Assembly (NCBI GenBank): GCA_030830965.1
Contig: JAURLX010000004.1
Coordinates: 124,001 to 188,000, forward strand
Direction of reading: 5' to 3'
DNA: 64,000 bases
DNA from: Verrucomicrobiota bacterium
GTDB lineage: Bacteria > Verrucomicrobiota > Verrucomicrobiia > Opitutales > UBA953
Below, piece after piece: positions 1 to 64,000 of this stretch. A model generated the notes under the pieces. It had not been told where the DNA came from. It saw only the letters and a program-made list of their open reading frames with translations, and did no database searches. The position numbers and the translations under genes are program-made. How positions within the stretch are numbered: the first letter of the stretch is position 1; each line of letters begins with the position of its first letter.

Positions 1-77
1 CGGACACGTTCGTGACGGGGACCGCGTTCTTCCAGGCGCCCGACCGGCGCGCCTTCGCGGAGTCCGTCATCGCCTAG
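1..77 (+). CDS. rpe: Ribulose-phosphate 3-epimerase, C-terminal end (partial)
   Basis: Only the last 24 codons are present (frame starting at base 3, stop TAG at 75-77). They read DTFVTGTAFFQAPDRRAFAE then SVIA. This resembles the last strand and helix of ribulose-phosphate 3-epimerase, where a GAD.FV.G.A.F motif forms the phosphate-binding end of the TIM barrel. The enzyme interconverts ribulose 5-phosphate and xylulose 5-phosphate in the pentose phosphate pathway. The stop overlaps the stop of the convergent rlmN gene through the palindrome CTAG. The call rests on a short match, so another TIM-barrel phosphate-binding enzyme is possible. Confidence 0.6.
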   Translation, partial: DTFVTGTAFFQAPDRRAFAESVIA

Positions 78-1189
78 GCCGGGCCCGTGGCCTCGCGTTC
101 CTTGCGCAGGCGGAGCTGCCCGCAGGCGGCCTCGATGTCGTGCCCCTTCTCCCGGCGAAGCGTCGCGGTCACGTCCGCGTCGCGCAACACCTTCACGAAA
201 CGGTCCTGACGCGTCAGCGACGGACGCTTCCAGGGCAACCCCTCGACCGTGTTGTAAGGAATCAGGTTCACGTGCGCATGAAGGTCCCGGGCGATAACCG
301 CGAGGCGGCGCGCCTGATCGAGCGAGTCGTTGACGTCCTGGATGAGGATGAACTCCAACGTGAGCATGCGGCCGTGCCGGCGGGCGAAGGCCTTGGCCGC
401 GGGCAGCAGCTCCTCGAGCGGATACTTCCGGTTGACCGGCATGATCTGCTCGCGCACCTCGTTGGTCGCGCCGTGCAGACTGATGGCCAGACGGAACCCG
501 AGCGGCTCCTCCGCCAGCCTGAGAATGCGCGGCACCACGCCGGAGGTGGAGATGGTGATGCGACGGGCGCCGAAACCGAAGCCCCAGGTGGCGTTGACCG
601 CCCGCAGGGCCGCCAGAAGGTTGTCGTAGTTGGCGAGCGGCTCGCCCATGCCCATCACCACGATGTTGTCGAAGGAGGCCAGCCCGCGGGAGGCCCGGCC
701 GGGATCGGCCTGGTCCTCGATGCGGCAGACTTGCAGCAGCTGGGAGACGATCTCGCCCGCGGAGAGGTCGCGCTTCCAGCCCTCGAGTCCGGACGCGCAG
801 AACTTGCAGCCATACGCGCACCCCACCTGGGTCGAAATGCAGATCGTCCGGCGGGAGCGCTCCTGCCCGACTCCCTCCATGGGGGCCCGGATGATGACCG
901 TCTCGATGAACGAGCCGTCCCGCAGCCGCTGGAGGACCTTCTGCGTGACGTCCGAGGCGGTCCGCCGTCCGACAAGCTCGGTGGCCGCGAAGTCGAACGA
1001 GGCCTCGAGCCAGGATCGCAGCGCGGACGGAAGATTCGTCATCACGGAGGGTGACTCGGCACGTCGGGCGTAGATCCATTCCAGGATCTGCCCCGCACGA
1101 TAGCGGGGATGCCCGGCGGCGATCAGACGCTCGGCCAGGCTGTCGGGAGTTTCGCCGTGAATGGAGGGTTTTTCGGGCTTGAAGGCCAT
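74..1189 (-). CDS. rlmN: 23S rRNA (adenine-2503-C2)-methyltransferase RlmN
   Basis: Radical SAM enzyme that methylates C2 of A2503 in 23S rRNA, and A37 of some tRNAs. The 371-residue length is normal. The cluster motif CAYGCKFC (Cys124, Cys128, Cys131) binds the 4Fe-4S cluster. Both catalytic cysteines are visible: Cys117 just before the cluster motif and Cys356 in DIEAACGQL, the residue that forms the covalent RNA intermediate. GMGEPL and the N-terminal helical accessory domain also match the family. The ATG at 1189 has no purine-rich ribosome site; the leader reads CCCTCCACC. The gene is divergent from the GreA-like gene. Confidence 0.96.
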   Translation of the reverse strand: MAFKPEKPSIHGETPDSLAERLIAAGHPRYRAGQILEWIYARRAESPSVMTNLPSALRSWLEASFDFAATELVGRRTASDVTQKVLQRLRDGSFIETVIIRAPMEGVGQERSRRTICISTQVGCAYGCKFCASGLEGWKRDLSAGEIVSQLLQVCRIEDQADPGRASRGLASFDNIVVMGMGEPLANYDNLLAALRAVNATWGFGFGARRITISTSGVVPRILRLAEEPLGFRLAISLHGATNEVREQIMPVNRKYPLEELLPAAKAFARRHGRMLTLEFILIQDVNDSLDQARRLAVIARDLHAHVNLIPYNTVEGLPWKRPSLTRQDRFVKVLRDADVTATLRREKGHDIEAACGQLRLRKEREATGPA

Positions 1190-1252
1190 GTCTGGTGGAG
1201 GGCGCTCGGCCAGGCCGGGAGACGTCGCAGGCGAGGCCGCCTTCCTGCTTGC

Positions 1253-1283
1253 AAGGGGGTTTTCTTATGCCCACAACCCCCTT
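1253..1283 (+). promoter_or_regulatory. Stable hairpin immediately before the greA-like start codon
   Basis: AAGGGGGTT (1253-1261) and AACCCCCTT (1275-1283) form a perfect 9-bp inverted repeat with a 13-base loop. It ends five bases before the ATG at 1289. The only purine-rich tract that could serve as a ribosome site, GGGGG, lies inside the 5' arm. The position suggests translational control or an early attenuator. The trailing TTTTGC is too short for a convincing terminator. Confidence 0.5.
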
Positions 1284-1288
1284 TTGCA

Positions 1289-3259
1289 ATGAGCAACAAG
1301 GCCCCCAGTCAGCAAGCCATCAAAGCGCAGCAACTGCAGTCGACGATCGACCGGGTGACCGCGGGGCAGGAGGCCTTCTGCATCCACCAGACCTGGGGCA
1401 TCGGCATCATCCGGTCCCACGACGCGGACAACAAGTCCTTCACCGTCGACTTCCCGGAGCAGTCCAAGAAGGGGCATGTCATGGATTCGGCCTTCTTCAT
1501 CGCCAAGATAGACTTCCTCAACCCAGACGGACTCGTCGCCAGGGCCTACTCCGAATCCGGCAGGGCCGCCGTGGCCAAGACCCTGGCCGAGGAGCCCGCC
1601 GAGCTGGTGAAGGCCCTGCTGGCCGAATACCCCACCGGAGAATGCACCTCCTACGCCCTCGAGGCCTCCCTTGAACGCATCCACTTCGCCTCCCTGGCCC
1701 CTGGCAAGGACCGCTCGGCCTCGTTCAAGACCTGGTGGACCAAGGCCCGGGCCGCCCTGCGCCGCGACCGCGCCATCCTGATTCCCGAGCGCAAGGGAGG
1801 CCTGTACGCGCTGCTCGAGGCGCCCAAGGATCTCGGCGAGGACCTCTTCGCCCAGTACGAATCCTCCCCCGGCCTCGAACGCCGGCTGGAACTTCTCGGA
1901 GAGATGGCCGACAGCGCCGCCGCCGAGACCCGCTCGGCCGCCACCGAGGCCAATCTCGCCAAGGTCTCCGCCGACCTGGCCAAGGCCGTCGCCGCCGCCT
2001 CGACCCCCGGCCGCCGCCGCGACGGGCTCCCCGGGGCCCTCGTGGGCATCTGGAACCGCGACAAGTTCTTCCGCTCCGCGATCGAGAACGTCGAGACCTT
2101 CAGCCCCACGGCCTCCGAAGTGATCGCGCTCTGCGACGAGCAGGATCTGGCGCTCCTCGCCCTCAACATCCCGCACACCAGCGAGAAGATCCGCGCGCTG
2201 CTGGACCTGGTGCGCGCCCATCACGGCGAAAAGTGGTCCGAGCGCGCCTTCGAGCTGCTGCGCAGCCGCGAGGTGGGCGCCGCCAAGAGCGGCTCCGCCA
2301 AGCTCGTCTCCGAGACGGTCTCCTACCTATGCGACGCCGGCCTCGGCGCCGAGGTCGCGGGCCGGTTCTCCCAGTGGCTCGAATCGCGCGAGCTCCGCGC
2401 GCCCGTCATCATCTGGATCGTCAAGAACCGGGGTTCGCGCAAGTACGCCGAGATCGTCGGGCCCCTCGTAGGCCCCGCCCTCCTGGGCGCCATCCTCTCG
2501 TCCATCGACAGCGAGGCGCTCGAGTCCAATTCGTCGGCGCGCATCCCGCTGGCCTTCGAGCTCGTCCGCGACAAGGAGCTCATCGACCATCTCATCACGC
2601 CCGCCGGCGGCAAGCGGGCCGACACCGAGACCATCTGCGATCTCGCGCGCACGCTGCGCGACAGCCAGGGCTTCGACGACATAACCCGGCTCAAGCTGAT
2701 CAGCCGCATCGCGAAGATCGAGCCGCTGGTGCAGCGCCTCACCCAGAGCCGGCGAGGTGACGACGAGTCCGGCGAAAAGGAGCTCATCGTCTCCCAGTCC
2801 AGCAAGGAGGAGAAGGAGCGGGAGCTCGCCGACATCGTGCACAACCGGCTGCCCGCCGTGAAGGAGGCCATCCAGGTGGCCAAGGAACACGGCGACCTCC
2901 GCGAGAACTCCGAGTACAAGATGGCCCGCCAGGACCACGACACGCTTTCCGCCCGACGCGCGGAGCTCGAGACCATGCTCAAGAAGGCCCGCGTCACCGA
3001 CTTCTCCGAGGCCAAGCCCGACGTGATCGGAATCGGCTCCACCGCGACCCTCGAGCGCGGGTCCGACCAGCAGGTCGTGACCTACGACATCCTGGGAGCC
3101 TGGGACGGCCGGCCCGAGGCGGGCGCCCTCTCCTACATCTCGCCTCTGGCCAAGCAGTTCCTCAACCGACGCACCGGGGAGACCTTCGCGACCAATATCA
3201 ACGGACGCACCGAGAACTGGAAGGTCGTCTCGGTGGCCCGCTGGGTCGACCGTCGCTGA
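1289..3259 (+). CDS. greA: GreA-family transcript cleavage factor with long N-terminal extension
   Basis: Predicted elongation factor that reactivates backtracked RNA polymerase by stimulating cleavage of the nascent RNA. The last ~145 of 656 residues are a GreA module: a coiled coil from about residue 513, the tip motif GDLRENSEYK carrying the metal-binding acidic pair (Asp536, Glu539), and a C-terminal FKBP-like domain containing ISPLAKQFLNRRTGE. The first ~490 residues have no GreA counterpart. They begin with a small beta-rich segment (WGIGIIRSHD) followed by mostly helical sequence rich in Ala, Glu and Lys. GreA of chlamydiae is similarly extended, against about 158 residues in Escherichia coli. 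The ATG at 1289 was chosen over an upstream in-frame ATG because the longer reading overlaps rlmN and its extra residues look random. Confidence 0.85.
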   Translation: MSNKAPSQQAIKAQQLQSTIDRVTAGQEAFCIHQTWGIGIIRSHDADNKSFTVDFPEQSKKGHVMDSAFFIAKIDFLNPDGLVARAYSESGRAAVAKTLAEEPAELVKALLAEYPTGECTSYALEASLERIHFASLAPGKDRSASFKTWWTKARAALRRDRAILIPERKGGLYALLEAPKDLGEDLFAQYESSPGLERRLELLGEMADSAAAETRSAATEANLAKVSADLAKAVAAASTPGRRRDGLPGALVGIWNRDKFFRSAIENVETFSPTASEVIALCDEQDLALLALNIPHTSEKIRALLDLVRAHHGEKWSERAFELLRSREVGAAKSGSAKLVSETVSYLCDAGLGAEVAGRFSQWLESRELRAPVIIWIVKNRGSRKYAEIVGPLVGPALLGAILSSIDSEALESNSSARIPLAFELVRDKELIDHLITPAGGKRADTETICDLARTLRDSQGFDDITRLKLISRIAKIEPLVQRLTQSRRGDDESGEKELIVSQSSKEEKERELADIVHNRLPAVKEAIQVAKEHGDLRENSEYKMARQDHDTLSARRAELETMLKKARVTDFSEAKPDVIGIGSTATLERGSDQQVVTYDILGAWDGRPEAGALSYISPLAKQFLNRRTGETFATNINGRTENWKVVSVARWVDRR

Positions 3260-3284
3260 CCGGGCGGGCCGAGGGCTTCCGCTT

Positions 3285-4262
3285 TTGACAGCGGAGGCCG
3301 CCGCGGCAAGAAAGTCGACGAAGATGCCCTCCCCCTGGGAATCACTGCGCCTGCTGGCCGACCCGACGAGGGCCCGGATCGTCGCGCTCCTCCGGCGCGC
3401 CGAGCTCGCCGTGGGAGAGCTGCAGGAGGTGCTCTCGATGGGACAGTCACGCATCTCGACCCATCTCGCCCAGTTGCGCAAGGCGGGCCTCGCGGAGGAC
3501 CGCCGCGACGGCAAGCGCACCTACTACTCGCTCATGCGGGGCATGCCCGCCCGGGTCGCCTCGCTCGTCGAGGCGGCCTGCGACGCCGCCGCGGACGAAC
3601 CCCAGTCTGCCGCCGACCAGCGTGCGCTGCGGCGGATTATCGAACGGCGGCGCAGGAAGGCCGAGCGGCACTTCGACCGCGTGGCCGACCGGCTCGGCCG
3701 CCAGTACTGCCCCGGCCGCTCCTGGGAGGCCATAGGGCAGATGCTGCTCCTCCTCACGCCCCGCGTGCGCGTGGCGGATCTGGGCGCCGGGGACGGCGCC
3801 CTGTCACGCCTGCTGGCCCGGGGCGCACAAAGCGTCCATTGCGTGGACAACTCCCGCCGCATGGTGCAGGTCGGGCGGGCCCTCGCCCGCAAGGAGCGCC
3901 TCGACAACGTCACCCACGTCCTCGGCGACATGGAGAAGGTGCCCCTGCCGGACCGCTGCGTCGACCTGGCCCTGCTCAGCCAGGCGCTCCATCATGCCGA
4001 GAACCCCCGTCAGGCCCTAGCGGAGGCCCACCGCATCCTGCGCCCCGGGGGTCGCCTGCTCGTTCTCGACCTCAAGGCCCATCGGTTCGAGAAAGCGCGC
4101 GAACTTTACGCCGACCGCTGGCTGGGCTTCCAGGAGAACGAGTTGCATGACTGGATCGAGGAGGCCGGCTTCCGGGAGTCCGCCGTGAGAGTCGTGGCCC
4201 GGGAGGACGAAGAGCCTTATTTCGAGACCCTGCTGGCGACAGGAGTCAAGGGCGGCCGCTGA
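3285..4262 (+). CDS. ArsR-type regulator fused to a SAM-dependent methyltransferase
   Basis: Two-domain protein of 325 residues. Residues ~16-95 form an ArsR-type winged helix (LADPTRARIVALL, then SRISTHLAQLRKAGL as recognition helix). No metal-binding cysteine pair is seen there, so metal sensing is unlikely. Residues ~160-300 form a class I methyltransferase: VADLGAGDG is the SAM-binding loop, and LHHAENPRQAL and RILRPGGRLLVLDL match UbiE/type-11 enzymes. The fusion is known in many bacteria, where it is thought to couple transcription to SAM or SAH status; the target here is unknown. The TTG at 3285 has GAGGG nine bases upstream. An ATG at 3324 without a good site is the alternative. Confidence 0.85.
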   Translation: MTAEAAAARKSTKMPSPWESLRLLADPTRARIVALLRRAELAVGELQEVLSMGQSRISTHLAQLRKAGLAEDRRDGKRTYYSLMRGMPARVASLVEAACDAAADEPQSAADQRALRRIIERRRRKAERHFDRVADRLGRQYCPGRSWEAIGQMLLLLTPRVRVADLGAGDGALSRLLARGAQSVHCVDNSRRMVQVGRALARKERLDNVTHVLGDMEKVPLPDRCVDLALLSQALHHAENPRQALAEAHRILRPGGRLLVLDLKAHRFEKARELYADRWLGFQENELHDWIEEAGFRESAVRVVAREDEEPYFETLLATGVKGGR

Positions 4263-4364
4263 TCTTATTCACAGTCCCGCGCCTCGAAACGGGGGGATTG
4301 CGGCTTGGCAATCTTTGCAACAGGGGGTTAATGTCCATCTCCCACCCCAAGGACCCATCAAATC

Positions 4365-7300
4365 ATGACGGCCCCATCCGAGTCCCGCACCTATCGCCTC
4401 GCCAAGGCGGCCCTTCTGGCCGTCCTGGTCGCCATCACCCCCGCCCCCTCCGCGCTGCGCGCCCAGGCCGCCGGGAACGTCGTGGCCGGGGCCAAATCCG
4501 AAGGGGATGCGGTGGCGGAACTCTTCAAGGATGCCGAGAAGCTCTTTGACGCCAAGAAGTACCGCGAGGCCCTGGAGAAATACGTCGAGGTCGAGAAGAA
4601 GTCGGACCAGGCCCAGGACATGTACAAGGCGGTGATCTCCTTCCGCAAGGGAAGCTGCTACTACTTCATGAAGGACTGGCCCCGCACGGAGAAGGAGTTC
4701 ACCGACTTTCTGGCCAAATACCCGAAGGGCACCGAGGACTTCTTCGACTCCGACAACCGCCGCGGGGTAGCCGAGCTCACCCTCATCGAGTCCTTCTCCA
4801 GCCAAGGCAAGTGGGACGCCGCGCTCACCCGGCTCGAGAAGATCCGCAACAGCATCACCGAACGGCCCGAGGTGAGGGTCAATGCGTTCGCCCTCTCCGC
4901 CAAGATCAGCGTGGACCGGGCCAAGAGCGGCGACGAGGCGGCCAAGAAGGCCGGCTATTCCCAGGCCGTCACGTTCCTCCAGCAGGCCATCGCCGAGGGC
5001 GTGAGCACCCCCGAGCGCCGGGAGGCCGCGATCCAGCTGGTCGAGATCTACACCAAGCTCGGTCTCGTCAAGGAGGCCGAGCAGCTGAAGGCGCGGGTGG
5101 ACGCCAACAAGTCCGGATCCCCCGCCGACCTCATCCGCTCCAACTTCCAGCTCCTCAGCATCGGGGACGCCCGCTTCACTTCCGCCGACTCCGCCGTCGA
5201 CGAAATCGCCCGCGGCACGCTCTACCGCCAGGCCCTCGCCAGCTATCAGGGTACGATGCGCGCGACGGCGGTGACCCGCGACCTCGGCAAGGGCATGGCG
5301 GCGAAGGAGGAGACCCTCGAGGCGCTCACCAAGGCCAACCCCAAGCCCAACGACGAGATGAAGGTCCGCATCGAACAGGCGCGGGTCGACCTCGAGTCGT
5401 TCAAGAAGATCGACGCCGAGTTCAAGGCCAACAAGGACTACGACGCGATCATCTCCTACCGCATCGGCCTGTGCCTGCTGGAGCTCGGCCGCCCCTGGGA
5501 GGCCTTCGTGGCGTTCAAGGACATCTTCGAACGCAGCCCGGGCTTCACGCGGATCACCGGCGCCTACTACTACTATGTCATCACCCTGCGCCAGATGGGG
5601 CGACGCGAGGAGGCCCAGAAGGTCTGCAAGGACTTCCTGAAGAAGTTCCCCAAGGCCGACGAGGTGTCGCCGATCGCCATCATCCTCGGCGAGATCTCGC
5701 AGGACAACGAGGACTACAAGGAGGCAATCGAGCACTACAAGTGGGCCCGGGCGAACGTCCCCAACCTGACGCCCGACGCCGCGATGGAGATAGACTTCCG
5801 CATCGCCGCCTGCCTCTTCTCCCAGTACGAATGGGACGAGGCCCGCAAGGCATTCGACGCCTTCTCGGCCAAGTACGAGCGCTCTCCCGTCCGCCAGCAG
5901 GTGCTCTACATGACCGCGCTCTGCTGGTTCTACCAGGGCAAGTACAAGGAGACGAAGGAAGGCTTCGACAAGTACCAGGGCGAGTACCCCAAGGGCCTCT
6001 TCATCCCCGACGTCCGGTACCGGCAGGCCATCGTGCGCTTCGGCGTGCAGCCTCCGGAGACCGAGGAGACCATCAAGCTCTGCGAGGAGTGGCTGAAGGA
6101 CTACGGCGCCGACAAGTCCGATGAGATCCAGGTCCAGCTGCCGGACGTGCACACGCTCGTCGGCGACGCCAACATCCGACTCGCCGAGGGCTTCGACAAA
6201 GCCATCCGCGAGGCCGACCTCGTCATCCGCGCCGCCCAGAGCCCCGCGGCCCGCGCCAAGGCGCAGGAGGAGAAGGCCCGGCTGGACAAGCTCAAGTCGG
6301 GGTTCACCGACAAGGCGATCGAGGCCTACATCACCGCGGCCAAGCTCGGCCAGCGCAACGCCAACGCGCTCGAGTTCGTGCTGCGGGAGCTCAATAAGAT
6401 GCTGCCGGGGCGCGGCGAGCACCGCCGGATGCGCGAGCTCTACATGGAGCTCTACAACTGGGATACCAAGGACCCCAAGGCCCTGACCTACCTCTACGAG
6501 GTCATCCGCGCGACCGAACGGATGGGCGACCGCAAGGAATTCGCCGAACGCTCCGAGGAGATCCAGAAGAAGTTCAGCGCCGAGCTCGCCAAGGCCCGCC
6601 TCAAGGTCGACCAGCTCGAGCGGGCGAACCCGCCGGTGCAGGCCACCATCGACGCCGCCAAGGGCGAGGTGAAGGCCCTTTCCGGCAAGCTCGCCGAGGA
6701 GCTTGCGGCCGTCGAGAAGGAGCGCCAGGCGTCCATCGCCCGCGCGAAGGACAACGCCCTCAAGATCCTCTCCGACGCGGTCGCCGAGAACATCAACGAC
6801 CGGCGGCAGGAAGGCGCCGAGAAGCTCATCGGCTTCCTGGCCGAGAAGGTCGCGAAGAAGGTGCGGCGCGTCCGGCCCGGCGCCCAGCCCGAGCCCGGCG
6901 CCTACACCTCGGCCGACGCCGAGAAGGAGATCACCCGGCTGCTCCGCCTCGACCAGAACAAGGACTCCCTCGTGGCCCAGGCCCGCGGCTACTACGCCCT
7001 CGGACAGCTGGCGGTCTACACCCGCGAGCCCGCCAAGACCGAGCTGAACTTCAGCAAGATCGCCGCCAACTACAAGCCCGAGGAGCTCAGCCCCACGATC
7101 CTCGCGGTCGTCGGCGACCACCTGCTCGAGAAGGGCGACCTCGCCAAGGCCGACGCCTACTTCGCGGCCATCCTCACCGTCGCGCGCTCCTCGGAGTACG
7201 CCGATTACGGATACGCCGGACAGGCGGAGATCCTGCTCCGCGGAAAGAAGTTCAAGGAGGCCATGGCGCTCTGCGACGAGGCCATCGAGGCCCGGGCGCT

Positions 7301-7691
7301 GATGTCCAAGGAGCTCAACATCATGTTCATCCGCGCCCAGTGCCTGGCCGAGACCCAGAAGTACGACGAAGCCAAGAAGGGCTTCGAGGAGATCGCCAAG
7401 ACCAAGGAGTGGCGGGGCGAGAAGACCGCCGGATCCCTCTACTGGCTCGGCCTCATCGAGGAGCGGCAGGGCCGCCTCAACGAGGCGGTGGCCTTCTACC
7501 GTCGCTGCTACCAAGGCTGGCGGAAGTACGAGGGCTGGTCGGCCAAGGCCTACCTCGGGTGCGCCAAGATGCTCATCAAGCTCAACCAGCGCCCCGACGC
7601 CAAGGTGCTGCTCACGGAGATGCTGTCCAAGGACCGCATCAAGGAAACCCCTGAGGCCAACGAGGCCCGGAAGCTCTCCCTCTCGCTCTGA
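4365..7691 (+). CDS. Large secreted tetratricopeptide-repeat protein
   Basis: A 1108-residue protein with an N-terminal signal sequence (hydrophobic residues ~14-27, likely cut near ALRAQA). The rest is almost entirely helical hairpins of TPR type: repeated patterns such as Y.EAL.KY..VEKK, YKEAIEHYKWA, W.EA..AF..I, and AVAFYRRCYQGW near the end. An Ala/Glu/Lys-rich coiled-coil stretch lies near residues 730-800. No catalytic motif is visible. It starts a co-directional run with a second secreted repeat protein, ExbB and two ExbD proteins. A periplasmic scaffold or effector of that proton-driven motor is the natural inference. The exact partner is unknown. Confidence 0.8.
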   Translation: MTAPSESRTYRLAKAALLAVLVAITPAPSALRAQAAGNVVAGAKSEGDAVAELFKDAEKLFDAKKYREALEKYVEVEKKSDQAQDMYKAVISFRKGSCYYFMKDWPRTEKEFTDFLAKYPKGTEDFFDSDNRRGVAELTLIESFSSQGKWDAALTRLEKIRNSITERPEVRVNAFALSAKISVDRAKSGDEAAKKAGYSQAVTFLQQAIAEGVSTPERREAAIQLVEIYTKLGLVKEAEQLKARVDANKSGSPADLIRSNFQLLSIGDARFTSADSAVDEIARGTLYRQALASYQGTMRATAVTRDLGKGMAAKEETLEALTKANPKPNDEMKVRIEQARVDLESFKKIDAEFKANKDYDAIISYRIGLCLLELGRPWEAFVAFKDIFERSPGFTRITGAYYYYVITLRQMGRREEAQKVCKDFLKKFPKADEVSPIAIILGEISQDNEDYKEAIEHYKWARANVPNLTPDAAMEIDFRIAACLFSQYEWDEARKAFDAFSAKYERSPVRQQVLYMTALCWFYQGKYKETKEGFDKYQGEYPKGLFIPDVRYRQAIVRFGVQPPETEETIKLCEEWLKDYGADKSDEIQVQLPDVHTLVGDANIRLAEGFDKAIREADLVIRAAQSPAARAKAQEEKARLDKLKSGFTDKAIEAYITAAKLGQRNANALEFVLRELNKMLPGRGEHRRMRELYMELYNWDTKDPKALTYLYEVIRATERMGDRKEFAERSEEIQKKFSAELAKARLKVDQLERANPPVQATIDAAKGEVKALSGKLAEELAAVEKERQASIARAKDNALKILSDAVAENINDRRQEGAEKLIGFLAEKVAKKVRRVRPGAQPEPGAYTSADAEKEITRLLRLDQNKDSLVAQARGYYALGQLAVYTREPAKTELNFSKIAANYKPEELSPTILAVVGDHLLEKGDLAKADAYFAAILTVARSSEYADYGYAGQAEILLRGKKFKEAMALCDEAIEARALMSKELNIMFIRAQCLAETQKYDEAKKGFEEIAKTKEWRGEKTAGSLYWLGLIEERQGRLNEAVAFYRRCYQGWRKYEGWSAKAYLGCAKMLIKLNQRPDAKVLLTEMLSKDRIKETPEANEARKLSLSL

Positions 7692-7696
7692 ACGAC

Positions 7697-8713
7697 ATGC
7701 GCAACCCAAGCCCCCTCCTCGCCGCCGCGCTCCTGGCCGTCACGGCCTCGGCCCAGACCTTCGTCTTCCGCACCGACCGCTGGGAGGTCAACGACCCGTT
7801 CAAGATGGACACCTCGGTCATGCCTCCGAAGGCGCTCGTGGACCCCAAGAAGGGCATCATCAACCTGGTGAGGGGCACGGTGGAGCGGACGTTCACCCAG
7901 GGCGGCGCCGAGGTGACCAACACCCGCAAGCTCTCCGACGTCCAACAGATCATCTGGCCCGAGATGCCGCGCCTCATCGAGGCGCGCGCCAACGTGAACC
8001 GCGGAGAGCCGGCCAAGGCGCTCGAAAACGTCGAGCCGATCATCAACCTGTTCGAGCCCCTCAAGAAGGTCCCGGGCAGCCTCTGGCTCGAGGCGACCGT
8101 GCTCAAGCTAGACGCCCTCGACCGCCTGAACAACGACGCCGCCCTGGGAGGCTTCCTCGATGCTCTGGAGAAGGACGAAGCCGCCTCCACGCCCGAGCTC
8201 GCGACCAAGATCCAGCTGGCCCGCCTCCTGCAGCGCTCCCGCCGCGGGGAACACGAGTCCGTCATCCGCGAGGCCGACGACCTGATCGGCAAGATGGACG
8301 ACACCGAAGTGCTTGCCCGCCTGCACATCGTCAAGGGCGCCTCCCTGATGGCGACCCGCAAGTACGAGGCCGCGATGAACACCTACCTGCGCGTCCCGGT
8401 GTTCTACGGCACCGAGCAGGAGCAGGTCCCCAAGGCCATGCTCGGAGCCGCCCTCGCCTTCCGCGGCATGGACGGACCGGCCGTGCGGGAGCAGAAACTC
8501 GAGGAGACCTCCTTCCGCTACCTGCGCGACATCATCATCACCTATCCCGTCTCCAAGGAGGCCGACGAGGCCCGCAAGATCCTCCCTAAGGAGGAGGTCG
8601 CCAAGGCCGAAGCCGAGCAGAAGAAGCTCGTCGCCGCCGGACTGCTGCCCGACGGAGCCACGATCAAGAAGAGCGCCGTCCGCCCCGAGGACGACCAGTC
8701 CGCTAATCGCTAA
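7697..8713 (+). CDS. Secreted helical-repeat (TPR-like) protein
   Basis: A 338-residue protein beginning five bases after the preceding TPR gene, so the two are very likely co-transcribed. Residues 1-19 (LLAAALLAVTASAQ) are a signal peptide. The mature part is largely helical with degenerate TPR-like pairs, for example ARANVNRGEPAKALENVEPI and KYEAAMNTYLRVPVF. The C-terminus is rich in Lys and Glu (KAEAEQKKLVAAG). No enzyme motif is visible. A 59-base pyrimidine-rich gap separates it from exbB. Function is inferred only from position: a periplasmic accessory of the ExbB/ExbD motor. Confidence 0.7.
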   Translation: MRNPSPLLAAALLAVTASAQTFVFRTDRWEVNDPFKMDTSVMPPKALVDPKKGIINLVRGTVERTFTQGGAEVTNTRKLSDVQQIIWPEMPRLIEARANVNRGEPAKALENVEPIINLFEPLKKVPGSLWLEATVLKLDALDRLNNDAALGGFLDALEKDEAASTPELATKIQLARLLQRSRRGEHESVIREADDLIGKMDDTEVLARLHIVKGASLMATRKYEAAMNTYLRVPVFYGTEQEQVPKAMLGAALAFRGMDGPAVREQKLEETSFRYLRDIIITYPVSKEADEARKILPKEEVAKAEAEQKKLVAAGLLPDGATIKKSAVRPEDDQSANR

Positions 8714-8772
8714 CAGTCCTTGCCCCACACCCAAACCCCTCCTATACCAACCCACATCCCCAAGTCTGACCC

Positions 8773-9594
8773 ATGAAGACGAACCTACGTTCCCCGTTCT
8801 CCCCCGCCCTTGCGCTCGTGCTCCTGACCGCCCTCGCCGGCGCCCAGGAAGCCGCCCCCGCCGCGGCCGCCGCCGCCACCGTCCACAAGAAGACCCTCAT
8901 GGACCTCTTCATCGAGGGCGGCTGGGTCATGTACCCCATCGCCATCGCCTCGGTGGCGATGATCTGGTTCATCGTGCAAGGCTTCATCAACACCAGCCGC
9001 AAGCGCCTTCTGCCCCTTGAGCACGTGACCCAGCTCCGTGAGCTGTTCAAGGCCGGCAACTACGTGGGGGCCTACGCCTTCGCCAAGTCCAACGCCTCGC
9101 CCGTCTGCGACGTGGTCCGGGCCGGCGTCGCCCTCGCGCCCGACGGCAAGAACATGACCGAGGAGGCGATCATCTCCGAAGTCACTCGGGTCCAGGGAGA
9201 CCTCATGGGCAGCGCCTCCTACCTCTCCGTGATCGGGGTCTGCACCCCCATGATCGGCCTGACGGGCACCGTGACCGGCATGATGACCGCATTCGAGACG
9301 CTCAGCTCGTCCGGCGTAGGCGACCCCTCCAAGCTCTCGGGAGCCATCGGCGAAGTGCTCGTGGCCACGGCCTCCGGCCTCTTCATCGCGATCCCCGCCT
9401 TCATCGCCTACTACCTCCTGCGCAACCGCATCTCCAACGGCATCCACGACGTGCAGGAAGTCGTCGGCGGGCTGTTCCGGGGCTTCCCCTACCAGGACGT
9501 AGCCGGACGCAGGATCGGCGACGAGGAAATCTACGCGGCCAAGCCCGACTGGAACGCCGCGCCCGCCGCGCCCGCCGAAGCGCCCCAGGCCTGA
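8773..9594 (+). CDS. exbB: MotA/TolQ/ExbB-type proton channel protein
   Basis: Inner-membrane stator subunit that, with ExbD, turns proton flow into mechanical work on a TonB- or TolA-like partner. The 273-residue protein has a cleavable-looking signal sequence (to about residue 24), a short Ala-rich linker, then the usual three helices: WVMYPIAIASVAMIWFIVQG (about 50-70), the conserved GLTGTVTGMMTAF, and VLVATASGLFIAIPAFIAYY. The cytoplasmic loop lies between helices 1 and 2. The N-terminal signal sequence is absent from enterobacterial ExbB and TolQ. Two exbD genes follow directly. The short name reflects the family; it could equally be a TolQ-type subunit. Confidence 0.9.
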   Translation: MKTNLRSPFSPALALVLLTALAGAQEAAPAAAAAATVHKKTLMDLFIEGGWVMYPIAIASVAMIWFIVQGFINTSRKRLLPLEHVTQLRELFKAGNYVGAYAFAKSNASPVCDVVRAGVALAPDGKNMTEEAIISEVTRVQGDLMGSASYLSVIGVCTPMIGLTGTVTGMMTAFETLSSSGVGDPSKLSGAIGEVLVATASGLFIAIPAFIAYYLLRNRISNGIHDVQEVVGGLFRGFPYQDVAGRRIGDEEIYAAKPDWNAAPAAPAEAPQA

Positions 9595-9629
9595 GGCGAA
9601 ACCCCTGAACCCCCAGTAAAAGCAGCACC

Positions 9630-10070
9630 ATGGCAGGCGGAGGCGGAGGCGGAGACGGAGAGCCGGAATTCCAGGTCGCGCCGATGATCGACGTGCTCCT
9701 GGTGCTCCTGATCTTCTTCATGTCGATCACCTCCTCCCAGGTGCTCAAGGTCGACAAGAACATCTCCCTGCCCGTCGCCAGCCACGGAGTGAAGCGCGAC
9801 GACAAGGCGGCCGCGGGACTCATCAACATCTCCTGGGACACCACCACCGGCCAGGCGAAGTACAAGCTGGACGATCGCGAACTCGACCCGAACGACAAGG
9901 ATGGCATCTCCAAGGAGCTCGAACGGCGCAAGGGCGGGAACGAGAAGTTCCGCCTGCTCATCCGCGCCGACCGCAACTGTCACGCCAAGTACATCTCCAA
10001 GGCCCTCGAGTGGGGAGCCGAAGCCGGCATCGACAACATCGCCTTCTCCGGGCTGAACCGCGAGGAATGA
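9630..10070 (+). CDS. exbD: ExbD/TolR-family protein (first copy)
   Basis: A 146-residue subunit of the proton-driven motor. A Gly-rich cytoplasmic start (MAGGGGGGDGEPEF) is followed by QVAPMIDVLLVLLIFFM, the single membrane helix carrying the conserved proton-accepting Asp. A periplasmic domain of about 100 residues follows and ends in the YISKALEWGAEAGIDNIAFSG type strand-helix-strand. It lies between exbB and a second exbD, four bases before the latter. Two non-identical ExbD proteins suggest a heteromeric stator or two alternative partners. Confidence 0.9.
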   Translation: MAGGGGGGDGEPEFQVAPMIDVLLVLLIFFMSITSSQVLKVDKNISLPVASHGVKRDDKAAAGLINISWDTTTGQAKYKLDDRELDPNDKDGISKELERRKGGNEKFRLLIRADRNCHAKYISKALEWGAEAGIDNIAFSGLNREE

Positions 10071-10074
10071 GACC

Positions 10075-10518
10075 ATGAGACAAGCTAAGCAGGAGGCCCC
10101 GGCCGACGCAGGATTCCAGATCGCACCGATGATCGACGTGGTCTTCGTCATCATGCTCTTCTTCATGGTCATGGCCGGGGCGGTCAAGGTGGAGCACGAG
10201 CTCAAGACCACCCTGCCCGGCAACGCCGAGACCGCCCAGGAGACCGAGCTTCCCGACGAGGTCACCATCGGGGTCTCCGAGACCGGCGAAGTCTCCCTCA
10301 ACGACGACCCGCTGGGCGCCCCCCAGGACAAGGTGCTCGAGGGACTCTACTCCCAGATGGTCCAGATGCGCAAGGCGGCCGAGCAGGCCAAGACCAAGAT
10401 GCTCATCACGGTGCAGGCCGAGGAGGCCGCCCGCTACGAACGCGTGATGAACGTGCTCGACGTGCTCGCCCGCGCCGAGATCACGAACGTGACGTTCGCG
10501 GTCTCTGAGACGGAATGA
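10075..10518 (+). CDS. exbD: ExbD/TolR-family protein (second copy)
   Basis: A 147-residue ExbD homologue with the same plan as its neighbour: a short charged cytoplasmic start, the helix QIAPMIDVVFVIMLFFMVMAG with the conserved Asp, then a periplasmic domain ending AEITNVTFAVSE. The two copies share the membrane motif and overall fold but differ clearly through the periplasmic part, so this is not a recent duplication. It is the last gene of the cluster. A terminator hairpin follows 23 bases after its stop codon. Confidence 0.9.
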   Translation: MRQAKQEAPADAGFQIAPMIDVVFVIMLFFMVMAGAVKVEHELKTTLPGNAETAQETELPDEVTIGVSETGEVSLNDDPLGAPQDKVLEGLYSQMVQMRKAAEQAKTKMLITVQAEEAARYERVMNVLDVLARAEITNVTFAVSETE

Positions 10519-10541
10519 GGGCCCTGGCGGGCGTCCCCGAC

Positions 10542-10570
10542 AAGGCCGGCTGAAGCCGGCCTTCTTCTTT
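10542..10570 (+). terminator. Rho-independent terminator of the ExbB/ExbD cluster
   Basis: AAGGCCGGC (10542-10550), loop TGAA and GCCGGCCTT (10555-10563) form a perfect 9-bp stem followed by the T-rich run CTTCTTT. It sits between exbD and the convergent thrC stop. The opposite strand has no T-run, so it should work mainly for the exb transcript. Confidence 0.85.
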
Positions 10571-11899
10571 TCAGGATCGGCCGGCTCCGGAGAGCAGCAC
10601 GTCGCGCAGCGCTTCGAAGTCGTTGCCGACCTTCATCGGCGCCGCCGGAGGCAGGTCGCCGGGGAAGGGACAGATGGCCGCGTCGCCGAAGGCCGCGTGC
10701 AGGACGTCGGGGAACTTCGCTGGGTGGGCGGTGCCGAACACGACCGCCTCGTCCGGTGCGCCCGCCGAGCGGAGAAGGTCCTCCGCCGCGCGCCAGCCCA
10801 CCGCGGTGTGCGGGCACATGATGTATCCGCCGGCGTCACGCACGCGGCGCATGGCGTCAAGGGTCTGCGCGTCATCCACGGTGACGGAGGCGACGGCAGG
10901 TCCGCCTTCGCGCCACGCCAGCAGGCGGTCGAGATTGTTCGGGGCGCCGATGTCCATGGCGTTGGAGAGCGTCGGCGAGGAGCGGCGCGGCCGGTAGTCG
11001 CCGGTACGGAAAAGCTCCGGCAGCGGGGAGTTGACGTTGGTCGCGGCCACGAGCGCCCTCAGGTCGAGGCCCATGCGTCGCGCGAGCTGGACGGCACCGA
11101 CGTTGCCGAGGTTCCCGGAAGGCACGACGACGGCCATGGAGCGGCCGGCAGCCACGAGACGGCGGGCGTGGAAGGCGAAGGGCACCTGCGCGATGAGCCG
11201 CACGGGGTTGATCGAGTTGGCCGTGAGCAGCGGCTCGGAACGGCGGAGGGTGTCGTCAGCCAGGGCCCGCTTCACCAGGGCCTGGCAGTCGTCGAAAGTG
11301 CCGTCGACGGAGAGTGCGACGACGTTCGGCCTCCGCCGGGCGATCTGGGATTCCTGCACGGGGCTGACCCCGACGCGCGGGTAGAGCACGACCGCACGCA
11401 CGCCGGCGACGCCGTCGCAGGCCTCGGTCACGGCCCCTCCGGTGTCACCCGAGGTGGCCGCCAGGATTGTGAGGCGCGGATGCGCGGCCGAGAGCATCCG
11501 TGCGGTGACGCGCACCAGCAGGCGTACGGCGAAGTCCTTGAAGGCCGCCGAGGGGCCGTGGAAGAGCTCCAGCACGGAGATTCTGCCGGCGAGGTCCGCA
11601 GGAAGGCCAGCGGGCCGCACGAGCGGCACCGGGAAATTGAACGACTCGCGGCAGAGCTCCCTCAGGACATCCGGCCCCAGGTCGCCTGCCAGGTAGGGGG
11701 CTATCACCGCCTCCGCTAGGGCCGCGTAGTCGTCGCCGGCCCGGGCCTCAAGAAAGCCGGGGGGCACCTGCGGGATACGCGAGGGGACCCAGAGGCCGCC
11801 TTGCGGGGGCACGGAGGACAGAAGCGCCCCGCGCAGGTCGCCGCGGCAGGCGGGGTCGGCGGTGGAGACCAGTTCCAGCTTAGGATTCTGCGACGACAT
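10571..11899 (-). CDS. thrC: Threonine synthase
   Basis: PLP enzyme converting O-phosphohomoserine to threonine, the last step of threonine synthesis. The PLP-binding lysine lies in GPSAAFKDFAVRLL (Lys121 in the 442-residue reading). ATSGDTGGAV is the phosphate-binding loop, and PSGNLGNVGA and NSINPVR are also family signatures. The N-terminal YVSTR-type block appears as ELVSTADP. The ATG at 11899 was chosen because AAGGG lies five bases upstream of it. A GTG at 11920 would lengthen the overlap with thrB. The gene overlaps the end of thrB by 20 bases, so translation is probably coupled. Confidence 0.95.
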   Translation of the reverse strand: MSSQNPKLELVSTADPACRGDLRGALLSSVPPQGGLWVPSRIPQVPPGFLEARAGDDYAALAEAVIAPYLAGDLGPDVLRELCRESFNFPVPLVRPAGLPADLAGRISVLELFHGPSAAFKDFAVRLLVRVTARMLSAAHPRLTILAATSGDTGGAVTEACDGVAGVRAVVLYPRVGVSPVQESQIARRRPNVVALSVDGTFDDCQALVKRALADDTLRRSEPLLTANSINPVRLIAQVPFAFHARRLVAAGRSMAVVVPSGNLGNVGAVQLARRMGLDLRALVAATNVNSPLPELFRTGDYRPRRSSPTLSNAMDIGAPNNLDRLLAWREGGPAVASVTVDDAQTLDAMRRVRDAGGYIMCPHTAVGWRAAEDLLRSAGAPDEAVVFGTAHPAKFPDVLHAAFGDAAICPFPGDLPPAAPMKVGNDFEALRDVLLSGAGRS

Positions 11900-12833
11900 G
11901 GACGCCCTTGGGATTGACACGCGACACGTAGGGGACGGCCTTCAGTTGGGCTTCGGCGAAGACGGCGGCGACGGCCTCGGCGACACGACGCGCGGTCGCC
12001 TCCCCCTCGCAAAGCGCGAACACGCTCGGCCCGGCCCCCGAGATCGAGAAGCCGAGCGCCCCTGCGTCCATGGCCGCGCGCTTGGCCCGGTAGAAGCCTG
12101 GGATGAGCCGCTGCCGGTGCGGTTCGGCTACCAGATCGTGCAAGGAGCGTCCGATGAGGGGGTAGTCCGACTTGAAGAACCCGCAGAGCAGCCCACCGAG
12201 GTTGCCGCTCTGCTGGGTGGAAGTCTCGAGTTGGACGTGCCGGGGCATGATCTCACGCGCCACCTTGGTCAGGACGACGATATCGGGGTGAACCACGGCG
12301 GCCCACAGCCGGTCAGGAATGGGCACGTCCATCACGTCGAGCTCGGCGTTCGAACGTATCAGGGTGATGCCTCCGAGGAGGCAGGGCGCGACATTGTCGG
12401 CATGCCAGGCTCCGTCGGCCGCGGCCTCGCCCGCCACCACGAACGGCAGCAACTGGCGTCGGTCGAGCGGGGCGCCCAGCAGGTGGTTGACCACGAACGC
12501 GCCGCCGACGGCGCTGGCGGCGCTGGAACCCAGTCCGCTGCCGAAGGGCATCTTCTTATGGATCTCGAGCTCAATACCGATCTCGGGGCGGCCCAGATGA
12601 CGCAGGAGGCCGAGAGCCGCCACGCCGGCGGTGTTGCGGGCCGGGTCGAGCGGAAGGCGCCCGTCGTCCCCGGTGATCTGGGTGATACGGAGACCCGGCC
12701 GATCGGAAAGACGCGCGACGATTTCGTCCCCGGGCTTCTCGATGGCAAAGCCGAGCACATCGAAGCCGCAGGCGACATTCGCCACGGTGGCGGGTGAGAA
12801 CACCCTGACTTCTTTCAACGCTGATTTGGCCAT
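11880..12833 (-). CDS. thrB: Homoserine kinase
   Basis: GHMP-family kinase that phosphorylates homoserine to feed threonine synthase, encoded directly downstream. In 317 residues it shows all three GHMP blocks: [16 protein letters not shown] (about 15-30), the ATP loop [16 protein letters not shown] (about 96-111), and the C-terminal [14 protein letters not shown]. The family is normally about 300-320 residues. It is divergent from nadE with only about 65 bases between the starts, so both promoters must lie in that gap. No homoserine dehydrogenase gene is present in the window. Confidence 0.95.
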
Positions 12834-12899
12834 GTTTTCCCGTTCTGGAGCCGAGAACGCAGACCTTTCGGATTGCCCCGCCGAGGGTCAACGGTGAAC

Positions 12900-14864
12900 A
12901 TGGACTTTGCACCGAAGCAGATGCCCAAGCGTCTACACCAGAACGGGTTCGTGACCGTGGCGGCGGCCTCGCCCGCCCTTCGGCTGGCCGACCCCGACGC
13001 CAATGCGGCTCTCTGCGTCCAGTCGCTGGAGAAGGCGGCTCAGGAGGGGGCCGAGATCGTCGTGCTGCCGGAGCTCTGCCTCACCGGCTACACCTGCGGC
13101 GACCTCTTCGGACAGAGGACCCTGCTACAGGCCGCCCTTAAGGGCTTGGCGACGCTGACCGAGGCGACCCATCGGCTCGGCCTCACCGCCCTGGTCGGGC
13201 TGCCCCTGGAGGTCGACGGCCGTCTCTACAACGTGGGGGCGTTCGTCTCAAGGGGCAGGATCCTCGGGGTGGTCCCCAAGACCCACCTCCCCAACACGGG
13301 CGAGTTCTACGAACAGCGCTGGTTCGCCTCCGCCCGGGTGGCCGTACGCGACGAGATCGACCTGCTCGGCGCATCGGTCCCCTTCGGCGCCAATCTGATC
13401 TTCCGCGCCTCCGACGTGCCCGACTGCGTGGTCGGCATCGAACTGTGCGAGGACCTCTGGGCCGTGGAGCCCCCCAGCGGCGGCCTCGCCCTCGCGGGCG
13501 CCACCCTGCTCTGCAACCTCTCGGCCAGCGACGAGCTCCTGACCAAGGCCGCCTACCGCAGGGACCTGGTGAAATCCCAGTCGGCCCGCTGCCTCGCCGC
13601 CTACGTTTACGCCGCGGCCGGCGCGGGCGAGTCCAGCACCGACCTCGTCTACAGCGGCCACGGGCTCATCGCCGAGAACGGCGTCCTGCTCGGCGAGTCG
13701 GAGCGCTTCCGCTTCGACCTCGCCCTGCTCGTCTCGCAGGTGGACGTGGACCGCCTTGCGGCCGAACGCCGCCGCAACAGCACCTTCTTCGGCACGGCCG
13801 CCCCGCGGCCCGCGCGCGAAGTCCGGTTCGAACTCGGACACCCCGCGGGCCAGACCCCCCGCCTTCGCCGGAGATTCAGCCAGCACCCCTTCGTGCCCGC
13901 CGACGTCCACCGGCGCGACGAGCACTGCCAGGAGATCTTCGCCATCCAGTCCACCGGCCTCGCCCGCCGGCTCCGCCACACCGGCGCGAAGCACGTCGTC
14001 ATTGGCGTCTCCGGAGGACTGGACTCGACCCTCGCCCTGCTCGTGACGCTGGAGGCCTTCGGACGGCTGGGGCTTGACCGCAAGGGCGTCGTCGGGGTGA
14101 CCATGCCGGGCCCGGGCACCACGGCGCGCACCCGGCTGAACGCGCTCAAGCTGATGGAGGCCCTAGGCGTCTCCTCGCGGGAAGTGCCGATCGGCCCCGC
14201 GGTCGAGCTGCACCTGCGCGACCTGCACCATCCCGCCGGGAAGCATGACGTGACCTTCGAGAACGCGCAGGCCCGCGAGCGCACCCAGATCCTGATGGAC
14301 GCAGCCAACCAGATCGGCGGCTTCGTCATCGGCACCGGCGACCTCTCGGAGGCCGCCCTCGGATGGTGCACGTTCAACGCCGACCACATGTCGATGTACC
14401 ACGTGAACATCGGCGTGCCCAAGACCCTGGTACGGCACCTCGTCTCATGGGCCGCCCACGCCCGGCATGTCGGACCCGAACGCGCCGTCCTCGAGGATAT
14501 CGTGGCGACGCCGGTCAGCCCCGAGCTGCTGCCCCCGGGTGCGGACGGCGCGATCGCCCAGCAGACCGAGCTCATCGTCGGCCCCTACGAACTGCATGAC
14601 TTCTTCCTCTTCCACGTCGTGCGCAACGGCTACCGCCCCCGGAAGGTGCTCTGGCTGGCGGAGCACGCCTTCGCCGGCAAGCACGACGCCAAGGAGCTGC
14701 GCCACTGGCTCAAGACCTTCCTGACCCGCTTCTTCTCGCAGCAGTTCAAGCGGTCGGTCATGCCGGACGGGCCCAAGGTCGGCTCGGTGGCCCTTTCCCC
14801 CCGCGGCGACTGGCGCATGCCGTCCGACGCCGAGGCGGCGGCGTGGCTTGCCGAACTGGGCTGA
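12900..14864 (+). CDS. nadE: Glutamine-dependent NAD+ synthetase
   Basis: Makes NAD+ from deamido-NAD+ using ATP and ammonia released from glutamine. The 654-residue two-domain form is present. The N-terminal nitrilase-type glutaminase has the Glu-Lys-Cys triad: Glu58 in VLPELCLTG, Lys127 in VPKTHLPN, Cys183 in GIELCEDLW. The C-terminal synthetase has the PP-loop SGGLDS (371-376) and GTGDLSE. The ATG at 12900 has GAGGG 12 bases upstream. A GTG at 12894, two codons earlier, is better spaced from the same site and equally possible. The following oxidase gene starts 18 bases after the stop. Confidence 0.95.
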
Positions 14865-14882
14865 CCCTGCATTGGTGGAGGC

Positions 14883-16346
14883 GTGACGACGCCCGTCCAG
14901 ACCCATCCCGAGGCCACCGCCGAGCTCCTGAAGGCCCTCGGCCCATCCCGGGTCCTCACGGACGAGGCGACCTGCTTCGCGGCCTCCTTCGACAACATGC
15001 GGCTCTCCTTCATGCCGGAGGCGGTCGTACGGCCCGCGGCGGAGGAGGACGTGGGGGTCGTGCTCCGGCTAGCCAACCAGCACAAGGTTCCCGTGACCGT
15101 GCGCGGCCGGGGCACGGGCAACACCGGGGCCAGCTCGCCCATCCGGGGCGGCTGGGTCATCCATCTCGACCACTGGGACCGCATCGAGATCGATCCGGTC
15201 GCCGCGATGGCCACCGTCCAGCCAGGCGCGATCACCGCGCGGATCAACGAGGCCGCGGCGCCGCACGGGCTCTTCTTTCCGCCCGACCCCTCCTCGCTGA
15301 AGCACTGCAGCATCGGCGGCAACATCGCCACGAACGCCGGGGGCCTCCGGGCCGCGAAATACGGCGTGGTGCGCGACCACGTCTACGCCCTCGAGGGATT
15401 CCTGCCCACGGGCGAAAAAGTCCGGTGGGCCGCCCCGCTCCGCAAGTTCGTGAGCGGCCTCAATCTCCGCGACCTCTGGATCGGCTCCGAGGGCGTGCTC
15501 GGGGTCATCACCTCGGCCACGCTCAAGCTGACTCCCCTGCCCGCCGCCCGGCGGACCTTCCTGGCGGCCTTCCGGACGGACGAGGGTGCGCTGGAGGCGG
15601 CCGCCGAGCTCATGCGACTCCGGCTCAACCCGGCGGTGCTCGAGTTTCTCGACACCCAGACCGTCGCCGCCGCGGAGCGCCTGCGTGGCGCGCGCGTCCT
15701 CCCCCCGGCGGAGCTGGGCTCGGAGGATGTCCACGCAGTCCTGCTGCTCGAGCTGGACGGGCACCCGTCCGCGCTCGCGGAGGACGCGGCCGAAGTCGTC
15801 GCCTGGGCGGCGCGGCACGCCGCCGCCTATCGCGCGACGGACGACCCTGCCGAGGCCGAACGGCTCTGGGAGGTTCGCCGCACCTGCTCGCAGGCGATGT
15901 ACGCCCTGGGCAACGCCAAGCTGAACGAGGACGTGGTCGTCCCCTTCCGCAGCTACGTCCCCCTCATCCGCTACACCCGCGAGCTGCGCGACCGGCTCGG
16001 GCTGGCCACGCCCACCTTCGGTCACGCCGCCGACGGCAACTTCCACGTGCACATCATGTACGACCGCGACGACGCCGGCCACCGTCGCAAGGCCGAGACC
16101 GCCATCCACGAGGTGATGGCCAAGGTCGTCGAGCTGGGCGGCGCGATCACCGGCGAGCACGGCATCGGCATCGCCAAGTCGCCGTTCCTGCGGCTGCAGC
16201 ACTCCCCGGCGGAAATCGGGGCGATGCTGGCCGTGAAGCGCGCGCTGGACCCCAACGGCATCCTCGCGCCCGGCCAGATCTTCGACCCCCTCAACGTCTG
16301 GGAGCACCGGCCGGTCAAGGTCACCCTGCCCTGGGACAAGCACTGA
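14883..16346 (+). CDS. FAD-linked oxidase, GlcD/D-lactate dehydrogenase family
   Basis: A 487-residue flavoprotein of the PCMH-type FAD-binding family. VRGRGTGNTGASSP and CSIGGNIATNAGG are the FAD-binding blocks. The C-terminal FAD-oxidase domain carries the HAADGNFHVHIMYD metal and substrate region and ends GAITGEHGIGIAKS, typical of glycolate oxidase subunit GlcD and D-lactate dehydrogenases. The substrate is probably a D-2-hydroxy acid and cannot be fixed from sequence. The GTG at 14883 has a GGAG only one base away, so the start is uncertain, but no better start exists before residue 38. The next gene follows two bases after the stop. A glycolate role would fit the adjoining HAD phosphatase, but glcE and glcF are not seen. 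Confidence 0.88.
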   Translation: MTTPVQTHPEATAELLKALGPSRVLTDEATCFAASFDNMRLSFMPEAVVRPAAEEDVGVVLRLANQHKVPVTVRGRGTGNTGASSPIRGGWVIHLDHWDRIEIDPVAAMATVQPGAITARINEAAAPHGLFFPPDPSSLKHCSIGGNIATNAGGLRAAKYGVVRDHVYALEGFLPTGEKVRWAAPLRKFVSGLNLRDLWIGSEGVLGVITSATLKLTPLPAARRTFLAAFRTDEGALEAAAELMRLRLNPAVLEFLDTQTVAAAERLRGARVLPPAELGSEDVHAVLLLELDGHPSALAEDAAEVVAWAARHAAAYRATDDPAEAERLWEVRRTCSQAMYALGNAKLNEDVVVPFRSYVPLIRYTRELRDRLGLATPTFGHAADGNFHVHIMYDRDDAGHRRKAETAIHEVMAKVVELGGAITGEHGIGIAKSPFLRLQHSPAEIGAMLAVKRALDPNGILAPGQIFDPLNVWEHRPVKVTLPWDKH

Positions 16347-16348
16347 GC

Positions 16349-17044
16349 ATGGGACGCGCCGTCGCCGTCTTCGACTGGGACGGGGTCGTCATCGACTCCT
16401 CCGTCGCCCATGAGCTCTCGTGGGAAGATCTGGCCCGGGAAGAGTTCCGGACGCTCCCGGACGACCATTTCAAGCGCGGCTTCGGCAAGCGCAACGAGTT
16501 CATCATCCCCGAGATCCTGGGCTGGACGCGTGACCCCGCCGAGGTGAAGCGGCTCTCCGACCGCAAGGAGGCGCTCTACCGCGAGATCGCCCGCGCCGGG
16601 AGCATCCGACGGGACGGCCAGGGCGCCGGACGCGTGCGCCTGCTGCCCGGCGTCCGCGAACTCTGCGGCGCCCTCAGGGGCCTCGGCATCCCGTGCGTCA
16701 TCGGCACATCGACGCACAAGGAAAACCTCGCCCTCTCCTTCGAGCTCTTCGGCATCGGCCAACTCTTCGCAGGCGCGGTCGCCAGCGAGGACGTGACGAA
16801 GGGCAAGCCGGACCCGGAGGTCTTCCTCAAGGCCTGCGCGCTCGCGGGCGGAGACCCGGGCTCGTCCTTCGTCTTCGAGGACTCCTTCTCGGGCGTGGAG
16901 GCGGGGCTGGCCGGCGGCTTCCAAACCATCGCCCTCGCGACCACGAACACGCCCGAGGCCCTCGCCACCCTGAGGCCCCACCGCATCGTGAAGGACCTCA
17001 CGGAGGTCGACCCGGCCTGGCTCGTCGACGGGCTGCCGCACTGA
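16349..17044 (+). CDS. HAD-superfamily phosphatase (phosphoglycolate phosphatase / phosphoglucomutase type)
   Basis: A 231-residue haloacid dehalogenase-type hydrolase. Motif I is FDWDGVVID (nucleophile Asp and acid Asp), motif II is IGTSTHKEN, and motifs III and IV are KGKPDPEVF and VFEDSFSGVEAG. The segment between motif I and motif II is an alpha-helical cap, as in beta-phosphoglucomutase and phosphoglycolate phosphatase. The substrate is not fixed. Being two bases downstream of a GlcD-like oxidase makes phosphoglycolate an attractive guess. Start ATG at 16349. The stop is followed two bases later by uvrB. Confidence 0.85.
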   Translation: MGRAVAVFDWDGVVIDSSVAHELSWEDLAREEFRTLPDDHFKRGFGKRNEFIIPEILGWTRDPAEVKRLSDRKEALYREIARAGSIRRDGQGAGRVRLLPGVRELCGALRGLGIPCVIGTSTHKENLALSFELFGIGQLFAGAVASEDVTKGKPDPEVFLKACALAGGDPGSSFVFEDSFSGVEAGLAGGFQTIALATTNTPEALATLRPHRIVKDLTEVDPAWLVDGLPH

Positions 17045-17046
17045 GC

Positions 17047-19032
17047 ATGGAATTCCGCCTGCATTCCGAACACGCGCCGGCCGGCGACCAACCCGCGGCC
17101 ATCGAGGCCCTCGACGCGTCGCTGCGGGCCGGTGAAGCCCGACAGACCCTCCTCGGCGTGACCGGCTCGGGCAAGACCTTCACGATGGCGAACCTGATCG
17201 CGCGACGGCAGCGGCCTGCGCTGGTCATCTCGCACAACAAGACGCTGGCGGCCCAGCTGTACGGCGAGTTCAAGCGCTTCTTCCCTGAGAACGCGGTGGA
17301 ATACTTCGTCAGCTATTACGACTACTACCAGCCGGAGGCCTACGTGCCGCAGACGGACACCTTCATCGAGAAGGACGCCGCGATCAACGAGGATATCGAG
17401 CGGCTGCGCATCAGCGCCAGCAGCGCCCTGCTCTCCCGGCGCGACGTCATCGTGGTGGCTTCGGTCTCCTGCATCTACGGCCTCGGCTCCCCCGAGGATT
17501 TCCTCGCCGCCATGATCCCCCTGCGCGCGGGCATGGTCCTGCGGCGAGACGACCTGCTCGCCCGGATGGTCGCCAACCAGTACGCGCGCAACGACGCGGT
17601 CCTCGAGCGCTGCACCTTCCGGGCGCGGGGCGAGACGGTCGACGTCTGGCCGGCCTACATGGAGACGGCGGTGAGGCTCGAATTCTGGGGCGACACGCTC
17701 GAGGGTATCCGGGAACTGGACCCGGTGAGCGTGCGCCCGGGCCGTCGGCTCGAAAAGTTCGACCTCTACCCCGCCAACCAGTACGTGACCGCCCCCGGCC
17801 GTCTCCGGACGGCCATGGACGCGATCCGGGAGGAACTCGAGCTACAGGTCGCCCGCTTCGAGCGGGAGAACCGGCTGGTCGAGGCGCAGCGCATCCGCAT
17901 GCGGGTGGAGCACGACCTCGAGATGCTCCGGGAGACGGGCTTCTGCCCCGGGGTGGAGAATTACTCGATGCACCTCTCGGGCCGCGCCCCGGGCGAGAGG
18001 CCTTGCTGCCTGCTGGACTTCTTCCCGGAGGACCGGATCACCTTCATCGACGAGAGCCACGTGACCTGGCCGCAGATCGGGGGGATGTACCACGGGGACC
18101 GGGCACGCAAGGAGAGGCTGGTCGAGTTCGGCTTCAGGCTACCCTCCGCGCTGGAGAACCGGCCGCTGCGCCCGGAGGAGTTCGAGCAGGTGATCGGCCA
18201 GACGGTCTACGTCTCGGCCACGCCGGCGCCGTACGAGTACGAGGTCTCGAAGGTCGTCGCCGAGCAGGTCATCCGCCCGACGGGACTGCTCGACCCCGTG
18301 ATGGAGGTGCGCCCGACGGCCGGACAGGTCGAGGACGTGATCGGGGAAGCCAAGGCCACGGCCGCGCGCGGCATGCGCACGCTGGTGACGACCCTGACCA
18401 AGCGCATGTCGGAGGAGCTCGCCGCGTTCATGCGGGAGCAGGGGCTGAAGGTCGAGTACCTCCACTCGGACATCGACGCGATCGAGCGGGTCGAGATCCT
18501 GCGCCGCCTGCGCACGGGCGCGTTCGACGTGCTGGTGGGGGTCAACCTGCTCCGAGAGGGCCTCGACCTGCCCGAGGTCGGCCTGGTCGGCATCTTGGAC
18601 GCCGACAAGGAGGGGTTCCTGCGCAGCGAGACGAGCCTGATCCAGACCTCGGGCCGGGCGGCACGCCACGTGGAGGGCCGGGTGCTGCTCTACGCGGACG
18701 TGATGACGCGCTCGCTCACGCGGGCGCTCACGGTCTGCGGCGACCGGCGCAAGCGCCAGGAGGCCTATAACCTGAAACACGGCATCGTCCCGAGGAGCGT
18801 GACCCGGCGCATCGAGGAGAGCCTCGTCGAAGCCGAGGCCGGGGAGGCCCTGGCGGTAGGCGAAGGGACGGCCGACCGGGACGTGGCCGCCGTGCTCGCC
18901 GACATGGAGCGCGAGATGCTCGCGGCGGCCGACGAGCTTCAGTTCGAAAAGGCGGCCGCGCTGCGCGATCAGATCGAGGCGCTCCGCACGGGCAAGCCCG
19001 CGGCCAAGGGCAGGCGCCGCGGTCGTCGCTGA
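17047..19032 (+). CDS. uvrB: Excinuclease ABC subunit B
   Basis: Damage-verifying helicase-like subunit of UvrABC nucleotide excision repair. The 661-residue length is typical. Walker A is GVTGSGKTF (Lys43). The beta-hairpin block YYDYYQPEAYVPQTD, the ASVSCIYGLG motif, TFIDESHVT, and helicase motif VI-like QTSGRAARHVEGRVLLYAD are all present. The C-terminal UVR domain (LQFEKAAALRDQIEAL) would contact UvrC. A basic tail follows. It is the last gene of the nadE-glcD-HAD-uvrB run; its stop codon abuts the stop of the convergent mutL. Confidence 0.97.
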   Translation: MEFRLHSEHAPAGDQPAAIEALDASLRAGEARQTLLGVTGSGKTFTMANLIARRQRPALVISHNKTLAAQLYGEFKRFFPENAVEYFVSYYDYYQPEAYVPQTDTFIEKDAAINEDIERLRISASSALLSRRDVIVVASVSCIYGLGSPEDFLAAMIPLRAGMVLRRDDLLARMVANQYARNDAVLERCTFRARGETVDVWPAYMETAVRLEFWGDTLEGIRELDPVSVRPGRRLEKFDLYPANQYVTAPGRLRTAMDAIREELELQVARFERENRLVEAQRIRMRVEHDLEMLRETGFCPGVENYSMHLSGRAPGERPCCLLDFFPEDRITFIDESHVTWPQIGGMYHGDRARKERLVEFGFRLPSALENRPLRPEEFEQVIGQTVYVSATPAPYEYEVSKVVAEQVIRPTGLLDPVMEVRPTAGQVEDVIGEAKATAARGMRTLVTTLTKRMSEELAAFMREQGLKVEYLHSDIDAIERVEILRRLRTGAFDVLVGVNLLREGLDLPEVGLVGILDADKEGFLRSETSLIQTSGRAARHVEGRVLLYADVMTRSLTRALTVCGDRRKRQEAYNLKHGIVPRSVTRRIEESLVEAEAGEALAVGEGTADRDVAAVLADMEREMLAAADELQFEKAAALRDQIEALRTGKPAAKGRRRGRR

Positions 19033-20757
19033 TCAGCCGAGCCTGCGACCGAGGTCGGCGTCCGTCCACTCGAGGAAGGTGCGCCGTCCACGGGGGCAGG
19101 AACCGGGCTGCGAGGTCCGGAAGAGGGACTCGGCAAGGGCGAGCACCTCGGGGTCGGACATCATGTCCCCTCGTCGGCGGGCGCCGCGCACGGCGACCTT
19201 GGCGAGGGCGTCGTAGGCGAGCTCGGATCGTCCGAAATCGCCTTCGCGTCGGGCCATCTCGGCCAGGAGGTCGCGGATGAACGGCTCGGCGGCGGCGGGG
19301 TCAAGCCAGGCCGGCAGGGCCGTCACGCGCCAGAAGTTGCGTCCATACTCCTCGAACTCGAACCCCGCCGCGGCGAGTAGGGACTGGCGCTCCTTGAGCA
19401 CCGCGGCGGGCAGGGGCTCCAGCTCCAAGGCCAGCGGGACGAGCAACGGCTGGCTCACGGGGGAGCCGGAGGTGAAGCGCGCGAGAATATCCTCGTAGAG
19501 GATGCGCTGATGCGCCGCGCCCAGGTCCATCACCACCAGCCCCGCGGGCGTCTCGAAGACGACGCGGTCCTCGCGCAACCGTCCGACGAGGCGCCAGCCC
19601 AGACGTAGCGGAGCGACGGCACGGACCGGGGTCTCCGCGGCCGCGGCTGGCGCGGGCGCGCCGGCGGACGGGATGACGGCCGGCACGACGGGCGCGGGCG
19701 CGGTGTCCGGGGAGCCGGCAGGCGCCTCGACCACGGAAAGGCTGCCCGCAGGCAGCCCGTCGCCGCCGCGGGCGCGTAGCACCGCGAGCACGGAGGAGAT
19801 GATGAAACCTCGCACCCCGGCCTCGTCGCGGAAACGCACCTCGCGCTTGGCCGGATGCACGTTGACGTCGACCCCTGCCGGGTCGATCTCCAGGAAGATG
19901 AACGCCAGCGGGTAGCGGCCCTTCGGGATGAGCGTATGATAGCTCTCGGTGAGCGCGAAGGCCATCGTGCGGCTGTCCACCGGCCGGCCGTTGACCACGG
20001 TCACCAGGTCCTGGCGCGTGCCGCGGCTGACACCCGGCCGGCCGAGCAGGCCGGTGAGCCGCAGGCCCTCCCTCTGGAACGCCGGCATGACCGTCACCTC
20101 TTCGGCCACCTGCCGCCCCCAGATTTCACGCACCCGGTCGAGCAAGGGGGCGTCGCCCGGGGAACGGAACACCTCCCGGCCGTCCTCCCTCAGCAGAAAA
20201 CCGACCGCGGGGTGGGCCACCGCGTAGAGGCGGACGAGGCGGACGATGTGGGCCGACTCGGTCTCCTCGGACTTGAGGAACTTGAGCCGGGCGGGCACGG
20301 GGTGGAAGAGATTGGCGACCTCGACGCGGGTGCCGACCGCCATGCCGTGGTCGCGCACATGCGCCGTGCGGCCGCCGATCACCAGGATCTCAGTACCGGA
20401 CGGCTCGCCGACGGCCCGGGTCTGCAGGGTGAAGCGCGATACGCTGGCGATCGAGGGCACGGCCTCCCCGCGGAAGCCGAAGGTGGAAATCCGATCGAGA
20501 TCGGAGGCCGCGCGTATCTTGCTGGTGGCGTGCCGCAGCAGGCAGAGCGACGCCTCCTCCGCGGTCATCCCCCGCCCGTCGTCCTCCACCACGACGAGCG
20601 CCTTGCCCCCGCGGGAGAAGTCGACGACGACCCGCGTCGCCCCGGCGTCGAGGGAGTTCTCCAGGAGTTCCTTCACCACGGCCGCCGGACGCTCGACCAC
20701 CTCGCCGGCGGCGATCTGGTTGGCCACTTTGTCTTCCAGCACCCTGATGGTCGTCAT
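19033..20757 (-). CDS. mutL: DNA mismatch repair protein MutL, with degenerate endonuclease motifs
   Basis: Matchmaker ATPase of mismatch repair. The N-terminal GHKL ATPase is intact: [25 protein letters not shown] style start, [18 protein letters not shown] and FGFRGEA. The C-terminal dimerisation domain is present, giving 574 residues. The endonuclease motifs of MutH-less bacteria are degraded: DQHAAHE is DLGAAHQ (411-417), the ACK-type motif reads AVRGARRRG (522-530), and C-P-H-G-R-P-T is CPRGRRTF (from Cys554). Nicking activity therefore looks lost, unlike Bacillus-type MutL. Confidence 0.95.
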
Positions 20758-20917
20758 GGCTCAGCGGGGGGGCCGTGCACGCGGCCGCCCTTCATGGGCG
20801 CTGGAGGGCAGAGGGCAGGCGGGCATCCCGGCAAGATGGCCTCCGGCCGGTCCCTCGGCAAGCCCGCGGACCTTCGGTCTTTGTTGCACCCGGACGCATC
20901 ACGGCAACCTTCGACCC

Positions 20918-22882
20918 GTGCCCAATCGTCTGGCCAAGGAAAGGTCGCTCTACCTGCGGCAGCATGCGGACAACCCCGTGGACTGGCATCCGTGGGGGCC
21001 GGAGGCCTTCGCCCTCGCCCGGAGCACGGACCGGCCCCTGCTGGTGTCGGTGGGCTACTCCTCGTGCCACTGGTGCCACGTGATGGCCCGGGAGTCGTTC
21101 GCACAGGCCTGGATCGCCGACCTCATGAACCGGCATTTCGTGTGCGTGAAGGTCGACCGTGAGGAGCTGCCGGAGGTCGACAAGCTGATGATGGACGCGG
21201 TGCAGATGGTGCAGGGTCAGGGCGGCTGGCCGCTCAACTGCTTCTGCCTGCCCGACGGCAGGCCGTTCTTCGGCGGCACCTACTTCCCCCCTGAAGACCG
21301 CGGCGGAGGACTGGTGCCGTGGCCGCAGCTGCTGATGCGGGTTTCGGACTTCTACCACCGCAGCAAATCCGAACTCGAATCCAACGCCGACGCCATCGCC
21401 AAGAACCTCGTGCACCTGACGCGGGCGCCCGACGCCGACGGCACGGCGCCCGGCCGCGTGCAGCTGCTGGCGGCGGCGCGGGACATCTGCTCCCGCCACG
21501 ACGACGAACACGGTGGGTTCGGCGGCGCGCCGAAATTCCCCTCCCCTCCCACCCTCGGCCTGCTCCTCGCCGTGCGCAACACGGCCGCGGCCGCGGAGGA
21601 GCGTGCGCTGGGGACCCGGCTGGACTCGGCCCTCTCGATGACGCTGGGCGCGATGGCTCGGGGCGGGCTTTACGATCAGGTGGGCGGAGGCTTCCACCGC
21701 TACTGCATCGACCGCACCTGGACGGTGCCGCACTTCGAGAAGATGCTTTACGACAACGCCCAGCTGTTGGGCGTCTACGCGGAGGCCTGGGCGCGCTACC
21801 GCGACCCGCTTCACGCGGCCGTATGCGAAGAGACGGTCGGCTGGCTGCGCCGGGAGATGGCGCTCCCCGACGGCCTCTTCGCCTCCTCGCTCGACGCCGA
21901 CACGGATCACCACGAGGGCACGACCTACGTGTGGACGCCGACGCAGCTGCAGGAGGCGCTGGGAGACGAGGCCGAGGCCTTCGCACGGGCCTACGGCGTC
22001 ACGGAAAAGGGTAATTTCGAGGGAGCCAGCGTGCTCCGCCTCACCCCCCTGCCCGGCCTCCGCGACCGGCTCAGCAAGGCGCGATCCGTCCTGCTCGCCG
22101 CACGCGGCCGCCGGGCCCAACCTGCGCGGGACGACGGCCCGCTCGTCGGCTGGAACGCCTTGCTGGCATCGGGCCTCGCGAAGGCGGCCTGGATCTTCGG
22201 ACGCCAGGACTGGCACACCCAGGCCGCCGGCGTGGCCGCCGCCGCACACCGCGCCCTCCGTGCCAGGCCTGGCGCCCCACTCACCGATCACGTTTGGGTC
22301 GCGGAGTCGCTGCTTGCGGTCGCATCATGCGCGGCCTGGGCGGGAGGGCCGGACGCCGACGCCCTGCGCAGCGACGCCGTGGACGTGATGCACGAGGCGA
22401 GAGAACGGTTCCGCGACGGCCATGAGAAGGGCTGGTTCCTCACCGAGGCGGCCCGCGAGGATCTCGCCGTGAGGCAGAAAGACTGGTTCGACAACGCCAC
22501 GCCCGCGGCCAACTCCTCGCTCGCCCACGTGCTGTCCGCGCTTTCCGTCCTGGAGCCTGAAGGCGGATGGCGCGAGGAGTTCGAGGAACATGCCGGCGCC
22601 TACGGAGGCGCCTGCCGCAACCTGCCCTCGGGCGTGGCGCACGCGCTCGAGGCGATCGTCCGGGAGGCCACTGGGATCGCGATCGTCAAGGCGGCGCCCG
22701 GCTCGGACTGGGAGGCCTTCAGGCAGGCACTGCTTGGAGACGCCGCCACGCGGCCGCATGCGCTGCCCTGGCGGCCCGTGCATCTTGTGACGGACGCAGC
22801 CAACCAGGGCTGGCAGGTCTGCGCGGGGCGCACATGCCTGCCCCCGGAGTCCTCCGCGGAACGCGCAGCGGCCCTGCTCTGA
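20918..22882 (+). CDS. DUF255 / YyaL-family protein with thioredoxin-like and (alpha/alpha) domains
   Basis: A 654-residue cytosolic protein. Residues ~1-160 form a thioredoxin-like DUF255 domain ([13 protein letters not shown], then SSCHWCHVM with Cys50 and Cys53, and [20 protein letters not shown]). The remaining ~480 residues form the helical barrel of six-hairpin type seen in N-acylglucosamine 2-epimerase-like proteins ([42 protein letters not shown]). The family is widespread and includes human SPATA20, but its biochemical role is unproven. The GTG at 20918 is the earliest start that avoids overlap with mutL and fits the family N-terminus. No ribosome site is evident. Confidence 0.85.
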
Positions 22883-22929
22883 GACAGTCCGCTCTTGCCC
22901 GGGCAGGAGTGACGCGGAAAATCAGACGG

Positions 22930-24729
22930 ATGGCGGACAAGCCCCATTTCGTCTACGGACAGCGAGCGGACGAGCATTCGCGCGGACGGATGCTGCTGGG
23001 GCTGGTCATCGTCGAGTCCGTGGGCTACAGCCGCCGCGCCTACAGGCTCGACTGGAAGCGGGTAGCCCTGGCGATCCCGGCGCTCCTGCTGGTCGGCTGG
23101 GTGGTGCTTTCCGAAATCTACCTCTTCAAGGAGAAGTACATCAATGGCATCGCCACGACCACCCGGGCGGACATGTACCTCTACCTGCCCGACACCGTGG
23201 GCGAGTGGGCCGTCTCCCGCTTCCAGACCCCGGAGGAGGCACGCCTGAGCGCCCGGCGCCGGCTGCTCGTACCGCCGACCCGCCCTGGACGTGATGCGCA
23301 CCTCCGCCGCAAGGGCGAATACTACATCGAGATCGCGAAGGCGGCGCTGGCCCGGCAAGACTTCTCGGAGTTCGCCAAGTTCATCGGCACCGGCGCCCAG
23401 ATGGCGCCGGCCAATCTCGAGGCCCAGCGCCTCTGCGCCGACCTCTTCTTCGCCTTCGGACGCCCGCTGGACGCGTACAAGATCCTAGAGGAGTCGCTCG
23501 AGTTCGCCGGCCACGACCAGGGCCACGTGCACAACTTCGTGCAACGCTGCCTGATGATGGACCAAGACGCGCGCATCCTAGCCGCGGCGGCCCGCATGCT
23601 CCCCGACCCGGGCCTCTCGTCCGAGGTCCGCTCGGAACTGTTGCTGGCCAAGGCGTACGCGCTGTTCCTCCAGGGCGACTATGCGGCCGCCCTGGACTTC
23701 ATCAAGGAGCGCGACCTGCACTACACACCCGAGGGCTACCTCATCAACTGCCAGTCGCTCTGGGGGTCGGGGGATCGCGGCATGGCCATGAATCAAGTCG
23801 ACGAGGGGCTGAAGCAGGTCAACGAGAAGCTCCTCCGCGGCGAAGCCTCCGGCCCTGCGAAGAAGACTGCGGAGGAGATGAAGTCCGCACTGCTGGAGAT
23901 GAAAGCCCGCTGGCTCAAAGAATCCGGCAACCTCGCCGGCGCCCGAGACTGCTACGAACTTCTGGCGATCAACGACCCATCCAGTCCGGCGCCGGTCGTA
24001 CAGTCGCTCTACCTTCTCCCTGGCGAAGCCAACCGCGCCCGGCGGGAGCAGTTGATCGAGAGATGTCTTCGTGACTTCGGAGGCCAGGAGAAGGCGATGC
24101 TCGAAGTGGCCAGGTTCGGCAACGCAACGGCCGACACGGAGCTCACCCGGCGCATGCTCAGCCATGCGGAAGCCCGGAGATTCCCCAACCGGGAGCGCTT
24201 CGTGCTGACGCACGTGGAATGCATGATCAACGCGGGGCGCGTCCGGGAGACGATCCTGACCCTGGACGAGCTGCACCGGCGTTCCGAACGCGAACAATGG
24301 CTGCCCGAGACAAGGGTCGCGTTCTCGGCCCTCCGCGCGGCGGCCTACTTCGCGGACGGCCAGCCCGAGGTAGGGATGATCAATCTGCGGCGCACGCTCG
24401 AGGACAACAAGGCCCCGCCCCAGGTGCTGCTCTCCGTCGCCCGCAAGCTCATCGAGGCCCGAAGGCCGATCGAGGCCGAGGATGTGCTTAGGCGAGCGCA
24501 TCTGGCCAATGAATCCAACCAGGCCGTGCTCATGCAGATCGTGCAGCTTAAGCTGGAGAACCCGGGCCTCGCGGCGGACCTGGAGACCTACCTACGCCGT
24601 CTCATGGCCACGCGACGGCCGCCCAAGGACGTGCTGGCCGCCGCGCGACGCAGGCTGGGGTCCGACGCCTACCTCTTCTCCGAGAACAGGGAAAAGCTGC
24701 TGGACGACATCGCCCGCCTGGCCGACTAG
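22930..24729 (+). CDS. Membrane-anchored TPR protein of unknown function
   Basis: A 599-residue protein. A short basic cytoplasmic segment is followed by one membrane helix (about residues 46-68, VALAIPALLLVGWVVLSEIY) and a long, mostly helical periplasmic part with TPR-like repeats, for example FFAFGRPLDAYKILEESLEF and SLWGSGDRGMAMNQVDEGLKQ. No catalytic motif is seen. It follows the DUF255 gene by 47 bases and converges on the apbE-like gene, overlapping stop to stop through CTAG. A GTG at 22909 is an alternative start; neither start has a well-spaced ribosome site. Confidence 0.7.
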   Translation: MADKPHFVYGQRADEHSRGRMLLGLVIVESVGYSRRAYRLDWKRVALAIPALLLVGWVVLSEIYLFKEKYINGIATTTRADMYLYLPDTVGEWAVSRFQTPEEARLSARRRLLVPPTRPGRDAHLRRKGEYYIEIAKAALARQDFSEFAKFIGTGAQMAPANLEAQRLCADLFFAFGRPLDAYKILEESLEFAGHDQGHVHNFVQRCLMMDQDARILAAAARMLPDPGLSSEVRSELLLAKAYALFLQGDYAAALDFIKERDLHYTPEGYLINCQSLWGSGDRGMAMNQVDEGLKQVNEKLLRGEASGPAKKTAEEMKSALLEMKARWLKESGNLAGARDCYELLAINDPSSPAPVVQSLYLLPGEANRARREQLIERCLRDFGGQEKAMLEVARFGNATADTELTRRMLSHAEARRFPNRERFVLTHVECMINAGRVRETILTLDELHRRSEREQWLPETRVAFSALRAAAYFADGQPEVGMINLRRTLEDNKAPPQVLLSVARKLIEARRPIEAEDVLRRAHLANESNQAVLMQIVQLKLENPGLAADLETYLRRLMATRRPPKDVLAAARRRLGSDAYLFSENREKLLDDIARLAD

Positions 24730-25601
24730 GCCCGGTCGGCGATCTCGTAGTACCCCAGGGAACCGGACTTCGTGCCGTCGGACAGCCACGCCCCGCGGCT
24801 GCAACCCCGGTTCACCAGATCCTCGACCTCGGGAGCGGAAAGCAGGACCGAGGCGGCGGCGAGGCCTTGGGCCTCGAGGGCGGAGGTGGCGAGCGCACGC
24901 ACCGGACCGGAAGGGGACACGCGGATGCCGGCCCGAGCGTCGACCAGCGCACGCGAACGACTGGCCAAGGCGTAACGGCAGAGGCGCATCTCCTTGTCCG
25001 TGCCGACGCCGATGCGCCAGCCGTTGGAGTCGCCGGGGGGATCCAAGGTCAGCGTGACCGAACCAGACGCCATGATGAGGGCCCGGTGGATGCCCCAGGT
25101 GTTCTCGAGCAGGTCGGCCATGCGGTCCAGGGCGAAGCCACGGATGACGGCGCCGAAGTCGACGCCTCGACCTGCACGCACGCAGGTCACCGAAGCGCCC
25201 TCGCAGACGAGCCGGCCTTCACGGCAGGCCCTCATGGCGTCCGCCCAGCGCCGGTCTTCCGGGTCGAACGGCGCCTCGCCGCGGGCCGTCCAATATTGGA
25301 AGAGCGGGGTCGCGAGACAGTCAAACGCGCCTCCGGTATCGTCGTGGAGGGTGGCGGCGAAGTCCCAGAGGGCCCGGAAATCCTCGGTGACCTGGGTCGT
25401 CGCGCCCGCGCCGAGGGCGTTCACGACGCCCACCAGTCCGGCCTCGGCGGAGACGTCGAGCGCGGCCACCTCGTCGAGGCGCTGGAAGAGCGCCTCGGCG
25501 GCGTTGCGAGCATAGACCGCGTCCTCATCCGCGATCCGGACCCAGAACTTGGAACCAAGGGCGTCGTGGGAGAAACTGTGGATGGCCGGGGCGTCACTCA
25601 T
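24726..25601 (-). CDS. ApbE-like protein (FAD:protein FMN transferase family), degenerate active site
   Basis: A 291-residue protein matching the ApbE fold: the MGT-like start HDALGSKFWVRI, DDTGGAFDCLATPLFQYW, VDFGAVIRGFALD (147-159) in place of the DLGGIAKGYAVD block, and VDARAG in place of the HI.DP.TG block. ApbE enzymes attach FMN to threonine in exported electron-transfer proteins. Here several hallmark positions differ: Lys to Arg in the AKGY block, ASG for the GG turn at about 178-180, and LEAQGLAAA (242-250) where the metal-binding ADA..T is expected. No signal peptide is seen. It overlaps the upstream membrane gene by four bases, and it may have a different activity. Confidence 0.7.
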   Translation of the reverse strand: MSDAPAIHSFSHDALGSKFWVRIADEDAVYARNAAEALFQRLDEVAALDVSAEAGLVGVVNALGAGATTQVTEDFRALWDFAATLHDDTGGAFDCLATPLFQYWTARGEAPFDPEDRRWADAMRACREGRLVCEGASVTCVRAGRGVDFGAVIRGFALDRMADLLENTWGIHRALIMASGSVTLTLDPPGDSNGWRIGVGTDKEMRLCRYALASRSRALVDARAGIRVSPSGPVRALATSALEAQGLAAASVLLSAPEVEDLVNRGCSRGAWLSDGTKSGSLGYYEIADRA

Positions 25602-27010
25602 CTGAGCAGGCCAGAGAAATGCCTTTCATCGCCTTTTGCAACCAGCACCCAGAAGGCTTCGCCTTCCCTGATCTGCAGCCGCCCCGTGACGTAGCCCGGC
25701 ACCACAGGCCGACTGGCGTCCTCGGCCGGAATGAGTCGCAGGGGAGCGCGTGCCGCCTCCGGAAAATCACCATAGCCCACGGGGTGGCGGCGCAGATAGT
25801 ATGGAAGCGGCCAGTAATGCCCGCCGGAGACGGCGATGAAGTAATTGCCGCCGCGGACACGGGCCTGGGATGCCGCCCCGGCCTCGAGAGCGGCGACCTG
25901 GGAGGTCAGGGTAGGCGTGTGACTCCAGACGACCCGCCAGTTGTCCGCGACCAGGAAAGGAAGCACGAAACCGAACGCGGTCACGGCCGGAAAGGCGAAT
26001 CGGCCGGAGATCATCGCCGGCCCGAGGGCGGCCAACGGGAGCAGCAGGGGCGCGAGCAGGAGCCATGGCGTCTTGTACGGCAGCGCCAGATGCAGGAGGA
26101 AGATGCACCATGAGGCGAGCAGGGCCGGGTCTCCGGGGTGCCTCCCCATGAGACCGGCGACGGGACGCACGCGCCAGCGGAGCCAGGTCAGCAGCCCCAG
26201 CCAGCCCGCGCACCAGAGCCAGGGCACGAGCGTGGGCGCCTCCAAGGCGTCCTCCCCTCCCGTCGCGACCCCGAAAGAGCGCAGAAACTGCGCGCCCCAA
26301 GCCATGAGTCCGCCCGGATCGCTCAAGCAGGAAGTCTGGAAGAAGATCCAGGAAAGCGTGGCGCTCAGGCCGAGCAGGAGCAGGCCGCGCCAGCCGGGAC
26401 CTTGACGGCGGAGCAGCAGGACCGAAGCCACGAGGAAGCCAAGCTGCGCGGCGGCCGTCACCTTGCAGGCGAGGGCGAATCCGGCGGCGACCCCGCAGAG
26501 CGCAAGAGGGGGCCGGCGCCAGCCAGACGCCTCAGCCCGCATCCAAAGCACGCAGGACCAGCCGACTGCGCAGACCAGCAGGGTCTCCTGCACGAAATAG
26601 CGGGCGTAGGGAAGCGCGCCTCCCACCAGAAGACAGGTGAGCGCGGCGAGCATGCGTTCGCGGAGCCCGGCGCCGGTCAGGGCGAGGGGCGCGAACGAAA
26701 GCAGCACCAGAAAGGCGTGCGGCACGGAGCGGAGAAATCCCGGGGACATCTCGCCGAAGTCCGTGCCGGTCAGGACGGCCGCAGCCCGTACGACGACCGA
26801 GAGCGCAGGGCCGTGGAACTTGTCGTCGGAGCGGCCGTAGGCCTCGCCTTCGGCGGCCCGGCGAGCCAGGTCCCACTGCACCGACTCGTCGGCGTGGAGG
26901 GCGCGCCCGTCGGCCCGCCAGGCCTGGGCTAGGACGACGAGGAGCAGAAGCCCGAAGAAAAGGGCCCATCCTGCGCGAAGCCTCCAGGGATTGGCGACGG
27001 CGTCGGGCAT
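25598..27010 (-). CDS. GT39-like polytopic membrane protein (TIGR03663-type)
   Basis: A 470-residue integral membrane protein with about ten hydrophobic helices. The first periplasmic loop carries LHADESVQWDLARRAAEGEAY and KFHGPALSVV. This matches the acidic DE..H and HGP pattern of membrane glycosyltransferase-like GT-C proteins that use polyprenyl-phosphate sugars. No signature defines the donor or acceptor. It lies between a hotdog thioesterase (two bases upstream) and the apbE-like gene (four-base overlap), so all three are one operon. A role in modifying an envelope lipid or glycan is inference. Confidence 0.7.
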   Translation of the reverse strand: MPDAVANPWRLRAGWALFFGLLLLVVLAQAWRADGRALHADESVQWDLARRAAEGEAYGRSDDKFHGPALSVVVRAAAVLTGTDFGEMSPGFLRSVPHAFLVLLSFAPLALTGAGLRERMLAALTCLLVGGALPYARYFVQETLLVCAVGWSCVLWMRAEASGWRRPPLALCGVAAGFALACKVTAAAQLGFLVASVLLLRRQGPGWRGLLLLGLSATLSWIFFQTSCLSDPGGLMAWGAQFLRSFGVATGGEDALEAPTLVPWLWCAGWLGLLTWLRWRVRPVAGLMGRHPGDPALLASWCIFLLHLALPYKTPWLLLAPLLLPLAALGPAMISGRFAFPAVTAFGFVLPFLVADNWRVVWSHTPTLTSQVAALEAGAASQARVRGGNYFIAVSGGHYWPLPYYLRRHPVGYGDFPEAARAPLRLIPAEDASRPVVPGYVTGRLQIREGEAFWVLVAKGDERHFSGLLR

Positions 27011-27012
27011 GT

Positions 27013-27432
27013 TCAGCGGGCGAAGCGCCCTTGAAGCGCGTTCTTGACCTCCAGCGGGATGAGGGCGGCGGACATCGGACCTTGCCCTTCCCGCCAGGCG
27101 TAGACGGTGATCAACGAGCCCTTGGCGACCGTGCGCCCCTCGACCTTAGCCTCGAAGGACCAGGCAAGGCGCTTATCGCCGACGTCGGCGGGGACGAGCG
27201 CGACGGAGACGAGGTCGCCGCGGTGCACGGGGGCGAGGTAGTCGCATTCCACCCGCACGCGGGGAAAGCCTGAAGCCCGCGCTCCGTCCTGCTTGAGGAA
27301 GTCGAGACCGAGGTCGCGGAAGAGGGCCTCCTCTGTCGCCTCGACCCAGAGCAGCATCGTCGAGAAATGGACGATCCCTGCGGCGTCGGTGTCGGAGAAA
27401 TTCGCCCTATGCTCGGCGACGAAAGGGGACAT
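27013..27432 (-). CDS. Hotdog-fold acyl-CoA thioesterase (YbgC/4HBT type)
   Basis: A 139-residue single-domain hotdog protein. The catalytic block DTDAAGIVHFSTMLLWVEAT near the N-terminus, with the active-site Asp and the long central helix, matches 4-hydroxybenzoyl-CoA thioesterase and YbgC enzymes. YLAPVHRGDLVSV and LRVEC-like strands complete the fold. The likely reaction is hydrolysis of an acyl- or aroyl-CoA; the substrate is not known. The ATG at 27432 was preferred because the longer in-frame reading adds low-complexity sequence with no family match. It is first in a three-gene operon. Confidence 0.85.
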   Translation of the reverse strand: MSPFVAEHRANFSDTDAAGIVHFSTMLLWVEATEEALFRDLGLDFLKQDGARASGFPRVRVECDYLAPVHRGDLVSVALVPADVGDKRLAWSFEAKVEGRTVAKGSLITVYAWREGQGPMSAALIPLEVKNALQGRFAR

Positions 27433-27573
27433 GCGTCCATCCAAGCGTACGCGGGCGCCGGGCGCAACCGCCAAGCCCTCGGCGGGGCCCGAGGCGGATC
27501 CAGGAGACCGGGCTGCGGGCGGCGGAGACCCCTTTCCAGTTGAGGCCGGCGGGGGTCGAGGCAGCATGGAATC

Positions 27574-28407
27574 GTGCGCCCCGCCCTGCTCCTTGCGCTG
27601 ATGTCCGTGGCGATGGTCGGCGGCGCCGAACCTTTCGAGGTCGCGCTCCGGACGAGATCCAAGGACGTGGCCGTCCGCGAGGCGCGGTCCGAGACCGGAC
27701 GCATCGAGCCGGCGCGCACCGCAGCCATCGTCTGCGACATGTGGGACACCCACACCTGCCCGGCCGCCGCCTCCAGGGTGGTCGAGATGGCGCCCCGGAT
27801 GGACCGGCTGTTGCGGGAACTACGCAGGCGCGGCGTGCTGATCATCCACTGCCCCAGCGGCACCATGAAGTTCTACGAAGGCACTCCGGCCAGAAAGCTG
27901 GCCCAGGCGGCCCCGAAAGCGACGACGCGGACACCCCTCGAGGGTTGGGTGAAACTGATTCCCGAACGTGAGGGCGCCCTGCCCATCGACGACAGCGACG
28001 GCGGCTGCGACGTGCCCCGGACCTGGAAGCCGGGCGACCCCTACCCCTGGACGCGCCAGATCGCCGCGATCGACGTGCTGCCGGGCGACGCCGTCACCGA
28101 CAGCCGCGAAGCCTACGACCTCATGATGGCGCAGGGGCGCGACACGGCGATCATCATGGGGGTGCACCTCAACATGTGCGTCCTCGGCCGCCCCTTCGGC
28201 ATCCGTCAGCTCGTCGCCCAAGGCGTGCGCACCGTGCTCGTACGCGACCTCACGGACACGATGTACAACCCAGCACAGGCTCCCCGAGTGAGTCATTTCG
28301 AAGGCACCCGGCTCATGATCGAGCACGTGGAGCGCCACTGGTGCCCGACGGTCGCCAGCTCCGAAATCCTGGGCGGGACGCCGTTCCGGTTCAGCGGAGA
28401 CCGCTGA
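27574..28407 (+). CDS. Secreted isochorismatase-like hydrolase
   Basis: A 277-residue protein with an N-terminal signal sequence (LLLALMSVAMVGGAEP) and an isochorismatase-type alpha/beta fold: AAIVCDMWDTHTC with the catalytic Asp, a GVLIIHCPSG strand, and GVHLNMCVLGRPFGIRQ carrying the nucleophile cysteine. Related enzymes hydrolyse isochorismate, nicotinamide, N-carbamoyl compounds or other amides and esters. Export out of the cytoplasm suggests an environmental substrate. GTG at 27574 gives the best signal peptide; ATG at 27601 would shorten it. The gene faces the VWA-domain gene, with only six bases between stops. Confidence 0.8.
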   Translation: MRPALLLALMSVAMVGGAEPFEVALRTRSKDVAVREARSETGRIEPARTAAIVCDMWDTHTCPAAASRVVEMAPRMDRLLRELRRRGVLIIHCPSGTMKFYEGTPARKLAQAAPKATTRTPLEGWVKLIPEREGALPIDDSDGGCDVPRTWKPGDPYPWTRQIAAIDVLPGDAVTDSREAYDLMMAQGRDTAIIMGVHLNMCVLGRPFGIRQLVAQGVRTVLVRDLTDTMYNPAQAPRVSHFEGTRLMIEHVERHWCPTVASSEILGGTPFRFSGDR

Positions 28408-28410
28408 ACC
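28388..28410. terminator. Candidate bidirectional hairpin between convergent genes
   Basis: GGTTCAGCGG (28388-28397), loop AGA and CCGCTGAACC (28401-28410) form a perfect 10-bp stem that contains the TGA of the isochorismatase gene and ends four bases before the stop of the facing gene. Neither strand has a T-run, so it is only a possible terminator or RNA end-protecting structure. Confidence 0.45.
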
Positions 28411-28413
28411 GTC

Positions 28414-29697
28414 TCAACGGACCGGCTTGACGGCGCCGGCTCCCTGCGAGACGCCCGGGGCCTTGGAGTCGCCCTTGCCGAGGTCGGCCGGATTGATCTT
28501 GGTGATGGCCCCGCCGGACGCCGTGGCGAGGGACTTGATGAAGGCACCCGGCTGGTTGCGCGTCGTGAACACGTAGAGCTTGGGGCCGTTGGCTTGGGGG
28601 GAGAAGGACTTGATCCAATCCTGCTCCCACTCCTTCTCCTGCGGCTTGCGGTTGTCCACGCCGCGTCCGACGCCGTAGTTGGTGTCGTCGGAGAACAGCA
28701 CGAGCGGCGTGGGCGCGAAGCCCCGCTCGGCCTTGACGCCCTTGACGCGAATCTGCGTCAGGCCGTAGTCGGCGAAGTCCGTGAAGACCACCAGCGCGTC
28801 GTACGTCTTCTCGTCGCGCATGATGTCGAGCCAGGCGCCGAGCCGTCCCGTCTTGAAGTGCTGGTCGTAGCGGGTGAGCATCGTCCGACCCTTGCCTGAA
28901 AGCGTCTTGGGGTCCGTGACCGGCTTCAGCGTCTTGCCGTCGGGGCGCTTGGTGTTGGTCTGCACCCCGCGGGCCGCCCGGGTCTTGCCCTTCATGAAAT
29001 CCTTGCCGCCCACGACGTCGCCGTCCTGGATCGTGATGGCGGGCTGTTCGTAGACGAAGACGTCGGCGTCCGGGAAGGACTTCCTGATCTCCGACTGCAC
29101 GGAGTCGAGGTAGTCGATGAGCGAGTCAGAGGAGTCGAAGTAGACCGCGATGCTCTGGGCGAAGACCTGGGCCCCCATCACGGGCTTGGCCACGAAGTTC
29201 CTGCCGCCGCCGACGCCCATGCCGCGTCCGGCACCGATGCCGCCGCCGGAGCCGCCGCCGAAGCCCTTGGAGGAGCCGCCGCCCATCATGCCCGAGATCA
29301 TCGAGGACATGGAGGCCGAAGGAGGAAGGTCAGGGAGGGCGATGGAAGCCGAGGCGCTCTTCGACGTGATACGGGACGTCGTCTTCGCCATGTTCTTGAC
29401 GTTCTTGGGCTGCACCTTGCGGGGCTGGTTGTTGACCTTCTCGCCGCCGGTGCCCCCGCCGGCGCCGGTCGCGAAAGTGTTGGGATCCTTCTTGGACTGC
29501 GTGGTGATCTCGGAGACCACCCAGATCGCGGCCAGAAGGACGAGCAGGCCGTGGACGGCCAGGGAGATCGTCAGCCCTTCACCGCCCAGCCGACGCCAGA
29601 ACGATCCGCGGGCGCGTACGGTCACGACGGGACCGGCGTTCTTGGACTCGGCCTCGGGAACTTCTTCGGGCGGGGGCGGGGGCGGGGTTTCGCTCAT
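28414..29697 (-). CDS. Membrane protein with TonB-like helix and von Willebrand factor A domain
   Basis: A 427-residue protein of unusual layout. It has a proline-rich acidic cytoplasmic start (PPPPPPEEVPEAE), then a single membrane helix at about 42-62 (LTISLAVHGLLVLLAAIWVV) with Ser45 and His49. The SxxxH spacing is that used by TonB to contact ExbB/ExbD. A Gly/Ser/Lys-rich periplasmic linker follows (about 65-170), then a VWA-type domain with a complete metal-ion adhesion site: D188-S-S-D-S192, a Thr at 272 (GRTMLT) and Asp307 in VVFTDFADYG. The domain is closest in plan to VWA proteins, but the combination is not one I recognise. ATG at 29697 was preferred to GTG at 29733. Confidence 0.65.
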   Translation of the reverse strand: MSETPPPPPPEEVPEAESKNAGPVVTVRARGSFWRRLGGEGLTISLAVHGLLVLLAAIWVVSEITTQSKKDPNTFATGAGGGTGGEKVNNQPRKVQPKNVKNMAKTTSRITSKSASASIALPDLPPSASMSSMISGMMGGGSSKGFGGGSGGGIGAGRGMGVGGGRNFVAKPVMGAQVFAQSIAVYFDSSDSLIDYLDSVQSEIRKSFPDADVFVYEQPAITIQDGDVVGGKDFMKGKTRAARGVQTNTKRPDGKTLKPVTDPKTLSGKGRTMLTRYDQHFKTGRLGAWLDIMRDEKTYDALVVFTDFADYGLTQIRVKGVKAERGFAPTPLVLFSDDTNYGVGRGVDNRKPQEKEWEQDWIKSFSPQANGPKLYVFTTRNQPGAFIKSLATASGGAITKINPADLGKGDSKAPGVSQGAGAVKPVR

Positions 29698-29823
29698 CGC
29701 AGCAGGGGAAACACCATCATTGAGCACGGCCACACACCATCAACCCCATTATGCCTCCGTGCTTCCATTAAAATGGGCTTGCGAGCCCCTGCACTTCCCC
29801 TCTTTGTGCTCGCTCCCACTGAT

Positions 29824-29901
29824 TGCAGGGTGGAGCAGCCCGGTTAGCTCGTCAGGCTCATAACCTGAAGGTCGTAGGTTCAAATCCTACCCCTGCACCC
29901 A
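29824..29901 (+). tRNA. tRNA-fMet (initiator, anticodon CAT)
   Basis: A complete cloverleaf. Acceptor TGCAGGG (29824-29830) pairs with CCCTGCA (29891-29897). The D-arm region GGAGCAGCCCGG then TTAGCTC, the anticodon loop CTCATAA and the T-arm GTAGG-TTCAAAT-CCTAC are present; discriminator C and CCA (29899-29901) are encoded. The GGTGGAGCAGCC start with A11, and AACCTGAAGGTCG, match bacterial initiator tRNA rather than the elongator. Two positions are atypical: U1 can pair with A72, and the usual three G-C pairs below the anticodon loop are reduced to two (A29-U41). Confidence 0.93.
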
Positions 29902-29952
29902 CTTTCAAAGCATTGAGAAACAGCGGGTTATGAGATGTGCGATGGATCCCGC

Positions 29953-29983
29953 TTGCATTCCGTGCGCCTATTAGCACGATAAT
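29953..29983 (+). promoter_or_regulatory. Candidate sigma-70 promoter for a small RNA
   Basis: TTGCAT (29953-29958) and GATAAT (29978-29983) resemble -35 and -10 elements with a 19-base spacer, longer than the ideal 17. They lie in a conspicuously AT-rich patch between the initiator tRNA and the bidirectional terminator, where no open reading frame is convincing. Confidence 0.4.
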
Positions 29984-29989
29984 GAGAGT

Positions 29990-30079
29990 TAAATTTGTCC
30001 TACGGGACAATGGGGTAAGTAAGATAAAGCAGTAAAAAACAGGCGGCTTGCATAGGGGTATGCAAGCCGCCTCCTTTTT
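29990..30079 (+). ncRNA. Candidate small RNA of about 90 nt
   Basis: Downstream of a promoter-like pair and ending at a strong terminator is a stretch with no plausible gene. It contains the hairpin TTGTCC-TACG-GGACAA (29995-30010), which closes with an extra-stable C(UACG)G tetraloop. An A-rich single-stranded stretch (about 30017-30040) follows, then the terminator hairpin. The order (promoter, tetraloop hairpin, unpaired A-rich segment, terminator) is that of many bacterial small RNAs. It resembles no family I know. It could instead be the trailer of the tRNA transcript. Confidence 0.4.
30041..30079. terminator. Bidirectional terminator between the tRNA/sRNA and the pilus operon
   Basis: AGGCGGCTTGCAT (30041-30053), loop AGGGGT and ATGCAAGCCGCCT (30060-30072) form a perfect 13-bp stem. 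On the plus strand it is followed by CCTTTTT. On the minus strand the sequence past the stem is GTTTTTTAC. It can therefore end both the plus-strand transcript and the convergent pilus operon, whose last stop is at 30113. Confidence 0.9.
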
Positions 30080-30112
30080 ATGGGGTCGCGCACGGCCCCG
30101 TGCCCGAGCGGA

Positions 30113-31360
30113 TCAACCTCCGCCGGTCATCTTGGAGATGAGCGCGATAAGCGGCAGGAACATCGCGAGCACGATGGTGCCGACCACGACGGCCAGGAAG
30201 ACGATGAGGACGGGCTCGATGATCGAGGTGAGCGCGGTGACGGCGTTGTCGACCTCCTCGTCGTAGATGTCCGCGACACGGTTGAGCATCTCCGGCAGCT
30301 GGCCGGTCTCCTCGCCGACCTGGATCATCGAGGTGACCATCTGAGGGAACACGCCCGACTGCTCCAGCGGGACCGAGAGGGGCTCGCCGTCGCGCACGCG
30401 GTCATGCACGCGTTCGAGTGACTTCGCGATGACGACGTTGTCGAGCGTGTCTCGGGTGATGGAGATGGACTGGAGGATGGGGACGCCCGAGGCCATGAGC
30501 GTGCCGAACGTGCGCGCGAAGCGGGAGACCGAGACGATCTGGACGAAGGCCCCCACCTTGGGCAGACGGAAGATCATGCGGTCGAAGAGCGACTTGCCCT
30601 TGGCCGTGGCGAGCCAGTACTTGAGGCCGAACCAGAGGCCCGCGACGAGCACCGGGGTGACGAACCAGTATTCGGTGAGGGCCTTCGAGATGCCCACCAC
30701 GAACTGCGTGAGCGGGGGCATCTGCGTCTTCTGCCCGTCGAGCAGTTTCTGGAACGAAGGCACCACCTTCACCATCAGGATGTACACGATGATGATGGCG
30801 ACCGAGAGCACGACGCCCGGGTAGACCATCGCGGACTTCACTTTCTTCTGGATACGGGACGCCTTCTCCCGGAACCTGGCCAGACGGTCGAGGACCTTGT
30901 CCAGGACGCCGCCGGCCTCGCCGGCCCGGATCATGTTGACGAAGAGCTTGTCGAAGACCTTGGGGTGGGACTGCAGCGCCTCGGAGAGGTTGTTGCCCTG
31001 CGCGACGCTCTCGGCGACGTTGGTCAGGATGTCCTTGAACGCCAGGTTGCGCTCCTGCCTGGCGATGAGCTCGAGTCCGCGCAGGAGGGGGAGGCCGGCC
31101 GTAATCAGCGTGGCCAGCTGACGGGTCATGACGGTCACGTCGTCCTGGGTGACCTTCGATCGGAAGCCGAAGCCTCCCTTCTTGGCGCGGGGGGCCGAGG
31201 CGGGCGTTGCCGGCTTGGAGCCGCCCTCGGCGGCGAGGGCGGTGACCATCAGTCCGCGCGCCATGAGCTTCTGGCGGGCCTGCGCCTCATCGGGCGCGCT
31301 GATGGAGCCGCCCGTCTGGGCGCCGTTCTTGTCGATGGCGGTGTACTTGTAGTCGGGCAT
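30113..31360 (-). CDS. pilC: Type IV pilus / type II secretion inner-membrane platform protein (PilC/GspF)
   Basis: A polytopic platform protein that couples the cytoplasmic ATPases to pilin assembly. The 415-residue length is normal. The N-terminal leader domain MPDYKYTAIDKNGAQTGGSI is typical of PilC/GspF. Two T2SSF repeats follow, with MTRQLATLITAGLPLLRGLE and FARTFGTLMASGVPILQSI, and helices near VVLSVAIIIVYILMVKVV, FVTPVLVAGLWFGLKYW and IEPVLIVFLAVVVGTIVLAMF. It is the last gene of a four-gene operon with two PilB/GspE-type ATPases and PilT. A bidirectional terminator follows. Confidence 0.93.
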   Translation of the reverse strand: MPDYKYTAIDKNGAQTGGSISAPDEAQARQKLMARGLMVTALAAEGGSKPATPASAPRAKKGGFGFRSKVTQDDVTVMTRQLATLITAGLPLLRGLELIARQERNLAFKDILTNVAESVAQGNNLSEALQSHPKVFDKLFVNMIRAGEAGGVLDKVLDRLARFREKASRIQKKVKSAMVYPGVVLSVAIIIVYILMVKVVPSFQKLLDGQKTQMPPLTQFVVGISKALTEYWFVTPVLVAGLWFGLKYWLATAKGKSLFDRMIFRLPKVGAFVQIVSVSRFARTFGTLMASGVPILQSISITRDTLDNVVIAKSLERVHDRVRDGEPLSVPLEQSGVFPQMVTSMIQVGEETGQLPEMLNRVADIYDEEVDNAVTALTSIIEPVLIVFLAVVVGTIVLAMFLPLIALISKMTGGG

Positions 31361-31378
31361 GGTCGTTCGGTGAGAGTG

Positions 31379-33058
31379 TCAGGTGTATTTGAGGACTTCC
31401 TCGATGGTGGTGTGTCCGTCGAAGATGCAGCGCAGCCCGTCCTCGCGGAGCGGACGCATGCCAGACTCGACGGACTTCTGCTTGAGGACGAGGGTGGGCG
31501 CCTTCTGGGTGATGAGCGTGCGGATGCCGTCGTTGATCGGCATCAGCTCGAACAGGCCCTGCCGTCCGCGGTAGCCCGAGCGGTTGCAGTCCGGGCAGCC
31601 CTTGCCGAAGAAGAACTCCTTGCCCGAGATCTCGAGCGCGTCGACGTCGAGCATGGCCACGACCTCCTTGTCAGGTTCGTACGCGGTCTTGCAGGACCGG
31701 CAGATGCGGCGCAGCAGGCGCTGTGCGAGCACGCCCTCGAGCGAGGCGGAGATCAGGAACGGCTCCAGGCCCATGTCGATCAGTCGGGTCACGGCGCCGG
31801 GGGCGTCGTTGGTGTGGAGGGTGGAGAGCACGACGTGGCCGGTAAGGGAGGCCTGCACCGCGATCTGGGCGGTCTCCAGGTCGCGGATTTCGCCCACCAT
31901 GATGGTGTCGGGGTCCTGACGGAGGAAGGAGCGTAGCGCGGCGGCGAAGGTGAGCCCGACCTGGTGGTTGATCGGGACCTGCATGATGCCCTCGACCTCG
32001 TATTCGACGGGGTCCTCGGCGGTGAGGATCTTGATGTCCTCGGTGTTCACCTCGCGCAGCGCCGAGTAGAGGGTGGTGGTCTTGCCGGAGCCGGTCGGGC
32101 CGGTGACGATGAAGATCCCGTTGGGGCGGTTCACCATCGTGCGGATGCCGTCCTTGATGTCATCCTGCATCGAGAGCGCGTCCAGGCTCAGGTTGACCAC
32201 GGACTTGTCGAGGATTCGGAGCACGACGGACTCGCCGAACTGGGTGGGCAGGGTGGAGACGCGGAGGTCGATCGCGCGGCCACCTATGGTGGTCTTGATG
32301 CGGCCGTCCTGCGGCACGCGGCGTTCGGCGATGTTGAGCGCGGAGAGCACCTTGACGCGGGCGATGACAGCGGGCGCCAGGTTCTTGGGCGGAGGCGCCA
32401 TCTCGTAGAGCGAACCGTCGATGCGGTAACGGATGCGGAACTGATCCTCGAACGGCTCGAAGTGGATGTCCGAGGCCTTGGCCTTGACGGCCTCCTGGAG
32501 CACCAGGTCGACGAAGCGGATGATCGGCGCCTGGCTGGCGGCGGTGGCGACATCCTCCTCGCCCTGGGACACGTCGGACTGCTCGATCTCGCCGAGGAGG
32601 TCCTCCATCGAGGAGGCAGAGGGCTCCCCGTAGGCACGGATGACCGCGCTGTCCACCTGGTCGGGGTCGGCGACGGCGAACTCGACGTCGCGCTGGAGGA
32701 TGAACGTGAGCTCGCCGACGGCGGCCGAGTTGAAGGGATCCTTGGCGACGAGCACGACCTTGCCGGCGTCGTCGGCGACGGGCACGGCGACGTACTTGTG
32801 GGCCTGGGCGGGCTTCAGCAGCCGGATGACGTCGGAACCCGGGTCGGTCGGCACGGCGGAGTAGTACTGGACCTGGAGATGGTCGGCGACCGCCTGCAGG
32901 AGCGTGGGGCGGTCGGCTAGGCCGGCGTCCAGCAGCGCGGCGGTGAAGGACTTGCCGGTCGTCGCGTGGGACTCCCAGAGCTCGTCGGCCTGGGCGGCGT
33001 CGACGAGCCCGGCCTCGAGGGCGATGTCGCGGATGATGTCGCTGTGTTCGTCGAACAT
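31379..33058 (-). CDS. pilB: PilB/GspE-family assembly ATPase (downstream copy)
   Basis: A 559-residue AAA-type secretion ATPase powering pilus or pseudopilus assembly. It has an N-terminal MshEN/T2SSE-N domain ([29 protein letters not shown] region), Walker [16 protein letters not shown], the Asp box, Walker B with the catalytic Glu ([17 protein letters not shown]), His box [16 protein letters not shown], and a tetra-cysteine zinc site (CRSC and CPDC). The ATG at 33058 was chosen because the upstream extension runs into pilT and is rich in Pro/Arg. pilT ends five bases before it. A second, different copy lies upstream of pilT. Confidence 0.92.
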
Positions 33059-33063
33059 GGAGG

Positions 33064-34134
33064 TCAGTTTTCGGCGGGGCCGCGGAGCCGGGCGCGGATC
33101 GCCTCGGGGTCCTGGCAATAGTTGTAGATCTCCTCCTCCTCGATGACGCCGCTCGCGTGCAGGGCGAGAAGGTCGTTGTCGAGGGAGCGCATGCCGCGGG
33201 CGGCGCCGGTCTCGATGTCGGAGGCAATCTGGAAGGTCTTCTTGTCGCGGATCTTGGCGGCGACGCCGACAGTGTTGATGAGGATCTCGAAGGCGGCGAT
33301 GCGGCCGTCCTCCTTGGTGTGCAGCAGGCTCTGGGAGATGACCATGCTCAGGGAGGAGGCGAGCTGGACCTGCACCTGGTCGCGGCTGCCGGTGGGGAAC
33401 GCGTCGACGATGCGCTCGATGGTGCGGGCGGCGCCGGAGGTGTGGAGGGTGCCGAGCACGAGGTGCCCGGTCTCCGCCGCGGTCAGGGCCGCCTCGATCG
33501 TCTCCAGGTCGCGCATCTCACCGATGAGGATGACGTCCGGATCCTGGCGCAACGCCGCCCGGACGCCCTCGGCGAAGGAAGGCATGTCGGGCCCGACCTC
33601 GCGCTGCGTGACCGTGCACTTCTTGTGGGCGTGGGTGTACTCGATGGGATCCTCGAGGGTGATGATGTGGCCCGACTCGTTGGCGTTGATCCAGTCGATC
33701 ATCGAGGCGAGCGTGGTGGACTTGCCGGAGCCGGTCGGGCCCGTCACGAGCACGAGCCCGCGGGCCCGGCGCAGCTGGTCCTTGATGACCGGCGGGAGCC
33801 GGAGCTGCTCAAGGCTGAACATGCGCGTGGGCAGGAGCCGCAGGACGAGACCCGTCTCGCCACAGGCGCGGAACACGTTGCAGCGGAGGCGGCCCTTCTT
33901 CTGGAAGGCGAAGGCGAAGTCGCACCCCCCCTCCTTGGCCAGGCGTTCCTTGAGGTGGGCGGGGACGATCTTCCCGGCGAGCGCGTCCGTATCGGCGGCC
34001 GAAAGCGAGGGGCCGTCGAGCGGCAAGATGTCGCCGTTGATGCGCAGCGACGGCGGCCGGCCGACGTGCAAGTGCAGGTCCGACGCGCCCTCGTCGAGCA
34101 TCGCCTCCAGCAGCTGGTCGAGTTCGTAGGCCAT
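33064..34134 (-). CDS. pilT: Type IV pilus twitching motility / retraction ATPase PilT
   Basis: A 356-residue hexameric ATPase that retracts type IV pili. The N-terminal PAS-like domain begins [36 protein letters not shown]. Walker [20 protein letters not shown], Walker [21 protein letters not shown] and the His box [19 protein letters not shown] are intact. It lacks the N-terminal MshEN domain and zinc site of the flanking PilB proteins, as expected for PilT. Its presence argues that the cluster makes a retractile type IV pilus rather than only a type II secretion system. Confidence 0.93.
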
Positions 34135-34137
34135 GGT

Positions 34138-35853
34138 TCAGAGCACGTCGTCGGCCACGGTGGCCCCGACGACCTCCTCGACGGTGGTCATGCCGGAGAG
34201 GATCTTGCGCATGCCGTCCTCGCGCATGGTGCGCATGCCGGCCTCGCGCGCCTTGCGGCGGAGGTCGACCAGGGTGGCCCCGGAGTAGATCATCTCCTGG
34301 ATCTCCTCGGTGATGACGAAGAGCTCGAAGACGCCCCGGCGTCCCTTGTAGCCGCGTTCGCCGCATTTGGCGCAGCCGGCGCCCTTCATGGGCGTCGCGC
34401 CGGCCAGGTCCTTCTCCGAGAGGCCCACGGACATGAGCTCCTTGGCGGTCGGCGCGTGCGGCTGGGCGCAGTTCTGGCAGACGCGACGCACGAGGCGCTG
34501 GGCGAGCGCGCCACGGAGGGCCGCGGAGACGAGGAAGGGCTTCACGCCGATGTCGACGAGACGGGTGACGGCGGAGACGGAGTCGTTGGTGTGGAGGGTC
34601 GAGAACACCATGTGTCCGGTGAGCGCCGCGTTGATCGCGATCTCGGCCGTCTCAAGGTCGCGAATCTCACCGATCATCACGACGTTGGGCGCCTGCCGAA
34701 GCATGGCGCGGAGGGCGGCGGCGAAGGTCATGCCGACGTCGCGCTTCACCTGCACCTGGTTGATGCCCGCCATCTGGTACTCGACGGGATCCTCGACGGT
34801 GATGATCTTCCGGTCCGGCTTGTTGATGTAGTTGAGGGCCGAGTAGAGGGTGGTCGACTTGCCCGAACCGGTGGGGCCGGTGACGAGGAAGACGCCGTCG
34901 GACCCTCCGATGAGGGTCTGGAACTTGGCCTGATCGTCCGCGAAGAAGCCGAGCTCGGGAAGGCCGAGGCGGAGTCCCTCCTTGTCGAGGATTCGCATGA
35001 CGATGGACTCACCGTAGACGGTCGGAAGGACGGAGACGCGGAGGTCGATGTCCCGCCCGCCGGTGCGGGCCTGGATGCGTCCGTCCTGGGGAATCCGCTT
35101 CTCGGCCAGGGAGACGTCGGCCATGAGCTTCAGGCGGGAGATGACCGAGGGCTGGAGCCGCTTGGGCGGTCCTTTCATCTCCTGCAGCACCCCGTCGACG
35201 CGGAAACGCACGCGGAAGCGCTTCTCCAGGGGCTCGAGATGGATGTCCGACGCCTTGCGGCGGATGGCGTCGACGATGAGCGAGTTGACGTAACGGATGA
35301 TGGGCGCGTCGTCCTCCTTGACGTCGCCCCCCTGCGGCAGCTCGACCGAGACGCCGTCCTCGCTCTTGCCGAAGACCTGCTCGTAGGAGACGTTGACCTG
35401 GCCGCTGCTGTAGCAGCGTTCGATGGCGGAGCGCAGCTCGTCCAGCGGTGCCAGCTTGGGGTGCAGGGTCAGCTTCAGGATGCGCGAAAGGGTGTCGAGG
35501 GTCTCGGTGTCGAGAGGGTCCGCGATGGCGACCAGCAGCTCGACGCCGTCCATCTGCAGCGGCAGGAGGCCGTGGCGCTCGGCCTGCTCACGCCCCACGA
35601 GCTTGAGCAGCTCCTCGGCCGGGGCGACCTGGGAGACGTCGACGACCTCCATGTCGAACTCGGCGCCCAGGGCGTGGGTGATGTCCTGCCAGGTCACCTT
35701 CTTGTCAGCCACGAGCTGATCGAGGGCCGCGGTGTCGGGGTTCTGCCCCTCCTTGAGCTCCCCGAGGGCGGCGCGGGCTTCGGCCACCGTCTGGGGGGTG
35801 ACCAGGCCCTTGTCCTGAATCAGTTGGATGACGAAGTCGTCGGCGGTCGTCAC
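34138..35853 (-). CDS. pilB: PilB/GspE-family assembly ATPase (upstream copy)
   Basis: A 571-residue secretion ATPase, first gene of the operon. It has an N-terminal MshEN-like domain (VIQLIQDKGLVTPQTVAEARAALGE region), Walker [17 protein letters not shown], Walker [20 protein letters not shown], His box STLHTNDSVSAVTRLVDIG and a tetra-cysteine zinc site (CQNC and CAKC). It is about as long as the other copy but clearly diverged, so the two may serve distinct machines, for example pilus and type II secretion. The start is GTG at 35853; GGGA lies about 11 bases upstream. The three following genes are 3, 5 and 18 bases apart. Confidence 0.92.
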   Translation of the reverse strand: MTTADDFVIQLIQDKGLVTPQTVAEARAALGELKEGQNPDTAALDQLVADKKVTWQDITHALGAEFDMEVVDVSQVAPAEELLKLVGREQAERHGLLPLQMDGVELLVAIADPLDTETLDTLSRILKLTLHPKLAPLDELRSAIERCYSSGQVNVSYEQVFGKSEDGVSVELPQGGDVKEDDAPIIRYVNSLIVDAIRRKASDIHLEPLEKRFRVRFRVDGVLQEMKGPPKRLQPSVISRLKLMADVSLAEKRIPQDGRIQARTGGRDIDLRVSVLPTVYGESIVMRILDKEGLRLGLPELGFFADDQAKFQTLIGGSDGVFLVTGPTGSGKSTTLYSALNYINKPDRKIITVEDPVEYQMAGINQVQVKRDVGMTFAAALRAMLRQAPNVVMIGEIRDLETAEIAINAALTGHMVFSTLHTNDSVSAVTRLVDIGVKPFLVSAALRGALAQRLVRRVCQNCAQPHAPTAKELMSVGLSEKDLAGATPMKGAGCAKCGERGYKGRRGVFELFVITEEIQEMIYSGATLVDLRRKAREAGMRTMREDGMRKILSGMTTVEEVVGATVADDVL

Positions 35854-35890
35854 AGGTGTTGTTCCCGGGATGTGAAAAGTGGGGTTGAAT

Positions 35891-35910
35891 CGTCTCCTTG
35901 GGGGGAGACG
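35891..35910 (-). promoter_or_regulatory. Leader hairpin of the pilus operon
   Basis: CGTCTCC (35891-35897), a six-base loop and GGAGACG (35904-35910) form a 7-bp hairpin 38 bases upstream of the pilB GTG, beside an AT-rich stretch (about 35914-35932) that could hold a promoter. Its place in the 5' leader suggests a regulatory or stabilising role. Neither strand shows a T-run next to it, so it is not a terminator. Confidence 0.4.
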
Positions 35911-35969
35911 GTTGGAAAAAATACGCTAAATCCGACCCCTGATGCGGCAACCGCAAAGTATCCCCATGC

Positions 35970-36554
35970 TCATCCGGCCTTGGCCCGCTGCAGATGCGCA
36001 AGAAGACGATCCACCTGCTGCTGCAGGCATTGGTGGTCCCCGTCGTTCCAAAGGACGTAATCTGATTTCTTAACTTTCTGACTGACAGGCATTTGCATTG
36101 ATATTCTCCGCTCGGACTCCTCGCTGGTCAAGCCACGGGCACGAAGCCGCTCAAGTCTCACGGAGTCGGAGCAGCCGACGCAGACGACGTGCTCGAACTC
36201 ACTCTCCAGGCTTTTCTCGAACAGGAGCGGGATCTCGACGATGTAGGAGCGGGAACGGTCCGTCATCGCCGCAGAACGCATGACGGCGACCTCCGGGTGA
36301 ACGAGGGACTCCAGGTAGTCCAGCTCGGCGCGATCCTCAAAGACCTTGGCCGCGATTTTCACCCGGTCTGGAACCCCTTCGGAGGAGAAATAGCCGGAGC
36401 CCCATCGTGAGGACAGCGCGGAGACGACGGCGGGCATCGACAGGGCCCGGCGAGCGAGGGCGTCGGCGTCGACATGTTCGAAGCCGCGAGCGGCGAAGCA
36501 GGCGGCGGCGGCGCTCTTGCCGCAGCCGATGCCGCCCGTGAGTCCGATCACCAT
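35970..36554 (-). CDS. coaE: Dephospho-CoA kinase
   Basis: Last enzyme of coenzyme A synthesis; phosphorylates dephospho-CoA at the 3' hydroxyl. In 194 residues it shows the P-loop GLTGGIGCGKSAAA at the very start, the HVDADALARRA substrate region, and a lid region with RRISMQMP; PLLFEKSLE is also typical. The ATG at 36554 was chosen because the P-loop begins three residues in, and a longer in-frame start would overlap ftsH. It is 37 bases downstream of ftsH, so probably in the same transcript. Confidence 0.93.
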   Translation of the reverse strand: MVIGLTGGIGCGKSAAAACFAARGFEHVDADALARRALSMPAVVSALSSRWGSGYFSSEGVPDRVKIAAKVFEDRAELDYLESLVHPEVAVMRSAAMTDRSRSYIVEIPLLFEKSLESEFEHVVCVGCSDSVRLERLRARGLTSEESERRISMQMPVSQKVKKSDYVLWNDGDHQCLQQQVDRLLAHLQRAKAG

Positions 36555-36591
36555 GGCTCCAGACTGGCGGACTCGCCCGGCGGGGCAAACC

Positions 36592-38552
<1,961 letters not shown>

Positions 38553-38556
<4 letters not shown>

Positions 38557-39959
38557 CGGACGTTCCAGACTACCCCGGGGGGCGGGCAAGTCAAACGGAG
38601 AGCCCCCTTGCAGGGGCCGGCCAATCGTCTTGATTCCGCAGGGGGAAGGCCAGGCACCCAGACGATCTCATCCCGGTCCAGCACCACGGGCAGGGCGTCC
38701 CTGGACTCTTCCGGAATCTTCCGGTTGATGAAAAGGTCGGAGAGCTTTGAGACGCCGGCCGCCCCGAGAGGGCGGTAACGGTCCCCCTCCGCCCTGCCCC
38801 TCCACGCGAGGCCTTCGAAGCCGGGACTGAGATAGGCCACGGATGCGTTGGAGATTCTTCCGGCAGCGAGGTCGGACCAGAGAGCCGGGTCCACGTCGAC
38901 GCTCTCCAGCAGCAGGCCGCACTCGGCATCGGGCACGCCAAGGGCCAGGGTGCGCACACGGGAGCCCAGCGGCGGCGGCCCTTCCGCACAGACCAGGCAT
39001 CCGCCGCGGATGCGATAGAGACGGCCGAGCAGCATGAAGCGGCCGTCCCTGCCTTCGCGCACGGCTTCGGCCAAGGGGAGGAGCGATTGCGAAGACGGGT
39101 CGGTGCCGGTCAAGGCGCGGAAATGCTCCGCCAGCGCCACGTGGCACAGGGCGGCGGGCCGGCCGCGCAGCGCGCGAACGTCGAGCTCGGCGGCGCCGGG
39201 CGAGCAGCCGAGCTCCGCCGCCCACGCGAGCAGCGCATCATGGCAGCCGGCGAGAAGGGACGAGGAGAGCGCGAAGCCGGACGCGTGCGCCGGCCCGAGC
39301 GCCTCCTCGGCCCCGGCGCCGAGCCATGTCCGCACGCGGTTGCGGGCGGCGACGGGAAGCGCGTTGGTCGCATCCTCCCGCCATGGCACGCCCGCGGACC
39401 GCAGGGCCGACTCGAGGTCGTGCTTGCGGAGGCCCGCGGCGACGAGCGGGCGCCAACGGACGTGGCCGTCGCGGAAACGACGGGTCGCTCGGAGCGAACC
39501 GAGCCCGCCCGGGCCGGCGCCGCGCGCGAGACGAAGCAGCAGGGTCTCCTGGACGTCGTCGACATGATGGGCGGTGACGACAATCGTCGCTCCAAGCTCG
39601 GTCCGGACGGCGGAGAAGAACGCGTCGCGCGCCAGGCGGAGCGCGCCCTCGGAGGCCGGACCTTCGGCCGGACGGGAGCCGAGACGACAGGCCACGCCCA
39701 GCGCGGCGCAGAGCGCGGAGACGAACGCGGCGTCCACGGCGGACTCGGCACCCCGCGCACGATGGTCGAAATGGACCGCCGTCACGCGCCCCCCGAGCGC
39801 CGGGTCCCCCAGCAGCGCGAGCAGCAGGTAGACCGAATCGGCACCGCCGGAGACGCCGACGAGCAGCGGCCCGCCCGGGACGTCGGGCGGGACGGAGAGA
39901 CGTGGCAGCGCGGCGGCGGCCGCGAGCAACGTCCCCCGGCTGGGCAGGGCGGGAAGCAC
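38553..39959 (-). CDS. tilS: tRNA(Ile)-lysidine synthetase
   Basis: Modifies C34 of tRNA-Ile(CAU) to lysidine so that it reads AUA codons. The PP-loop ATPase signature SGGADS is at residues 37-42. The HFDHRARGAES motif, the AHHVDDVQETLLLRLARG segment, and a C-terminal region with PVAARNRVRTW fit the family. At 468 residues it carries the extra C-terminal domain of the long form. The start is GTG at 39959. Its 3' end overlaps ftsH by four bases; the tilS-ftsH pairing is common in bacteria. Confidence 0.92.
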
Positions 39960-40003
39960 CTCCGCACCCTACCGGCCCGATGCCGGGTGACAAACCCAAC
40001 CGC

Positions 40004-41272
<1,269 letters not shown>

Positions 41273-41316
41273 GGACGGAGATTGCCCAAGACCACCGTCC
41301 GAGGGCAACGGGGAAT

Positions 41317-41991
41317 TCAGCGGCTGGGCCTGATGCGTACGGCAAGGAATCGGACCAGCCAGCGGAGCCGGTCCGGCTCCATGCCGGAACCGAAGGACAG
41401 GGGCTTGCCGCCGCGCACGGCGATCTCGACCTCATGCTTCACGCCGTAGGAACGCCGGGTCTTGACGGACTTCTCGACAAGGTGAGCGGACTCGACGTCG
41501 CGCCAGTCGACCGAACGACCCCAGAGCAGGCCGAAGACTCCGAAGCGCGCGCTCAGCCGTCCGCCCCTCAGCTCAAGCACCTGCACGCCGGCGACGGTCA
41601 TGAGGGTGAAGCCGGCGAGGAGGACCGAGCCGGCGAGGAAAGGCAGGCCGAACAGGGACATCATGAGGTTGAATTCACCCCTGTGGATCTGGGTGCCGTA
41701 GATGCCGCCCAGCGAACCGCCCGACCAAACGAGCGTGAAGGGCACGAGGAAGAAGGCCATGCAGCTGCGCATGGACATGGACACCCGGAACCCGTCGACG
41801 CGTTCGGCGACGGTCACGCCCCTGGGCGGAGGACCGGTGGCGAGGTCGTCCCGATCCTCGATCGGTGCCGCGGACTGGCATACGGCCAGCGGATAAGCGC
41901 GGTCGCACAGCCTGCACACGGCAAGACCGGCCGCAGGCGCCACCTCGGAGGCCGGGATGGGCAGCCCGCAGTCAGGACAGTGCAAGTCCAT
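41317..41991 (-). CDS. Zinc-ribbon membrane protein of unknown function
   Basis: A 224-residue protein. Two CxxC knuckles near the N-terminus (CPDCGLPIP and CRLCDRAYPL) make a zinc-ribbon. Two hydrophobic helices follow (AFFLVPFTLVWSGGSLGGI and GLPFLAGSVLLAGFTLMTVAGV). The C-terminal part is a beta-rich, PH-like cytosolic segment (LSARFGVFGLLWGRSVDWRDVESAHL). The ATG at 41991 puts the ribbon at the start. No enzymatic motif is seen and I do not recognise the family. It is just downstream of the ndk terminator and upstream of serS. Confidence 0.65.
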   Translation of the reverse strand: MDLHCPDCGLPIPASEVAPAAGLAVCRLCDRAYPLAVCQSAAPIEDRDDLATGPPPRGVTVAERVDGFRVSMSMRSCMAFFLVPFTLVWSGGSLGGIYGTQIHRGEFNLMMSLFGLPFLAGSVLLAGFTLMTVAGVQVLELRGGRLSARFGVFGLLWGRSVDWRDVESAHLVEKSVKTRRSYGVKHEVEIAVRGGKPLSFGSGMEPDRLRWLVRFLAVRIRPSR

Positions 41992-42035
41992 GCCCAAGTC
42001 TGGCGGGGAAAGGCGGCCGGTGGCAAAAGCCAAAG

Positions 42036-42065
42036 GCAGGCCCGCCGCTCTCACGACGGGCCTGC
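42036..42065 (-). terminator. Rho-independent terminator of ndk
   Basis: On the minus strand GCAGGCCCG, a 12-base loop and CGGGCCTGC form a 9-bp stem, followed past 42036 by the T-rich run CTTTGGCTTTTGCC. It starts 17 bases after the ndk stop codon and separates ndk from the zinc-ribbon gene. Confidence 0.8.
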
Positions 42066-42081
42066 GGGCGCTATGTCCGTG

Positions 42082-42516
42082 TCAGACTCGGCTCGCCTCG
42101 GGGGCGTGCACTTCGTCCGGACGGAAGAATCTTGCTATTTCGACCTCGGCGGCGGCCGGGCTGTCGGAGGCGTGGCAGACGTTGCGCATCATCTCGGTGC
42201 CATAGTCGCCGCGGATGGTACCCTTGGGGGCCAGCTTGGAATTGGTCGGGCCGAGGAGCTCGCGCACCTTGGCGATGACGCCCTCACCGGTGAGGACCGC
42301 CACGATCACCGGACGGGAGGACATGAAGGCCTCGATGTCGGGGTAGAATGGCTTGTCGGCGACGTGGGAGTAGTGCGCACGAAGCACCGAAGGGGACAGC
42401 TGGGTCATCTTGCAGGCATGGACGTCAAATCCAGCGGCCTCGAATCGGGCCAGGACGATGCCGGCGAGACGACGCTCCATGCAGTCGGGCTTGAGGATGA
42501 TAAGGGTCTTTTCCAT
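42082..42516 (-). CDS. ndk: Nucleoside diphosphate kinase
   Basis: Balances cellular NTP and dNTP pools by transferring the gamma phosphate through a phospho-histidine. The 144-residue protein begins MEKTLIILKPDCMERRLAG, the classic start. The catalytic His115 lies in NVCHASDSPAAAEVEIARFF, and the Kpn-loop region RPVIVAVLTGEGVI is present. One of the few genes here with a textbook ribosome site: GGAGG about six bases before the ATG. A well-spaced promoter lies upstream and a terminator downstream, so it is monocistronic. Confidence 0.97.
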   Translation of the reverse strand: MEKTLIILKPDCMERRLAGIVLARFEAAGFDVHACKMTQLSPSVLRAHYSHVADKPFYPDIEAFMSSRPVIVAVLTGEGVIAKVRELLGPTNSKLAPKGTIRGDYGTEMMRNVCHASDSPAAAEVEIARFFRPDEVHAPEASRV

Positions 42517-42546
42517 GACGGTCCTCCAGCAACCGGAGGGTCGTTC

Positions 42547-42575
42547 AATATCCCTGTTTTAGGGCGATTTGACAA
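42547..42575 (-). promoter_or_regulatory. Sigma-70-type promoter of ndk
   Basis: On the minus strand TTGTCA (42570-42575) and GATATT (42547-42552) are separated by exactly 17 bases. Transcription would start about 20-25 bases before the ndk ATG, just upstream of its GGAGG site. Confidence 0.7.
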
Positions 42576-42610
42576 GGCATAATCGCGCCTATTCCGCACA
42601 AATCCAGGGT

Positions 42611-43099
42611 TCAGGCCTTAAAAAGGAGGCAAACGGCGTGAACGGACAGAGCCCTGCCCTGCCCGACCGCATCCATCCCCTCGTTGGTCGTGGCCTTGAT
42701 ACCGACCCGGGAGGGGTCGATTCCAAGGATCTCGGCCACCCTTTTCTGCATGGCCGGGACATGGGCGGAGAGTCTGGGCCGCTCCGCGACCACGACCACG
42801 TCAAGATTGCCCACGCACCATCCCGCCTGGGAGGCTTCTTCGGCGGCGCGTCGGAGAATACGGGCCGAATCCATACCCTGACAGGCGGGGTCGGTGTTCG
42901 GGAAGATCGTGCCGATGTCCCGCAGGCCCGCCGCGCCCAGAAGGGCGTCCGCCGCGGCGTGCAACAGCACGTCGGCGTCCGAATGGCCGTCCGGCCCGAC
43001 GTCGGAAGGTATCGTGACGCCGCCCAGCAGGCACGGCCTGCCCTCCTTGAGAGGATGGATGTCGAAGCCGAGGCCGACGCGGAATGGCGGCTGGGTCAT
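42611..43099 (-). CDS. ispF: 2-C-methyl-D-erythritol 2,4-cyclodiphosphate synthase
   Basis: Cyclises CDP-methylerythritol 2-phosphate in the non-mevalonate isoprenoid pathway. At 162 residues it is a typical IspF. The metal ligands are visible: Asp13 and His15 in GFDIHPL, and His47 in DADVLLHAAADALLGA. The DIGTIFPNTDPAC loop and the C-terminal KATTNEGMDAVGQG, which builds the substrate pocket, are intact. The ATG at 43099 was chosen from the family's conserved start; upstream in-frame sequence has no match. No ispD is seen beside it. Confidence 0.96.
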   Translation of the reverse strand: MTQPPFRVGLGFDIHPLKEGRPCLLGGVTIPSDVGPDGHSDADVLLHAAADALLGAAGLRDIGTIFPNTDPACQGMDSARILRRAAEEASQAGWCVGNLDVVVVAERPRLSAHVPAMQKRVAEILGIDPSRVGIKATTNEGMDAVGQGRALSVHAVCLLFKA

Positions 43100-43199
43100 G
43101 CAGGAACCATAAGCGTGGTGGAGGAAGAAGGGAAGCCCTGGCACAAAAACCCTTGAAAGCCGCCCAAGCGGAGGCAGTGTGACGGTCTTCGACAAGAGC

Positions 43200-43274
43200 G
43201 GCGCGGTAGCCAAGTGGTAAGGCCGGGCTCTGCAAAAGCCCCATGCGTCGGTTCGATTCCGACCCGCGCCTCCA
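43200..43274 (+). tRNA. tRNA-Cys (anticodon GCA)
   Basis: Complete cloverleaf of 75 nt. Acceptor GGCGCGG (43200-43206) pairs with CCGCGCC (43264-43270). The anticodon stem is GGGCT/AGCCC with loop CTGCAAA. The T-arm is GTCGG-TTCGATT-CCGAC, the discriminator is U, and CCA is encoded (43272-43274). U73 is the identity base of cysteine tRNAs. It converges on argG; a shared terminator lies between them. Confidence 0.96.
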
Positions 43275-43278
43275 GTCG

Positions 43279-43307
43279 GAAAAAAGGGCGTCCGACCGGA
43301 CGCCCTT
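43279..43307 (-). terminator. Terminator of the arginine operon
   Basis: AAGGGCGTCC and GGACGCCCTT (43284-43307, four-base loop GACC) form a stem. On the minus strand it runs straight into six T residues, so it efficiently ends the argC-G transcript. On the plus strand the tail is only TTCAC, so use by the tRNA-Cys transcript is weaker. Confidence 0.88.
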
Positions 43308-43328
43308 CACGACCGCGGCGGGGCCGCC

Positions 43329-44585
43329 TCAGCGGGAGGTTCGGCTGAGATTGCCCACCCCGTTTACCTTTGAGTTCACGCGGAGACGAAGGCCGTTGAG
43401 CCGGATGAAGCCGGTGGCGTCGTCCTGATTGTAGGCCTTGGTCGGGTCGGCCTCCATCGTGGCGATGTGAGGATTGTAAAGCGAACGGGGGCTCTTTCGG
43501 CCAGCCACGTAGACGTTGCCCTTGTAGAGCTTGACCCGGACGGTGCCGGTGACGTTGCGCTGGGACTCCGTGATGAGAGCCTGGAGCGCAAGGCGCTCGG
43601 GGGCGTACCAGAAGCCGTTGTAGACCAGCGTGGCGTAGCGGGGCACGAGGGAGTCGCGGAGGTGCATGACCTCGCGGTCCATGGTCAGGGACTCGATCTG
43701 GCGGTGGGCGAAGTGCAGGATCGTGCCCCCTGGGGTCTCATAAACGCCGCGGCTCTTCATGCCGACGAAACGGTTCTCCACCATGTCGACGCGGCCGACG
43801 CCGTGACGGCCACCGAGGCGGTTGAGGGTCAGCATGACGCCGAGGGGGTCGAGCTTCTTGCCGTTGACGGCGACACAGTCGCCCTGGCGGAACTCGAGCT
43901 CGACGTATTCGGGCTTGGAGGGCGCGTCCTCGGGCGAGACCGAGAGTTTGAACATCGCCTTGTTGGAGGGGTGGAAGGCGTCCATCCACGGATCCTCCAG
44001 GATGCCCGCCTCGTAGGAGATGTGCAGCAGATTGCGGTCGGAGGAATACGGCTTCTTGGCGCTGGCCTCCACCGGAATCCGGTTTTCGGCGCAGTAGGCG
44101 ATCATCTCGGCACGGCCGGGGAAATCCCGCCGGAAGGACTCGTTGCGCCAAGGCGCGATGATCTCCAGGTCGGGGGCGAGGGCGGCGCAGGTGAGCTCGA
44201 AGCGGACCTGGTCGTTGCCCTTGCCGGTGGCTCCATGGGCGATAGCAGTCGCACCCTCCTTGCGGGCAATCTCCACCATGCGCTTCGCGATGAGCGGGCG
44301 GGCGATGGAAGTGCCGAGGTAATACTGCCCCTCATAGATGGCGCCAGCCTGCATCATGGGGAAGATGAAGTCCCGGGCGAACTCGGCCTGCAGGTCGTCG
44401 ACATACAGCTTCGACGCGCCGGTTCGCAGGGCCTTCCGGCGGAGGCCCTTGAGCTCCTCCTCCTGCCCGATGTCGGCGCAGAAGGCGATCATCTCGGCGT
44501 CGTGCCGCTGCTTGATCCAGGAAAGCAGCACGGAGGTGTCGAGGCCGCCGGAGTAGGCCAGGACGATTTTCTTCTTCTTGCTCAT
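43329..44585 (-). CDS. argG: Argininosuccinate synthase
   Basis: Joins citrulline and aspartate in the penultimate step of arginine synthesis, with ATP cleavage to AMP. The 418-residue protein begins with the PP-loop [17 protein letters not shown]. It continues with [15 protein letters not shown], citrulline- and aspartate-contacting blocks, and the [13 protein letters not shown] signature. It is the last gene of argC-J-B-D-F-G, 17 bases after argF. argH, which would complete the pathway, is not present in the window. The transcript ends at the hairpin beside tRNA-Cys. Confidence 0.97.
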
Positions 44586-44602
44586 GATGGGTCTTGGAAA
44601 GT

Positions 44603-45544
44603 TCAGCGGGCGGAGGCGAGGTGGGCCAGGACGGCCTTCTGCACATGGAGACGGTTCTCCGCCTGGTCGAACACGATGCTCTGCGCACCCGAAAGCACCT
44701 CGGCGGAGACCTCCTCGCCCGGATGGGCGGGAAGGCAGTGCATGAAGTAGGCGGAGGGCTTGGCCAAGGACATGAGCCCGGCGTCGACCTGGTAGGGCCG
44801 CATGGCGCGCAGCCGCTCGGCCTTCTCGGACTCCATGCCCATGCTGACCCAGACGTCGGTGTAGACCATGTCGGCCCCCCGGACGGCGGCGGCCGGGTCC
44901 GTCGAGAAAGAGAAGGTGCCGGCCAGTCCGTCACGCCGCAACTGGGCGCGAATCGCCTCGCCCGGCTCGTGGCCGGCCGGTCCGGCGAGCGCCACCTCGA
45001 CGCCGAGGGCTGCGCCGCCGAGCACGAAGGAGTTGGCCATGTTGCAGGAGGTGTCCCCGAGGAAGGCGACCTTGCGGCCCTTCAGCGAGGATGCGTACTG
45101 CTCGGGGCGTCCGGGCGCGAAGCGCTCGGCAAGCGTGAACATGTCGGTCAGGAATTGACAGGGATGCAGGAAGTCCGAGAGCGCGTTGACGACCGGCATC
45201 GATCCGGAGGACGCGAATTCCTCGAGCAACGCGTGCTCATGACAGCGGACCACCATGCCGTGCAGGTAGCGGGAGAGGACCCGGGCGGTGTCGCCGACGG
45301 CCTCGCCGCGGGAGAGCTGCATGTCGTCGGCGTTGAGCATGACGGGCTGGCCGCCCAGCTCGTGCACGCCGACCTGGAAGGACACGCGGGTGCGGGTGCT
45401 CTTCTTGAAGAACAGCAGGCCCCAGGACTGCCTGGCCAGCGCGGCGGCCTCGGAGCCGCGGCCGGACTTCATCCGGGCGGCGGCGGCGAAGACCCCGGCG
45501 ATCTCGGCAGGGGTGAGGTCCGTCTCCTTGAGGAAATGGCGCAT
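44603..45544 (-). CDS. argF: Ornithine carbamoyltransferase
   Basis: Makes citrulline from ornithine and carbamoyl phosphate. The 313-residue protein carries the carbamoyl-phosphate loop STRTRVSF (in [14 protein letters not shown]), [19 protein letters not shown] (the ornithine-type SMG loop rather than the aspartate type), and the catalytic Cys block [12 protein letters not shown]. The start [12 protein letters not shown] matches the family. It sits between argD and argG on the same strand, 62 bases after argD. Confidence 0.96.
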
Positions 45545-45606
45545 CTCGGTAAAGGGTCGAATCTACCGCGGCGGCACGGTTTGGACAGCGGAAAATGGGC
45601 CCGGCC

Positions 45607-46827
45607 TCAGGCGGCCTTCCAGTCGCGGAGCACCCGGGATATGACCTCCGCCGCCTCCTCGAGCTCTTCGGCGGAGGCGGTGAGCGGGGGCAGCAGGCGG
45701 ACGGCGACTCCGCCCGCAGGCGCGGCGAGCAGGCCCGCCTCCCGCAGCGCGACGCAGACCGGGACGGGATCGCAGCGCAGCGCGACGCCCACCATGTAGC
45801 CCGCGCCCCGCACCTCGGCGACGAGGTCGGGACGCAGCCCGGCGAGGCCGCGCAGACGCGCATGCCACGGCGGGGACTGCCGCGTGACTTTCGCGAGGAG
45901 GTCCTCCTTCTCGATGACCTCGAGGACCGCGAGCGCGGCGGCCGAGGCGAGGGCGCCTCCGCCGAAGGTGGTGCCGTGCGAGCCGGCGGTGAAGAGCTCG
46001 TCGTGCGGGGGGGCCGCCCAGATTGCGCCGATGGGGAAGCCCCCGCCGAGCCCCTTCGCCATGGCGACCGCATCGGGCCGCACGCCTGCATGCTCGTAGG
46101 CGAAGAACCTGCCCGTGCGGCCGACGCCGCACTGGATCTCGTCGATCATGAGAAGGATGTCCCGCTCACGGCAGAGCTTCTCGACGCCGCGCAGGAACTC
46201 GGGCGTGGCAGGGTTCACGCCGCCCTCGCCCTGGATGGTCTCGATCAGCGCGGCGGCGACGGTGCCGGCGTCCAGAGCCCGATCCCAGGCGGCGAGGTCG
46301 TTGAGCGGCGCGGCGGTGAAGCCGCCCAGCAACGGACGGAAGCCCTTCTGGATCTTCTCCTGAGGGGTGGCGGAGAGGCCGCCGAACGTCCTGCCATGGA
46401 AGGCCTTCTCGGCCACGACGACGCCGAAGCAGGCGCCCTCGCGGCCGGACTTCCTCACGCCGTGGAGACGGGAGAGCTTGAGGAGAGCCTCGTTGGCCTC
46501 CGCCCCGCTGTTGCAGAAGAGCACGCGGCCCGGGCCGCAGCGGCGGACGAGGGCGGCGGCGAGCTCGCCCTGCCGCTCGTTACGGTAGAGGTTGCTGACA
46601 TGCGTGAGCTGCGCGGCCTGCTCCTGCACCCTCCGCACCCAGAGGGGGTGGGCGTGGCCGAGGGCGTTCACGGCGATGCCGGTCGCGAAATCAAGGTAGC
46701 GGCGGCCGGCCGCGTCCCAGACGCGGGAGCCCTCCCCGCGCACGAGCGTGATCGCGGGCGCGGCGTAGCTGCGGATGACATGCCGCGCGTAGAGCGCTTC
46801 GGCGGGATCTGGAGTCTCCGCCGCCAT
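45607..46827 (-). CDS. argD: Acetylornithine aminotransferase
   Basis: PLP transaminase making N-acetylornithine from N-acetylglutamate semialdehyde and glutamate. In 406 residues it shows GSEANEALLKL-type cofactor binding (FCNSGAEANEAL), ALIETIQGEGGV, MIDEIQCGVGRTG, and the PLP lysine in MAKGLGGGFPIGA. The start overlaps the argB stop by one base (TGATG), a sign of translational coupling. It may also act on succinyldiaminopimelate, as many ArgD proteins do. Confidence 0.95.
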   Translation of the reverse strand: MAAETPDPAEALYARHVIRSYAAPAITLVRGEGSRVWDAAGRRYLDFATGIAVNALGHAHPLWVRRVQEQAAQLTHVSNLYRNERQGELAAALVRRCGPGRVLFCNSGAEANEALLKLSRLHGVRKSGREGACFGVVVAEKAFHGRTFGGLSATPQEKIQKGFRPLLGGFTAAPLNDLAAWDRALDAGTVAAALIETIQGEGGVNPATPEFLRGVEKLCRERDILLMIDEIQCGVGRTGRFFAYEHAGVRPDAVAMAKGLGGGFPIGAIWAAPPHDELFTAGSHGTTFGGGALASAAALAVLEVIEKEDLLAKVTRQSPPWHARLRGLAGLRPDLVAEVRGAGYMVGVALRCDPVPVCVALREAGLLAAPAGGVAVRLLPPLTASAEELEEAAEVISRVLRDWKAA

Positions 46828-47708
46828 CAGCCGTGCACGATCTCGGTGCCGATGCCCTTGTCGGTGAAGACCTCCAGCAGCAGCGCGTGCGGCACCCGTC
46901 CGTCGATGAAATGGACGCGGCGCACGCCCTCGCGGAGGGCCTTCACGGCGCTGTCCACCTTCGGGATCATGCCGCCGGCGATCACGCCCTTCTGCTTAAG
47001 CCCCTCGACTTCGCCGACCTTGAGCGTGGTGATGAGGGACGACGGGTCCTTGGGGTCGGCCAGGAGCCCGGGCACGTCGCTCATGAAGATGAGCCGGCGG
47101 GCCCGCAGGGCGTCGGCCACGGCGGCGGCGGCCACGTCGGCGTTGGTGTTGTGGGGCTGATCGGCCTCGTCGAGCGCGACGGGCGACACGACGGGGAGGA
47201 AGCCGTCGGCCAGCGCCTTCTTGATGAGCTTGGCCTTGACCAGCCGGATGTCGCCCACGAAGCCGATGTCGACCGGGTTGCCCTGGTCATCGGCGCCCAT
47301 CAGCCGCTGGCAGAGGTTCACCTGGTTGCCGGGCATGCCGAGGGGGTTGGCGCCACGCGCGCGGAGGGACTCGCAGATGCGCCCGTTGATCTCCCCGTTG
47401 AGGGTCTCCTCGACGATCTTCACGGTCGCCGCGTCGGTGACGCGCATGCCGCCCCGGAACTCGGACTTGATGCCGGCCCTTTCCATCGCGCGGGTGATGG
47501 CCTTGCCGCCGCCATGGACGACCACGACCTGGATGCCGACCGCCGAGAGGAACGCGATGTCGGTGGCGACGCGGTCGCGGCCCTCGGGGCTGGGATCGTC
47601 CATGAAGCTGCCGCCGTACTTCACTACGAAGGTGGAGCCGCGGAACTTCTGGATGTAGGGAAGCGCCTCAAGGAGGACCTCGGACTTCTGCGCTGCGGGC
47701 GTGGTCAT
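46827..47708 (-). CDS. argB: Acetylglutamate kinase
   Basis: Phosphorylates N-acetylglutamate, the second step of the acetylated ornithine pathway. In 293 residues it shows KYGGSFMDD near the N-terminus, [19 protein letters not shown], and a C-terminal [18 protein letters not shown]. The N-terminal extension before the first strand ([18 protein letters not shown]) forms the arginine-sensitive helix in feedback-inhibited enzymes, so inhibition by arginine is plausible but not proven. It lies between argJ and argD. Confidence 0.96.
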
Positions 47709-47766
47709 CGGACGGATTCGGAGCGTTGCGTCGGCAGGACGGGGAGCAAACGGAAAAAGGGCGCCT

Positions 47767-48993
47767 TCACTCGCTCTTGTTGTAGTTCACATACCCGTCG
47801 GTCAGGTCGGAGGCAAGTAGCCGGAAACGGCCGTCGCCCAGGCCAAGCGAGATGCGCACGGTGAACCGGGCCGCCTTCACGACCTCTTTCCACCGCGGCT
47901 TGTTCTCCGGCAGAGGCCGGCCGCCCAGCACGGCGGGCACGTCCCCGTAGTGGATGTCGAGCCGGGACTCGTCGAGCCCGGTCCGGGCGTAGCCAGCCGC
48001 GTCGGCGAGGCGGCCCCAGTTGGGGTCCTCGCCGAACCAGGACGACTTGACCAGGAGCGAGTTGCCGACCGCCCGGGCGATCTTTTCGGCGTCGGCACGG
48101 CTGCGGGCACCGGAGACCTGGACGGCAACGACCTTGGTGATCTTCTCGCCGTCCCCGACGATCTTCTCCGCCAGGGCGAAGCAGACACGGCCGAGCGCCT
48201 CGCGGAAGAGCGCGGTCGCGGCAGGCTCGCCGTCCGGACCGACGCGCACCCCCGACGCCCCCGAGGCCAGCAGCAGCACGGTGTCGTTGGTGGACATGTC
48301 CCCGTCGACGCTGACGCAGTTGAAGGAGTCGTCGGCGGCTGCCTTGAGCGCGTCCTTGAGGAAGGGGGCGGAGGCTTCGGCGTCGGTGCAGACGAAGGCC
48401 AGCATGGTGGCCATGTTGGGCTCTATCATCCCCGCGCCCTTAGCGATGCCAGAGACGGTGACGGTCCGTCCGCCGTGGGTGAAGCGGGCGGTGCAGGTCT
48501 TGGGCCGGGTGTCGGAGGTGAGGATGGCCTCGGCGGCGCGACGGCCCTCGGCCGGATCACGGGTCAGCCGCGCGGCGGCCTCGGCGACGCCGGACTTCAT
48601 CCGGTCCATGGGAAGCAGTTCGCCGATACGTCCGGTCGAGCAGACAAGGAACACTTCGCCAGCTGAGCGGACGGCCTCGCCGGCGAGCCGCGCGGTCTCG
48701 GCCGCGTCGGCGTCGCCCTGAGCGGAGGTGCAGGCGTTCGCGTTGCCGCTGTTGCCGACGACGCCGCGCACAGCGCCGCCCGCGGCGAGGAGCCGCTGGC
48801 AGAGGCGCACGGGGGCGGCCTTGACGTCGTTGGTCGTAAAGACGCCCGCGGCGGCGCAGGGACGGTCGGCGACCACGAGGGCCAGGTCCAGGCGGCCGTT
48901 GGCCTTGCCGCGGATGTCGCAGGCCGCCGCGCCCACCCGGAAGCCAGGCACGTCGGTCAGGCCGGGGGAGTCGTCGATGAAGTCGATGGACAT
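47767..48993 (-). CDS. argJ: Bifunctional glutamate N-acetyltransferase / ornithine acetyltransferase
   Basis: Transfers acetyl from acetylornithine back to glutamate, closing the cyclic arginine pathway. The 408-residue precursor self-cleaves before the nucleophile Thr in [14 protein letters not shown]. The N-terminal [14 protein letters not shown] and C-terminal [13 protein letters not shown], which closes the active site, match the family. Whether it also uses acetyl-CoA (argA activity) cannot be read from sequence. The absence of argA in the operon makes that bifunctional role plausible. The ATG at 48993 was preferred over upstream starts that run into argC. Confidence 0.96.
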
Positions 48994-49007
48994 GGCGGTT
49001 CCAGCGC

Positions 49008-50057
49008 TCACCGGAGGCCCTCGGTCTCGTCCCAGCCCTGGATGAGGTTGAGGCATTGGACGGCCTGGCCGCCGGCGCCCTTGAGCAGGTTGTCGATCGC
49101 GGAGGTGATGACGAGGTTGCCAGTGCGCGGGTCAGCGACGACCGACATCGCGACGCGATTGGTGCCCGCGACATGGGCGGTGTCGGGGAAGTCTCCGGAG
49201 GCGAGGATGGAGACGAAGGGCCGGCCGGCATAGGCCTTGTGCCAGACCTCCTCGACCTGCGCGGCCGAGATGCCGGGCCCGGGCACGACGATGGTGGAGG
49301 CGATGCCCCGATGCATCGGGGCGAGGTGCGGGCTGAACTGGACGACGACCGGGGCGCCCGCCGCGACGGCGAACTGCTCCTCAATCTCGGCGATGTGCCG
49401 GTGACCGGGCACGCCGTAGGCCTTCATCGATCCGTCCCGCTCGGAGAAGAGGTAGGCGACGTCGGCCTTCTTGCCCGCGCCGGATACACCGCTGCTGGAG
49501 TTGATGACGAGCCGCCCCGGCTCGGGCCGCACGAGCCCGGCACGGAGGAGGGGGATGACGGGAATCTGCACGCTGGTCGGGTAGCAGCCCGGACATGCGA
49601 CCAGCCGGGAGGATTTCCACGCCTCGTCGGTCTGAAGCTCGGGAATGACGTAACGGGCCTGCGCGGCCAGTTCGGGCGCGGGATGTTCATGCCCATAGTA
49701 CCTGCGGTAGAGCGCGAGGTCCTGCAGACGGAAGTCGGCGGAAAGGTCCAGGACGCGGCGGCCTGCGGCCACGAGGGGCCGGGCGTACTCGGCGGCGACG
49801 CCGTGGGGCAGCGCCAGAAACCAGACGTCCACGTCGGAGGCGGCGCACTCCTCAGGCGAGGAGGAGGAGAACTTGAGCGAAGGATCCACCACCCCCCGCA
49901 GCCGCGGCAGCTCGCCGATCACCGGCCGGCCGGCCAGGGTGCGCGAGCACACGGCCGCGATCCGCAGCCGGGAATGCCGGGCGAGGGTGCGGACGAGCTC
50001 CTCGCCGGTATAGCCGGAGGCGCCGACGACGCCGACCTTGATGACTGGCTGTGACAT
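49008..50057 (-). CDS. argC: N-acetyl-gamma-glutamyl-phosphate reductase
   Basis: NADPH-dependent reduction of acetylglutamyl phosphate to the semialdehyde. In 349 residues, the N-terminal GVVGASGYTGEELVRTLARH binds NADP. The catalytic Cys is in LVACPGCYPTSVQIP, and YGVPGHRHIAEIEEQ and HLAPMHRGIASTIVVP are family signatures. It is first gene of the arginine operon. The leader to the ATG reads CTTAATCCTCC then TTCATCAAATCAGCC, so it has no Shine-Dalgarno match. Confidence 0.97.
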   Translation of the reverse strand: MSQPVIKVGVVGASGYTGEELVRTLARHSRLRIAAVCSRTLAGRPVIGELPRLRGVVDPSLKFSSSSPEECAASDVDVWFLALPHGVAAEYARPLVAAGRRVLDLSADFRLQDLALYRRYYGHEHPAPELAAQARYVIPELQTDEAWKSSRLVACPGCYPTSVQIPVIPLLRAGLVRPEPGRLVINSSSGVSGAGKKADVAYLFSERDGSMKAYGVPGHRHIAEIEEQFAVAAGAPVVVQFSPHLAPMHRGIASTIVVPGPGISAAQVEEVWHKAYAGRPFVSILASGDFPDTAHVAGTNRVAMSVVADPRTGNLVITSAIDNLLKGAGGQAVQCLNLIQGWDETEGLR

Positions 50058-50100
50058 GGCTGATTTGATGAAGGAGGATTAAGGGGGAGTGGCCCCGGGG

Positions 50101-50136
50101 ACACGGAAAAAGAAAGGCCCCGGGGTGCCGGGGCCT
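50101..50136 (-). terminator. Rho-independent terminator of the rplM-rpsI operon
   Basis: On the minus strand AGGCCCCGG, a four-base loop and CCGGGGCCT (50136 to 50115) form a perfect 9-bp stem followed by TTCTTTTTCC. It follows the rpsI stop by 22 bases and lies just upstream of argC. Confidence 0.92.
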
Positions 50137-50158
50137 CGTTCGTTCCTGTCCGGGAAGC

Positions 50159-50557
50159 TCAGCGCTTCGAGAACTGGAAGCGCTTGCGGGCGCCGGGCCG
50201 GCCGGGCTTCTTGCGCTCGCGCATGCGGCCGTCGCGGGTGAGCAGGCCCTCCTTCTTGAGGGGGGCACGCAGGCTGGAGTCCATCTTCTGGATGGCGCGG
50301 GCCAGACCGTGGGAGATCGCCGCAGCCTGTCCGTTGGGGCCGCCGCCGATGACATTGACGGAGACGTCGACCTGGCCTTCCAGTCCGGCGGTGCGGATGG
50401 GCTGGGTGGCCGACTTCATGAGAGCCTCAGTGTAAAGGTACTCCTCGGCCGAACGACCGTTGATCGAGATGGCGCCGGCCCCGCGGGTGAGACGGACGCG
50501 GGCGGAGGCGGTCTTGCGACGGCCGACGGCGGTGATGGCGGAATTCTTGGCGCTCAT
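50159..50557 (-). CDS. rpsI: 30S ribosomal protein S9 (uS9)
   Basis: Small-subunit protein whose C-terminal tail reaches the P-site tRNA. The 132-residue protein has AVGRRKTASARVRLTRGAG, the conserved start, and GRSAEEYL. It ends in the basic tail with ERKKPGRPGARKRFQFSKR, which carries the universally conserved KR end. It is preceded by rplM with a 19-base gap. The leader before the ATG reads CTCCTCCTTTAA, which has the same sense as the 16S rRNA 3' tail instead of being complementary to it. Confidence 0.97.
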   Translation of the reverse strand: MSAKNSAITAVGRRKTASARVRLTRGAGAISINGRSAEEYLYTEALMKSATQPIRTAGLEGQVDVSVNVIGGGPNGQAAAISHGLARAIQKMDSSLRAPLKKEGLLTRDGRMRERKKPGRPGARKRFQFSKR

Positions 50558-50576
50558 TTAAAGGAGGAGGGAGGGT

Positions 50577-51020
50577 TCAGCCCCGGGGGACGGTCGGGAA
50601 GGGCTGGAGGCTCTTGTCGGAGTGGTCGTGCTTCTCCCCGGCGAAGACCCGGAGCTTGCGAAGCATGGCGCTCGAGAGGCGGTTCTTGGGCAGCATGCCC
50701 TTGACCGCATGGGTGATGATGAACTCCGGACGCCGGGCGCGCATGGCGGCCACGGAGCGGCGGTAGGCGGTGCCGACCCAGCCGGTGTAGAACATGTAAG
50801 TCTTGTCAGTTTCCTTGACCCCGGTGAGGACCACCTTGTCGGCGTTGATCACGACGACGTAGTCGCCCGTGTCGACATGAGGGGTGTAGGTGGGCTTGTG
50901 ACGTCCGCGCAGGACGTTCGCGATGCGGACCGCCAGACGGCCGAGGTGCTGGTCCTTGGCGTCAACGACGTACCAGGTCTTGTCCTTCAGCTGGACGTTC
51001 TTGGCTAGCGTGGTCTTCAT
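50577..51020 (-). CDS. rplM: 50S ribosomal protein L13 (uL13)
   Basis: Early-assembly large-subunit protein. In 147 residues it shows KTWYVVDAKDQHLGRLAVRI, the conserved VDTGDYVVVINADKVVLTG, and YRRSVAAMRARRPEF with AVKGMLPKNRL. The ATG at 51020 was chosen because the family begins MKTT-like; an earlier in-frame start adds an unmatched leader. The promoter-like TTGACG and CATGTT pair lies just upstream, giving a very short 5' leader. Confidence 0.97.
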   Translation of the reverse strand: MKTTLAKNVQLKDKTWYVVDAKDQHLGRLAVRIANVLRGRHKPTYTPHVDTGDYVVVINADKVVLTGVKETDKTYMFYTGWVGTAYRRSVAAMRARRPEFIITHAVKGMLPKNRLSSAMLRKLRVFAGEKHDHSDKSLQPFPTVPRG

Positions 51021-51036
51021 AAAGAGGGAAAGCGGG

Positions 51037-51064
51037 AACATGGGAACAGCCCCATCCTCGTCAA
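51037..51064 (-). promoter_or_regulatory. Candidate promoter of rplM-rpsI
   Basis: On the minus strand TTGACG (51059-51064) and CATGTT (51037-51042) are separated by 16 bases. The -35 is good and the -10 poor. It is the only promoter-like pair before rplM and would give a leader of about ten bases. Confidence 0.45.
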
Positions 51065-51070
51065 TACCCG

Positions 51071-51104
51071 AATAAGAGGGGGTTTTACCCTCGAATCCCC
51101 CCTC
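51071..51104 (-). terminator. Terminator of the beta-barrel protein gene
   Basis: On the minus strand GAGGGGG (51104-51098), a 15-base loop and CCCCCTC (51082-51076) form a stem followed by TTATT. It starts 18 bases after the stop at 51123. A neighbouring short GGCCGG-A-CCGGCC repeat may add to the structure. Confidence 0.6.
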
Positions 51105-51122
51105 GGCCGGTCCGGCCAGCCC

Positions 51123-51896
51123 TCAGAACCTGAACTTGGCGTAGACGTTGGTCCAGACCTGGGAATCCCGGGTGGCGGGCTGCTCGTCGTTGTTCACGAC
51201 ATAGTTGAACCCGACACCGACGACGGACCCCTGCCCCACCGACTTGGAGAGATCAATGCCGGCCCCGGCGTAAGCGTAGGCGTTCCGGACTCCGGTGGCG
51301 TCGTTCAGCGCGTCCTTGGCCGAGACATTGCCGGCGTAACCCCGTACGGCGAGATCGAGCTTGAAGGGGCCGGCCTCGGGGAAGACCCGGAGCAAGGACC
51401 CTTCCACGATGACCTGATTGAGGGCGAAGCCGTAGTTCACGTAAAGGGCGGGCTGCAGGAAGCCCTTGGGCAGAATCACGCCGAGATAGGCCTCATCCTC
51501 GACGCGCAGCTGGGTGAACCCTTCGGCCGCGTTGAAGAACTTGGCCGACGGGGAGGTCATGCGCGCATAGCCCGCGTCGACCACGGCGTCGCCGACGGAC
51601 TTGCGGAAACCGTAGGCGTAGGAGCGCTCAACGCCGTCGGCGTTGAAGAAGCTGGCGTAGGCCGAGATGCCGTTGAGGCCGGGGCCGAAATATTCCAAGC
51701 CGACCTTGGTCTGGAACAGGCCGTCGACGTCCGAACGCTCCTTGCCGCGAAAGACGTTCTTGGACTGCCAGGATATGTCCGCGCGGACGGAGAGATCCTT
51801 GGCGAGCTGGGCGGAATCGATCTGCTTGACGGCCTCCTGACCGGAGGCGCCGCCGCAGACAGCGAGCGCTAGGGCGGTGATGGCTGACTTCTTCAT
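51123..51896 (-). CDS. Exported beta-barrel protein, TorF-like putative porin
   Basis: A 257-residue protein. It starts with the signal peptide MKKSAITALALAVCGGASGQ. Repeated amphipathic strands with aromatic ends follow (ADISWQSKNVFRGKER, TKVGLEYFGPGLNGISAYAS, YAYAGAGIDLSKSV), and it ends in KFRF, the C-terminal phenylalanine recognised by the outer-membrane assembly machinery. NVFRGKERSDVDGLFQ recalls the FRG.SQSD block of the TIGR02001/TorF family. The substrate is unknown. It lies upstream of rplM in the direction of transcription and is divided from it by a terminator. Confidence 0.75.
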   Translation of the reverse strand: MKKSAITALALAVCGGASGQEAVKQIDSAQLAKDLSVRADISWQSKNVFRGKERSDVDGLFQTKVGLEYFGPGLNGISAYASFFNADGVERSYAYGFRKSVGDAVVDAGYARMTSPSAKFFNAAEGFTQLRVEDEAYLGVILPKGFLQPALYVNYGFALNQVIVEGSLLRVFPEAGPFKLDLAVRGYAGNVSAKDALNDATGVRNAYAYAGAGIDLSKSVGQGSVVGVGFNYVVNNDEQPATRDSQVWTNVYAKFRF

Positions 51897-51972
51897 GATT
51901 AGGACGGCCATCCTGCCCGAGGCGGGACGGCTGGCAAGTCCCAAGGGCCGGCGGCGGGGCCGGCGGACGACG

Positions 51973-53229
51973 TCACATCGCCGCGATGATGCCGTCGCCG
52001 AACTCGGAACACTTGATCTCGGTCGCGCCCTGCATCTGGCGGGCGAAGTCATAAGTCACGCGTCCGGAGCCGATCGCGCCGTTGAGTCCCTTGAGGATGA
52101 GGTCGGCGGCCTCGGTCCAGCCGAGGTAGCGCAGCATCATCTCCCCGGAGAGCACCACCGAGCCGGGGTTCACGACGTCCTTGTTGGCGTACTTGGGAGC
52201 GGTGCCATGGGTGGCCTCGAAAATGGCGTGTCCGGTAAGGTAGTTGATGTTGCCACCCGGGGCGATGCCGATGCCGCCGACCTGCGCCGCGAGGGCATCG
52301 GATAGGTAGTCGCCGTTGAGGTTGAGGGTGGCGATGACATCGAAGTCGGAAGGGCGGGTCAGCACCTGCTGGAGGGTGATGTCGGCGATGGCGTCCTTGA
52401 TGACGATGCCCGCCCCAGGACGGCCCTCGGGAATCCTGCACCAGGGGCCTCCGTCCAGGGGCTGGGCGCCGAACTCCCGCTGGGCGAGCTCATAGCCCCA
52501 CTTCATGAAGGCGCCTTCGGTGTACTTCATGATGTTGCCCTTATGGACCAGGGTCACCGACTTGCGCCGGTTTTCGACGGCATACTGGATGGCGGAACGG
52601 ATCAGGCGCTCGGAACCGGGCCGGGACACGGGCTTGATGCCCACGCCGACGGACGCCGGGTCCTCGGAGCCGAATCGGATCTTCTTGAACTCCTTGGGGA
52701 AGTTGGCCTTCAGAAACTCGAGGGTCTTGGTCGCGATCTCGGAACCGGCCTCGAAATCGATGCCGGCGTAAATGTCCTCGGTGTTCTCACGGAAGATCAC
52801 CATGTCCACCTTGCCGGGATTCTTGACCGGCGAGGGGACGCCGGTGAACCACTGCACAGGACGCAGGCAGACATAGAGGTCCAGCTGCTGACGGAGGGCG
52901 ACGTTGAGCGAGCGGATGCCGCCGCCGGTGGGGGTGGTGAGGGGGCCCTTGATGCCGACGAGGTAATCGCGGAAGGCGGTCAGGGTCTCCTCGGGCAGCC
53001 AGTTCTGGGTCTTGTTGAAGGCCTTCTCGCCGGCGAGGACCTCGAGCCACTGGATCTGCCTGCGTCCCCCGTAGGCCTTGGCCACGGCGGCGTCGAAGAC
53101 CCGCACCGAGGCGCGCCAGATGTCAGGACCTGTGCCGTCCCCCTCGATGAAGGGGATGATCGGACGATCGGGCACGGTCAGCTTGCCCTGGGAGATGGTG
53201 ATGCGTCCGGCGTCGGAAGATGTGCTCAT
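51973..53229 (-). CDS. icd: NADP-dependent isocitrate dehydrogenase
   Basis: TCA-cycle enzyme converting isocitrate to 2-oxoglutarate. The 418-residue prokaryotic homodimer type is recognised from [14 protein letters not shown], Ser107 in [19 protein letters not shown] (the equivalent of the regulatory phosphorylation site), [14 protein letters not shown], the catalytic Lys and Tyr region, and [13 protein letters not shown]. No aceK is seen, so phosphorylation is not implied. The ATG at 53229 is preceded by a hairpin rather than a ribosome site. Confidence 0.97.
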
Positions 53230-53244
53230 GTCGAAGTCAGCAAG

Positions 53245-53269
53245 AAAACCCCGCCCGGAGGGGCGTTTT
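53245..53269 (-). promoter_or_regulatory. Hairpin upstream of icd
   Basis: On the plus strand CGCCC (53252-53256) pairs with GGGCG (53261-53265). Flanking AAAA (53245-53248) can pair with TTTT (53266-53269) across a small bulge. It lies 15 bases before the icd ATG, after the terminator of the upstream RHH gene. A leader attenuator or extra terminator are both possible. Confidence 0.45.
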
Positions 53270-53292
53270 CAAGCCGATTCGGGGATTACCTC

Positions 53293-53326
53293 GGAAAAAG
53301 AAAAGGACCCCCTTGCGAGGGTCCTT
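53293..53326 (-). terminator. Rho-independent terminator of the RHH/lysine-tail gene
   Basis: On the minus strand AAGGACCC, an eight-base loop and GGGTCCTT (53326 to 53303) form an 8-bp stem followed by TTCTTTTTCC. It separates the RHH gene from icd. Confidence 0.92.
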
Positions 53327-53381
53327 GTTGACCGGCGGAGCCGGCGCCATCCGCCCCGGAGGACGGAAAGTCTAAGAAGAA

Positions 53382-53447
53382 TTACTTCTTCTTGGACTTC
53401 TTGGCCTTCTTGGCGCCCTTCTTGGCGGCCTTCTTCTTCTTAGCCAT
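53382..53447 (-). CDS. Possible separate 21-residue lysine-rich peptide (internal start of the RHH gene)
   Basis: The in-frame ATG at 53447 begins MAKKKKAAKKGAKKAKKSKK plus a final Lys. AAGGA (53455-53459) lies seven bases upstream, a textbook Shine-Dalgarno spacing in a window where such sites are rare. The same codons form the tail of the longer RHH protein. Either the tail is made both ways, or the true gene is this small basic peptide and the upstream RHH frame runs into it. Similar Lys/Ala-rich peptides occur in several PVC bacteria (from memory). Confidence 0.5.
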   Translation of the reverse strand: MAKKKKAAKKGAKKAKKSKKK

Positions 53448-53798
53448 AGTTTTTTCCTTATTTTGGGTCGTTGTTTGGTTAGAGGGCAGCGCCTGAAGCG
53501 CCACCCTGACGATTCGCCCCACGCTCACCCGGGCGTTGCGCGCCTGACGAGTGATTCTGCTACGGAGCTCCGACGGGACTCGGAAAGAAACCTGGCGTGA
53601 CCTGGGGGATTCCAGGTCGTGACGGGAGTCGGTGAAGCGGTCCAGCGCATGCCGGATCACTTCGGAGAGGGTGGCGAACCCCGACCTCTGCTGGAAGGCG
53701 ACGGTCTCGGAGTGGAGCTTCGCAGGAAGCGACACGGTGATGAGACTTTCGCTCAGGGGTTCGGTTCGGTTCGTCACGTCGCGGTCAACTCTTGTCAT
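53382..53798 (-). CDS. Tandem ribbon-helix-helix protein with histone-like lysine tail
   Basis: A 138-residue protein. Two ribbon-helix-helix units lie in tandem: residues ~19-55 (LITVSLPAKLHS then TLSEVIRHALDRF) and ~69-104 (RQVSFRVPSELRSR then VSVGRIVRVALQAL). Each has a beta-strand followed by two helices, the DNA-binding fold of CopG/MetJ proteins. A tail at 118-138 is almost wholly Lys and Ala, as in histone H1-like bacterial proteins. A monomer with two RHH units would be its own pseudo-dimer. ATG at 53798 abuts AAGG too closely; TTG at 53828 or GTG at 53777 are alternatives. Partners and targets are unknown. Confidence 0.65.
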   Translation of the reverse strand: MTRVDRDVTNRTEPLSESLITVSLPAKLHSETVAFQQRSGFATLSEVIRHALDRFTDSRHDLESPRSRQVSFRVPSELRSRITRQARNARVSVGRIVRVALQALPSNQTTTQNKEKTMAKKKKAAKKGAKKAKKSKKK

Positions 53799-54089
53799 CC
53801 TTATTAGGCGAAGCGCGCGGATGCGCAAGAGGAATTTTTCAATCCTCCCGAGAGGCGCGTCCGGGACCGGATGAGGAAGAAAATGTAAACGCGGTTCGGA
53901 TACGAACGCGCGGCCGCCGACGCATCGTCACGCGCGCGACGAAGAAGACGCCTGCGCTCGTCGAGCGCCGCGCGAGCGCATGGAAGATGGAAGGCCCAGG
54001 CGACGCGCACTCCCGTTCGTGACCCTCATGCCGAGGGCCGCTCATGCGCCGGCAGGCGGCATGAGCAGACCGCGACGGCGGGCGGACGG
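53799..54089. other. Intergenic region upstream of the RHH gene, with inverted repeats
   Basis: No gene is visible. Near 54025-54066 there are interleaved inverted repeats: CTCATGCCG (54025-54033) with CGGCATGAG (54057-54065), or alternatively GCTCATGC (54040-54047) with GCATGAGC (54059-54066). They could end the RNase E/G transcript, though no T-run follows. The minus strand upstream of 53798 carries TTGCGC and TAATAA spaced 16 apart, a possible RHH promoter that would place transcription start very near the ATG. Confidence 0.5.
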
Positions 54090-55808
54090 TCAGCGCAGCT
54101 CCCGGCCGGAGGCCGCGTCGAAGAGGCGGAACGACTCGACGCTGTAGGTCGGGTCGGCCTTGGTGCCCAGCTTCACCTTGCAGGACTTCATGAGGTCCCG
54201 GAAGAAGTCCCGGTCCTCGGTGACGATGCGCTCCAGATTGACGGGGTGCAGGAGGATGTTGATCTCCAGCTCCCGGTCGGGGCCCTGGACCTCCCGCAGC
54301 TTCCGGATGACACTGAGCAGCTTACGCTGCACCTCGACGGAGACGGTGCGGGGGTTCTTGACGATTCCGCGCCCCTGGCAGTGGGGGCAGGCGGTGTACA
54401 TCGAGGTCGTGTTGGACTCCGTGTGACGCTGACGGGTCATCTGGAGCACCCCCAGCTGCGAGATCGGGAGGATCTGGTGCTTGGCGCGGTCGTTCTCCAT
54501 GGACTCCCGGAGCCGGTCGAAGACCTTCTTCCGGTCCTTCGGGTTCTTCATGTCGACCGTGTCGATCATGATGAGTCCGCCGAGGTTGCGCAGCTGGATT
54601 TGGCGGGCGGCCTCGGCCACCGCCTCGAGGTTGGCCTGCACGATGTAGTCCTTGCCGTCCTTCCCCGCCCCCTTGTGGGAGCCGGTGTTGACGTCGATGG
54701 CCGTGAGGGCCTCGGTCTCGTCGATGACGATCTCCCCGCCGCTGGCCAGAGGCACGCGGCGCTGGAAGAGCTGGTCGATCTGCCGTTCGATGTTGTACCG
54801 CTCGAAGACGGGGATGGGGTCGGCGTAGAGCTCGACCCGCCCCTTGGACCTAGGCGAGACCTCGCCGACGAGCTCCTGCACGAGACGGAAGTCCTCCTCG
54901 TTGTCCACGAGGATGCGGTCGACCTCCTCGGTCAAGAAGTCGCGCACGGTCCGCTCGATGAGCCCAGGCTCGCTGTGCAGGAGCACCGGACGCCGGTCGG
55001 GCTGGTTGATCTTCTCGACAATCTTCTGCCAGCGCAGCAGCAGCAGGTGCAGGTCGCGCACGAACCAGCGGGCCTGCCTGCCCTCGCCGGCGGTGCGGAT
55101 GATCACGCCCATACCCTCCGGGATGGTCAGGGAGCGGAGGATGTCCTTGAGCCGCTCGCGCTCGGAGCCGTCCTCGATCTTGCGGGACACGCCACACGCC
55201 CCGCTGAAGGGCATGAGCACGACGTAGCGTCCGGGCAGCGCGATGTTGGTGGTCGAACGCGGGCCCTTCGTGCCGATCTGGTCCTTGACGACCTGGATCA
55301 CGATGTCGGAACCGGCGGGGAAGAGCTGGGGGATGTCCTTGGCCTGGTAGCGCGCCTTACGCTGCTTCTGCTCGGCGGACTCGTTGTCGCGGATGAACTC
55401 GACCTGGGAGTCGTTGGCCGCCGGCAGCATGTCCCAGTAGTGGAGGAATGCGTTCTTGGGCTGACCGATGTCGACGAAGGCGGCCTTCAGGCCGGCCTCC
55501 AGGTTCTGGACGCGCCCCTTGAAGACGGCGCCGACCATCCGGTTCTCGCCCTTGTGCTCGATCTCGAACTTGTCGAGGACGCCGTTGGTGAGCAGCGCCA
55601 CGCGTTTCTCAAGGGTCTCGCCGTTGATGACGAGCTCGCGGAAGTTGGCGCGGTCCTTGGAGAAGTGCTTGACGATGCGCTGGAGCAGCGGGAGATCCTT
55701 CCGCCGTCGGGCGGCCTCCTCGGCGATCCTGCGATGGTCGATGAGCTCCTGGCCGGACTTCGGCTCGGACTCTTCGTGGATTTCTTCGGGTTCGTTATGT
55801 TCGGGCAT
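54090..55808 (-). CDS. rng: Ribonuclease E/G family endoribonuclease
   Basis: Single-strand endoribonuclease for rRNA and mRNA processing. The 572-residue protein has an N-terminal acidic segment (HNEPEEIHEESEPKSG), an S1 RNA-binding domain (KGRVQNLEAGLKAAFVDIGQ), and the catalytic DNase I-like site with the metal-binding aspartates in TAIDVNTGSHKG and MIDTVDM. A Zn-link CPHCQGRG bridges subunits. It lacks the long disordered scaffold of RNase E, so it is of the RNase G-like or short E type. It lies directly downstream of rodA, seven bases apart. Confidence 0.93.
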   Translation of the reverse strand: MPEHNEPEEIHEESEPKSGQELIDHRRIAEEAARRRKDLPLLQRIVKHFSKDRANFRELVINGETLEKRVALLTNGVLDKFEIEHKGENRMVGAVFKGRVQNLEAGLKAAFVDIGQPKNAFLHYWDMLPAANDSQVEFIRDNESAEQKQRKARYQAKDIPQLFPAGSDIVIQVVKDQIGTKGPRSTTNIALPGRYVVLMPFSGACGVSRKIEDGSERERLKDILRSLTIPEGMGVIIRTAGEGRQARWFVRDLHLLLLRWQKIVEKINQPDRRPVLLHSEPGLIERTVRDFLTEEVDRILVDNEEDFRLVQELVGEVSPRSKGRVELYADPIPVFERYNIERQIDQLFQRRVPLASGGEIVIDETEALTAIDVNTGSHKGAGKDGKDYIVQANLEAVAEAARQIQLRNLGGLIMIDTVDMKNPKDRKKVFDRLRESMENDRAKHQILPISQLGVLQMTRQRHTESNTTSMYTACPHCQGRGIVKNPRTVSVEVQRKLLSVIRKLREVQGPDRELEINILLHPVNLERIVTEDRDFFRDLMKSCKVKLGTKADPTYSVESFRLFDAASGRELR

Positions 55809-55815
55809 CTCGGGT

Positions 55816-57147
55816 TCAGGCCGTCAGGCCGTTTGCCGGAGAATCCCCGCGCTCGCCGCCGCCGGCCGAATGCCGGTGCACGCTCTGGACCAGTCCAAGG
55901 AGCAGGAAGCAGCTGAGCACGAAAGATCCTCCGTAACTGAGGAAAGGAAGAGGGACGCCGGCGACCGGCATGAGGTCGACGTTCATGCCGATGTTGATGA
56001 TGACATGGGTGGCCAGCACGGCGGCGGCGCCGGCGGCGACCAAGGAGCCGAAACGGTCCGTCGCCCGGAGGGCGGTCCGGACGACGCGCCAGAGCAGGAA
56101 GGCGAAAGCGGCCACCACGCCCGAGGCACCGACGAATCCCACCTCCTCGGCCAGCACGGAGAAAACGAAGTCGTTATGCGCCGCAGCCTCGGGCAGGTAG
56201 CCGGACCGAGCCTGGGTGCCCTTGCTGAGCCCCTGGCCGGACAGTCCGCCCCGGCCGACGGCGATCACGGCCTGACGGACGTTCCAGGTGACGCCGAGCC
56301 CCCGCGGGTCGATGACGTCGGGAGCCACGAACGACATGATGCGCTCGCGCTGGTAGTCCTTGAGGAGAAAGAACCACGCGCGCTGCTGATGCTGGCCGCG
56401 GACCTTGCGGGCAGGGTCACGCTCCTCCGGATGGGCCTTGGCGTACTCGGAGACGCCGCGTGCGTATTCCGACAGGTCAACCGCCAGGACCCCGACCAGC
56501 AGCAGGGTCGCCGCACCCGCCGCCGCAAAGAACTTGTAGGTGAGTCCCGCGACGTGCAACAGGGCGAATGACAGCGGGAGGTAGATGAGCGCAGACCCTA
56601 GGTCAGGCTGCACGAAAATCAAGAAAAAGGGCGCTCCGGCGACCGCCAGCACCGCCCCGAGGGTGCGCCAGCTGGCCGCCAGGGCGCCGATGGGCATCCT
56701 TGCGAGGAGGGCCGCCAGAAAAAGCAGGGTGCCGACCTTGGCCAGCTCGGACGGCTGGAGGGAGAACGGACCGAAGTCCATCCAGCGACGGGCGCCGTAA
56801 ACGCTCCGGATGAAGCCGCCGAGGTCGACGTTGAGCAGCGCGCAGGCGGAGACGGGCAGGAGCAGCGCCATGGTCGCGAGGTAGGCGGTGCGCGCATGCA
56901 AGTGCAGGCGTCGGTAGTCGATGGAGGAGACGGCCCAGTAGACGATCCAGCCCACAGCGATGAACCTGGCCTGGCTCTCATGGTGCAGCGAGGCGCGGGC
57001 CTCGCCCGCGGAGCGGATGGCGAACCAGCCGAGGAGGCTCAGGAAGGCGATGATCACCACCTGGGTCCAGTCGGTGCGCCAGGCGAAGTTGGCGAATTTG
57101 TCCCACCACACGGAGACGGCCTCGTCCTGCTCTGCCTGAAGGGACAT
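55816..57147 (-). CDS. rodA: Rod-shape-determining peptidoglycan polymerase RodA (SEDS family)
   Basis: SEDS glycosyltransferase that polymerises lipid II for lateral wall growth. The 443-residue protein has about ten membrane helices and the family signature NIGMNVDLMPVAGVPLPFLSYGGS near the C-terminus; RARRWM..GPFSLQPSEL-type loop residues are present (GARRWMDFGPFSLQPSELAK). RodA rather than FtsW is favoured by the neighbourhood but not proven. The ATG at 57147 was chosen because upstream in-frame starts overlap the divergent RNase Y gene. mreB and pbp2 are not in the window. Confidence 0.9.
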   Translation of the reverse strand: MSLQAEQDEAVSVWWDKFANFAWRTDWTQVVIIAFLSLLGWFAIRSAGEARASLHHESQARFIAVGWIVYWAVSSIDYRRLHLHARTAYLATMALLLPVSACALLNVDLGGFIRSVYGARRWMDFGPFSLQPSELAKVGTLLFLAALLARMPIGALAASWRTLGAVLAVAGAPFFLIFVQPDLGSALIYLPLSFALLHVAGLTYKFFAAAGAATLLLVGVLAVDLSEYARGVSEYAKAHPEERDPARKVRGQHQQRAWFFLLKDYQRERIMSFVAPDVIDPRGLGVTWNVRQAVIAVGRGGLSGQGLSKGTQARSGYLPEAAAHNDFVFSVLAEEVGFVGASGVVAAFAFLLWRVVRTALRATDRFGSLVAAGAAAVLATHVIINIGMNVDLMPVAGVPLPFLSYGGSFVLSCFLLLGLVQSVHRHSAGGGERGDSPANGLTA

Positions 57148-57239
57148 CGGACCCGATGGAACGCCGCACGACGGGGACTGGCAAGGCGAACCATCCCAAA
57201 TGGAGGCTTGCGACCGGGGCGGGCGGCGCAAGGGTATGG

Positions 57240-57263
57240 GGCTCGGGACTACGGTCCCGAGCC
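57240..57263 (+). promoter_or_regulatory. Very stable UACG-tetraloop hairpin before the RNase Y start
   Basis: GGCTCGGGAC (57240-57249), TACG, and GTCCCGAGCC (57254-57263) make a perfect 10-bp stem with a C(UACG)G tetraloop. It ends five bases before the ATG at 57269. Nothing like a T-run follows. A hairpin of this strength at a start codon must strongly affect translation or mRNA decay. Confidence 0.7.
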
Positions 57264-57268
57264 AAGAC

Positions 57269-58705
57269 ATGCCAGTGGCCGCCGACCAGAGCATCCTCGC
57301 CGCCGTGGCGTTCTCCTCCGGCGCCATCGTGGCCTACGCGGTGGCCAAGTGGCGCGAGAGCACCCTGGGGACCCTGCGCGACGCCCGGCTGCGGGCCGAG
57401 GTCGAGCTCGCCCGCCGTGAGGCGACGGTCGAGGCGGCCGAGCTCCACGCCGAGGCGGCGGCCGAAAAAAGGGATGCCGACGCGCTGCGCCAGCGGGCCC
57501 ATGCCGAAAAAAGGGAGGTCGAGGAGCGGGCGAAGGACCTTGCCCGACAGGGCGAGCAGCTCGGCCTGGAGCTGCAGCGCCTCGGCGGCATCAGCCCGGA
57601 GCAGGCCCGGCAGCTCTTGGTCGAGAGGCTGCGGAAGGAGCTCACGGGGGAGGCCGAGCGACTGCGCGCCGAACTGCTTGAGCGGGCCGAGGACGAGGTG
57701 GAGGAGGCCGCCCGCAGGACGCTGCTCGCGGCGATGCAGCGCCTCACGACCCGGACGACCCAGGACGCCACCGCGGTCTCGGTTCAGTTGCCCAACGAGG
57801 ACATGAAGGGCCGCCTGATCGGACGCGAAGGGCGCAACATCCGGGCCTTTGAGCAGGCTACGGGCGCCACCCTCCTCATCGACGAGACGCCGGGCGTAGC
57901 CCTGCTCTCCTGCTTCGACCCGGTGCGGCGGGAGACGGCCCGCATCGCGCTCGAACGCGTGGTCAAGGACGGCCGGATCACGCCGGCCTTCATCGAGGAG
58001 GCGGTGCGCGCCGCGGAAGTCGAGGTGCTGAGCCTCGCCCGCCGGCTCGGCCGCGAGGCGGTGCGCGACCTCGGGCTTCCGCCGATGGACGGCGAGGTGG
58101 AAGAGCTGCTCGGACGGCTTCACTTCCGCCTGTCCGCCAACCAAAACACGCTGGCCCACTCGGTCGAGGTCGCGCAGCTCTGCGCGATGCTCGCCGCGGA
58201 GATCGGCCTCGACCCGACTCCGGCCAAACGCGCCGGGCTCCTCCACGACCTCGGCAAGGCGCTCGAACCGGAGGCGGGCAGCAGCCACGCGCTCGCCGGC
58301 GCCGCCCTTCTCCGTCGGCTCGGGGAGGACCCGCGGGTGGTCAACGCGGTCGCCGCCCACCATCGCGAGGTGGACGCCGAGTCCCTGTACGCGCCCTTGG
58401 TGATGATCGCCGACGCCGCCTCGGGATCCCGCCCCGGAGCCAGGTCCTCCACCTTGGAAAGCTACGCCCAGCGCATCCGCTCGCTCGAGGAGGTGGCGGC
58501 CGCCTTCGAGGGCGTTCGCGAGGCCTTCGCCTTCCAGTCCGGCCGCGAGCTCAGGGTGGTGGTCGACCCGGGCAAGGTCTCCGACGCCCTGGCGGGGGAG
58601 CTGATCAGGCGTATCCGTAACAAGGTCGAGGAGTCGGTCTCCTATCAGGGGTCGGTCCGGATCATCCTCATACGTGAACAGAGGTTCACTGAAGAGGCCC
58701 GCTGA
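57269..58705 (+). CDS. rny: Ribonuclease Y
   Basis: Membrane-tethered endoribonuclease that starts bulk mRNA decay. The 478-residue protein begins with one membrane helix (ILAAVAFSSGAIVAYAVAKW). A long charged coiled coil follows (about 35-165, RLRAEVELARREATVEAAELH). Then come the KH domain (MKGRLIGREGRNIRAFEQATG) and the HD domain with HSVEVAQ and AGLLHDLGKAL, whose His-Asp pairs bind the catalytic metal. The ATG at 57269 was chosen because it lies just before the membrane helix. RodA is divergent. Confidence 0.95.
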   Translation: MPVAADQSILAAVAFSSGAIVAYAVAKWRESTLGTLRDARLRAEVELARREATVEAAELHAEAAAEKRDADALRQRAHAEKREVEERAKDLARQGEQLGLELQRLGGISPEQARQLLVERLRKELTGEAERLRAELLERAEDEVEEAARRTLLAAMQRLTTRTTQDATAVSVQLPNEDMKGRLIGREGRNIRAFEQATGATLLIDETPGVALLSCFDPVRRETARIALERVVKDGRITPAFIEEAVRAAEVEVLSLARRLGREAVRDLGLPPMDGEVEELLGRLHFRLSANQNTLAHSVEVAQLCAMLAAEIGLDPTPAKRAGLLHDLGKALEPEAGSSHALAGAALLRRLGEDPRVVNAVAAHHREVDAESLYAPLVMIADAASGSRPGARSSTLESYAQRIRSLEEVAAAFEGVREAFAFQSGRELRVVVDPGKVSDALAGELIRRIRNKVEESVSYQGSVRIILIREQRFTEEAR

Positions 58706-58742
58706 AGGAGTTTCGGATTGTTAACAAGCCCGGGCGGTCCCA

Positions 58743-58773
58743 TTGACAACGTTCCGGCCGAACGCCGGACAAT
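58743..58773 (+). promoter_or_regulatory. Candidate promoter of the RGG-rich protein gene
   Basis: TTGACA (58743-58748), a perfect -35 match, and GACAAT (58768-58773) lie 19 bases apart. The spacer contains the inverted repeat CCGGC-CGAAC-GCCGG, a possible operator. Downstream in the leader GCCCCCA-CGA-TGGGGGC (58810-58826) can form another hairpin, about 40 bases before the ATG. Confidence 0.5.
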
Positions 58774-58866
58774 GGGCACGGTCGCTCCCGACCCCGCCCT
58801 CCGCGGCACGCCCCCACGATGGGGGCCCGCAACCCCGGACGGCCTCGCCGTCCCACAAACCAAACC

Positions 58867-59652
58867 ATGAGCAACGAAGAAAACACCGGGCACGAGCATG
58901 TCTCAGCCCAGAACCCGGCGGTCGAACTGCCCGCCGCCCAGGAAACCCGCAACGAAGCCCCCCGCGTCCAGGAGTCCAAGCTGGAATCCGAACACGCCGA
59001 CCTCCCCCCCATGTCCGTGATCGGCGCCTCCGCCGAACCGGCTGCCAAGCCCGGAACGATCGGCGCCCCGAAGCAGTTCGGACGGCGCGGCACGCCCCGC
59101 GGCGCATCAGCCGCTTCCGGCACACCTGGAGCCCGGCCCTCCATCGGAGTCGTCGAGAATCCCGCCGAGGTGCAGGAGACCATCTCCGGCTCCCTCGCCG
59201 CCCGCCCGGCCGCCCCGCGGGGTGAACGAAGCGAGCGTCGGGAACCACGCGAACCCCGCGAACCCCGCGAGGCCCGCGAACCCCGCGAACGCCACGAACG
59301 CCGCGACGACCGTCGTGAGACGCGTCATGAAGGCGAACGTCATGGCCGCCGCGAAGACCGGCCCCGCCGCGAGGACCGGCCCCGCCTGCAGATCGAGCCG
59401 GTGGTCATCCCGGTGCAGGAGCCGATCGGCTTCTGGGCCTCGGTGAAACGCAGGCTCGCGACGCTCTTCGGCATCCCCGACAAGGCGGTCTTCGTCCCCG
59501 CGGCCCGCGGACGCGAGTCGCGCGAGGGACGCGGCGACGACCGCGGCCACCGGCAGGGAGGACGCGGGCGCGGACGCGGACGTGACGGCCACCGCGGCGG
59601 ACGCGGCCACCACGGCGGACGCGGCCATCACGGCGGCCGGCGCGAAGGCTGA
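58867..59652 (+). CDS. Disordered Arg/Glu- and RGG-rich protein, likely RNA-binding
   Basis: A 261-residue protein of low complexity. The first ~115 residues are acidic to neutral and Pro/Ala-rich. Residues ~117-173 are a run of Arg/Glu repeats (REPREPREPREAREP). A conserved-looking helix at ~186-203 (EPIGFWASVKRRLATLFG) interrupts it. The C-terminal ~50 residues are Gly/Arg/His-rich, with GGRGRGRGR and HRGGRGHHGG. Such RGG tails bind RNA in other proteins. It lies between RNase Y and murA and has its own promoter candidate. No catalytic motif. A degradosome scaffold or RNA chaperone is inference. The ATG at 58867 was chosen over an upstream start because the sequence before it looks random. 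Confidence 0.6.
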   Translation: MSNEENTGHEHVSAQNPAVELPAAQETRNEAPRVQESKLESEHADLPPMSVIGASAEPAAKPGTIGAPKQFGRRGTPRGASAASGTPGARPSIGVVENPAEVQETISGSLAARPAAPRGERSERREPREPREPREAREPRERHERRDDRRETRHEGERHGRREDRPRREDRPRLQIEPVVIPVQEPIGFWASVKRRLATLFGIPDKAVFVPAARGRESREGRGDDRGHRQGGRGRGRGRDGHRGGRGHHGGRGHHGGRREG

Positions 59653-59659
59653 CGACTCC

Positions 59660-59687
59660 GGGGGCGCCTACGGCGCCCCCGCTCTTT
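59660..59687 (+). terminator. Hairpin between the RGG gene and murA
   Basis: GGGGGCGCC (59660-59668), loop TAC, and GGCGCCCCC (59672-59680) make a perfect 9-bp stem followed by GCTCTTT. The weak T-run makes partial termination or a leader hairpin for murA (ATG 13 bases later) equally likely. Confidence 0.55.
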
Positions 59688-59693
59688 GGCACC

Positions 59694-60989
59694 ATGCTTG
59701 AAGTCGCGCGCATCATCGGCGGCGGCCCGCTCCGCGGGGAGGTGCGCGCGACAGGCGCGAAGAACGCCGCCTTGCCCCTCATGGCGGCGGCGCTCCTCAC
59801 GGCTGGAGAAATCACGCTACGCGGAGTGCCCGACCTGAGCGATGTTCGCTTCATGGCCGAGATCCTGCGGCACCTAGGGGCCGAGGCCGCGCAGCTCGCC
59901 CCCGGCACGTGGCGCATCCGGGCCGCCCAGGTCTCGCACCGCACGCCTTACGAACTCGTGCGCAAGATGCGCGCCTCGGTCTGCCTGCTCGGGGCGCTCG
60001 TCGGCCGGCTCGCCCGGGCGGAAATGGCCCTGCCCGGAGGCTGCGTCATCGGGCCGCGACCGATCGACCTTCATCTCCGCGGCCTGGAGGCGCTGGGCTG
60101 CAGGGTCGTGCTCGAGTCCGGCGCGGTCGCGGTGGACGCCGCCGGAGCGCGGGGCGCAGAGGTCGACATGGGCGGGCCGATGGGCAGCACGGTGCTGGGC
60201 ACCGCGAACCTCGTCATGGCCGCTTCGCTCACGCGCGGGACGACGCGCGTCCTCAACGCGGCGAGGGAGCCCGAGATCTCGGACCTCTGCGACCTGCTGC
60301 GCAAGATGGGCGCGAAGATCACGGGCGACGGCACCACGATCATCGAGGTCGAGGGCGTCGACTCCCTGCACGGGGCCGACCACACCATCATCGCGGACCG
60401 CATCGAGGCCGGCACCTACCTGGCCGCCGCGGCGATCACGGACGGCGACGTCACCGTCGCCGGCGCCGAAGCCGGCCATCTGGCCGCGTTCCTGGGCCGG
60501 ATGGAGGCCGCCGGCGTCCGGATAGAGTCCGGCCCGGGCTTCGTGCGCGCCGCCGGCCGGCCGTCGCGGGGCGTGAACGTCGCCACCGAGGCCTATCCAG
60601 GGTTTCCGACCGACCTCCAGGCCCAGTTCATGGCCGTGCAGCTGACGGCTCCGGGCGTGTCTACCGTCGCGGAGAGAGTCTACCCGCATCGTTTCATGCA
60701 TGTCGCCGAGCTCCAGCGGATGGGCGCCGACATCCGGCTCGACGGCTCGGTCGCGACAGTCCGAGGCGGAAAGCCGCTTTCGGGCGCCCCCGTGATGGCG
60801 TCGGACCTCCGCGCCTCCGCCGCCTTGATCCTCGCCGGGCTCGCCGCCCGGGGGGAGACGTGGGTGCAGCGGCTCTATCATCTGGACCGCGGCTACGAAC
60901 GCTTCGAAGAACGGCTCCGGTCGCTCGGCGCCGACGTGCTCCGCCTGCCGCAGTCGGAGATGCCGTCCTCGCTGCGCTCCGAGGACTGA
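59694..60989 (+). CDS. murA: UDP-N-acetylglucosamine 1-carboxyvinyltransferase
   Basis: First committed step of peptidoglycan synthesis, transferring enolpyruvate from PEP to UDP-GlcNAc. The 431-residue protein has [24 protein letters not shown] at the start, the catalytic Cys loop [20 protein letters not shown] (so fosfomycin-sensitive in principle), and [21 protein letters not shown] and [15 protein letters not shown]. No ribosome site precedes the ATG at 59694. It fits with rodA nearby as a cell-wall gene. Confidence 0.97.
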
Positions 60990-61029
60990 GTTGCTTGCCA
61001 AGTACGGCGCGCACGGGCACCTTGCGTCC

Positions 61030-62064
61030 ATGGCCCGAGCGCCCGAACCGTCCGACCGATCAGGCAAGCAGGGCCTCGCCCGCGCCGACCGCGTCCTCGA
61101 CGCGGCCCTCCGGCCGCCGAAGCTCGACGACTTCGTCGGCCAGGCGCGTACGGTCGAGCGGCTCCGCGTGATGGTCGGCGCCGCGCGCCGGGAAGGCCGG
61201 CCGCTGGACCACGTGCTGCTCCACGGCCCGCCCGGACTCGGCAAGACGACGCTCGCCATGATCCTCGCGGAGGAGATGGGGCGGCCGCTCCGGCAGACCT
61301 CCGGCCCCGTCGTCGAAAAGGCTTCCGACCTCGCCGGCCTGCTCACCGGCCTGCAGGAGGGCGACGTGCTCTTCATCGACGAGATCCACCGCATCCCCAA
61401 GTCGGTGGAGGAGTTCCTCTACTCCGCGATGGAGGACTTCCGCATCGACATCATGATCGACCAGGGCCCGAACGCGCGGAGCGTCCGCCTCGACCTGCCC
61501 CGCTTCACCCTCGTGGGCGCGACCACGCGCACCGGACTGCTCACCGCGCCCCTGCGCAGCCGCTTCACCCTGCAGACGCGCCTCGACTACTACGACCGCG
61601 CCCAGCTCCTGACCATCGTGCGCCGTAACGCGACGCTGCTCCGGCTGGAGATCGACGAGGGCGGCGCGGTCGAGATCGCCCGCCGGGCGCGCGGCACGCC
61701 CCGCATCGTGAACAACCTGCTGCGGTTCACCCGCGACTACGCGCTCGAACGCGCGGGCGGGCGGGCCGACGCGAGGGTCGCGGCCGAAGCGCTCGAGCTC
61801 CTCGAGATCGACCGGGAGGGCCTGGACGAGATGGACCTGCGCATCCTCCGCGCGATCGCCGAGAAGCACCAGGGCGGCCCCGTCGGGCTCGGCAGCGTCG
61901 CCGCGGCGGTGGGAGAGGACGCGCATACGCTGGAGGAGGTGCACGAACCCTTCCTCGTGCAGGAGGGCTACGTGCTGCGCACGCCCCAGGGGCGCGTGAT
62001 CTCGGAAAAGGGCTGGCGAGCCGCGGGAATCACGCCTCCCCCGGCGCAGGGCGGGCTCCTCTGA
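61030..62064 (+). CDS. ruvB: Holliday junction branch migration ATPase RuvB
   Basis: Motor that drives branch migration with RuvA. The 344-residue protein has RPPKLDDFVGQ at the start of the ATPase, Walker A GPPGLGKTTLAMILAEEMG, Walker B VLFIDEIHRIPKSVEEFLY, the sensor block GATTRTGLLTAPLRSRF, and a C-terminal winged helix ending RVISEKGW. The start at 61030 (ATG) was preferred over a TTG at 60991; neither has a clear ribosome site. ruvA and ruvC are not in the window. Confidence 0.96.
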   Translation: MARAPEPSDRSGKQGLARADRVLDAALRPPKLDDFVGQARTVERLRVMVGAARREGRPLDHVLLHGPPGLGKTTLAMILAEEMGRPLRQTSGPVVEKASDLAGLLTGLQEGDVLFIDEIHRIPKSVEEFLYSAMEDFRIDIMIDQGPNARSVRLDLPRFTLVGATTRTGLLTAPLRSRFTLQTRLDYYDRAQLLTIVRRNATLLRLEIDEGGAVEIARRARGTPRIVNNLLRFTRDYALERAGGRADARVAAEALELLEIDREGLDEMDLRILRAIAEKHQGGPVGLGSVAAAVGEDAHTLEEVHEPFLVQEGYVLRTPQGRVISEKGWRAAGITPPPAQGGLL

Positions 62065-62108
62065 CGCTGGACAAAAGCGGTCGGCGGCAGTTAGGGTCTC
62101 GCCCTTCC

Positions 62109-62879
62109 ATGGCCAAACGCTGGGTCATCAAGCTGGGCTCCGGCCTCCTCACCCGCAAGGACGGCAAGGTCGACCGCGTCCAGATTGGACGCATCGCCGA
62201 CCAGCTCGCCGCGCTTCGCCGCAAGGGCTACGAGGTCGTGCTGGTCTCTTCCGGGGCGGTCGCGTCCGGGATGACCGCCATGGGGCTCGACCGGCGGCCG
62301 AAGGACGCCCGGGAGCTCCAGGCCTGCGCCACCGTCGGCCAGCCGGAGCTGATGTCGGAGTATGGTCGCCGTCTCCGCCGGCACGGCCTGCTGGCCGCCC
62401 AGATGCTCCTGACCTACTGGGACCTCGACAGCCGCGGCTGCACCCGCAACGCCCGCGCCACGCTGGACCTGCTCCTGCGCCGCGGACGCTTCATCCCCAT
62501 CATCAACGAGAACGACGCCATCGCCGACGAGGAGATCAAGGTCGGCGACAACGACCGCCTGTCCGCCCACGTCGCCGCGCTGATCGAGGCCGACCTGCTC
62601 GTAATCCTCTCGGGCGTCGATGGGCTCATGACGCGGCCCGACGGAACCGGCAGCCTCGTGCCCAAGGTGACCCGCCTGGACGCCGGGGTGCGAGCCCTCG
62701 CCGGGGGCGCCGGCTCCGAACGCAACGTCGGCGGCATGGTGACGAAACTGCAGGCCGCGGAGATCGCCGCCGAGGGCGGCGTCGACACCGTGATCGCCAA
62801 CGGGCGTCGCCCCGGGGTCCTGCTCGAGCTCTCCGCCGGCCGCAGGGTAGGCACACGCTTCTCCCTCCGCCGTCGATGA
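62109..62879 (+). CDS. proB: Glutamate 5-kinase (short form without PUA domain)
   Basis: Phosphorylates glutamate in the first step of proline synthesis. At 256 residues it is the compact amino-acid kinase form lacking the C-terminal PUA domain of Escherichia coli ProB. Motifs: IKLGSGLLT, VLVSSGAVASGM, IINENDAIADEE with GDNDRLSAHVAALIEADLLVILS, and GGMVTKLQAAEIAAEGG. The stop overlaps the proA start by four bases (ATGA), so the pair is translationally coupled. The PUA domain takes part in proline feedback in some enzymes, so regulation may differ here. Confidence 0.95.
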   Translation: MAKRWVIKLGSGLLTRKDGKVDRVQIGRIADQLAALRRKGYEVVLVSSGAVASGMTAMGLDRRPKDARELQACATVGQPELMSEYGRRLRRHGLLAAQMLLTYWDLDSRGCTRNARATLDLLLRRGRFIPIINENDAIADEEIKVGDNDRLSAHVAALIEADLLVILSGVDGLMTRPDGTGSLVPKVTRLDAGVRALAGGAGSERNVGGMVTKLQAAEIAAEGGVDTVIANGRRPGVLLELSAGRRVGTRFSLRRR

Positions 62880-64000
62880 ACGAGCTCACCGCCAAAGTCA
62901 CGGCGCTCGCCGCCGCCGCCAAGAAGGCCGCGCGCAAGGTGGCGCTCGCGCCGTCGGCCGTCCGGGACCGCGCCCTGCGCGCCGCCGCGGCCGCCCTGCG
63001 GCGCGACGAGTCCGCGATCCTCGCGGCCAACGCCGAAGACCTGGCCGCCGCGCGGAGCAAAGGGCTGGCCGAAGCGATGGTGGACCGCCTGCGCCTCGAC
63101 CCGGGGCGGCTCGAGGCCGTGGCCGCGGCCTGCGAAGCGGTCGCCGGACTGCCCGACCCCGTCGGCGAGGTGATCGAGCAATGGAGCCGGCCCAACGGCC
63201 TGCGCATCGTCAAGCGCCGCGTGCCCATCGGGCTCGTGGCCATCATCTTCGAGTCGCGGCCCAACGTGACCGTCGACGCCGCCGCGCTGTGCCTCAAGTC
63301 CGGCAACGGCTGCGTCCTGCGCGGCGGCAGCGAGGCCCTGCGCACCAACCTCGCCCTCGCCGCCTCCTTCGCCGCGGGCCTGCGCGAGGCGGGACTGCCC
63401 GGCGAGGCCGTGACGCTGCTGCCCTTCACCGACCGCGAGGCCGTGCCCGCCCTCGGCTCGCTGCGGGGCGTGGTCGACGTGATCGTGCCGCGCGGAGGCC
63501 CCGGCCTGATCGAGGCTGTGAGCGCCTCGGCACGCATGCCGGTCATCAAGCATGACGCCGGCGTCTGCCACGTCTACGTCCACGCCGCCGCCGATCTCGC
63601 CAAGGCGCTGCCCATCATCGTCAACGCCAAGTGCCAGCGCCCGAGCGCCTGCAACGCCGCGGAGACCGTGCTGGTCGACGCCGCCGTCGCGCCCGACCTG
63701 CTGCCCCGCCTCGCCCGCGAGCTCGCCGCCCGACGGACGGAGGTGCGCGCCTGCCCGCGGGCCCTGGCCCTCATGCCCGGCGCGACCGCCGCGACGGAGC
63801 AGGATTTTCGCACCGAGCACCTCTCCCTCGTCCTGAACGTGAAGGTCGTGGCGGGGCTGGACGAGGCGGTCGACCACGTGGAGTCCCTCGGCTCCCACCA
63901 TTCGGACGCGATCCTGACCGAGGACGCCGAGGCCGCCCGGGCCTTCCTCGCCCAGGTCGACAGCGCCTGCGTCTACTGGAACGCCAGCACCCGGTTCACC
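62876..64000 (+). CDS. proA: Gamma-glutamyl phosphate reductase, N-terminal 375 residues (partial)
   Basis: Second proline-pathway enzyme, reducing glutamyl phosphate to the semialdehyde with NADPH. The frame is open from the ATG at 62876 to the window end (375 codons; family members are about 415-420). Visible are RRVPIGLVAIIFESRPNVTVD, KSGNGCVLRGGSEALRTN, the cofactor loop VIVPRGGPGLIEAV, and the catalytic Cys block NAKCQRPSACNAAETVLVD. The far C-terminus lies beyond base 64000. Confidence 0.96.
   Translation, partial: MNELTAKVTALAAAAKKAARKVALAPSAVRDRALRAAAAALRRDESAILAANAEDLAAARSKGLAEAMVDRLRLDPGRLEAVAAACEAVAGLPDPVGEVIEQWSRPNGLRIVKRRVPIGLVAIIFESRPNVTVDAAALCLKSGNGCVLRGGSEALRTNLALAASFAAGLREAGLPGEAVTLLPFTDREAVPALGSLRGVVDVIVPRGGPGLIEAVSASARMPVIKHDAGVCHVYVHAAADLAKALPIIVNAKCQRPSACNAAETVLVDAAVAPDLLPRLARELAARRTEVRACPRALALMPGATAATEQDFRTEHLSLVLNVKVVAGLDEAVDHVESLGSHHSDAILTEDAEAARAFLAQVDSACVYWNASTRFT

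Follow-up and report, generated by a model that had tools for sequence, protein, structure and literature searches.

The probable transducer gene, its neighbourhood, and the putative motor operon

The window, a 64,000-nucleotide stretch of a Verrucomicrobiota contig, carries on its reverse strand an intact 427-aa open reading frame (28414..29697; P0001) that we annotated as a likely vWA-type force transducer gene; the preliminary description had given no strand for it. Orthologues in two close genomes were 89-90% identical, with the same ATG and the same length. A search of 37 genus genomes recovered the family from every one, in most cases as several paralogues. A single-sequence search with the 427-aa protein gave no family match in 20 other families of the order; a profile search recovered the family class-wide and phylum-wide. 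Relatives with a name attached come from Opitutae/Verrucomicrobia metagenome assemblies. Pfam and NCBIfam scans of the protein matched no model up to E 10, and PDB sequence searches with the protein and with its profile returned mostly chance matches to glycine-rich sequences.

The protein is laid out as a proline-rich N-terminus, one helix, a disordered glycine-rich stretch, and a C-terminal domain at approximately residues 170-405. The N-terminus (29580-29697), predicted to be cytoplasmic, comprises ∼40 residues, six consecutive prolines among them, and similar proline-rich starts recur in many homologues. Some genus orthologues are longer (650-745 aa; L040:7998-9980 and L051:7939-10080): an insertion and additional C-terminal sequence flank their VWA domain, with repeats of the form G(I/L)PxGTxV...TLSxPLTA in these added segments.

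The genes pilC, pilB, and pilT (30113-34134) are located directly upstream in the same orientation and are conserved beside the VWA gene genus-wide. On the other side, in most genus relatives, another VWA-headed paralogue sits between the transducer gene and a 4HBT thioesterase gene (for example, L050:6302-7795, to be compared with 27450-27574 in the window). The close relative G018 has kept this paralogue; with a gap of ∼120 bp at this place, the window appears to have lost it.

The putative motor operon lies 18 kb from the transducer gene, on the forward strand. Its first gene encodes a secreted TPR protein of 1108 aa (4365..7691), a homologue of which lies beside exbB in 14 of the mapped distant operon loci, and is followed by a gene for a small secreted protein of 338 aa (7697..8713) with homologues in L112, L128, L129, L135, and L136. 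Next come exbB (8773..9594; Pfam MotA_ExbB, 5.5e-24), whose product we take to be the motor channel, and two exbD genes (9630..10070, Pfam ExbD, 2e-15; and 10075..10518, 5.9e-21) with their Asp residues in PMIDVLLVLLIFFM and PMIDVVFVIMLFFM, respectively; a threonine synthase gene on the opposite strand follows. We found no TonB_C domain anywhere in the window, in agreement with the preliminary description, which had noted an ExbB-ExbD-ExbD cluster with no TonB gene of its own. The equivalents of ExbB Ser34, Thr148, Thr181, and Pro190 are kept, as is the ExbD Asp; the Trp38 position is I, V, or L (once F) in ExbBs of the window type, with Tyr or Trp one residue later in most.

The membrane helix and the C-terminal head

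The predicted TonB/TolA-like transmembrane helix spans residues 42-62 (29512..29574, reverse strand; an AlphaFold helix at 39-68) and includes Ser45 (29563-29565, reverse strand) and His49 (29551-29553, reverse strand). In an alignment of 155 distinct homologous N-modules, down to ∼25% identity, the His49 column was His in 154 and the Ser45 column Ser in 144, otherwise Ala or Thr. The neighbouring columns vary, and nowhere else in the helix is conservation as high as at the His. The Ser-His pair pointed out in the preliminary description is therefore real and kept above chance, and homologues retain it; its absence from them would have counted against the idea. Cryo-EM structures show the equivalent pair of TonB and TolA in contact with ExbB/TolQ, with an essential His (PMC12215075). 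The N-module alignment shows the SHLS motif in its first half only, because the Leu position is Ala or Gly and the second Ser is Val or Ile; the cited work finds the second half less conserved in Ton as well. No Asp occurs within helix residues 39-62 (LTISLAVHGLLVLLAAIWVVS). The helix is followed by a disordered, Gly-rich, presumably periplasmic linker of ∼100 residues (67-166; 29200..29499, reverse strand) with an AlphaFold pLDDT under 50.

We then considered the C-terminal domain (residues 168-407; 28477..29196, reverse strand). AlphaFold gave a core pLDDT mostly of 80-94, and a pTM of 0.79 when the domain was modelled alone. Whether the full model or only the domain was aligned, the structures in the best 50 VIA-align rows were VWA-domain proteins wherever the chain was identifiable, including TFIIH p34/p44, Sec23/24, Rpn10, and integrin beta, with Z up to 7.7. 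Foldseek returned no match with E under 0.001 for either model. We also built a head profile seeded on five VWA-headed class relatives, of which the four scanned had Pfam VWA matches (three of these scoring above the VWA_3 cut-off). In its third round, this profile picked up the window protein (E 1.9e-11), and it did not match the four PA14-like and toroid control heads. Because Z was at best 7.7 and Foldseek E values stayed above 0.001, the fold call rests on the consistency of the alignments and on the profile chain; on these predictions, the C-terminal domain of the 427-aa protein is VWA-like. A region that did not fold as VWA would have spoken against the idea; the predicted structures do not bear this out. 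The range first given for the domain, 175-330, proved too short, the domain occupying approximately 170-405.

The metal site had been described as complete. Its first motif, DSSDS (188-192; 29122..29136, reverse strand), and Asp307 at the position of MIDAS motif 3 (28777..28779, reverse strand), which aligns with the Asp of the (S/T)DG motif of relatives, did hold up: D188, S190, S192, and D307 were invariant in 21 aligned homologues and paralogues. T272, the Thr proposed for the site, did not, since its column reads T/N/S/Y/R/G/A/L/Q/E in the same alignment, and the MIDAS Thr of the VWA_3-scoring relatives lies within a GGTDW motif that aligns with G284-R285 of the window protein. The site is, as judged from these alignments, incomplete: it is without the MIDAS Thr, and T272 is both unconserved and off the Thr position. 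The MIDAS-like loop may nonetheless bind metal.

Linkage to an ExbB-ExbD-ExbD motor

We used the window ExbB alone as a query against 286 class genomes and obtained 48 strong matches in 44 genomes. For 31 of the 48 window-type exbB genes, an N-module gene lay 1.0-2.4 kb downstream on the same strand, after two exbD genes (once three), while none of the 59 weaker ExbB matches in the 286 genomes had an N-module gene nearby. All 44 genomes with a window-type exbB also had an N-module gene, compared with 92 of 286 overall, a comparison among genomes that are related to each other and with an N-module profile that includes operon members. In an ExbB tree, the window ExbB grouped with transducer-linked ExbBs (support 97/95), and the four other ExbBs of the genome and E. 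coli ExbB/TolQ fell outside its clade; because linkage was the criterion for choosing the linked ExbBs, this tree speaks to the affinity of the window ExbB and does not test linkage. The gene order TPR-exbB-exbD-exbD is common to the window and to the transducer-linked operons of relatives. The connection between transducer and ExbB, put forward as inference in the preliminary description, which proposed a survey of related genomes, is now supported by operon adjacency, co-occurrence, and the ExbB tree. Within the window's own family, none of six genomes (the window's and five others) had the transducer within 4 kb of the motor, and in three genus genomes it lay 18.6-19.7 kb away on the opposite strand; we read this as a probable relocation of the transducer out of the motor operon in this family.

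The helix motif, the VWA-like fold, the operon linkage in relatives, and the co-occurrence were computed here, and we consider it likely that the protein is a periplasmic force transducer of the vWA type, driven by the proton motive force and TonB/TolA-like except for an unrelated head, with its helix on the ExbB of the window cluster. By analogy with TonB and TolA, the Ser45-His49 face of the single helix would dock on the ExbB encoded in the TPR-exbB-exbD-exbD cluster, the motor consisting of an ExbB pentamer that surrounds an ExbD1/ExbD2 pair. The disordered linker would extend into the periplasm, the VWA-like head would grip a partner in that compartment or at the outer membrane, and proton flow through the motor would pull on that partner. 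The best candidate partner of the head would be the secreted TPR protein of the operon; we place it first because CpoB, encoded in the Tol-Pal operon, plays this role as the periplasmic TPR partner of TolA. Against this reading count the position of the transducer outside the motor operon here, the four other ExbBs in the genome that could serve it (C3 among them, which keeps the Trp38 missing from window-type ExbBs), and the half-SHLS motif.

One alternative is that the protein is a genuine TonB-like transducer driven by another ExbB (for example, that of the exbB-exbD pair C3 or of C30, a pair linked to TonB) and that the window cluster is unrelated to it. There are five ExbB genes to choose from, and the C3 ExbB keeps the classical Ser34/Trp38/Pro190 trio, as in E. 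coli; furthermore, TonB is able to work with the motor of TolA and vice versa (PMC12204202). However, the 44/44 co-occurrence and 31/48 adjacency are those of the window-type ExbB, and the other ExbB types of the genome lie outside the transducer-linked clade, so we regard this alternative as unlikely.

The pil genes upstream raise a different alternative, a static inner-membrane VWA anchor serving assembly or quality control, perhaps of a type IV pilus, in which the Ser and His would be inherited and no force transmitted. VWA domains are frequent in proteins of pili and of complex assembly, and pilC, pilB, and pilT keep their place immediately upstream throughout the genus. Homologues in the sister genus (L125 and L126), however, are without pil neighbours, whereas the Ser-His pair and the exbB-exbD-exbD linkage persist class-wide. 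A plain anchor would need no His, yet no residue of the helix is better conserved, and a tRNA gene on the other strand stands between the transducer gene and pilC. We therefore consider an anchor improbable, more so than a transducer driven by another ExbB, and we rejected assignment as a type IV pilus protein by neighbourhood, since the pil linkage is genus-only. Least probable by far is a dimeric motor subunit like TPH-vWA (PMC12204202), which joins one helix to a vWA domain, co-occurs with tolQ homologues, and would place a proton-binding helix in the ExbB pentamer: we rejected it because the helix has no Asp and keeps the Ser-His pair instead, and because homologues come with two ExbD genes, those of the window themselves carrying the Asp.

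Exchangeable heads and comparison with known systems

The N-module also occurs with other heads. A clean profile partition of 124 distinct N-module proteins gave 89 VWA, 26 PA14-like, and 9 toroid C-terminal types, counts that are not natural frequencies because these proteins were collected with a VWA-type query. The PA14-like call stems from Pfam PA14 matches in 4 of 16 members (best E 1.7e-6); a PDB sequence search with the PA14-like set gave mostly chance, glycine-rich matches. For the toroid call, Pfam SQHop_cyclase_C scored above the cut-off in two proteins (L138 and L122) and more weakly in two others. All three types were found directly behind exbB-exbD-exbD: VWA heads in L136, L130, L128, and L142, PA14-like heads in L135 and L137, and toroid heads in L138, L139, L112, and L122. 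In L173 (4372-9238), a single operon carries exbB and two exbD genes followed by two transducers in tandem, the first VWA-headed and the second PA14-headed. One genus of the phylum has 5-19 occurrences of the N-module per genome, and the copies examined were mostly PA14-headed.

In genera with such expansions, we also observed a gene for a small secreted protein with an MxIWTxxxGKTxEAxxV-like motif after PA14-headed transducers (L169:4582-5361, L170:7954-8709, and L172:4703-5440). The protein presumably resembles an SHD1/SLA1-type domain and is a possible candidate partner of the PA14-headed transducers.

The head is exchangeable on a shared module. A broader proposal, for and against which we would weigh the chances equally, is that one type of Verrucomicrobiota ExbB-ExbD-ExbD motor is a general pulling platform: a shared Ser-His helix and glycine-rich linker would carry at least three unrelated heads (VWA, PA14-like, and a squalene-cyclase-like alpha/alpha toroid). 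A genome would have several such transducers and an operon at times two, and one motor would thereby act on several partners in the envelope or at the surface. Our literature searches, in open-licence papers only and hence a weak guide to absence, found no PA14- or squalene-cyclase-headed TonB-like protein.

A proton-driven VWA protein was not recognised as a known kind in the preliminary description. The idea found support here, and the kind had already been described: Williams-Jones et al. 2025 (PMC12204202) reported a PMF-driven 'vWA force transducer' in PVC bacteria, in an operon of TPR, tolQ-like, two tolR-like, and transducer genes. The core idea is accordingly not new. The published transducers, often but not always encoded beside the TPR, tolQ-like, and two tolR-like genes, were proposed from structure prediction and synteny, and their function was left without assignment (PMC12204202). 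The window protein shares with the Tichowtungia-type members the Ser-His helix, the disordered linker of ∼100 residues, and a C-terminal domain of vWA fold, and the window's motor operon has the published gene order. It differs in that the transducer gene lies apart from the motor operon and the MIDAS Thr is missing, and the N-module here also comes with PA14-like and toroid heads.

TPH-vWA likewise combines an inner-membrane helix with a vWA domain and associates with a TolQ-like pentamer, but it replaces ExbD/TolR and has a helix Asp (PMC12204202), neither of which applies to the window protein. With E. coli TolA (TolQ-TolR), the window protein shares the Ser-x3-His helix, a run of glycines shortly behind it, and an operon that includes a periplasmic TPR protein (CpoB in Tol-Pal); unlike TolA, it is without the TolA C-terminal domain and its putative motor has two ExbD genes. 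We saw no TolB or Pal at the transducer locus. The E. coli TonB (ExbB-ExbD) is alike in its single Ser-x3-His helix, which contacts ExbB (PMC12215075), its periplasmic linker, and its C-terminal domain, which binds the partner. The window protein, in contrast, is without TonB_C, its linker is Gly-rich where that of TonB is Pro-rich, and its cytoplasmic tail is much longer than that of TonB; no link to a TonB-dependent receptor was seen.

Relative to PMC12204202, the motor link of vWA transducers gains an independent count from our genome survey. Two other heads (PA14-like and toroid) in the same operon slot and the tandem of a VWA-headed with a PA14-like-headed transducer were not found there, and PA14 has 0 occurrences in its main text. 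If this is right, comparing heads on one motor module would be a direct way to find the pulled partners, and TonB and TolA would be two members of a broader group of levers powered by protons.

Follow-up and report, generated by a model that had tools for sequence, protein, structure and literature searches.

Does a single gene of a Verrucomicrobiota bacterium supply a DNA-binding protein with a histone-like tail and, from a second start within the same frame, that tail alone? The question is raised by a minus-strand open reading frame in the stretch of 64,000 nucleotides that was analysed as a whole and that we refer to as the window. The frame (53798..53382) comprises 138 codons plus the stop codon (53384-53382), and its translation is as described earlier. 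The encoded protein carries two ribbon-helix-helix (RHH) units and then the C-terminal MAKKKKAAKKGAKKAKKSKKK, i.e. the tandem RHH and the lysine tail lie in one frame, just as the first-pass annotation had claimed. On the basis of the comparisons given below we consider it fairly probable that this is a gene-within-gene arrangement, in which GTG 53777 would give the RHH-H1 fusion and ATG 53447 the free tail.

The gene, its start and its RHH units

In the window the gene is flanked by rng (54090-55808) and icd (51976-53229), the interval being 51976-55808. The start had been placed at ATG 53798, and this placement did not survive comparison within the genus: GTG 53777-53775 is present in 43/43 same-genus loci and ATG 53798 in 1/43. 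These 43 are the loci, out of 47, whose start region fitted a script pattern; the other 4 did not fit it. Fourteen of the 43 loci have no other in-frame start codon upstream of the GTG. A promoter-like TTGCGC-N16-TAATAA is found at 53801..53828 on the minus strand, with 23 nt separating its end from GTG 53777, and a related TTGCGC-N-TA pattern occurs in 36/43 same-genus loci; a stricter sigma-70 scan of 53250-54050 gave no promoter match. Since ATG 53798 is only 2 nt downstream of the TAATAA of this element, it probably lies upstream of the transcript start. Because of this position and of the conservation of the GTG, the full protein is most likely the 131-residue product of GTG 53777 (53382..53777, minus strand), which consists of the tandem RHH, a linker and the lysine tail. 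The window protein has full-length open matches, free of stops, in relatives. We also note that a short motif around GTTTAC, located upstream of the promoter at 53880-53905, recurs in many same-genus loci.

On the 3' side of the gene, a hairpin with a T run that resembles an intrinsic terminator (53303..53326, minus strand) is conserved in the same-genus alignment; the terminator scan found 1 such element vs 1.1 expected by shuffles. The region 53296-53381, 3' of the stop codon, shows strong same-genus conservation and has several inverted repeats ahead of the terminator. The final tail codons and the stop (GAAGAA..TTCTTC) are also able to pair. A search of 53200-54000 against Rfam gave no family at gathering score.

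The first RHH unit covers residues 8-52 of the GTG-started protein (53622..53756, minus strand) and the second one residues 60-103 (53469..53600, minus strand). Against Pfam RHH_1 the second unit scores 19.8 bits with the tail and 20.5 bits without it (cut-off 20.5), and the first unit of the window protein scores below the threshold. The RHH_1 profile scores of relatives are 31.8-36.3 bits at the same cut-off of 20.5, and the unit equivalent to the first one reaches 36.3 bits in the relative L128 (residues 12-47). In the AF2 model there are four helices at the expected positions, with pLDDT values of about 90-96 in the cores of both units. When aligned with VIA-align, the first unit matches the MazE9, NikR and CopG folds at Z 5.5-5.9 and the nucleoid protein CdbA at Z 5.5, and the second unit matches the RHH of PutA at Z 4.4. 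In other words, a beta-alpha-alpha fold as in the RHH_1/CopG superfamily is predicted for each unit, at Z values (4.4-5.9) that are modest throughout. The two units may make a self-contained pseudo-dimer, as suggested, but the models do not support it: both units fold in the AF2 models, whereas the pairing of strands is absent according to DSSP from the two monomer models (pTM 0.37 and 0.44). Foldseek gave no match in the PDB at E <= 0.001, and NCBIfam gave none above any cut-off. In a sequence search of the PDB, RHH chains such as CopG appeared from E 0.0065 upwards, intermixed with ribosome-recycling factors, which we take as unrelated.

Distribution of the family and of its tail

An RHH profile built from six rows found matches in 204 of the 372 Opitutales genomes and in 60 of the 100 genera. 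With a second profile there were matches in 53 of the 387 genomes of the phylum, every one of them in Opitutales. The window protein itself matches 39 of 57 relatives, and the named ones, including Coraliomargarita and Pelagicoccus, belong to Opitutales. We read 148 loci, which cover the 204 matching genomes in part. Most loci outside the genus that have enough flank carry aspC and/or icd downstream on the same strand. Because this neighbourhood recurs across the order, gene order indicates that this is one orthologous locus across Opitutales. In most of the other Opitutales families aspC is downstream of the gene, ahead of icd where both can be reached, and a gene that we read from its sequence as lipoprotein-like is often found upstream in other loci.

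The lysine-rich tail continues the RHH frame in 118 of the 148 loci, so the in-frame fusion is borne out well beyond the window. The first-pass annotation had named homologues with the two parts split by a stop codon as evidence against a dual product, and the loci did not provide it: all 30 tail-less loci have no separate lysine-rich ORF within the flanks searched (0.9-6.7 kb downstream). A free-standing H1-like gene adjoining the tail-less RHH members, absent from these flanks at 30/30 loci, was therefore rejected. In the large family f14 (L091-L122) most of the members read consist of the tandem RHH and a stub tail such as KKKK. In a few f14 genomes there are between two and four RHH matches.

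The tail of the window protein is short, with 13 lysines and 5 alanines among its 21 residues, and it is disordered in the AF2 model (pLDDT under 50). The tails of six relatives contain 45-54% lysine and 22-37% alanine. In the five of these six that have the junction methionine, the chain from this residue onwards is 87-180 residues long and has a net charge of +47 to +100; the tails of L035 and L079 (117-180 residues, 50-54% lysine) have net charges of +58 to +100. A disordered tail dominated by lysine and alanine, as in the H1-like proteins of the AlgP/Hc type, is thus present, and by its composition and length the tail in relatives from other families is a typical full histone-H1-like chain. 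Two tails that were compared with Pfam gave no match; profiles cover low-complexity tails poorly.

The internal methionine and its surroundings

The putative free peptide, lysine-rich and 21 residues long, corresponds to a nested short ORF that begins at ATG 53447 (53382..53447, minus strand). The occurrence of methionine at the junction between the RHH part and the tail was counted blindly, i.e. the first lysine-dense position was fixed regardless of methionine, and a methionine was scored within +-6 residues of it. The sample consisted of the 79 distinct junctions among the 118 lysine-tailed loci of the 148. Methionine is found in 50 of the 79 junctions and in 9 of the 11 families; in 18/35 genera at least half of the junctions have it. 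A narrower window (-5..0) gave 15/35 genera; it was widened because lysines in the linker shifted the lysine-dense position. The methionine rate of the junction zone, 4.9%, exceeds those of the RHH part (0.49%), the remaining linker (0.73%) and the tail (0.10%). The binomial p value of this enrichment is 1.7e-16 when counted over genera and 1.4e-11 over families; both are overstated, since genera or families were treated as independent and their relatedness was ignored. With six loci added by eye, in which the methionine is just outside +-6 (L128, L129, L132, L150, L151 and L152), the count rises to 56/79; two f8 loci with a non-conserved methionine at -13 were left uncounted. The second residue after the junction methionine is proline, alanine or valine in 54 of the 56 cases, and each of these residues permits removal of the methionine.

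A junction methionine is present in the cultured Coraliomargarita. It is lacking in the remaining 23 of the 79 distinct junctions, among them every one of the four f8 loci, f6 and the Pelagicoccus-like genera, so that some lineages do without the internal start. GTG or TTG as a substitute start was rejected, as none is common to the 19 methionine-less loci read. The single RHH tree, which is poorly resolved, requires at least 12 changes between presence and absence, which suggests that the methionine was lost or gained repeatedly (trees were built from 70 rows, 5 of them from the window genus). In f11, 16 of the 17 distinct junctions retain it despite varying preceding residues, and in the sole exception, L245, methionine and Pro2 are both lost.

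The synonymous divergence along the gene was calculated in 8-codon windows from 42 unique same-genus sequences, two partial loci being excluded. Most windows of the RHH part have values of 0.13-0.51; these fall to 0.03-0.16 where the RHH part ends and to 0.00-0.11 for the codons preceding the internal ATG. The lowest divergence of the whole ORF is seen in an in-frame leader before the internal start, A/C-rich and unstructured, at 53448..53482 on the minus strand; in the family the leaders are A-rich and G-poor. The same tendency is seen in f11 (19 sequences), where divergence drops from 0.39-0.65 in the RHH codons to 0.14-0.19 at the ATG. These divergences show that the internal ATG and the leader before it are under selection.

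The region from -20 to +18 around the internal ATG has an MFE of -0.3 in the window gene. The mean for the junction ATGs is -2.1 kcal/mol (21 genera), as compared to -3.7 for aspC starts (29 genera), -2.5 for RHH starts (58) and -8.75 for internal methionines of aspC (29 genera; p < 0.00001 vs the junction). Of the RHH codons, a share of 0.10 matches or exceeds the openness of junctions with methionine, and a share of 0.50 that of junctions without it (p = 0.0013). The surroundings of the internal ATG are therefore open like those of true starts, unlike those of internal methionines or of methionine-less junctions.

The AAGGA sequence that had drawn attention to this site (53455..53459, minus strand) is indeed 7 nt ahead of the in-frame ATG 53447-53445, with 21 residues remaining. 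Its rarity in the window, which had been put forward as evidence, is another matter: AAGGA-N5..9-ATG has 5 occurrences when both strands are counted, and a first-order Markov null predicts about 3.2. A single site in one window is thus not beyond chance, and the sequence is significant because it is conserved in 45/47 same-genus loci. In two same-genus loci the linker is shortened in frame, with AAGGA gone and the ATG retained. At the junction, Shine-Dalgarno pairing is not stronger than it is at codons of the RHH part (p = 0.25), and such a sequence was accordingly rejected as a general signal of the family. Purine stretches of similar kind are seen in g25, g52, g84 and f24 as well; outside the window genus AAGGA is limited to a few lineages and does not mark the family as a whole. 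All five sites in the window (12142 and 45027 on the plus strand; 15010, 40636 and 53459 on the minus strand) have a spacing of exactly 7, which hints that the remaining four also mark gene starts.

Just upstream of the leader the codons of the second RHH unit and the linker contain an RNA hairpin, AGGGTGGCGC-TTCAG-GCGCTGCCCT (53483..53507, minus strand), that is kept in the window genus and one sister genus. It has 10 pairs, and 42 of 49 loci (5 of the 9 distinct sequences) have standard pairs throughout; 0.24% of synonymous recodings are equally stable. By eye, hairpin-like structure recurs in several families. As a family-wide element it was rejected, because the z-scores against synonymous recodings are alike in loci with methionine, without methionine and without a tail (seven partial or doubtful loci and duplicates were excluded), and for this reason we credit the hairpin to the window genus and the sister genus only. 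It might hold the leader open or protect the end of a processed mRNA.

The claim of an internal start for the tail is thus supported by the comparison, i.e. by the junction methionine, its context and the synonymous constraint. The pattern, an internal start with selection on both the codon and its context, is that of genes-within-genes. Its being kept across many bacterial families suggests that the start is really used, and most members probably make both the RHH-H1 fusion and a free H1-like tail.

Interpretation and comparison with known systems

We propose that initiation at GTG 53777 would give a tandem-RHH DNA-binding protein with a histone-H1-like lysine tail, and that a second in-frame initiation at ATG 53447 would give the tail alone, which has 21 residues here and 87-180 in the relatives measured. 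The RHH part would direct the fusion to preferred DNA sites and might also control its own promoter. In either form, fused or free, the tail would neutralise and condense DNA, and the ratio of anchored to free tail would be set by the two starts. With somewhat less confidence than for the two starts themselves, we lean towards an order-wide two-product chromatin gene, which would provide RHH-anchored H1 and free H1-like chains from one mRNA at a set ratio, with the start kept in most tailed families. Having just 21 residues, the free peptide of the window gene may be unstable.

The junction methionine can also be read as a relic. If an RHH gene had joined a free H1-like gene, the fusion could be the sole product and the methionine what is left of the start of the latter; the junction does resemble a former start (M-A/P-x-K-K), and several lineages keep the tail without methionine. 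A relic, however, is expected to decay, yet methionine is found in at least half of the junctions in 18/35 genera amid diverging linkers, the leader is as open as at true starts, and synonymous sites are constrained in two lineages. Moreover, no free-standing lysine-rich ORF adjoins the 30 tail-less loci in the flanks searched, and we find this origin unlikely. Still less probable is that the free tail comes from an mRNA of its own, made from an internal promoter or by processing at the upstream hairpin, instead of from internal initiation. Conservation of synonymous sites does extend upstream of the leader, and the genus hairpin just upstream could cap a processed mRNA, but there is no promoter match in 53250-54050, and the hairpin is not general, given the similar z-scores of methionine-bearing, methionine-less and tail-less loci.

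The role of the protein is a separate matter. RHH proteins are mostly repressors or antitoxins, and it is possible, though unlikely, that the gene encodes an ordinary RHH transcription regulator whose basic tail merely raises its affinity for DNA, with no role in nucleoid packing. About two dozen f14 members consist of the RHH part and a stub tail, so the RHH part serves a function in its own right. On the other hand, the tails of L035 and L079, with 117-180 residues and charges of +58 to +100, are beyond what a regulator usually needs, and no toxin-like partner was noticed in the conserved neighbourhood in an unsystematic look.

If the two-product reading is true, this is a natural case, order-wide, in which the same H1-like tail is supplied DNA-anchored and free from one bacterial gene, and the anchored and free roles are separable through a single-codon change. 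It would also add a chromatin example, found by evolution alone, to the bacterial genes-within-genes and provide a lead for nucleoid packing in Verrucomicrobiota. The combination is undescribed in the open-access literature that we searched; most subscription journals were outside this scope, so an earlier description is possible.

The closest precedents appear to be RpnL/RpnS for the coding arrangement, AlgP for the tail, CdbA for an RHH nucleoid protein and TraY for the tandem RHH. In RpnL/RpnS an internal in-frame start additionally yields the C-terminal part of the one ORF by itself, as ribosome profiling and immunoblots have demonstrated according to the cited part of that work (PMC10327210). 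The arrangement proposed here, for which evolution is our guide, would be the same in this respect and different in its products: RpnL/RpnS are a nuclease toxin and an intragenic antitoxin, whereas here there are a DNA-binding fusion and a basic tail. Pseudomonas AlgP similarly has a long, disordered, C-terminal H1-like domain rich in lysine, alanine and proline behind a folded N-terminal domain (PMC9239181). Its N-terminus, however, is a 124-residue putative alpha-helical domain in place of a tandem RHH, and the relevant part of the AlgP description mentions no internal start (PMC9239181). Myxococcus CdbA is an RHH protein that organises the nucleoid (PMC7156744), and the first unit resembles it at Z 5.5. 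This likeness concerns the fold only and does not imply orthology; CdbA binds c-di-GMP, and neither a tandem RHH nor an H1-like tail is described for it in the passages cited (PMC7156744). Finally, TraY of the F plasmid has two RHH units in one polypeptide that make up a whole RHH dimer fold (PMC12117103). The window protein shares the two units in one chain, although its AF2 models are without the paired strands of TraY, and TraY differs in being an accessory protein of conjugation, with no lysine tail mentioned in the cited section (PMC12117103).
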